A stretch of 25,418 bases of DNA from a virus, in the IMG/VR virus record IMGVR_UViG_3300031565_004200, positions 1 through 25,418 of that record. One strand, written 5' to 3'. Within the stretch, counting starts at the first letter, position 1, and the number at the start of each line of letters is the position of its first letter. The notes below the pieces were generated by a model that had not been told where the DNA came from, ran no database searches, and saw only the letters and a program-made list of their open reading frames with translations. Positions 1 through 25,418 of the stretch are shown one piece after another. The position numbers and the translations under genes are program-made.

Positions 1-1
1 G

Positions 2-619
2 CGAGAGCAAGAAGGCATGAAGCTATATCGCGATGTTCTTGCCCTGTGTGGTGAAAACGAAGGTACTCGACAATTGCTTGAGGGAAACATAGCCATTGAG
101 CAAGAGCACATTGATGATCTGTGGAGATATTTGAGGAATCCCGAGTTGGTTAAGGCTAACTTCTCTTCGGGTCGAGACACTATGCCTTCGGAGAAACACG
201 CAAAAAAAGAGTACAATGACAGCTTTGCTAGATACCCAGGAGGGATAAGTGGTAGTTCAACCCCCGACTTGCCTGAGCGTGGCAAAGATTGGCATGATGA
301 AATAGATGACGATAAAGAACAGAAAGAAGCACAAGAATCGTTTAAAGATCCTGTCAATCTGCTAGAGAAGCCGAGTAAACACGTAACCAAAGGATTCAAC
401 GCTGCTGCAGTTAAGGCACTTTCCGGTGCTCCGCTATTTGTAAAAGGACCACTGGTACCTCCAGCAGAGAAACGATTCCTGGTTACTCAAGGATATTCCG
501 AGGAGGAGATCGATTCTGGAAGAATTAAGCTGACACCAATGCTTCGAGCAGAGTATAATCGCTGGCTCACTGGGTCGGTAAGGAAATCAATGAGTAAGAT
601 CAGTGGTCGGTGGAGCTAG
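2..619 (+). CDS. Partial gene: ferritin-like helix pair plus phage-specific tail
   Basis: The reading frame is open from base 2, so the gene starts to the left of the window; the ATG at 17 is probably internal. The first ~45 visible residues (REQEGMKLYRDVL, then GTRQLLEGNIAIEQEHIDDL) resemble the last two helices of bacterioferritin and ferritin-like proteins, including the E-x-E-H metal-ligand pattern of the final helix. The remaining ~150 residues are hydrophilic, with an acidic stretch (DDDKEQKEAQE) and no domain I recognise. It ends two bases before the portal start, so it is probably co-translated with the portal. Seen: the helix motif. Inferred: a ferritin-like four-helix domain whose first half lies outside the window. 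Whether it binds iron cannot be judged from this half. Confidence 0.6.
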   Translation, partial: REQEGMKLYRDVLALCGENEGTRQLLEGNIAIEQEHIDDLWRYLRNPELVKANFSSGRDTMPSEKHAKKEYNDSFARYPGGISGSSTPDLPERGKDWHDEIDDDKEQKEAQESFKDPVNLLEKPSKHVTKGFNAAAVKALSGAPLFVKGPLVPPAEKRFLVTQGYSEEEIDSGRIKLTPMLRAEYNRWLTGSVRKSMSKISGRWS

Positions 620-624
620 CAATG
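612..624 (+). promoter_or_regulatory. Ribosome site deciding the portal start
   Basis: GGAG at 612-615 lies six bases before ATG 622. An in-frame GTG at 610 would overlap this site and has no ribosome site of its own, so ATG 622 is preferred. Confidence 0.6.
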
Positions 625-2559
625 CTAGATTATTTGTCATTGCAAGCACCTACTAATACTTCATCAGTTATAACAGAAGCACCGTTCTCACAGATTATTT
701 CTGAAGTAGAGCAGCTGAAAGAAGCTACTTCTGCTATTCCTGCTATGATGAGATCAGACCCTAAAGCTTTTGAGAAAGCTTGGCGGACTATGTCGAAAGA
801 CAAGCCCGACCGTGGTCCCAAATCTGCTTTCTTTGATCCACTATCCCTTCAATATGCCCTTGGGTATAAGGATAGAAAATACTCCCTTACCTACGACACA
901 CTGAAGAGGATGGCTACTCAGCTTGGCGTAGTAGCTGCTATTGTGAATACGAGAATTGCTCAAATTGCAGCATTTTCTCAGCCTTATCGGACCACAAAGT
1001 CTCTAGGGTACATTATCAGGCACAAAGATCCAGAGCATTCCACCACTTCCAGTGAGCGCAGGTTTATTCAACAGTTGGAGTCTTTTATAGCTAGCTGTGG
1101 TGAACCGGGTAGAGAGAATCCTTATACTCGACTAAAGAGACCTAAATTTGAGTCATTCTTGAAGATGATAATTAGGGATACTTTAATTTATGATCAGGTT
1201 TCTTTTGAAATCGTTCCGCGCAATAACGGTATCCCGTTTGAGTTTCGCGCAATAGACGCTTCTACCATTCGTCTTGCTGCTCCAAGTCAAGATGCGTCGT
1301 CGTCGATGCAGTACAGTTACCACCAGAGGAATCTTATTCAGGGAATGACTGGACCTACTGCTAGTAGATTTGGAAATATGTACACGGGAGAGCAGTACGG
1401 GTCTGGGCAACCCTCTGAAGAAGTGATCAGTTGTGTGCAGGTGGTGAATGGTCAGATTCAGAATGTATACACATTCGATGAGTTAGCTTTCGGAGTAAGG
1501 AACCCACGGACTGATATTTATGTTCAGGGATACGGATTTGGAGAGCTGGAGCAACTGATCACAATCATTACCAGCCTTCTATATGCTGAGGAGTACAATA
1601 GGCGATTCTTCATGCAAGGAGCCCACCCTAAAGGTATTTTAAACTTCAAGGGAGACAATTGGACTCCAGATCAACTCGAAGCTTTTAAGCGACAGTGGAT
1701 AGCTCAGGTAGCCGGTACCCAAAATGCATGGAAAACTCCCATCACCCAATCTGAAGGTGTTGAGTGGATTAACATGCAGATGACAAATCAAGATATGCAA
1801 TTTAACGTTTGGGTGGAGTACCTCCTTAAAGTCGCATGTGCAGTTTTTCTCATCGATCCGGCAGAGATCAATTTTGATCTTCATGGTGGAGTACAGCAGA
1901 CTCCTCTATTTGAATCTTCTCAAGAGTGGAAGCTGAAAGCTTCTCGTGATCGTGGTTTGAAACCACTTCTCAGATTCATAGCTGGCCTCGTTAACGAGCA
2001 CGTTATTGACAAGATCGATGACCATTTTGTTTTTGAATTTGCTGGTCTCGATGAGCTTACTGAGCAAGAAAAACACGAGATGATTAAAGAGCAGATTCAG
2101 AGCTACATGACTTTGAATGAGGCTCGTCGTTCTTTGGACCTTCCAGATATTGCTGGAGGTGTAGGTGATTTACCGCTGAATCCAACGCTTGTACAGCTCC
2201 TTCAGTTTATGGACCAGAAGCAACAGCGTGAGGATGAGGCAGATCAGCAGCAACAGCAGGCACAACAACCTGCAGCAGAGCCACCTGCTGATCCACAGCA
2301 AGAACTGAAAGCAGCTCATGCTCAGCAAAAAATACAGCAGGGTCAGGAGAAGCATCCCATTGAGATGGAGATGTTGAAACAAAAACTGATTCAGGCTGGT
2401 GGGCAGGTACCAGAACCTCCACTTCCACAAGAAGGGGAAGAAGTTCCTGCTAAGGCTGATAATCAACCTTTGTCTAAGTATGCTGATCTGATTGGCAAAG
2501 CTAGTGATTTCAGTTTAGACGACTGGATTACTAGGATGAGAGAGATGGACGATGAGTAA
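622..2559 (+). CDS. Portal protein
   Basis: A 645-residue protein with the features of a tailed-phage portal, the dodecameric ring at the capsid vertex through which DNA passes. After a short N-terminus come segments typical of the family: LGVVAAIVNTRIAQIAAFSQP, an RDTLIYDQVSFEIVPRNNG strand pair, and GYGFGELEQLITIITSLLYAEEYNRRFF, where the long helix begins. Further on is AVFLIDPAEINFD. From about residue 530 the tail is rich in Gln, Pro and Glu, probably disordered. ATG 622 is chosen over GTG 610 because GGAG sits six bases upstream. The stop overlaps the next gene by 8 bases. Position next to the minor head protein and before the protease and capsid genes fits. The assignment is firm from family pattern; the phage subgroup is not identifiable. 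Confidence 0.85.
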   Translation: MLDYLSLQAPTNTSSVITEAPFSQIISEVEQLKEATSAIPAMMRSDPKAFEKAWRTMSKDKPDRGPKSAFFDPLSLQYALGYKDRKYSLTYDTLKRMATQLGVVAAIVNTRIAQIAAFSQPYRTTKSLGYIIRHKDPEHSTTSSERRFIQQLESFIASCGEPGRENPYTRLKRPKFESFLKMIIRDTLIYDQVSFEIVPRNNGIPFEFRAIDASTIRLAAPSQDASSSMQYSYHQRNLIQGMTGPTASRFGNMYTGEQYGSGQPSEEVISCVQVVNGQIQNVYTFDELAFGVRNPRTDIYVQGYGFGELEQLITIITSLLYAEEYNRRFFMQGAHPKGILNFKGDNWTPDQLEAFKRQWIAQVAGTQNAWKTPITQSEGVEWINMQMTNQDMQFNVWVEYLLKVACAVFLIDPAEINFDLHGGVQQTPLFESSQEWKLKASRDRGLKPLLRFIAGLVNEHVIDKIDDHFVFEFAGLDELTEQEKHEMIKEQIQSYMTLNEARRSLDLPDIAGGVGDLPLNPTLVQLLQFMDQKQQREDEADQQQQQAQQPAAEPPADPQQELKAAHAQQKIQQGQEKHPIEMEMLKQKLIQAGGQVPEPPLPQEGEEVPAKADNQPLSKYADLIGKASDFSLDDWITRMREMDDE

Positions 2560-3352
2560 GAAACCATTAGATGAACCTAAAGAGTTGTACAGTCACGCTT
2601 ATGACGTACCCGACTCTGAGATGGGAAAATCGGAGGATAGAATGTCTAACAAATCACTTCAGGCACTCAACGATCTGTCTTCAGTAGTTGAGAAATCTCA
2701 GAGGACGGACAAAGCCAACTTGGGAACCCTTCAGTATGATGCAGGGGCGAAGAAGATGACCTTTGGCGGAAAAGAAGCTGAAGGTCTTGGTATTGCGGGA
2801 AAGGAGCCAGGAAAGGTGGGAGATGTTCATTTCAAATTTCCAGGTGAGGGCGAAAAGAAGGAGGGAAAGACTGGACCAACTCCTCCTCCTCTTCCAAAAG
2901 ATGCCAGTGTAGGAGCTGACAAAGCTATGCCGGGCGGAATTGGATCAATTGGCGGTGGCGTTAAAGGTGGAAGCGGTGGAGGAGGTCTCGTGAAAGCGAT
3001 GACAGCTTCAGCTATGCCAGCTGTCAGAGGTGCCAGACTTCGTGCAGGTGAGATGGACATACATCGTTCGGCTACGATGGGGATGACTCGGGGCAATGCT
3101 AAGTTTGCCAAAGATGTCCATACAGGTCCTCTCTGTGGAGAAGTTATCGAACAGGTTGAAGAGGATGCTGTACGCAGAACTAAGCAGCCTATACATAAAT
3201 CTTGCCTTGGTTGTGGACGCAGGTACATAATCAAGAGCATGAATGATTCCTGCCCAACTTGTGCTCTTAGTAAATCCCATATGTGCCAGGAATGCGGTTA
3301 TCAGTTAGTGAAGAGTCATGGTGGATTTGCTTTTTGCCCGATCTGTGGCTAG
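2552..3352 (+). CDS. Protein with two C-terminal zinc ribbons
   Basis: 266 residues. The first ~150 are hydrophilic and contain a Gly-rich linker around residues 128-150 (GGIGSIGGG and similar). The last 49 residues hold four CxxC knuckles: C218/C221, C234/C237, C245/C248 and C262/C265. This spacing fits two zinc ribbons in tandem. No catalytic motif is visible. The start overlaps the end of the portal gene by 8 bases, which indicates translational coupling. Zinc ribbons commonly bind nucleic acid or protein, so a structural or DNA-contacting role in the head is possible but is inference only. It also contains VEKSQRTDK and LVKAMTAS, part of a K-[SA] pattern recurring in neighbouring proteins. 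Confidence 0.7.
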   Translation: MSKKPLDEPKELYSHAYDVPDSEMGKSEDRMSNKSLQALNDLSSVVEKSQRTDKANLGTLQYDAGAKKMTFGGKEAEGLGIAGKEPGKVGDVHFKFPGEGEKKEGKTGPTPPPLPKDASVGADKAMPGGIGSIGGGVKGGSGGGGLVKAMTASAMPAVRGARLRAGEMDIHRSATMGMTRGNAKFAKDVHTGPLCGEVIEQVEEDAVRRTKQPIHKSCLGCGRRYIIKSMNDSCPTCALSKSHMCQECGYQLVKSHGGFAFCPICG

Positions 3353-3361
3353 GAGATAACA

Positions 3362-4111
3362 ATGTTTTTGTATTTACGTCATAATTTAGTAAAAGCTTCA
3401 CCTGAACCAAAGGTGACTAAGCTTCCTTCGTCTGGTCCAGAGCACTCAAATATTCCTCCGTTGTTGATGAGATTAAAGCCAACGAAGGTAGGGAGTCCTG
3501 ATCGAAAAACAGGAAGACTTTCTAGGGATTACGCAGGTACAACTGAAGGTAGGTCTCCTTATCGTTGTAATCCAAAGAATGGTGGCTGTGGAAAGAATGT
3601 GATTCCAGCATCGACTTCGAAGCACGATACTATCGAAGAGGCAGCTAAAATTGCTGGAAAGACTGGTGGAGAGATCGGTAACACAACTAAGGATGGATCT
3701 ATTTTAGTTCATCGACCTCATCGGGTAGTGGAGGGAGCCAAAAGTACTCCATTAAAAAATCCTGTTGAAGTTAAGCATCACCCAAAGACAGGCGGGTCTG
3801 GATTGTGTCCAGATTGTCATGACAAGTGGGGAGGGTTCGATAAGCCTCATGTGATCTCAAGAACGGTTAGCAAAAGTATTGAGCTGTTGAGTCAGATGTT
3901 GAAGGGGTTCGGTCCTGCAGGTGAGGGGTTTGGAAAGCCTATGGAGAAGAGGAAGGGAGAATCTTCCAACGAGTTTATGAGTAGAACTATTAGACACTTG
4001 ATGAAAGACAAAGGGTATGATCAAAAACGTGCGGTAGCTGCTGCTTACCAAATGACAGGTCAATCTAAAACAGGAAAACCAGTAGCCAAAAGTCTGTATT
4101 TGGCTTTGTAG
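3362..4111 (+). CDS. Head-module protein with a Cys4 zinc site
   Basis: 249 residues, function not recognised. A zinc site is likely from C69 and C76 (CNPKNGGC) combined with C149 and C152 (CPDC), with H139/H140 nearby. The ends of the protein are Lys-rich. Near the C-terminus, SRTIRHLMKDKGYDQKRAVAAAY resembles a short helical segment often seen in small phage proteins (IRHLM..K...QAVAIAL). It also contains KSIELLSQMLKG and KSLYLAL, members of a motif recurring in this cluster. The start has AGGAG eight bases upstream, just after the preceding stop. CPDCH made me consider an HNH nuclease, but the second half of that motif is missing. Confidence 0.65.
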   Translation: MFLYLRHNLVKASPEPKVTKLPSSGPEHSNIPPLLMRLKPTKVGSPDRKTGRLSRDYAGTTEGRSPYRCNPKNGGCGKNVIPASTSKHDTIEEAAKIAGKTGGEIGNTTKDGSILVHRPHRVVEGAKSTPLKNPVEVKHHPKTGGSGLCPDCHDKWGGFDKPHVISRTVSKSIELLSQMLKGFGPAGEGFGKPMEKRKGESSNEFMSRTIRHLMKDKGYDQKRAVAAAYQMTGQSKTGKPVAKSLYLAL

Positions 4112-4120
4112 GAGAACAAT

Positions 4121-4594
4121 ATGTCAAATAACCCATATGCTGGAGCTGTTCCTCTGAACTATAGACAGGGAACTGAAGAGCAAGTGGCCAGATCTACTAG
4201 TTTCCGTCCAGGGGAGACGCATAAGCCGGAGTATCGAAATCAGTACAATGATCGTACTATTTTACCCAGAAATGAGGGATGTACTCCGCTGCGTCGGTAC
4301 CCTGACGGACGACTAGATTTTCAATTTGTTGCGTCTCATATCATCGACATAATTCACAAGATCAAAGATGGCGGAAATGTTACTGAGTTTGAGAAAGCTC
4401 TGTTGACACTTACGTTGCCAAAGCAGTTTGGCAGACTTGTAGATCCGAAGATAGCTCAGACGATGACTAAAATTTCAACTGATGAACGCTTGGCAATAGC
4501 GATGTTACTCGACAGACACCAGCGAGAAGAGCTGAATTGGAATGCTGGAATGGGTGGCGGTAGCGTTCCAGGTCGAGGTTCGTCTAGGAGCTAA
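4121..4594 (+). CDS. Unrecognised head-module protein, 157 residues
   Basis: I do not recognise a family. The N-terminal third is polar (NPYAGAVPLNYRQGTEEQ). The middle, about residues 68-130, is predicted helical with FVASHIIDIIHKIKDGGNVTEFEKALLTL followed by DERLAIAMLLDRHQREEL. The C-terminus is Gly/Ser-rich. A TAGGAGA site lies seven bases before the ATG, immediately after the preceding stop, so it is part of the same + strand operon. Its position between the portal and minor head genes suggests a virion or assembly role, which is inference from context only. Confidence 0.65.
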   Translation: MSNNPYAGAVPLNYRQGTEEQVARSTSFRPGETHKPEYRNQYNDRTILPRNEGCTPLRRYPDGRLDFQFVASHIIDIIHKIKDGGNVTEFEKALLTLTLPKQFGRLVDPKIAQTMTKISTDERLAIAMLLDRHQREELNWNAGMGGGSVPGRGSSRS

Positions 4595-4598
4595 TGTG
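4586..4598 (+). promoter_or_regulatory. Ribosome site with GTG start
   Basis: AGGAG at 4586-4590 is five bases before GTG 4596. This favours GTG 4596 over the in-frame ATG at 4542, which lies deep inside the previous gene without a good ribosome site. Confidence 0.6.
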
Positions 4599-4781
4599 GC
4601 TGAGAAGACGGATTATGCGCTGGAGGAGTTTACAAAACACAATCCGGCATCTAAGAAATTAGTCAGCTTTTGGAATGAGAGTTATCAGATTTTTTCTAAG
4701 TCGCTGGCTAGAGAGATTAAAAAGGTAATCGATGAAGGGACTCGCACAAAAAGTACGTCTGGGTCAAAAACTAACTCCTGA
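4596..4781 (+). CDS. Small protein, 61 residues
   Basis: Starts at a GTG right after the previous stop (TAA 4592-4594), with AGGAG at five bases' spacing. The product (MAEKTDYALEEFTKHNPAS, then a helical FWNESYQIFSKSLAREIKKVI) is charged and mostly helical, with a Ser/Thr/Lys-rich end. No family is recognised. The last ~50 bases overlap the start of the next small gene (4732) in another frame. It could be a small assembly or capsid-completion factor, but nothing in the sequence proves that. Confidence 0.5.
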   Translation: MAEKTDYALEEFTKHNPASKKLVSFWNESYQIFSKSLAREIKKVIDEGTRTKSTSGSKTNS

Positions 4782-4902
4782 AGGAAAGCGAGTCCTTCAA
4801 ATCTTGCAAGTCGAATATCTGATGACCAAGGAAGCTGCCCTCCGACTTATACGTGATGGAGGGATTCTTCTTGCTACAGCTATGCTTAGGAGAGGTCACT
4901 GA
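4732..4902 (+). CDS. Small basic protein, 56 residues
   Basis: ATG 4732 has AAAGG six bases upstream, and the frame ends at TGA 4900-4902, sharing an A with the next gene's ATG (TGATG). That overlap and the filling of the 120-base gap between neighbouring genes are the main evidence. The product starts MKGLAQKVRLGQKLTPEGK and continues as a probable helix (RVLQILQVEYLMTKEAALRL), ending in RRGH. It has no recognised family. It reads through the gap left by larger genes and probably serves translational coupling as well as coding. Confidence 0.5.
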   Translation: MKGLAQKVRLGQKLTPEGKRVLQILQVEYLMTKEAALRLIRDGGILLATAMLRRGH

Positions 4903-6068
4903 TGCGAGCTGATCTAATTGTAAAGCGCCCATTGCGACCTGCAGGTAATCAAGGATTGCCTCTCTATGTTTATGGGCAAAAACCTGAGATACCGATGTTG
5001 AGGGCTCCTTCTTATCCTCTCTCTTTTGAGCGGTCGATGCATTCGGGGTATTTAGTTTCCCTCTTGCAGAAGGGGGCGGATATTGATCCGTGGGACATTA
5101 CTACTGAGAGATCGATGTGTTTGAGTAAAGCAGGATTAGCTCAGAAGGTGAGTACAGATTCTAGTGTTGATCCCTATGGTAAGACTCAATTTAGAGCAAC
5201 CCCCTCGGTTAGCAAGCCTAAGCTTAGCGTAGTTCCGCCAATGCGCGAGCCTGTTAGTCCTAAAGGTATTGGGGAGAAGCCTCCGACTAAGGAAGGAGAA
5301 AAGGCTGAATTCTTTAACTTTCTAGAAAATAAAGATCCTAAGTTGGGGGAAGAAGGACCAAAGCCTAGAACTAAGACTAGAGTATCTGAGATGAAGGATT
5401 TATATGCAGATAGTCCGAGCCAGATTAAAGGTCGTCCTGCGATACATCAAGATTCTCCAGACGTGTCGAGTCCTGAGCATAAGTTGGCTGCGGCTAAATC
5501 TGGGAGAGACTATCACTACTCTAATCATATGTACCATGCGGGTCAGTCAAGGGATGCAGGACTACCAGAAGCCCAACGCAAAGACCATGCACAGTTAGCT
5601 GCTCAACACGCTCACGGGTGGAAGGTTTCGGATTTACATGTTCGATCACACGAAAGTATGGGGACTAAAGATACTGAGAAGCACCATGCAGATTGGTCAC
5701 AGTATCATAGACTGAATGCTGATCGCCATAAGGAGAATCCGGCTAAAGAGAGTGGAGTACCTGATACTACCCACGCTACTTCTATGTCACGACACAAGTT
5801 CCATGACTCCCGAGCTGGATTCATGCCTGGGGAGATTGAGCACGTTGGGCAGTTACATGATTTTACAACTGCTGGTTCCAAGGTAACCAAGGTACCGAAA
5901 GAACAGAAAGTGCCAGCTAAGCTTCAATCAGCCAGTCACCTTCAGGTTCCTACTCCTGATACAGGATCATTTGCTGCAGGGGCTAAGCCAGCTGGTGAGA
6001 GTGCTGATACTATGAGCCTAAAAATTAAAAAGTCTTTAGATGATCTTTTTTCGATGGTATCAGCATAA
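4902..6068 (+). CDS. Unrecognised head-module protein with His-rich centre
   Basis: 388 residues, family not recognised. The N-terminal ~90 residues contain hydrophobic and aromatic patches (GLPLYVYGQKPEIPMLRAPSY). Residues ~90-180 are Pro/Lys-rich and probably disordered. The centre, ~190-310, is very His-rich (DYHYSNHMYHAGQ, AQLAAQHAHGWKVSDLHVRSHE, EKHHADWSQYHRLNADRHKE). The C-terminus ends SLKIKKSLDDLFSMVSA, matching a short motif seen in neighbouring proteins. The start codon overlaps the preceding stop; the stop abuts the next ATG. The regular spacing of His and Asp could bind metal, but no known metallo-enzyme signature was recognised. Confidence 0.65.
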   Translation: MRADLIVKRPLRPAGNQGLPLYVYGQKPEIPMLRAPSYPLSFERSMHSGYLVSLLQKGADIDPWDITTERSMCLSKAGLAQKVSTDSSVDPYGKTQFRATPSVSKPKLSVVPPMREPVSPKGIGEKPPTKEGEKAEFFNFLENKDPKLGEEGPKPRTKTRVSEMKDLYADSPSQIKGRPAIHQDSPDVSSPEHKLAAAKSGRDYHYSNHMYHAGQSRDAGLPEAQRKDHAQLAAQHAHGWKVSDLHVRSHESMGTKDTEKHHADWSQYHRLNADRHKENPAKESGVPDTTHATSMSRHKFHDSRAGFMPGEIEHVGQLHDFTTAGSKVTKVPKEQKVPAKLQSASHLQVPTPDTGSFAAGAKPAGESADTMSLKIKKSLDDLFSMVSA

Positions 6069-8111
6069 ATGGCAGCTCTAACTAAAGAGCAGATCAGCAG
6101 GCTTATTGAGCTGATTCGAGATCATACGAGTTGGTTAAGTTTTCGCTTGATGGGTTCGAGATACGTGGATCAGTTTGAGATTAATAGGTTGAAAGCCATG
6201 GGGACGCTCCCTATGGATGTACAGATAGACTCAATGGAGTACGCCTTTGTTCTCGGTAAGCTTGAGGCTGTGCTAAAAGAGGCTGAGTGGAAAAATTTGT
6301 CTTGGAATGAATTGGTATCCAAGACTGAGAGAGGGCTTACAGATATCCAAGAACTTCAAATAGAATCAGCTGCTCTATCAGCACAGGGAGTTTTTAGAGG
6401 TCTGGAGCAAGAGATACAGCAAGGTCTCTTCAGAAATATGGCAAATGCTGTTCAGACAGGAGTCAGTAATGCTACGGTAAGAGGTGTTATTGGGGATGAG
6501 ATTCAGACAGCTGTCGAGACTCGAAAGACCTACCTTAAAGTAGCTGAGGAGTTTGAGGAGAAGCTGAAAGAGCCTAAGAGGAATTGGGAGAGGGTAGCTA
6601 TAACTGAGATGCATAACGCACGACAGCAAGGTGTTGTCGCTGCTATTGTAAATAAAGAGGATGTGTACCGACATTCTGATGGTGAAGATAGTGATGTAAC
6701 TATTCAGCTTGATCCTAAAGCATGTGATGATTGTAATCGAATCTACATGGATAAGAAGACGGGCAATCCTAAGATTTTCAAACTATCCGAGCTATTGGCA
6801 AACGCGGGGACGAATTATATTCGCCCATGGCGTCTAAATGCTAGGCCAGTAGTCCCTCCCCTGCACCCAAACTCTATTGCTGGTTATGCAGTTGTTGAGG
6901 GTAATACTATTGCGGCAACTAAGATGTCATACACGGGGAAGATTAGGGAAATCGTAACAGCTCAAGGTCGAACGCTTCCCGTTACCCCAAATCACCCGAT
7001 AGCAACCAGCAGGGGATTTATTCCTGCTGGTCAGGTTCAAGAAGGAGATTATCTCCTGTCTTACAATGAGGGGATCGAACAGGCAAATGTATCTAGGTCC
7101 ACTTTTGTATCTGGATCCCCTGTCTTTCCTCCAGAGAATGGTCAGCACGGACCAACCAAGATCGAGGAGGTATTCCATACGCTGTCTCTCATGAATAAGC
7201 CCCTCTCCATAAGGAGGCTTGGCAGCGAGTTCCACGGCGATGCGGCGTATGGGGATGGCGACATCGAGATTGTATATGCCGACAGCAAATTGCGGGACAG
7301 CACTGAGACCACAGACGTTGATCAGATCCAGCGTCTCTTGCTCGAATCGGCCAAGTTTTCTTCCCTTGCCGTTCAGCATAAGCGCCTTGGCACATCGCTT
7401 TTTATGGGTGACGGAGTTGGTCTTTCCGAGACGATTTCCACTCATACTTCGGAGTCTAGCAAATCCTTCAGTCTCCCATCTGAGACGTTGTGCGTCGGAT
7501 CTACCTCGCACTTGGATACCCTGCTCCTTGAAATGGGCGGTCAGTTTACAACGCGAGATGCCAGTTTCTGCGGAAATCTTGTAGAGGGACTTCCCAGCTT
7601 GGTGTTGCAAGATCAAGTTGTCGAGATTAGGGATGTTGACTATTCTGGTCATGTGTATGATCTCCAAACAGTGAGTGGAGTCATTGTATCTGAAGGATTA
7701 ATAATAAGCAATTGTTTCTGCAGATTACGCTATGTGCCGCGAGGGTGGGGATGGAATAAGAAGAGGAGAATGACTGTTATGGATAAAGAAGAATATGAAA
7801 AGAGGCTCAAAAAGAGCGTAGAGATTTTGCGTAAATCAAATGAAGAATCCGAGGATCCTCCGGGTAGTCACTCTCTACTACATTCAAGTCTGTCCTCAGT
7901 ACAGATACCAACTAAAGAAGAGATCTATCAAATTCATGATAAGAATGAGGCTGACAAGCTAGTTGATAAGCTTCGAAACTTAGGAGAGCTTCACTCAGAC
8001 GATGCTGATGCGTATCACCACATTCAAGATTTGATTAATTTCGCGTTGGATCAGTCTTATGTACTTGATAATGGTGGTCTAGCGGAACCGGAGCCAGAAA
8101 ATGTCCAATAG
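6069..8111 (+). CDS. Mu gpF-like minor head protein, interrupted by an intein
   Basis: 680 residues, made of ~400 residues of head protein split by a 280-residue intein. The first extein has the family's helical core, with RVAITEMHNARQQGVVAAIV at about residue 177, then C219 and C222 (CDDC). It stops at LHPN268. The second extein resumes CFCRLRYVP from C549. Joined, they give HPNCFCRL, the Cys/His-rich signature ending the Mu gpF family (compare HPNCRC), so splicing would rebuild the zinc-binding motif. The ~100 residues after that are charged, with KKSVEILRK. Mu gpF-type proteins are minor head components encoded near the portal, as here. The gene starts directly after the preceding stop and overlaps the next gene by 11 bases. 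Splicing itself is inferred. Confidence 0.88.
   Translation: MAALTKEQISRLIELIRDHTSWLSFRLMGSRYVDQFEINRLKAMGTLPMDVQIDSMEYAFVLGKLEAVLKEAEWKNLSWNELVSKTERGLTDIQELQIESAALSAQGVFRGLEQEIQQGLFRNMANAVQTGVSNATVRGVIGDEIQTAVETRKTYLKVAEEFEEKLKEPKRNWERVAITEMHNARQQGVVAAIVNKEDVYRHSDGEDSDVTIQLDPKACDDCNRIYMDKKTGNPKIFKLSELLANAGTNYIRPWRLNARPVVPPLHPNSIAGYAVVEGNTIAATKMSYTGKIREIVTAQGRTLPVTPNHPIATSRGFIPAGQVQEGDYLLSYNEGIEQANVSRSTFVSGSPVFPPENGQHGPTKIEEVFHTLSLMNKPLSIRRLGSEFHGDAAYGDGDIEIVYADSKLRDSTETTDVDQIQRLLLESAKFSSLAVQHKRLGTSLFMGDGVGLSETISTHTSESSKSFSLPSETLCVGSTSHLDTLLLEMGGQFTTRDASFCGNLVEGLPSLVLQDQVVEIRDVDYSGHVYDLQTVSGVIVSEGLIISNCFCRLRYVPRGWGWNKKRRMTVMDKEEYEKRLKKSVEILRKSNEESEDPPGSHSLLHSSLSSVQIPTKEEIYQIHDKNEADKLVDKLRNLGELHSDDADAYHHIQDLINFALDQSYVLDNGGLAEPEPENVQ
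6927..7652 (-). CDS. Antisense HTH plus Vsr/EDxHD-like homing endonuclease within the intein
   Basis: 241 residues on the minus strand. Residues ~10-58 form a helix-turn-helix (AGKSLYKISAETGISRCKL, then KEQGIQVRGRSDAQ). Residues ~102-175 look like a Vsr/EDxHD-type nuclease core: E104/E106, PQFAVGIYNLD130VAI, IAVE141L, H154, and the YLLDLGWSVLTILW helix-strand typical of DUF559/Vsr proteins. The end has CYRVIWGNGK. The conserved G-G-x-W-H stretch expected after the Glu is replaced by AAKPPYG, so activity is uncertain. The frame begins at ATG 7652, preceded by GGAG nine bases away; an upstream TTG at 7667 is less likely. The gene spans nearly the whole intein and stays inside it. Recognised by eye from family pattern; a chance antisense frame is the alternative, but domain order argues against it. 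Confidence 0.72.
   Translation of the reverse strand: MTRIVNIPNLDNLILQHQAGKSLYKISAETGISRCKLTAHFKEQGIQVRGRSDAQRLRWETEGFARLRSMSGNRLGKTNSVTHKKRCAKALMLNGKGRKLGRFEQETLDLINVCGLSAVPQFAVGIYNLDVAIPIRRIAVELAAKPPYGEGLIHERQRMEYLLDLGWSVLTILWRKDRGSRYKSGPRYICLFDPLIVRQEIISFLNLTSRNKSPAGCYRVIWGNGKRSTLSCYDFPNLPRV
7662..7665 (-). promoter_or_regulatory. Ribosome site of the antisense endonuclease gene
   Basis: Minus-strand GGAG (CTCC on the + strand), nine bases before ATG 7652. It lies between the candidate antisense promoter and the start codon, and it decides for ATG 7652 over TTG 7667. Confidence 0.55.
7683..7711 (-). promoter_or_regulatory. Candidate promoter for the antisense endonuclease gene
   Basis: On the minus strand TTGCTT (7711-7706) and TACAAT (7688-7683) are separated by exactly 17 bases. 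The -10 matches TATAAT at five of six positions; the -35 matches TTGACA at three of six. Predicted transcription start is near 7676, giving a ~24-base leader that contains the GGAG site. The promoter lies within codons for the intein's C-terminal block and ends on the intein/extein junction, so the unit would be self-contained. Short promoter matches also occur by chance. Confidence 0.5.
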
Positions 8112-11100
8112 TAATATGCAAAAAGCACTGGACATCTTAAAGTCCATTAATAAAGTACAGGTAGAAAAGATTCCTGGTGGTGCTGCAGCAGGAAAGGAGT
8201 CGAAAGATTACGACTCTGATCAACTGAAGATTGGTACACAGCACGAACTTGAACATGGAAAAGACCAAAAACTGGCTCAAGAAATAGCCATGGATCACTT
8301 GGAAGATGATCCTAATTACTATCGAAAATTGGAGAAATTCGACAAAGCTCAACCAGGAGAAGAGTTAGACGAGTTTCGTGGAGGAGACCCAGAGATAGCT
8401 CAGGAGAAAAAAGAAGAGAAAAGAGAAGAGCAAGAGTTAGAGAAGGCCGGTGCTGGTGAGGAAGCTGGAGAGTTTAGAGGAGGAGACCCAGAGCTAGCTC
8501 AGCAGAAAAAAGAAGAGAAAAGAGAAGAAGCTGCTGGCGCTGGTGAGGTAGATGAACCAGCAGAGGAAATGGATCAGGATGAGGCAGACGAACTGATTGC
8601 AGAGGAGGCTGAAAAGGAGGAAGAGAAGTCGGTGAAGAAGGCTATGCCTCTAACGTCATCTCAGGTTTCTCCAGTAGATACTCTAGAAGATTATCGTCCG
8701 CGAGATATCAATGGTGACCCTCTGGATAAAAAACCAGAATATGCGATGCCCGATATCAAAATAAGCCCTACACGTAGAGGGGCTAATCAGTTTAGACCGT
8801 GGTCTGAGGTTACTGGAATCAAGATTCCTCTCACAGGCAACCCGTGGATTCATATGAAGCGATGGTTGATGCGTGGAGACGACAAGAGGGCTATTGAAGA
8901 GAATGATAAGTTGTCTCGTTGTATAGATGAGTCTTTTTACGAGTATCTGACTGACTTTGCAAAAGCAGGTGTGGAAAAGCTTCTAATACTGAATCATGGA
9001 CTTATGTTTGACCCCTATTGCTTCGGTACTTTGGTCAAAGCTGCGAAGTGGGAAGTTATTCCTGGTCATAAGTACATCTATCGTGAGTGGAAAGGGGATG
9101 CTTGGCGGTATACCTATACTGATGGGATTCACAATAATCACGGAATTCAGCATGCAGGTAATCAGCAGGGTCATACAGTAGAGGCGCATGATGATTGGCA
9201 CCAGCAAGACCCAGAGCACAAAGACCCGAAGGGTGGCTTCGAGCATGCTCAACAAAAAGTTATGGAGACAGGTGGGGTATTTCCTCTTACGATCAACAAT
9301 CCAGATACTCCCACAGGAGAACCTGTACCGGAGAAATTTCACCTAGTCGTTAGACCTGGAGGTCAAGCAAAACCGCTGGAACTACATCGAGACGAGGGAC
9401 AAGATCCTTCAAAATTGAAACCATCTAAGGCTGACAAACGGATGAGGAGCTTCGATGATCTGGAGCATCATTTTCGTAAGACTCAGCATGTCAGTACAGA
9501 GCTTGGACCGGATGGAACTCCGTATCTGCAGTGGTATATTGGAAAGCCTGGGAAGTCTAAAACAGGGAAAGAAACTACTGAAAATCGTCCATACGTGAGA
9601 TTCATTGAGTCTAGTCCTCATTACCAAGAGTATGGATTCCAAACCAGCAAGAGCGGAGCTGGCTGGTTTCGACCATTTCGCAGTATTGAGGGGATCAAGA
9701 ATCATCTGCAAAAAGTGGCTGAGCAGCATACTCAACTTAGTCAAGATAAAGTATCCACGAGGGATATTAAACCTGCTGAGAAGGGTAAGACTTGGGCAGA
9801 GACTATTGAGTCTGGGGCATTCTCAGGAGCTAAAAAGAAAGTAGATATTGCCTATAAGAATACAGAAGATCCCAAGAAAGGCGGTAAACGTCGAGGTGTG
9901 ATGCGAGTGGATTGGGAATCTGGTGCTGAGCAGCAACGAGTTACAGGAGGAATTAGGAGAGAATTCGAAGGCATGTCGGTAAAGATTGCGAATGATCTTG
10001 TACGAGAGGCTAACAAGAAGCGGATGGAACAGGGTAAGATGCCGATCACCGGCAAATCAAAAGGCCGTATGATTGGCAATTTGATCTCTACTCCTGCCGT
10101 TATTGCAGTGAATCGTGCTCTTGATGGGTACACCCCTGGTAAGGCTAAGTTTTCATCATATCTGTACAGCCATATGCAGGGAGAAATGCTCAATGAGATG
10201 AGAGCAGCGTCAGGTGGGGAAATCGAACGACATACGGCAGCTACTGATACTTCTGACCTATTTAATTCAGGTAAATCATCTGAAGGAAGCAGAGTACCTA
10301 AAGCACGCATGTCGGCGCACAATGCTGCGATTGATGCAAGTGATAAGACTCCGCAAATCGAACACGAAGATCTCCGAGAGTGGGCGAACAGAGCAGAAGA
10401 GCACATGTACAACCACTACATGGCAGCTTTGGAGAGCGACACAGAAGATGCTGCTGAGATCGATATTAAGATGGCGCAGGTTCAGGATGAACTTGAGGGA
10501 GCTGTCAAAAGTGGGGATTACACAAAGGTGTTGTCTCTTATAAATAACCACACAGATCCCAAACATGGAGGAATTCAAAACTTCTTGCCACCACTGGAGA
10601 TCAAAAATCGTGCAGAACTTCATAGTCAGATGGATGATGCAGTAAAGAGGGGAGAGGTTGAACAAGCCTTAAAGCAGGAGTATGGGGACGGCAGGCTTGG
10701 AGAGACCCTTTCCGATATTGATAACTCGATTCCTGAAGAGGAGCGAGATGAGGGAGTGTTCTTCAGCCCAAGTATGAAGAAGAGGATCAAGAATGAAGGA
10801 CTACAGACATTTAAAGATTTGGCTGTGTCTATTCAGAGAGATCCGTCTATTTCCCTGGGAGAGAAAGCAAAGTTCAACTCAATCGCAGAGTGGGTTAAGC
10901 GTGATTCGACTCTGTCAGCAAAACACGGTCCAGTACCTAGATCTGAGGAGTTGGAGAAAGCTCTCGATATATTGAAGGCCAATCTTCCAATACCTCCGCA
11001 GACTCTTGATCAAGACAGTGGTAAGAAGGACGAAGGAGTGAATCCACTTGGAAGAACCGAGCAAGAAGAACAACCAAATAATAGTCCTCCTGACGTGCAG

Positions 11101-12729
11101 TACATCGGGAAGAGAGGTGAGCCAGAGGCACCGCAGTTTCTGTATGAGACTTCAGGTGTTAAGAACATCGTGTACGGGACTAATGCCCCAAAGGACAGCA
11201 GGGATTATGACGAAGTATTGGGAGATCCTGTATTCGACCCGCACGAGCCACATCCCGAAACTCAACCGGAGTTTTTTGATGAGCAAGGACGAAAGTTGAG
11301 TGGTCCTGTTCCTGAAGATGTAGAAGTAGAGGACAATCCAGAATACGACGAGGATAGAACGAAAGGTAACTTTTGGGTCAAGAGGTATACCGATCCGCAG
11401 ACAGGAGAACCTGTTTACATTTATCTTCATCGTGATCAGATTTTAGATCCACGGTTGAAGAATAATATTGAGATCAAGTATCTCGATGAGCAACTGCCAA
11501 AAATACGAGCGTGGTATCAAGAGAAGATGATGTCCGCTGACCCACATGACCGTGCAGTAGCACTATTGACTGCGTTAGTTGATCAAGCAAAATTCAGGAT
11601 CAGAGAAGTCTTGCTGGGGTTGCGTGTCAAGGATGTAACGGTACATGATCACACTAAAATTACTGTAAGACTTCCTCATGGCGGTTCAACTGATGTCACA
11701 ATGGATAGAACTCCTATGAATGTTTTGAGAGAGATCATGAGTGGGAAGAAAGAAGATGATCTCATATTCGAAGTGAATGGAGATAAATTCGATTATGAGA
11801 CGTTTGCTAGGTTCATGAAGGATAACTTCGGAGTCCTGCCGTCATTCTTTCACACTTATCATGTGACGGAGTTGTTTTCAAAAGAATTTCATAAGTTAGT
11901 TCGTAAGGATACTGAAGAGCTGTCTTCAGATCGTATGGATGAGTTGAAGCAAGAGGCGCTAAAGAAGGTGGCAGATGTTCTGCATATCCATGATCCAGAA
12001 TTCCTTGAGTCGCATCTGGACCCAATTGCAATGGAAGCTCTATATTTGGCTGCTCATACGACTGACAAAAAGCATCTCAGTAAAGGGTCTTTTAAGCTTC
12101 AAGGAAGACTTTCATTCCAAGGATTGCCCGTTTCTATTGAGAATAAAAAAGGATCAGTAAGAAAGTGGTACGACCCTCACGGCGAGGAGAGTGGCCAGAC
12201 TAAGATGCATTTTGATTATGGATACATCAATGGAACCTGTGGTGTAGACGGTGATTATGTCGATGTGTACATTGGACCAAACAAGGAATCTAAAACAGTG
12301 TTTGTGGTCCATCAGATGAAGAAGCCAGATTTCAAAAAGTATGATGAAGATAAGGTCATGCTTGGGTTTGATTCAGCAAAAGAGGCCAAGTCAGCCTATC
12401 TAAAGCAGTACAATGATCCTGGATTCTTTGGTGCCCTGGACGAGATTCCAATGAACGCATTCAAAAAGAAGGTACTAGCTACAGCTGAACGACCTTGTAT
12501 GATAAAGTCGTGGCATGTCGCGGTAAACCCGCCTGACAGAGATCCTGATGAGACAATGTTCTCTCAATGGGTCCATTCCTATCCCATACACGAGCACTAT
12601 TTTCATTGGGATGCTTATCAAAAGAAAGCTGAGGATGCTCAGTTTGAAGACATCGCTAGGATTGGACTGATCGGCGGAACGAAGAAACCTCCCATGAGCG
12701 GGGAGTCTCATGCAGAGGTGTCCTTGTGA
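8101..12729 (+). CDS. Polyvalent multidomain protein: DUF5661-, sigma region 2-, topoisomerase IB- and pyrophosphatase-like
   Basis: 1542 residues. Domains in order: DUF5661-like segment, ~23-78 (IPGGAAAGKESKDYDSDQL, HELEHGKD, EIAMDHLEDDPNYYRKL); acidic repeats, ~86-145; unassigned region to ~600; sigma-70 region 2-like segment, ~640-702 (VNRALDGYTPGKAKFSSYLY, HMQGEMLNEMR); topoisomerase IB-like domain, ~1088-1320 (FWVKRYTDPQTGEPVYIYL, RIREVLLGLRVKDV, FFHTYHVTELF), with His1305 (ESHLDP) where the family has its Tyr nucleophile (SYxHP); and inorganic-pyrophosphatase-like domain, ~1336-1459 (SIENKKGSVRKW, HFDYGYINGT, DGDYVDVYIGP, DEDKVMLGF). Fusions of this kind are described as phage polyvalent proteins, thought to be packaged and delivered with the DNA; that role here is inference. 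It overlaps the minor head gene by 11 bases. The pyrophosphatase-like domain is the most secure assignment, the sigma-like the least. Confidence 0.8.
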   Translation: MSNSNMQKALDILKSINKVQVEKIPGGAAAGKESKDYDSDQLKIGTQHELEHGKDQKLAQEIAMDHLEDDPNYYRKLEKFDKAQPGEELDEFRGGDPEIAQEKKEEKREEQELEKAGAGEEAGEFRGGDPELAQQKKEEKREEAAGAGEVDEPAEEMDQDEADELIAEEAEKEEEKSVKKAMPLTSSQVSPVDTLEDYRPRDINGDPLDKKPEYAMPDIKISPTRRGANQFRPWSEVTGIKIPLTGNPWIHMKRWLMRGDDKRAIEENDKLSRCIDESFYEYLTDFAKAGVEKLLILNHGLMFDPYCFGTLVKAAKWEVIPGHKYIYREWKGDAWRYTYTDGIHNNHGIQHAGNQQGHTVEAHDDWHQQDPEHKDPKGGFEHAQQKVMETGGVFPLTINNPDTPTGEPVPEKFHLVVRPGGQAKPLELHRDEGQDPSKLKPSKADKRMRSFDDLEHHFRKTQHVSTELGPDGTPYLQWYIGKPGKSKTGKETTENRPYVRFIESSPHYQEYGFQTSKSGAGWFRPFRSIEGIKNHLQKVAEQHTQLSQDKVSTRDIKPAEKGKTWAETIESGAFSGAKKKVDIAYKNTEDPKKGGKRRGVMRVDWESGAEQQRVTGGIRREFEGMSVKIANDLVREANKKRMEQGKMPITGKSKGRMIGNLISTPAVIAVNRALDGYTPGKAKFSSYLYSHMQGEMLNEMRAASGGEIERHTAATDTSDLFNSGKSSEGSRVPKARMSAHNAAIDASDKTPQIEHEDLREWANRAEEHMYNHYMAALESDTEDAAEIDIKMAQVQDELEGAVKSGDYTKVLSLINNHTDPKHGGIQNFLPPLEIKNRAELHSQMDDAVKRGEVEQALKQEYGDGRLGETLSDIDNSIPEEERDEGVFFSPSMKKRIKNEGLQTFKDLAVSIQRDPSISLGEKAKFNSIAEWVKRDSTLSAKHGPVPRSEELEKALDILKANLPIPPQTLDQDSGKKDEGVNPLGRTEQEEQPNNSPPDVQYIGKRGEPEAPQFLYETSGVKNIVYGTNAPKDSRDYDEVLGDPVFDPHEPHPETQPEFFDEQGRKLSGPVPEDVEVEDNPEYDEDRTKGNFWVKRYTDPQTGEPVYIYLHRDQILDPRLKNNIEIKYLDEQLPKIRAWYQEKMMSADPHDRAVALLTALVDQAKFRIREVLLGLRVKDVTVHDHTKITVRLPHGGSTDVTMDRTPMNVLREIMSGKKEDDLIFEVNGDKFDYETFARFMKDNFGVLPSFFHTYHVTELFSKEFHKLVRKDTEELSSDRMDELKQEALKKVADVLHIHDPEFLESHLDPIAMEALYLAAHTTDKKHLSKGSFKLQGRLSFQGLPVSIENKKGSVRKWYDPHGEESGQTKMHFDYGYINGTCGVDGDYVDVYIGPNKESKTVFVVHQMKKPDFKKYDEDKVMLGFDSAKEAKSAYLKQYNDPGFFGALDEIPMNAFKKKVLATAERPCMIKSWHVAVNPPDRDPDETMFSQWVHSYPIHEHYFHWDAYQKKAEDAQFEDIARIGLIGGTKKPPMSGESHAEVSL
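8380..8528 (+). repeat. In-frame direct repeat, 99-base period
   Basis: Two near-identical ~50-base copies (8380-8429 and 8479-8528) starting GGAGGAGACCC encode EFRGGDPE[IL]AQ followed by KKEEKREE. They lie in the acidic linker of the polyvalent protein. The 99-base period keeps the frame, consistent with a recent internal duplication. Confidence 0.75.
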
Positions 12730-12947
12730 ACCACCTTCTTACTTGTAGATGTGGAGAGGTAGTTCTCAAGTCGAGAAATGGAATTACAAAGCTGCGTACT
12801 AAGATTGTCGTCTTCAAAGACGGGGAATCTTTTGTCGTCTGTAAGGGCTGCGGAGTAGAGCTTCCAATTCCTATCTCAATAGACTCTAACTCTTTGAAAA
12901 AGTCCAGGAATCCGAAACTTTTTCTGTATAATTTGGATCTCAAATAG
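12726..12947 (+). CDS. Small zinc-finger protein, 73 residues
   Basis: Begins at GTG 12726, overlapping the preceding stop as GTGA, with AGAGG eight bases upstream. Two Cys pairs, C7/C9 (CRC) and C39/C42 (CKGC), flank a basic strand region (KLRTKIVVFKDGESFVV), a layout seen in small phage zinc-finger proteins. The last ~25 residues are hydrophilic and basic. Zinc binding is inferred from the Cys spacing; a nucleic-acid-binding or regulatory role is possible but unproven. It is the last gene before the promoter/terminator gap, so it closes the first operon. Confidence 0.65.
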   Translation: MNHLLTCRCGEVVLKSRNGITKLRTKIVVFKDGESFVVCKGCGVELPIPISIDSNSLKKSRNPKLFLYNLDLK

Positions 12948-12961
12948 TTAGGATCATTGAC

Positions 12962-13029
12962 TAATTCCAGAATTGAGGTATCTACCCGATATTTTTGTTA
13001 ATTTTTGTTGACAAGTAATTCCAGAATTG
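12962..13029 (+). repeat. Two copies of a 14-base operator-like site
   Basis: TAATTCCAGAATTG occurs at 12962-12975 and again at 13016-13029, 54 bases apart, in the only long non-coding gap of the window. Each copy holds an inverted repeat (AATTC, two bases, GAATT), the form of a dimeric regulator's site. The second copy ends three bases before the -35 of the candidate promoter at 13033. The regulator is not identified. Confidence 0.6.
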
Positions 13030-13032
13030 GTA

Positions 13033-13060
13033 TTGACCATATTCGTGTGTAGGATATAAG
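13033..13060 (+). promoter_or_regulatory. Candidate sigma-70-type promoter of the capsid operon
   Basis: TTGACC (13033-13038), 16 bases, TATAAG (13055-13060); each hexamer matches consensus at five of six positions. Transcription would start near 13067, giving a ~77-base leader that contains the terminator hairpin at 13096-13131 before the protease gene. An overlapping TTGACA at 13008 has only a weak -10 (TATTGA). Confidence 0.6.
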
Positions 13061-13095
13061 ATCCTACTGATTTCGACAATTTGAAGATGCTCCAT

Positions 13096-13131
13096 AAAGG
13101 GAGAGTGGCAATAGCCGTTCTCCCTTTTTTT
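13096..13131 (+). terminator. Intrinsic terminator in the leader of the protease gene
   Basis: AAAGGGAGA (13096-13104) pairs with TCTCCCTTT (13119-13127), with an inner GGC/GCC pair around an AATA loop, followed by a run of T to 13131. It would end read-through from the upstream operon. It also lies downstream of the promoter at 13033, so it could attenuate the capsid operon unless antitermination occurs. Confidence 0.85.
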
Positions 13132-13143
13132 GTTTGAGGAAAT

Positions 13144-14076
13144 ATGATTGATCTCATAGCGAATGACGATTTTGATTTTTGGCTTCCGATGGAGCTTGCA
13201 AAAGCTAAGAAGGAAGAAAAAGAATCAGGTCGTAGGGGAATTGAGGGAATCGCGTCTACTATAGACAATGATCTCCAAAATGAGGTGGTGGAGCAACGTG
13301 GGGTCGATTCAACTTACTTCCTCAAATATGGATATTACAACAACGATCACAAACCAGGATTCGACAATAAAGTAGGCCAACCAACGGATTGCCTTGTTCG
13401 TAAAGAGGGTTTGTGGACCAAGGGCTTTCTGTGGAAGCAGCACAAGATTGCTGATGCGATTTGGGAGCTTGCTAATGCATTATTAGCATCCCAATCTGAT
13501 CGCAAGCTTGGATTTTCTATCCAAGGTAAGGTTATTCGGCGTGCTGGTCGTCGTATCCTCAGATGTTGGATTCAAGATATTGCAATTACTACAGCTCCCA
13601 TCAACACCAATACTTGGCTTGATGTAGCTAAATCTTTGGCATCAATTCCTATAGAGCTTTGGTGCGTAGGGGAACACGGGGTTGTTTATCCAGAAAGTAC
13701 CAACAAGTCTGTTCCTTGTTCAAAGAGTTGTGGAAATGCTTGTAGGTCTATTAGAGAAGAAGACATGGACCTGAAGAAGAAGGGTACGGATAAATCTTGT
13801 GCCTGTGAAAATTTGACTTGCTCTTGTGGAAAGAGCGAAAAAGCTTTGGGTACTGGAAGTCCAGTTTCCCAGGTTGAGAGTCTTGAAGGAGGTCCTACTG
13901 ATCTAGATTGGGCTGGGTCAAACGAGAAAACTAAGAAAAGTATGGAGGCTTTAATGGATAAACCATTAGAGCTTGAAGAATGTGTATCTCTGCTTTCAGA
14001 GTACCGACAGCTAAACCGCACCGACGCTAGGGTAGTGGCCAAGGCTGTATTTGCAATGAACGGTCTTTCAGACTAA
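13144..14076 (+). CDS. Prohead (head maturation) protease
   Basis: 310 residues. The first ~165 match the phage head maturation protease pattern: GIEGIASTIDND, DSTYFLKYGYYNNDHKPGF with H69, VGQPTD, GLWTKGFLWK, then RKLGFSIQGKV with S125 and a final CWIQDIAITTAPINTNTW. H69 and S125 are the likely Ser/His catalytic pair. Such proteases cleave scaffold and capsid proteins during head maturation. The remaining ~145 residues are an unusual Cys-rich extension (CSKSCGNAC, CACENLTCSCG) that may bind metal, followed by a helical tail containing KKSMEALMDK. GAGGA precedes the ATG, right after the leader terminator. Scaffold-like and capsid genes follow directly, which supports the role. Confidence 0.8.
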   Translation: MIDLIANDDFDFWLPMELAKAKKEEKESGRRGIEGIASTIDNDLQNEVVEQRGVDSTYFLKYGYYNNDHKPGFDNKVGQPTDCLVRKEGLWTKGFLWKQHKIADAIWELANALLASQSDRKLGFSIQGKVIRRAGRRILRCWIQDIAITTAPINTNTWLDVAKSLASIPIELWCVGEHGVVYPESTNKSVPCSKSCGNACRSIREEDMDLKKKGTDKSCACENLTCSCGKSEKALGTGSPVSQVESLEGGPTDLDWAGSNEKTKKSMEALMDKPLELEECVSLLSEYRQLNRTDARVVAKAVFAMNGLSD

Positions 14077-14089
14077 GGAGGAAAAAGTC

Positions 14090-15034
14090 ATGGCAAAGGA
14101 CCAAACAATTCCTGGGAGCGACTTTTTCAAGTCACTCGGGAACCTTGAGGCCCTAGCGAAGGGAACTCAGGCGAGCGAGGATGTGAGTAAGTCACAACTG
14201 TTCCACACCAAAGGAAATTCTGAGCGTCAAGCTTGGGCCGGTGGGGACACAAACAAGATCGGTAACAATTGGGACGACAGTATCGGCTCAGATGGAACTG
14301 ATTACAAAGCCGCCCGAAAGTCCATTGCGGACAAAATCATCAAGGGCGAGGCTCTTTCTCCTGGGGAAGTTAATATCCTCAAGGGTGACGCTGAACGACA
14401 TGCTTTGAATGTCAACAAGAGTCAAGAAGACAAAGACAAGCCAGATCCCTCTGAAAAAGACAAAGCCTGCGGTATGGCGAAATCCTTTTCAGACACTGTT
14501 GAAGGCAACCAGACCCTCAATGAGGCGATGGAGATGTCGGACTTCTTGCAGGAGTTTGCCAAAGCTTTCGGAACGGGCCTGGGTGAGTTAGAGGCTCGTA
14601 CCGCTGATATGATTGAGAAGGGCTTCAATGCCATTATCGGTCACGTCAATGAGGCTATCGAAGCGAAGTTCTCTGAGCAGGGCGAATTCAACAAATCCTT
14701 AGCTGAGGCTGTTGTCAATATTGGTCATGGTGTTGCTGGTAGCATTCAGCAGGTAGAGCAAGTTGCAAATCAACCTGCTTCTGCCCCCAAGAGTCAGATG
14801 GTAGCACTTCCTGGCGGTTATCAAGCTGGTGTTCAGACAATGAACAAAAGCTTCGGTGGTCCTGCTGGAGAGAACATTACCAAGGCTCAGAAACTGGACG
14901 TGATGTCGGATCTGGTACAGAAGGGACAATTAAGTGCCACGGAAGTCATCAAATTTGAAACCACGGGTCAAATGCGCCCTGATCTAGACACTCAGGTCAC
15001 CCGACTCATTCAATCCGGTGGGAACGCTCAGTAA
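14090..15034 (+). CDS. Probable capsid scaffold protein
   Basis: 314 residues, acidic and polar, without a recognised catalytic motif. Residues ~125-230 are strongly helical with coiled-coil character (MSDFLQEFAKAFGTGLGELEARTADMIEKG, then HVNEAIEAKF). The C-terminal part (ITKAQKLDVMSDLVQKGQLSATEVIKFETTG) is also helical. Its position between the protease and the capsid gene, its length and its composition fit a scaffold that is cleaved and lost during head assembly. GGAGG lies upstream of the ATG. The call rests mainly on position; a packaged internal protein is the alternative. Confidence 0.55.
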   Translation: MAKDQTIPGSDFFKSLGNLEALAKGTQASEDVSKSQLFHTKGNSERQAWAGGDTNKIGNNWDDSIGSDGTDYKAARKSIADKIIKGEALSPGEVNILKGDAERHALNVNKSQEDKDKPDPSEKDKACGMAKSFSDTVEGNQTLNEAMEMSDFLQEFAKAFGTGLGELEARTADMIEKGFNAIIGHVNEAIEAKFSEQGEFNKSLAEAVVNIGHGVAGSIQQVEQVANQPASAPKSQMVALPGGYQAGVQTMNKSFGGPAGENITKAQKLDVMSDLVQKGQLSATEVIKFETTGQMRPDLDTQVTRLIQSGGNAQ

Positions 15035-15058
15035 CCCCTGGACGAAAGGAGAATAAAA

Positions 15059-16501
15059 ATGTACGGACAAATTTCCCTTCGTCAGTATGAGGGACTGAAC
15101 GGTTTCGGTTCTGCCCCTGCTGCTGACATGCAAGAGTTGCACAAAGCATTGGAAGCCGGTTACCAAGTAACCAGTCAAACAGGTGGTTCGGCTCTCAGAG
15201 TTGAGAGTTTAGAAGCCAGTTTGAAGGTCGTTACCTGGTCTAACCACCATATCAAATTTTGGAAAAAAATTCCGAAGTCACCAGCGTACTCGACTGTTGA
15301 AGAGTACAACCAACTTATGAGCTACGGTCCTCAGCACTTTGCGTTTACGCAGGAAGGTGAATTGCCACCTGCCACTGATACGCAGTATGCGAGACGAACC
15401 CAACTCGTAAAATTTATGGGGACTCAACGAGAAGTCTCCCACCCTGCCACCTTGATCCATCCTGCACACGGGGACATCATTGCACTCGAAAATCAGAATG
15501 GAATTTTGTGGCTGCTCGAAAGAGTTGAGCAGGCTCTGTTCTCTGCTGATTCTTCACTGGCCTTTGATGGTCAGGCTGAGCAATGGGATGGTCTCGATGC
15601 TCTCATTGATGCTACTTCTTTTGTCGATCTGCAAGGTCAGCCCATGCAGGAAGCCGACATCGAGGAAGCTTCGAACGTTATCATCGAAAACTATGGTTAC
15701 CCCACAGACTTGTTCCTTGGAACTCGTGTGCAAAGTGACCTCGTCAAGACCATGTACCCGCGTGAGCGGATTCAGCTGCCTGCTCCTCAGAATGGGCAGA
15801 TCGGTCAGGCGATCAACACGATGGCTACCCAAGCTGGAGTCATCGAGTTCAACCCCGACATCTTCATTCGTCGGTTACCCTCTCCTCCATCAGCTCCTAC
15901 GCACGCGAATGCTCCTGCTACACCGCAGGCTATTACCGCTGCTGACACCGGAACCGATGGTGATTTCAACAAGGGCGCTCCTGCTGGAAGCAATGAGTAC
16001 AACTTTGTGGTTACCGCGTGTAATCGCTTTGGTGAATCTGCTCATTCTCCCATCATGGTCGCAAACCATGAGATGACTCAAGTAGAGAAGGATGCTGGCG
16101 AGCATATCGATCTTACGATCACCAATGCTGCCACTATCGGTGCTTTTCCTCCTGAGTATTTCAGGGTGTACCGTACTGCTCCGATTGCTTCTGGTGGCGC
16201 AGTTCCAACAGCTGCTACTCAGTTCAGTTTGATTATGCAGGTTCCCTGCGTGCTTCAGACTGGTGGTGCAACTGGTGCATCGCCTGACGATGTCAACTTC
16301 TTGCTACCATTCACCAATGTCGCGTACATGGGCGAACTGACTCCGAACGTCATCACGTTCCGCCAGCTTGCACCGCTGATGCGTCTTGATTTGGCAGTGC
16401 TTGCTCCTGCTTATCGCTGGATGATCTTGATGTACGGAACTCCACTCCTTTTCGCTCCGAAAAAATGGATCCGTATGATCAACATCGGACAGTTGGTCTA
16501 G
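15059..16501 (+). CDS. Probable major capsid protein with Ig/FN3-like insertion
   Basis: 480 residues, following protease and scaffold-like genes and preceded by a strong AAAGGAG site. Residues ~1-275 and the last ~65 read as one capsid fold (ALRVESLEASLKVVTW, STVEEYNQLMSYG, VSHPATLI, then FRQLAPLMRLDLAVLAPAYRW). Between them, about residues 276-415, lies a segment like a fibronectin/Ig repeat: Pro-rich entry (PSPPSAPTHANAPATPQ), EYNFVVTACNRFGESAHSP, then IDLTITNAA and PEYFRVYRTAP. Such a domain would project from the capsid surface and could bind host or environmental glycans, as described for other phages' capsid Ig domains. The C-terminal capsid residues resume with GELTPNVITF. No close named relative is recognised. 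The stop is followed by a strong hairpin. Confidence 0.72.
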   Translation: MYGQISLRQYEGLNGFGSAPAADMQELHKALEAGYQVTSQTGGSALRVESLEASLKVVTWSNHHIKFWKKIPKSPAYSTVEEYNQLMSYGPQHFAFTQEGELPPATDTQYARRTQLVKFMGTQREVSHPATLIHPAHGDIIALENQNGILWLLERVEQALFSADSSLAFDGQAEQWDGLDALIDATSFVDLQGQPMQEADIEEASNVIIENYGYPTDLFLGTRVQSDLVKTMYPRERIQLPAPQNGQIGQAINTMATQAGVIEFNPDIFIRRLPSPPSAPTHANAPATPQAITAADTGTDGDFNKGAPAGSNEYNFVVTACNRFGESAHSPIMVANHEMTQVEKDAGEHIDLTITNAATIGAFPPEYFRVYRTAPIASGGAVPTAATQFSLIMQVPCVLQTGGATGASPDDVNFLLPFTNVAYMGELTPNVITFRQLAPLMRLDLAVLAPAYRWMILMYGTPLLFAPKKWIRMINIGQLV

Positions 16502-16504
16502 TTT

Positions 16505-16533
16505 GGTAATGGGGGGCATATGCCCCCCATACC
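16505..16533 (+). terminator. Strong palindromic hairpin after the capsid gene
   Basis: GGGGGGCATATGCCCCCC (16511-16528) is a perfect palindrome, extended outward by AT/AT and, after one bulged A, GGT/ACC. It starts four bases after the capsid stop. No T run follows, so it is not a standard intrinsic terminator; it may protect the capsid mRNA's 3' end or reduce downstream expression. Confidence 0.55.
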
Positions 16534-16545
16534 TTACATACCACG

Positions 16546-17154
16546 ATGAGTAAGTGCAGTGTATGTGACAAGCCTGTTGCGGACGGAGCGTCCGAATGTA
16601 GCATGTCTTGTCTTATGCAAGCACAACAAAAGGGTCAAGGCCAAGTCTCGAAAGCAAGACAGGACTTCAATTCATCCATCAATAAGATGATGGAGCTGAA
16701 AGAGGCAAGACCGCAACAGGAGGTTAGTATGATCAAAGTAAAACATCGCTCCATGCGGAACCGCAATGTTGTGGCTGACTCCGTTGTTCTATCTTACGAT
16801 CACGAGGGAATCGCTTTTGTTCCTTTCATGGGAAACAACAAGGACATTGTTGAGTTCTATGTAAGGCAAAGTAAAGGGTTGGCAGAGATAGTGAACGAGG
16901 AAGAGCAAAAACCTGCTCCTTCTTCAGTCATTATTCCACCGACTACAAAAAAAGTTGATGACACCGTGAAGGTAGAGTCTACTCCACCGGCTCCGAAAAA
17001 TTTTGACGATACCGCTAAGGTAGAGTCTGTTCCACAAAAAGAAGAGTCGAAAAAACTTGAAGTGATAAAGAAAGAGGTTGCTGAACCAGTGGAGAAGGAT
17101 CAGCCTGAAACAAAAACAAGAATTCCGGTTAAAAGGCCGGTAAAGAGGAAATAA
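16546..17154 (+). CDS. Virion-region protein with zinc knuckle and internal start
   Basis: 202 residues if started at 16546. The N-terminus has C4/C7 and C18/C22, a likely zinc knuckle. A second domain starts at M62 (MIKVKHRSMRNRNVVADSVVLSYDHEG), which reads like a natural protein start. The last ~85 residues are Lys/Pro/Glu-rich with repeats of DDT[VA]KVES and KK, probably disordered. ATG 16546 has no evident ribosome site and lies 12 bases after a strong hairpin, whereas ATG 16729 has AGGAGG at five bases. Both a 202- and a 141-residue product are therefore possible. No family is recognised. Confidence 0.6.
   Translation: MSKCSVCDKPVADGASECSMSCLMQAQQKGQGQVSKARQDFNSSINKMMELKEARPQQEVSMIKVKHRSMRNRNVVADSVVLSYDHEGIAFVPFMGNNKDIVEFYVRQSKGLAEIVNEEEQKPAPSSVIIPPTTKKVDDTVKVESTPPAPKNFDDTAKVESVPQKEESKKLEVIKKEVAEPVEKDQPETKTRIPVKRPVKRK
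16718..16731 (+). promoter_or_regulatory. Internal ribosome site in the zinc-knuckle gene
   Basis: A perfect AGGAGG (16718-16723) stands five bases before the in-frame ATG 16729. It would allow a separate shorter product of 141 residues lacking the zinc knuckle. Confidence 0.6.
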
Positions 17155-17164
17155 GGAGAATTTT

Positions 17165-17410
17165 ATGGCAACTCTATCTACCCAAAGGGTCATAAAAGAC
17201 CTCGGGTCTGAAGAAGTGGCCCAGCTGATCACTAACTACAATGCGCTTCTTGGTGTGTTGGGTGACCTGATTACTGGCATCAAGGGTTCGGCTGACCATG
17301 CAGCTGTGGTTGTAGTTGCGACCGCTGCTGAGACGGCACTCGAAGCCAATGTGAAGACCCTGACAACTGAACCAAATATTCCGGCTGCACCCAGCAGGCC
17401 CTCATACTAA
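17165..17410 (+). CDS. Small protein, 81 residues
   Basis: ATG 17165 has AAGGAG upstream, right after the preceding stop. The product is Ala/Val/Thr-rich and probably helical (DLGSEEVAQLITNYNALLGV, then an AAVVVVATAAETALEANV stretch), ending in a Pro/Ser tail. I recognise no family. Its position among small virion genes after the capsid suggests a minor virion protein, perhaps a short helical spacer. The hydrophobic stretch is broken by Thr and Glu and is not a convincing membrane segment. Confidence 0.6.
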   Translation: MATLSTQRVIKDLGSEEVAQLITNYNALLGVLGDLITGIKGSADHAAVVVVATAAETALEANVKTLTTEPNIPAAPSRPSY

Positions 17411-17417
17411 AGGGGGA

Positions 17418-17525
17418 TTGCAACAATATCTGAAATACCAGCATCTAACGATGCTCGGCCTTGTGATATCTACACTTGCCCCTCCCACCTTTATTTTACT
17501 CGGGGCTAACATAGGAGGATTATGA
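17418..17525 (+). CDS. Possible small hydrophobic peptide
   Basis: A frame of 35 codons beginning at TTG 17418 (or 25 codons from ATG 17451) fills the gap between two genes and ends at TGA 17523-17525, overlapping the next ATG as ATGA. The product contains TMLGLVISTLAPPTFILLGA, which could be one membrane segment. Support is only the gap-filling and overlap; neither start has a well-spaced ribosome site. Confidence 0.3.
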   Translation: MQQYLKYQHLTMLGLVISTLAPPTFILLGANIGGL

Positions 17526-17839
17526 TGATGAAGCCTGGTAAGGCAGTTCATCCGTCGAATGGTAACGGCACAGCTCCCGATGGTAGCTCTACTCCTGCTG
17601 GTATAGAGATTAGTTTTGATCGGGGGGCAAATCGCAATCGCCAATCTACAGGACAAGTGAAGGTCACCAATGCGGAAGCTTCTGGTGGCAACCTCTTAGA
17701 GGTTAGCTTCAATAATGGTAGAGAGTGGTTTGCAATAGCTACAGACACAACTATGGATTTCGATATTATGTGTCATAGATGCCGCTTACGTGGAAATGGA
17801 GGGACCGCTGCGTATTCAATTGTTGGGCTAGTATACTAG
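17522..17839 (+). CDS. Small virion-type beta protein, 105 residues
   Basis: AGGAGG lies just upstream of a run of three ATG codons at 17522. The product begins with a polar, Gly/Ser-rich arm and continues as probable beta strands (TPAGIEISFDRG, LLEVSFNNGREWFAIA, then DFDIMCHRCRLRGNGG and AAYSIVGLVY). This arrangement, and the position after the capsid gene, resembles small phage surface or decoration proteins, but I cannot name a family. CHRC is a lone Cys pair and is unlikely to be a zinc site by itself. Confidence 0.55.
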   Translation: MMMKPGKAVHPSNGNGTAPDGSSTPAGIEISFDRGANRNRQSTGQVKVTNAEASGGNLLEVSFNNGREWFAIATDTTMDFDIMCHRCRLRGNGGTAAYSIVGLVY

Positions 17840-17840
17840 T

Positions 17841-17866
17841 CGCTCTAGTTTAGAGCTAATGGAGCG
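17841..17866 (+). promoter_or_regulatory. Short hairpin between two virion genes
   Basis: GCTCTA (17842-17847) can pair with TAGAGC (17851-17856). Alternatively CGCTC (17841-17845) pairs with GAGCG (17862-17866), which would cover the ribosome site of the gene at 17870. The two structures exclude each other, so a translational switch is possible but speculative. Confidence 0.3.
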
Positions 17867-17869
17867 TCT

Positions 17870-18292
17870 ATGTACTTACAGTACCCAGGCAGCGGAGGTG
17901 CAGGAGCATCGGGGATACAACTCTTTAAGGCAAATTGCCTTGATACAGATGTTGTAGGGAATGCAGTTTATGTGTCTTCGGACAAAGTTGGGAGTTTATA
18001 TCAAGTGACTACTGTAGACATTACAGACAAAATCAAAATGCCAGCTTTTGGAATAATTTCCAGAAAGTCGTCTTTGACGGAATGTTGGGTTCAGTTTGGC
18101 GGAATTATAAAAAATTACAGTAGTGGCATGACTCCTAATGATCGTTTCTTCATTGGAGATGATGGAAAAATTACTGCTATGGTCCCTGTTAGACCAGTGT
18201 CTGGAATTAAATTCGTTCAAGTAGTAGCAAGGGCTGCATCAAGTGAAGATATAGCAGTCAAAATCGAACACCCTCTAATTTTGAGGGCATAA
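17870..18292 (+). CDS. Small virion protein, DUF2190/decoration-like
   Basis: 140 residues. The body reads as a small beta protein: FKANCLDTDVVGNAVYVSSDKVG, then AFGIISRKSSLTECWVQFGGII, GMTPNDRFFIGDDGKIT, and a VQVVARAASSEDIAVKI ending. This pattern (VGDAVYVS, VGIV, a clustered VQ-GG strand, then 'YflsdGGkiT') is typical of short phage capsid-decoration and fibre-attachment domains and is echoed in the C-terminal domain of the three fibre genes downstream. GGAG lies five bases before the ATG. Family naming is tentative. Confidence 0.6.
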   Translation: MYLQYPGSGGAGASGIQLFKANCLDTDVVGNAVYVSSDKVGSLYQVTTVDITDKIKMPAFGIISRKSSLTECWVQFGGIIKNYSSGMTPNDRFFIGDDGKITAMVPVRPVSGIKFVQVVARAASSEDIAVKIEHPLILRA

Positions 18293-18321
18293 ACGGTGGA
18301 CAAACCAAAAAGGAGAGTAAA

Positions 18322-18780
18322 ATGGTAGCAAAGAAAACAGCAAAAAAAGTAGTAAAGAAACGTATAGTGAAGAATCCAGTTAAGAAGGAAGTGGATAAAG
18401 CTGTTTCTAATGACCAGAAGGCTAAGAAGTCAAAGCAATCATTGGCAGACAATGCACCAATGCGTCTCAAAGGTATGCTGTATCATAGGATGAGATCAGA
18501 ATTTGCTGAGTACGACGCAGCAAACTCTAAGTTAAAACTGGTCTCGGTTAAGTTGGCTCAATTACTGTCGGAACCGGAGCACAGAGCTGTAGCTTTACAT
18601 ATGCAAGCGGAGAAAGAAGCCGCAAGAGAGCTACAGAAGCAGAGGATAGAATTTGCTGAAGTGCAGAAAGATGTAGCAAGGAAGTTCAACATCCCACTTG
18701 CAGAGGTGGGGCAATACTCGTTTGATTCAGAATCGGGGATTCTGTTACCTCCTGGGCCACTGCCCAGGCGGGGTAACTAG
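18322..18780 (+). CDS. Basic virion-region protein, 152 residues
   Basis: A strongly Lys-rich N-terminus (residues ~1-40, many KK pairs) is followed by long helices (LKGMLYHRMRSEFAEYDAANSKL, then EHRAVALHMQAEKEAARELQ) and a C-terminal segment FNIPLAEVGQYSFDSESGI. AGGAGAG precedes the ATG. The Lys-rich arm could bind DNA or RNA, like histone-type tails, and the helices could oligomerise. No family is recognised. It is the last gene before the fibre cluster. Confidence 0.6.
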   Translation: MVAKKTAKKVVKKRIVKNPVKKEVDKAVSNDQKAKKSKQSLADNAPMRLKGMLYHRMRSEFAEYDAANSKLKLVSVKLAQLLSEPEHRAVALHMQAEKEAARELQKQRIEFAEVQKDVARKFNIPLAEVGQYSFDSESGILLPPGPLPRRGN

Positions 18781-18811
18781 AATCTACAACCACCTTTAAG
18801 GAGAGTTCACC

Positions 18812-20785
18812 ATGGCCCAGATTAAATTATTCAAATTTGACACTGACGGATATCAAGTTGAGCACGATCCGACTACGGATGATATTTCAGTATTGTCCTT
18901 GACTGTTGGAACTGGAGGAATCTCCGTCAACGGTCCTTTGGATATGCTTGACAATCAGATAGTCAGTGTTCCGACACCGACTGATCCTGACCATGGTGTA
19001 AACAAAGCGTATGTAGACGCAGTTGCCCAGGGGCTAGATGTACACGAAGGTGTTATTGCCAAAACAACGGATGGCCTTGGGACGCAGATTACCCTCGCTG
19101 GATCTGGCGGTACTGGTACTATGCCTACCTCATCCTCATTCGATTTTAGGCTTGACGGTGAGGCAAGTTGGACGACTATTACTTGGAACAATCCTGCCGA
19201 TATGGCTGCCTGCGCAGCGTTTATCAACTCCGAGTACGGTGCTACCGTGGCTTTTGTCAATGGAAACAACATTGACTTAAAGAGTTTGATCTACGGCAAA
19301 AATTCCCAAGTTGAGACACAAAATGTACAAACAGAAACCACGACAAGGATAGGTATTCAAAACGACCAAGATGTAAGTGGCGTTGGATTTACCGCTGCTG
19401 GTGCTGGTGTTGGTAAGACCCTCACCGCTCCTACCTCTTCCAGCTCTTACAACACCATCGACACCTCGTATCTGTCAGTTGGAGATCGCGTTCTCGTTTC
19501 TTGCGAGGCAGGATACGATACGGTGGCAGATGTAGACAATGGCCTCTACGAAGTCACAGCTCTTGGGGACGACGGAAGTACAGCACTAGAGCTGACTCGT
19601 ACCACGGATTGCGATGTGGCTTCCTCAACTGAGTTCCACAACGGAACTTATGTATTTGTTACTGCTGGAACAGCCTATGAGAATACTGGTTGGACTTGCG
19701 TAACTGACGTGGTTACTGTAGACACCACAGCCAACAAATGGACACAGTTCTCAGGAGCACCTGGCCTCACTTTCGATCAAGGTTTGGTGAAGGTTGCTGC
19801 ATCAGTTCAGGTAGAACTGGACACTGCTGCAGACGCTGCAACTTCTGGAGCTGCCGGTGGTTCCTCTGGTTTGGAGTTTGATGTTGATACGGCTTCCGGT
19901 AAGATTCGAGTTCGCGTATCACCCACTGGTGGTATTGACCGCCTAGCTGATGGTATTGGCCTCGACCTCGACGGAACGACTCTACAGTTAGATGCCGGTG
20001 GTGCAGGTTCTGGTGTGTCGGTTAAGGGCCTCCCGAGCTTGTTCGAGATTAACGGAAATGCCGTTAGCGCGAATGTAACCGCAGCCAACGTAGACACTTT
20101 GGTAGCGGGAGTATCCTCGGATGCGGACGCTCTGCATACCCACGATGGAAAGTCTAACACTGGTCATACGCATACCCATGCGAGCACTACCAGCCAGGGG
20201 ACGGACGATCACCATGCGCAGTCTCATGCGCATAATGGTGTGGATGGATCTGGCACGGTTGCTCACAGTGATACAACCGGACAGGGTACCGACGATCACC
20301 ATGCTCAGGCACATGCACTTGATGGTGGAGATCACACAGTTACTGGATTGACCGCTGGCGATGTGCTAACGGCTTTAACCTCTACAACCTTTGGATTCGC
20401 AACACCAGTATCCGACCACACGGAGTTTGATGCAACTGCAGGAACGGGTGGGGTTACGAAAGGTGATCCTGTCTACATCTCAGCTAATGGGATAGTTCTC
20501 CCATGCTCCAACACCAACAACAACACTCGAAAGTATTGTGGTGTTGCTCTCGAAACCAAAGCCCAGACTGAGACAGTCCGTGTTCAGCAGGACGGCAAAT
20601 TGGTTGATGTAACGGTTGGTGGATCACCTGTCGGCGGCGATTATGTTTATCTAGGATCTACCGGATTGACGGTTACTCTCCCAACAGGATCGGGAACTCA
20701 CAGAATGGTTATTGGTAAGATTTTTGATGCGTCGGGAACACCTGACGTGGTCATCGAACCTCAATACCTTGGGAAGATTGGCTAA
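18812..20785 (+). CDS. Fibre-like virion protein, paralogue 1 of 3
   Basis: 657 residues. Domains by eye: N-terminal LFKFDTDGYQVE and VNKAYVDAVAQGLD (~1-78), probably the attachment part; a copy-specific beta-rich region (~80-250); a shared block with FHNGTYVFVTAGT and TGWTCVTD (~260-325); GGSSGLEFDVDTASGK and a DRLADGIGLDLDG strand set (~345-400); a His-rich zone with HTHDGKS and two GTDDHHAQ repeats (~440-510); and a C-terminal domain from GGVTKGDPVY to the end (~548-657). The His pairs recall metal-binding HxH motifs of T4 long-fibre tips; metal binding here is inference. AAGGAG precedes the ATG. It could be a tail or head fibre; the sequence does not decide. Confidence 0.72.
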   Translation: MAQIKLFKFDTDGYQVEHDPTTDDISVLSLTVGTGGISVNGPLDMLDNQIVSVPTPTDPDHGVNKAYVDAVAQGLDVHEGVIAKTTDGLGTQITLAGSGGTGTMPTSSSFDFRLDGEASWTTITWNNPADMAACAAFINSEYGATVAFVNGNNIDLKSLIYGKNSQVETQNVQTETTTRIGIQNDQDVSGVGFTAAGAGVGKTLTAPTSSSSYNTIDTSYLSVGDRVLVSCEAGYDTVADVDNGLYEVTALGDDGSTALELTRTTDCDVASSTEFHNGTYVFVTAGTAYENTGWTCVTDVVTVDTTANKWTQFSGAPGLTFDQGLVKVAASVQVELDTAADAATSGAAGGSSGLEFDVDTASGKIRVRVSPTGGIDRLADGIGLDLDGTTLQLDAGGAGSGVSVKGLPSLFEINGNAVSANVTAANVDTLVAGVSSDADALHTHDGKSNTGHTHTHASTTSQGTDDHHAQSHAHNGVDGSGTVAHSDTTGQGTDDHHAQAHALDGGDHTVTGLTAGDVLTALTSTTFGFATPVSDHTEFDATAGTGGVTKGDPVYISANGIVLPCSNTNNNTRKYCGVALETKAQTETVRVQQDGKLVDVTVGGSPVGGDYVYLGSTGLTVTLPTGSGTHRMVIGKIFDASGTPDVVIEPQYLGKIG

Positions 20786-20790
20786 GGTTT

Positions 20791-20828
20791 AACTAGCGGG
20801 GAGTCTGTTAATCAGGCTCCTCGCAGTT
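20791..20828 (+). terminator. Hairpin after fibre paralogue 1
   Basis: GCGGGGAG (20796-20803) pairs with CTCCTCGC (20817-20824), with inner CTG/CAG and outer AACT/AGTT pairs. No T run follows, so termination may be partial or the stem may protect the upstream mRNA. Confidence 0.5.
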
Positions 20829-20876
20829 ACTTCTGTCAAATTGTTAAATTGCCATAATCTTTAAAGGAGAGAAACG

Positions 20877-22838
20877 ATGGCTCAAGTTAAACTTTTTAAG
20901 TTTGATACCGACGGGTATCAAGTAGAACAAAATCCGTCTACGGACGATATTACCGCACTTTCAATAACAGCAGGAACTGGGGGAGTTACTGTCAATGGTT
21001 CGTTGGAGATGAACGATGAGTTCATCTCAGGCGTTGCAGCACCGACCAATCTAGATCATGGAGTAAATAAAGCGTATGTAGACGCTGTTGCTCAAGGTCT
21101 AGATCCACACGTATCAGTCAGACTCAAAACAGCCGTAGGTATAGGTGAGCAGGCAGAGCTTGACGGCTCTGGTCTTGGTCCAACTATATCTCTTGGCACA
21201 GAGTCGATGGACATAAAAATTGATTCTGATGCAAGTTGGACCACCATTACCTTTAACAATGAGACAACTATTATCGCTGCCAAGAATGCGATTAACACAC
21301 AGTATGGTGCGTCAATTGCCTCTGCTGCCGGTGACAGCGTTAAATTGAGGAGTTTATTCTACGGTTCCAGTGCAAGGATTCAAACACAGAATGTTGACGC
21401 TAACATCACCACGCAGACGGGTATCGTGAATAACGCAGACGTGTCTGGGGTAGGTATGAATGCAGCAGGTTCTGGTGTTGGAAAAACTCTCACCTCTCCA
21501 GGCACAGGACTTGATTGGAACCTCATAGACGGTCAAAATGTTGAAGTTGGAGATCGTGTACTCGTTTCTAACGAGAATGGTGTTGCCGCTCACGTTGACA
21601 ATGGTATCTACACCGTAACTCGGGTTGCAGTTTTTTCAAGTACCACGATGCAACTGACCCGCGCTACCGACTGCGACGAAGTATCAGATACCGAGTTCCA
21701 TAACGGAACTTATGTATTTGTTACTGCCGGAACAGTAAACGAAGGCACCGGTTGGTCTTGTGCAACCGATATGGTTGCGGTAGATACCACGGCAAACTTG
21801 TGGGCTCAGTTCTCAGGGGCACCTGGTATTACGTATGATCAAGGTCTTATAAAAGATGTTAGCTCGGTCCAAGTCTCTTTGGATACCAATGCCGACGCGG
21901 CTACCACAGGCGCTGGCGGTGGTTCTTCTGGTTTGGAGTTTGACGTTGACACCGCATCTGGCCAGCTTCGTGTTCGCGTATCATCTACTGGTGGCATTGA
22001 TCGATTGGCAGACGGTATAGGTCTTGATCTAGATGGGACAACTCTTCAGCTAGATAGCGGTGGAGCTGGAGAAGGTGTATCAGTTAAAGGAGTACCTTCT
22101 ACATTCGAGATCAATGAGAGTGCAGTTAGTGCGAATGTAACTCACACAGCCCTGGGAGTTTTGACTGCTGGTGCATCTAGCGATGCCGATGCCTATCATA
22201 CCCACGATGGAAAGTCCGACAGTGATCATACGCATGCTCACAGTACCCTTACAGACCAAGGAACTGACGATCACCATGCCAAATCCCATGACCACAGTGA
22301 TAGTTCTCTTGCTCACAGTGTCCTCACTGGGCAAGGAACTGATGACCATCATGCCCAGGAGCATGCGCTTGATGGTGGAGATCACTCAGTTACTGGCTTG
22401 ACGGCTGGTGATGTTCTGACTGCATCTGGGGCAACCACTTTTGGATTCTCAACACCAGTATCCGATCATGCAGAGTTTGAAGCTACTGCTGGAACCGGAG
22501 GAGTTACTAAAGGTGATCCTGTTTATCTTTCAGCCAATGGAACAGTGTTACCTTGCGATAACACCAACAACAACACCCGTCGGTTTTGTGGTGTTGCTCT
22601 TGAAACAAAGGCGCAAACTGAGACAGTACGTATCCAACAAGATGGTAAATTGACTGACGTAACAATCGGCGGTTCACCTTCTGGGGGAGATTTGGTTTAC
22701 TTGAACTCCACTAATGGTCTGACAGTTACCCTTCCAACAGGATCGGGAACTCACAGAATGGTTATTGGTAAGGTCTTTGATGACACAAGTACTCCTGATT
22801 TGGTTATCGAGCCACAATATCTTGGTAAGATTGGCTAA
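20877..22838 (+). CDS. Fibre-like virion protein, paralogue 2 of 3
   Basis: 653 residues, same domain order as the copy upstream. Shared: the LFKFDTDGYQVE start, KAYVDAVAQGLD, the FHNGTYVFVTAGT block, GGSSGLEFDVDTASG, HTHDGKS, GTDDHHA repeats, and the GDPVYLSANGTVLPC C-terminal domain. The region at ~80-215 differs most from the other copies (SVRLKTAVGIGEQAELDGSG, then QYGASIASAAGDSVKLRSL). This pattern, conserved ends with a diverged middle, fits alternative receptor or ligand specificities on one common shaft. AAAGGAG precedes the ATG, and a hairpin follows the stop. The last ~95 bases of similarity with copy 3 are identical in DNA. Confidence 0.72.
   Translation: MAQVKLFKFDTDGYQVEQNPSTDDITALSITAGTGGVTVNGSLEMNDEFISGVAAPTNLDHGVNKAYVDAVAQGLDPHVSVRLKTAVGIGEQAELDGSGLGPTISLGTESMDIKIDSDASWTTITFNNETTIIAAKNAINTQYGASIASAAGDSVKLRSLFYGSSARIQTQNVDANITTQTGIVNNADVSGVGMNAAGSGVGKTLTSPGTGLDWNLIDGQNVEVGDRVLVSNENGVAAHVDNGIYTVTRVAVFSSTTMQLTRATDCDEVSDTEFHNGTYVFVTAGTVNEGTGWSCATDMVAVDTTANLWAQFSGAPGITYDQGLIKDVSSVQVSLDTNADAATTGAGGGSSGLEFDVDTASGQLRVRVSSTGGIDRLADGIGLDLDGTTLQLDSGGAGEGVSVKGVPSTFEINESAVSANVTHTALGVLTAGASSDADAYHTHDGKSDSDHTHAHSTLTDQGTDDHHAKSHDHSDSSLAHSVLTGQGTDDHHAQEHALDGGDHSVTGLTAGDVLTASGATTFGFSTPVSDHAEFEATAGTGGVTKGDPVYLSANGTVLPCDNTNNNTRRFCGVALETKAQTETVRIQQDGKLTDVTIGGSPSGGDLVYLNSTNGLTVTLPTGSGTHRMVIGKVFDDTSTPDLVIEPQYLGKIG
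22686..22780 (+). repeat. Direct repeat shared with fibre paralogue 3
   Basis: 95 bases starting GGAGATTTGGTTTACTTG are identical to 24753-24847. Within them, 39 bases from CCAACAGGATCGGG are also identical in paralogue 1 (20681-20719). Silent sites are conserved here but not in the surrounding sequence, which points to recent gene conversion. Confidence 0.85.
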
Positions 22839-22842
22839 GGCA

Positions 22843-22892
22843 TAGTAGAGGAACCGGAGATCACTTAGGTCTTTGGTTCCTCATTCTTACTA
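22843..22892 (+). terminator. Hairpin after fibre paralogue 2
   Basis: GAGGAACC (22848-22855) pairs perfectly with GGTTCCTC (22875-22882). AGA/TCT can pair inside and TAGTA/TACTA outside. Only ATTCTT follows, so this is a terminator-like or mRNA-end hairpin rather than a textbook terminator. Confidence 0.55.
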
Positions 22893-22925
22893 GCGAAGTG
22901 CTAAATCTTTTAAGGAGGAAACAGT

Positions 22926-24905
22926 ATGGCTCAAGTTAAGTTTTTTAAGTTTGATGCTGACGGGTATCAAGCCGAACTTGACTCGTCTGCAGACGAAATT
23001 TCTGCACTTTCAGTAACAGCAGGAACTGGAGGTGCTTCTGTCAATGGTTCGTTGGATGTTCTTGACAACCAAATTTCCAATGTTCCAATACCGACTGAAC
23101 CGCATCATATAGTAAACAAAGAGTATGCAGACGCTATTGCGGCTGGGTTAGACCTGCATGATCCGGTGGTTGTAAAGACTGATGAAGCTCTAGGTAAAGT
23201 TGCAACAATTGTTGGCTACGGCGGCTCTGGTAGTATGGATTCAGGTACTGCATCTCTTTATATCCAAATGGATGACGACGTAAGTCCTACCTTCATTACG
23301 CAGACTAATCCAGGAAATATTGCCAATTTTGTAAACACAATCAACACGGTCTACGGTTCGAATGTCGCCTCTCGAGGAGGGATTTGGGGGAACAATTTAC
23401 AGCTTGACGGGACTATTAAAGGTAAGAAGGGAATTGCTAAAATTACCAACGCTTCTGCGGATATGAAAGCCGCCTATGGCATAAATAGCGGTGGAACTAC
23501 TCGTTACGGTTCAGGCTTAGACGCTACTGGTTCTGGTGTTGGTAAGACTCTTACCGCATGGACCTCTGACTCCGCGTCCAATACCATTGACGGTGTCCTT
23601 CTCGAAGTCAATGATCGCGTATTCTATTCTAATGGGGGAGGCGATGATACAACGCCTGACGTAGATAATGGTATCTACAAAGTTACTGCTTTAGGAGACG
23701 ATGGGAGCACGAAGTTTGAATTGACTCGTACCACTGATTGTGACGAGGCTTCAAGCTCAGAGTTTCATTATGGAACTTATGTGTTAGTCACTGAAGGAAC
23801 ATTAGGCGCAAGCACTGGTTGGTCTTGTGCAACCGACGTAGTTACCGTCGATACAACGGAGAATGTATGGGTTCTCTTCTCAGGAGCACCAGGCTGGAAT
23901 TACGATCAAGGTCTTATCCAAAACGTAACCTCAGTTAAGGTTGACTTGGATACTGCCGCAGATGGTGCGGGTGCTGGGGAAGCGGGTGGCTCTTCTGGTT
24001 TAGAGTTTTCCGTTGATAGTGCATCTGGTAAGCTCCGTGTGCGAGTTTCACCCACAGGAGGTATTGATCGCCTTGCCGATGGTATAGGTCTTGATCTCGA
24101 TGGGTCTACTGTTGGTCTTGATGTTGGCGGTGCTGGTACTGGGGCATCAGTTAAAGGAGTACCTTCTACATTTGAGATCAATGGGAGCGCAGTTAGTGCG
24201 AATGTAACTCACACAGCCTTGGGGGTTATGACCGCTGGTGTATCCAGTGATGCTGATGCGTATCATACCCATGATGTAAAGTCCGACAGTGATCATACTC
24301 ATGCTCACGGTGATCTTACGAGTCCAGGCGTTGATGACCATCATGCTCAATCACATACCCATGGTGATAGTTCTCTTGCTCACAGTGTCCTCACTGGTCA
24401 AGGAACTGATGACCATCATGCCCAATCCCATGTACTGGATGGAGGAGACCACAGTGTTTCTGGGTTAACAGCTGGTGATGTACTGAGAGCAGCATCTGCA
24501 TCGACCTTTGGATTCTCGACGTTAATTTCCGATCATTCGGAGTTTGACGCTACCGTAGGTTCTGGAGGAGTCACTAAAGGTGATCCCGTTTTCATTTTAG
24601 CGAATGGGACAGTGCTACCCTGTGACAACACAGATAACAATACTCGTAGGTTTTGTGGTGTAGCTTTGGAAACCAAGGCACAGGGCGAGACAGTGCGTAT
24701 CCAACAAGACGGTAAGATGGAAGATGTAACAGTCGGTGGTTCACCTTCTGGAGGAGATTTGGTTTACTTGAACTCCACTAATGGTCTGACAGTTACCCTT
24801 CCAACAGGATCGGGAACTCACAGAATGGTTATTGGTAAGGTCTTTGACGATACCGGTACTCCAGACATCGTTATCGAGCCACAATATCTCGGTAAAGTTG
24901 GCTAA
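22926..24905 (+). CDS. Fibre-like virion protein, paralogue 3 of 3
   Basis: 659 residues, same architecture as the two copies upstream, closer to copy 2 in the C-terminal half. The start is FFKFDADGYQAELD; the copy-specific region (~80-200) differs again, with GSGSMDSGTASLYIQMDDDV and GGIWGNNLQLDGTIKG. Shared blocks are FHYGTYVLVTEGT, GGSSGLEFSVDSASGK, DRLADGIGLDLDG, GVDDHHAQSH and GTDDHHAQSH, and the final domain ending in VIEPQYLGKVG. AAGGAGG precedes the ATG. Unlike copies 1 and 2 it is not followed by a hairpin; the next gene begins 14 bases after its stop. Confidence 0.72.
   Translation: MAQVKFFKFDADGYQAELDSSADEISALSVTAGTGGASVNGSLDVLDNQISNVPIPTEPHHIVNKEYADAIAAGLDLHDPVVVKTDEALGKVATIVGYGGSGSMDSGTASLYIQMDDDVSPTFITQTNPGNIANFVNTINTVYGSNVASRGGIWGNNLQLDGTIKGKKGIAKITNASADMKAAYGINSGGTTRYGSGLDATGSGVGKTLTAWTSDSASNTIDGVLLEVNDRVFYSNGGGDDTTPDVDNGIYKVTALGDDGSTKFELTRTTDCDEASSSEFHYGTYVLVTEGTLGASTGWSCATDVVTVDTTENVWVLFSGAPGWNYDQGLIQNVTSVKVDLDTAADGAGAGEAGGSSGLEFSVDSASGKLRVRVSPTGGIDRLADGIGLDLDGSTVGLDVGGAGTGASVKGVPSTFEINGSAVSANVTHTALGVMTAGVSSDADAYHTHDVKSDSDHTHAHGDLTSPGVDDHHAQSHTHGDSSLAHSVLTGQGTDDHHAQSHVLDGGDHSVSGLTAGDVLRAASASTFGFSTLISDHSEFDATVGSGGVTKGDPVFILANGTVLPCDNTDNNTRRFCGVALETKAQGETVRIQQDGKMEDVTVGGSPSGGDLVYLNSTNGLTVTLPTGSGTHRMVIGKVFDDTGTPDIVIEPQYLGKVG
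24753..24847 (+). repeat. Direct repeat shared with fibre paralogue 2
   Basis: Identical over 95 bases to 22686-22780; see that entry for the shorter tract also present in paralogue 1. Confidence 0.85.
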
Positions 24906-24918
24906 GGAGTAATTTACA

Positions 24919-25418
24919 GTGCCGGTACCCAAAGATCGTGTTCAGTTTCTCAAGAATGAGTCCCCCAGTGAAGGGGGTACTGAGGACGATTTTGGGTTTC
25001 CCGGTGTTGCCAACGCCAATGACGATGCTCCTTCGGTAGCTGGTATCTTTATCCAGCAACCGAATCCGTCAACTACAAGAGACGAGTTAGTTTATGTTAC
25101 CCGAGATTCTTCGGGTAACATGATCTTTAAGGATGCCGTAGAGGAATCCGAACAAACACTATCCCAGCTAATAGCTGGCGGAGGGATAACCACCACACAA
25201 CATAAAGCACTTCGGCAATTGATTCACTTCATAGACGAAGGCCCGGCAGATGGTTTCGTGTCTGGGGCATACAAAGAAGTTACGGGAACAATGTTTCCAA
25301 CTGCCGTTGCGTGGTGGGAGTCTTCTTCTAAAGCAGAGAAGATAGTTGAAAGGTTATTAACCTGGACAGGAGTAAACTTAACTACAGATCAATGGAAAGT
25401 ATATGACACCGACGGGAG
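24919..25418 (+). CDS. Partial fibre-type virion protein, runs off the right edge
   Basis: Open from GTG 24919 to the end of the window (166 codons and two bases), with AAGGAG nine bases before the start and 13 bases after the previous gene's stop. The product begins MPVPKDRVQFLKNES, continues with GVANANDDAPSVAGIFIQQP and DELVYVTRDSSGNMIFKD, then ITTTQHKALRQLIHFIDEGP and FPTAVAWWESSSKAEKIVER. These segments resemble N-terminal parts of phage structural proteins found beside fibre genes. The C-terminus, and so the function, lies outside the window. Confidence 0.7.
   Translation, partial: MPVPKDRVQFLKNESPSEGGTEDDFGFPGVANANDDAPSVAGIFIQQPNPSTTRDELVYVTRDSSGNMIFKDAVEESEQTLSQLIAGGGITTTQHKALRQLIHFIDEGPADGFVSGAYKEVTGTMFPTAVAWWESSSKAEKIVERLLTWTGVNLTTDQWKVYDTDG

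Follow-up and report, generated by a model that had tools for sequence, protein, structure and literature searches.

A Vsr-like homing endonuclease gene is predicted on the complementary strand of a class 1 intein in a phage minor head gene

A minor head gene in the stretch of viral DNA analysed here (IMG/VR record IMGVR_UViG_3300031565_004200, 25,418 nucleotides; hereafter referred to as the window) is interrupted by an intein, and the complementary strand of this intein carries a gene for an HTH protein with a Vsr-like nuclease domain. We consider it highly probable that this is a mobile class 1 intein with a homing endonuclease gene on its complementary strand, one that would be expressed and whose product would cut DNA and home. 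The initial annotation had proposed that the mobility function lies on that strand, and this proposal is supported by the open frames of the relatives, by selection that switches strand along the intein, by the relationship of the antisense protein to nuclease and HTH families, and by a start site embedded in the intein.

The intein and its host gene

The host gene (6069–8111, plus strand) was assigned as a phage minor head (MuF-like) gene from weak matches to PHROG minor-head and head-morphogenesis families and from the context of its relatives; the hosts of the related inteins are mostly Pfam Phage_Mu_F proteins. The intein (6873–7712, plus strand) consists of 280 residues, from Ser1 to Asn280, and sits at the site PPLHPN/CFCRLR, where the slash denotes the junction. 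Intein_splicing (E 6.7e-6) is the sole Pfam match on it, in agreement with the initial annotation, in which the sense intein had no LAGLIDADG or HNH domain of its own. Its predicted fold resembles those of solved inteins, and the top fold matches of the sense model in the PDB are nearly all inteins.

Three regions can be distinguished in the sense product. The N-terminal splicing region (6873–7070, plus strand; block B, TPNHP) and the C-terminal one (7575–7712, plus strand; block F, GHVYDLQ, and block G, ISN/C) are both conserved on the sense strand and are modelled as a well-folded HINT half at either end, with pLDDT values mostly above 90 (91–98 at the termini; mostly 93–98 in the N-terminal region and 91–98 in the C-terminal region). 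The insert between them (7071–7574, plus strand) tolerates sense changes, contains no recognised domain in its sense reading, and is modelled mostly with low confidence and largely as unstructured chain, with the exception of sense residues about 95–140.

Blocks B, F and G are conserved among the related inteins. The nucleophile at intein position 1 is Ser in the window and Cys in 77 of 79 non-redundant relatives; Ser1 is rare in the family and was seen only in the window (6873) and at one other locus (L048). Block B of the window contains TPNH in accordance with the TxxH pattern, T38 and H41 being invariant in 45 inteins. N280 is also invariant, and the +1 residue is Cys in the window and mostly Cys in the relatives. 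By these sequence features and the predicted fold, the sense product is a canonical class 1 intein, for which splicing is predicted.

Two further observations concern the annotation of this region. The profile phrog_15127 ('head protein') matches the window protein mainly inside the intein (residues 283–469), so a head annotation based on this profile can be misled by an intein. Directly after the head gene, the window encodes a virion-type protein of 1542 residues (8101–12729, plus strand) with a DUF5661 domain, a topoisomerase IB-like catalytic core and an inorganic-pyrophosphatase domain.

The antisense frame

The antisense gene (6927–7652, minus strand) comprises 241 codons from an ATG at 7652 to a stop at 6927, as first described, and lies wholly within the intein without including any extein sequence. 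The two frames share their codon boundaries exactly: positions 1, 2 and 3 of an antisense codon are opposite positions 3, 2 and 1 of a sense codon, so that the antisense codons are, one by one, reverse complements of sense codons. In this phase, an antisense stop arises only from TTA, CTA or TCA in the sense frame. These codons account for 3.05% of the codons in the other genes of the window, and within the intein they are confined to its two ends (6927 and 7698). With the codon use of the window itself, a run of 241 codons free of them has a probability of 5.8e-4, and the next longest such run among the window genes is 137 codons. A chance open frame is therefore unlikely in the window and is ruled out by the family. 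Taken alone, this probability would be modest evidence; the selection test on the relatives is decisive.

At all 104 related loci examined, both the antisense frame and the sense frame in register with it are open, and the remaining two minus-strand frames contain stops in nearly all of them. Antisense frames broken by stops at random, which had been named as one of two outcomes that would speak against the proposal, were thus not found at any of these loci. The 104 loci were gathered with antisense queries, which favours intact antisense frames, and the selection test described below is independent of such bias. The frames are open in genomes of 38–47% GC as well.

The antisense protein is related to Vsr-like nucleases

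The antisense protein is composed of an HTH of the resolvase or homeodomain-like type (residues 10–43; 7524–7625, minus strand), which is doubled in several relatives, and a nuclease domain with the Vsr/I-Bth0305I fold (residues 102–173; 7134–7349, minus strand), which was assigned from both family matches and the predicted fold. Among 50 antisense proteins, 42 matched the Pfam family REase_MTES_1575 (best E 8.7e-10), and many matched resolvase- or homeodomain-type HTH families, in agreement with the domains first suggested; the other outcome that would have spoken against the proposal, a lack of any nuclease or HTH match, was thus not observed either. The window protein alone gives E 0.0027 against REase_MTES_1575 (PF18741), at 18.2 bits as against the curated cut-off of 38.2 bits. 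Similarly, a phmmer search of the PDB with the single protein (P0001) returned no match, and the family profile alone succeeded, finding 3hrl (E 4e-6) and the HTH protein 2lvs.

The structure predicted with AlphaFold2 from a 50-row alignment has a mean pLDDT of 89.6 and is confident throughout the nuclease domain. It shows the alpha-beta catalytic fold of the Vsr/I-Bth0305I superfamily: among solved structures, it is closest in fold to the catalytic domain of the homing endonuclease I-Bth0305I (3r3p), E. coli Vsr (1cw0 and 1vsr) and 3hrl, each with a Foldseek probability of 1.00 and E-values from 2e-3 to 2e-2. The window protein has an insertion at residues about 175–190 that is absent from most relatives.

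The acidic residues expected of this superfamily are found at E104 (7341–7343), D130 (7263–7265) and E141 (7230–7232) across the 50 proteins, accompanied by R158 (7179–7181; all minus strand). In this diverse set, N128 and D130 never vary, and four further positions (E104, Y127, E141 and R158) keep the same residue in at least 90% of the members. All the residues pointed out in the initial annotation (E104, E106, D130, E141 and the LLDLGW motif) are present, but E106 is not conserved in the family. Its label 'EDxHD-type' was right as to the fold and needs correction as to the motif. The strict EDxHD motif has a His-Asp pair following the second acidic residue. The alignment of the antisense proteins contains no conserved His, and Arg158 is conserved instead; the family motif is E-(YN)xD-E-R, from which the conserved His-Asp pair is absent.

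Selection switches strand within the intein

For 15 close pairs of relatives, single-base codon differences were classified by whether they alter the product of the sense strand, of the antisense strand, of both or of neither, and were corrected for opportunity. Within the core, differences that are silent in the antisense protein and change the sense protein occurred at 4.2 times the rate of the reverse kind, silent in sense and changing in antisense (235 versus 57 counts). The same ratio was 0.34 in the C-terminal and 0.38 in the N-terminal splicing region, and 0.22 in the N-extein. The core ratio exceeded 1 in all 11 informative pairs, while the splicing-region ratio was below 1 in 13 of 14; the bootstrap intervals of the raw ratios were 3.1–5.5 for the core and 0.17–0.55 for the splicing regions. 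Along the antisense gene, the ratio was 5.8–11.7 over the HTH and the linker, 2.3–3.5 over the nuclease, and 0.40 and 0.15 from block B on. Selection therefore changes strand within the intein: the antisense protein is conserved over the nuclease, whereas the sense protein is conserved over the splicing blocks and the N-extein. The window copy, for which no close relative was found, could be tested by deep comparison only, with a smaller margin: its antisense identity exceeded its sense identity for 20 of 20 relatives (means 0.37 and 0.32).

Two parts of the antisense gene call for separate comment. One is its C-terminal tail (6930–7052, minus strand). The last 40 or so antisense residues (about 200–241) face splicing block B and are kept by selection on the sense strand; hence, the part that functions as an enzyme probably extends only to about residue 200. 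Another is the nuclease region, where the lower ratio leaves room for some sense selection too. It is possible, though somewhat doubtful, that true dual coding exists here, with the antisense nuclease and the structured sense subdomain (residues about 95–140, FHGD...IEIV) both under selection in exact register. If so, one DNA stretch would specify two folded proteins, one per strand, as in the Rodin-Ohno idea for the early aminoacyl-tRNA synthetases.

A start site within the splicing blocks

The predicted translation start of the antisense gene coincides with block F. Its ATG (7650–7652, minus strand) is the reverse complement of the CAT codon for the block F His, and a Shine-Dalgarno sequence, GGAG (7662–7665, minus strand), is formed 9 bases before it from the codons for the block F Leu and Gln. 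Among non-redundant loci, the His codon is CAT, giving ATG, in 62 of 68, whereas 28.2 would be expected from these genes (z 8.8). For the Leu, CTC is used at 62 of 74 loci, as compared with 20.4 expected (z 11.3). CTC with a following codon that starts with C gives GGAG about nine bases upstream of the ATG, and CAA is also commoner than expected for the Gln (z 3.5). None of these choices alters the intein protein, and they can be understood only as serving the other strand.

The evidence for a promoter is weaker than that for the start site. A putative one, TTGCTT-17-TACAAT (7683–7711, minus strand), lies within block G and ends 30 bases before the ATG. Promoter-like pairs in block G are enriched in the family relative to synonymous reshufflings (mean z 1.53, standard error 0.15, 59 loci), a value obtained with an approximate matrix and from related loci that are not independent. 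A strict promoter scan reported no site at this position.

Relatives of the antisense gene

A tblastn search with the antisense protein matched 109 phage records, 100 of which covered at least 80% of its length; they include phages of Salmonella, Pseudomonas, Gordonia, Escherichia, Vibrio, Cronobacter, Idiomarinaceae and others. In the annotated records that were opened, the match runs antisense within a gene for a head or minor capsid protein, and the annotation does not identify the enzyme; Snoke and fEg-Eco06 are annotated as bearing inteins, with the antisense enzyme left unannotated. A tblastn search with the core alone again found mainly head-protein genes in phages. Aligned queries against IMG/VR found at least 555 related stretches; scans with a single protein (P0001 or L054) found no further relatives, since their six short exact peptides were too strict. 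One prophage-like locus (L037) was found in the genome collection, and a DNA-level search with the window gene revealed no near relative.

Among the proteins that host the inteins are MuF proteins, one RecA-like protein and one dCMP deaminase. The last is found in Rctr197k (KX853510; L014, 616–1968), where a gene annotated as 'putative head morphogenesis protein' actually encodes a dCMP/cytidine deaminase with an intein and an antisense gene; this phage is exceptional in its host gene, not in the arrangement. A RecA-like ATPase gene (L088, 2–1660) contains an intein of the family, and one intein-bearing minor head gene (L105, 1156–5016) additionally encodes a C-terminal ADP-ribosyltransferase domain. 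A free-standing relative annotated as a homing endonuclease was found with a weak match only (Rhizobium phage RHph_TM39, E 0.01). That phage has two free-standing endonucleases amid tRNA genes (L013, 2713–3255 and 911–1549), of which the first is the weak relative of the antisense enzyme.

Mobility of the intein

The head gene of Salmonella phage vB_StyS-sam, intein included, matched 349 phage records, of which 58 covered at least 80% of it. Most of the other matches listed covered 53–58% in two pieces, that is, the 816-base intein is missing from them, and phage S106 has the exact empty site PPAHPN/CRS. Between coliphage Snoke and vB_StyS-sam, the inteins are 95.7% identical, while the exteins are 66.9% and 79.5% identical; the intein has thus moved between these phages. 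Presence/absence polymorphism and horizontal transfer, by which a homing endonuclease is recognised, were therefore found in the Salmonella and E. coli relatives, not in the window's own phage. The insertion sites vary even in one gene, as seen between fEg-Eco06 and Snoke. In Kagunavirus-type phages (L009; L008/L016), different family members occupy two sites of the same head gene, SRTSTT/C and PPAHPN/C. From the presence/absence variation and the horizontal transfer seen in these sequences, we infer that the antisense gene mobilises the intein.

Homing endonucleases usually decay after fixation; this, together with the window copy having no close relative and carrying an insertion rare among the relatives, fits a history in which the antisense enzyme once spread the intein and is now inactive in the window's phage. 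However, the window copy has kept an intact frame together with E104, D130, E141 and R158, all conserved in the family, and its nuclease domain is modelled with confidence over its full length; we regard such a loss of activity as unlikely.

There is little probability that the antisense protein is a real nuclease with a role other than homing, such as a repair, packaging or competitor-exclusion enzyme that happens to reside in an intein. Vsr, among the best fold matches, is itself a repair enzyme, and homing-type nucleases can also act on co-infecting phages (PMC7468147). Nevertheless, in the loci seen, the gene always lies within an intein, and this holds for several insertion sites and for host genes of different kinds; it moves with the intein between phages; and it is missing from most related phages, as would be the case for a selfish element.

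Finally, the view that the antisense frame is a by-product, merely following a conserved sense intein with an unknown inserted domain, can be rejected with near certainty: antisense frames in this phase do mirror sense conservation, as the last 40 antisense residues illustrate, and long open mirror frames are common in GC-rich phages (1196 codons in L001), but substitutions in the core spare the antisense and not the sense protein in every informative pair, the antisense reading has matches in independent families of HTH proteins and nucleases, the synonymous codons of block F are picked for the antisense ATG and ribosome site, and the frames are open at 38–47% GC too.

Discussion

A mobile intein with its endonuclease gene on the complementary strand would work as follows. 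Read forward, the DNA would give an intein that splices out of the minor head protein and whose middle portion is little more than a linker. Read backward from the ribosome site and start codon in block F, it would give the HTH and the Vsr-like nuclease, with antisense transcription probably starting from the putative promoter in block G. If the element homes in the usual way, the nuclease would cleave head genes that lack the intein, close to the insertion site; the break would then be repaired with the intein-bearing copy as template, so that the intein and the endonuclease gene are acquired in one step.

Inteins usually carry a LAGLIDADG or HNH homing endonuclease domain in frame, or none. 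The present intein resembles the in-frame types in being a self-splicing insert in a conserved gene with a mobility nuclease of its own, and differs from them in that the nuclease is encoded by a separate gene on the opposite strand, on the same codons as the insert of the intein. With the I-Bth0305I-type Vsr-like homing endonucleases, the antisense enzyme shares the catalytic fold, the added DNA-binding module and, as predicted, the role of a phage homing enzyme; it differs from the Vsr-like (EDxHD) homing endonucleases in that the conserved His-Asp pair is missing. Such Vsr-like (EDxHD) genes were reportedly described by Dassa et al. in 2009 between the halves of split inteins, whereas the gene here lies within an intact, contiguous intein and does not separate two halves.

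Antisense homing endonuclease genes are known from nuclear group I introns, e.g., Didymium L2066 with I-DsqI (PMC9548176). There too, the endonuclease gene is antisense to a self-splicing element and to the host gene, and an internal promoter has been proposed. However, that element is RNA, with the gene in a peripheral loop and no protein on the other strand, and its enzymes are of the His-Cys type in eukaryotic rDNA (PMC9548176), while here a stretch of about 240 codons encodes protein on either strand. Another comparable case is the hidden HNH endonuclease of the ShiLan domain in phage methylases (PMC11855218), a homing nuclease in another frame of an insert that is open in the host frame. 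That nuclease is on the same strand, is read out of frame from the host transcript, and has no splicing domain and no ribosome site that could be found (PMC11855218); the gene described here lies on the opposite strand of a true intein, encodes a Vsr-like enzyme and has a conserved ribosome site, and it is therefore not of the ShiLan type. In the full-text literature searched, which consisted mostly of papers outside subscription and included PMC8425127 and PMC11162368 on these phages, we found no account of an intein whose complementary strand encodes an endonuclease. The arrangement appears to be undescribed so far, and an earlier report is possible.

The complementary strand would represent a third way of pairing an intein with an endonuclease, being neither in-frame fusion nor absence, and it would separate the control of the nuclease from that of the late-expressed structural gene. 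We suggest that many 'endonuclease-free' inteins are worth rechecking on the other strand. Furthermore, the family is a large, natural and replicated case of in-register sense/antisense protein coding, with hundreds of examples in which selection is measurable on each strand, and it thus provides data on how two proteins share one series of codons.

Follow-up and report, generated by a model that had tools for sequence, protein, structure and literature searches.

The locus described here raises the question of whether an intein can carry its endonuclease as an independent gene antisense to its own coding sequence, and whether such a gene could be expressed from signals written into the codons of the intein's own splicing domain. 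It lies within a 25,418-nucleotide stretch of viral DNA (IMG/VR record IMGVR_UViG_3300031565_004200; hereafter, the window), in which an open reading frame of 680 codons (6069-8111, plus strand) was identified as a MuF-like head morphogenesis gene containing an intein, on the basis of its intein blocks and of relatives annotated as head morphogenesis or MuF-like minor capsid proteins. Alignment with relatives, Pfam and a model of the sense protein place the 280-residue intein at 6873-7712 (plus strand), running from Ser1 to Ser279-Asn280 and followed by Cys+1 at 7713; a start near 6894 was considered and dropped, since the alignment puts the first residue, Ser, at 6873. The predicted spliced extein reads HPN-CFC, with its junction at HPN/CFC (slashes mark the intein-extein junction throughout).

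The features that define a HINT splicing domain (blocks A/B and F/G, a terminal Asn, and Cys, Ser or Thr at +1) are present in the window as TPNHP (block B, 6984-6998, plus strand; invariant in the family alignment), GHVYDL (block F, 7647-7664, plus strand; matching the family pattern) and SN/C, together with ordered, beta-rich ends in the sense model. In that model (14 sequences; mean pLDDT 53), residues 1-66 and about 240-280 form ordered beta structure, and residues 110-229, with an average pLDDT of about 25-38, are predicted to be disordered. The window's match to Pfam Intein_splicing (PF14890; E 6.7e-6) misses the gathering score (26.4 versus 35.8 bits), probably because the middle of this intein is unlike that of other inteins. 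Its residue 1 (6873-6875) is Ser, where nearly all relatives have Cys1; inteins that begin with Ser are known.

Opposite this domain, a minus-strand reading frame starts with an ATG at 7652-7650 and runs for 241 codons to a stop at 6929-6927. The frame is codon-aligned with that of the intein and covers 723 of the intein's 840 bases (about 86%), so that most of the element is double-coding. Profiles built from 14 and from 48 such antisense proteins matched PDB 3hrl (E 1.2e-7 and 2e-5, respectively) and 3r3p, the structure of I-Bth0305I (E 3.6e-4 and 1.6e-4), and 41 of the 48 members match Pfam MTES_1575 (PF18741) at E <= 0.01; the window's own protein scores below the gathering threshold of that family (18.2 versus 38.2 bits). 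An AF2 model of the antisense protein (48 sequences; mean pLDDT 83.3) consists of an N-terminal helical region and a PD-(D/E)XK core. The former gives matches to HTH families in relatives, with the predicted HTH at about residues 10-43, and the Vsr-like nuclease domain spans about residues 100-215. Foldseek returned I-Bth0305I and Vsr as top matches to this model (E 3e-3, probability 1.00, with none below 0.001), and VIA-align ranked 1cw0_A (Z 11.8; 114 residues, 2.4 Å), 3hrl (Z 11.7; 90 residues, 1.8 Å) and 3r3p_A (Z 11.3; 93 residues, 2.8 Å) ahead of mitoribosomal and FASTKD4 proteins (Z 8.8-10.6). Among the antisense proteins Y127, N128, D130 and E141 are invariant (D130 and E141 in all 48) and E104 and R158 nearly so; all are present in the window, where the acidic residues E104, D130 and E141 are encoded at 7343-7341, 7265-7263 and 7232-7230 on the minus strand. 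Homology to the EDxHD homing endonucleases was recovered by profile (E 1.6e-4), the residues conserved here reading E104-YNxD130-E141-R158. The modelled core fold and its conserved acidic residues identify the predicted product as a Vsr-like PD-(D/E)XK protein. Set side by side, the low pLDDT of the sense middle and the confident fold of the antisense protein make the former look like a linker and the latter like an enzyme.

How might this gene be expressed? A preliminary description had proposed a self-contained set of signals, and these are present letter for letter on the minus strand: a -35-like TTGCTT (7711-7706), a 17-nucleotide spacer, a -10-like TACAAT (7688-7683), and a Shine-Dalgarno GGAG (7665-7662) nine bases 5' of the ATG at 7652. 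As described, the start, the Shine-Dalgarno site and the promoter-like hexamers fall inside codons of the C-terminal splicing block, antisense to head-gene transcription, in a pattern that recurs across the family. The block-F His codon, CAT, is the antisense ATG read from the opposite strand, and the block-F Leu codon, CTC, supplies the GAG of the Shine-Dalgarno site. A TTG at 7667 was disfavoured as the start because the family start is the ATG opposite the block-F His. The -35 had been placed on the intein/extein junction; it does lie over the last two intein codons (Ser-Asn, 7707-7712), with one further base, a position shared with L002, L003, L024, L025 and L028, but ends one base short of Cys+1.

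These signals had also been taken to form a complete promoter, which holds for their layout and for the enrichment seen in the family, but the window's site is unconvincing by itself. It matches TTGACA at three of six positions and the -10 consensus at five of six, and its score against a promoter weight matrix (9.2) is equalled in 23% of synonymous recodings that keep the sense protein unchanged (p = 0.234). Sites scoring at least as high occur about 0.45 times per kb per strand in the window, and a stricter scan of 6000-9000 returned two promoter-like sites, against 4.3 expected, with this one absent from the list. The window's Shine-Dalgarno site is likewise unexceptional on a longest-match score (p 0.73 against synonymous recoding). 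A sigma70 promoter, understood as -35 and -10 hexamers 16-18 nucleotides apart in excess of what the coding constraint produces, is found in the family and not at the window's site alone, where the promoter does not exceed chance.

Such weakness, together with Ser rather than Cys at position 1 and a nuclease match under the Pfam gathering score, could mean that the window's nuclease or intein has decayed and that only its relatives are active. Both of its frames are intact, however, the antisense fold is confident, all six conserved nuclease residues are retained and Ser1 is compatible with known inteins, and we consider decay in this copy unlikely.

To place the window among its relatives, the antisense protein was used in tblastn searches. 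Phage records matching it numbered 70 with an E cut-off of 1e-5 and 109 with one of 0.01, and one plasmid matched as well. In all 21 records opened with their annotation (20 of the 109 phage records and the plasmid), the antisense match lay inside one larger gene, often annotated as a head morphogenesis, MuF-like or minor capsid protein and otherwise as hypothetical. The antisense gene itself is annotated in none of these 21 record tables; the only overlapping plus-strand CDS, in L011, is in another frame than the antisense match. Two IMG/VR scans added 18 loci and then the best 80 of 122 relatives, and a scan of viral contigs with the window protein alone gave 15 pattern matches and no relative, so that no close relative of the window was found there. 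Each of the 120 loci (the window and 119 others) has a minus-strand frame that keeps register with that of the nuclease and is open over more than 80% of the match. The block F-G pattern was located in 96 of the 120 (as counted from the output), and the block-F pattern was unmatched in 20. Four of four bacterial contigs, from an Arcobacter MAG, Micromonospora, Lamprocystis purpurea and Ornatilinea apprima, share the arrangement. For quantitative comparisons, 60 representatives were drawn from 99 loci by shared 12-mers, with L017 excluded for a wrong motif match.

Across the family, the antisense start lies opposite the block-F His codon: among the 100 loci with a block-F match, the codon at the expected place is ATG in 79, GTG in 12 and TTG in three, with none in six, one of which is the wrongly matched L017. 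In L038-L040 the normally invariant His of block F gives way to Gln (CAA) and the antisense start becomes TTG, so that splicing residue and start codon change together. In L089, L090 and L100 (and also L084) this His is replaced by Tyr, Phe or Lys and the start at that place is lost; the nuclease may begin elsewhere in these loci, or its gene may be in decay. A (G)GAGGT-like site lies upstream of the start, opposite D-L-E/Q, and in loci where the sense protein reads D-V/I/F-S-S (L058, L071, L078) the Shine-Dalgarno site has moved to lie opposite Ser-Ser. When the sense codons were recoded synonymously with the extein codon usage of the same gene, each signal proved more frequent than expected among the 60 representatives: ATG starts (46 versus 25.0), CTC as the block-F Leu codon (38 of 55 versus 10.9) and strong Shine-Dalgarno sites (28 of 60 versus 7.2), with the cruder longest-match score giving a combined p of 0.003.

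For the promoter, the highest score found 5' of the antisense start exceeded synonymous recoding with a combined p of 3e-27 over the 60 representatives (2e-23 in a repeat run, with 42% of loci at p < 0.05; 4e-11 when the target was restricted to the intein alone), values to be read as strong rather than exact, since the matrix weights are approximate and the loci are related, which overstates their independence. Controls were flat: 0.056 when this DNA was scored on its sense strand, and on the antisense strand 0.9986 for N-exteins (170 test segments), 0.77 for mid-intein and 0.955 for C-exteins (25 segments, from 25 of the 60 representatives). TATAAT occurs in 23 of the 60 (4.9 expected) and TGnTATAAT in 11 (0.6 expected), and the 12-base consensus is met with at most one mismatch in five (0.1 expected) and at most two in ten (2.0 expected). 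Two layouts recur. In one, the last intein codons hold the -35, and the -10 stops 26-30 bases ahead of the ATG. Exact cases, with the -35 just within the end of the intein, are L120 (TTGACA-17-TATAAT) and L088 and L107 (TTGACA-18-TATAAT); the window follows this plan in weaker form, with TTGCTT-17-TACAAT. The second layout has an extended -10 resembling TGTGnTATAAT, which lies opposite I-I-x-H-N and ends at -45. Actinophage members (L007, L016) score weakly. The TATA_box labels in phage MB78 were set aside, being on the plus strand and beyond the intein.

These sites could instead be by-products of the I-I-x-H/S-N codons, with a real antisense gene that owes its transcription to read-through or to a phage promoter lying far away. 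This would sit well with the window's own non-significant site, and the Ile/Asn-rich block G does favour TATAAT-like reverse complements, with null means that are not low. Yet synonymous recoding is exceeded by a wide margin, in a strand-specific manner and not in the control regions, and exact consensus pairs stand in L088, L107 and L120, which leaves transcription from elsewhere distinctly unlikely. Because start codon, Shine-Dalgarno site and sigma70-like promoter are all enriched beyond the constraint of the sense amino acids, antisense expression as a design of the family is, at the level of sequence, well supported.

If the antisense frame encodes a protein under selection, codon positions in the intein middle should follow its reading rather than that of the head gene. 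In 18 of 18 related pairs (which share members and are not all independent), sense position 3 is the most variable in the exteins. In the intein middle, sense position 1 (position 3 of the antisense codon) is the most variable in 17 of the 18 (the exception being L087/L097), and antisense residues are less divergent than sense residues in all 18. For L007/L008, changes at positions 1, 2 and 3 number 23, 24 and 70 in the exteins and 50, 7 and 27 in the middle. Comparison of the 60 representatives with one another (1770 pairs) gave 1750 matches for the antisense core, at a median of 107 bits, and 1544, at 62 bits, for this DNA translated in the sense frame; the antisense outscores the sense translation in 1746 of 1752. 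The sense motif DFHGD is the mere complement of the nuclease's VAVEV. Judged by these substitution patterns, the antisense frame is a real gene and the intein middle evolves as an antisense protein; a chance reading frame is ruled out because the codon-position constraint flips there. That the frame mirrors a constrained sense protein, held open by codon alignment, is scarcely credible: in-register antisense frames are prone to long chance openings in GC-rich DNA, and some GC-rich members have long spurious ones elsewhere, but neither accounts for the flip, for the better conservation of the antisense protein, for an open frame in the window with a log10 probability of -7.9 or for profile and fold matches to known nucleases.

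The preliminary description had further suggested that such signals would serve the intein in any host gene it entered. Among the 60 representatives, the insertion site is essentially always N/C[RK]C of a MuF-like head gene, mostly HPN/C and in some cases SIN/C or VIN/C (the N-side junction printed for L087, L102, L112 and L118 is a wrong stretch); with essentially one insertion site, spread into other genes is unsupported. Intein-free alleles of this site were found. The Jerseyvirus head gene matched 349 phage records (L009 and Salmonella Jerseyvirus relatives). In 58 of them, 80% or more of the intein-bearing gene is present, and most of the listed records below 80% match in two pieces, without about 816 bases (272 codons). 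FSL SP-101 has an uninterrupted HPNCRS where the intein-bearing gene has a 272-residue insert. The head genes of Salmonella Jerseyviruses are thus polymorphic for presence of the intein, and would offer a natural system in which to test homing.

Taken together, these data make it very likely that we are dealing with a mobile intein in which the homing endonuclease, instead of forming a domain of the precursor protein, has an opposite-strand gene and start signals of its own. We infer a cycle of protein splicing, antisense transcription, nuclease activity and homing, as follows. The sense strand of the head gene would be read through, and the two ends of the intein would fold as a HINT domain and excise themselves, leaving a sense linker of roughly 170 residues as filler that only has to remain open. 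The reverse strand would encode the HTH and Vsr-like nuclease, whose ATG faces the block-F His and whose Shine-Dalgarno site faces 'DL'; a sigma70-type promoter would face the C-terminal block G, close to where the intein ends. With a promoter of this type, host RNA polymerase could make the nuclease against the direction of the head gene. Head genes lacking the intein would then be cut by the nuclease at their insertion site, and repair would copy the intein in. It is also likely that the family represents a widespread and unrecognised class of mobile intein, with splicing domain and homing endonuclease on opposite strands and with codons of the C-terminal splicing block that serve also as a sigma70 promoter for the host, a ribosome-binding site and a start codon, which would uncouple the nuclease from the late head gene.

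Large (bifunctional) inteins carry an in-frame, nested endonuclease domain of the LAGLIDADG or HNH type. The family described here resembles them in its HINT blocks A, B, F and G, in having an endonuclease between B and F and in being a mobile insert in a phage gene, but differs in that the endonuclease is a separate antisense gene and the sense linker is predicted to be disordered. Fractured genes with split inteins, which Dassa et al. are said to have described in 2009, reportedly carry a Vsr-like endonuclease gene between the split intein halves; they share the association of such an enzyme with an intein, whereas the intein here is in one piece and most of it codes on both strands. I-Bth0305I, which is the product of a group I intron, is matched in profile and fold and likewise combines an HTH-type DNA-binding region with a catalytic domain; the present proteins are intein-borne and conserve E104-YNxD130-E141-R158. 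Vsr-like and EDxHD homing endonucleases as such are already known (PMC3943268, PMC12350094). Antisense homing endonuclease genes, one with a reported potential internal promoter, are described from nuclear rDNA group I introns (PMC9548176); these are likewise antisense to their host gene, but reside in RNA-splicing introns of eukaryotic rDNA without overlapping a protein-coding splicing domain. In the open-licence literature, including the consulted parts of PMC12350094, PMC9548176, PMC3943268 and PMC7765530, we found no published description of an intein with an antisense endonuclease, and the arrangement appears to be undescribed.

If this reading is correct, it would add an intein architecture to the large, mini and split forms, and would provide a clear and repeatedly sampled case of antisense double coding, with a self-splicing protein on one strand and, opposite it, the enzyme for its mobility, a gene overlooked in the 21 annotated records. 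It also raises the questions of how an element parasitic on a head gene gets its nuclease expressed, how head-gene and antisense transcription interact, and how two proteins co-evolve in register. Elsewhere in the window, a single 1542-residue open reading frame, multi-domain by its appearance, follows immediately after the head gene (8101-12729), and three consecutive plus-strand genes at 18812-24905 (657, 653 and 659 residues) have near-identical N-termini, MAQ[IV]K[LF]FKFD[TA]DGYQ, and resemble paralogues in tandem, perhaps encoding tail or fibre proteins.
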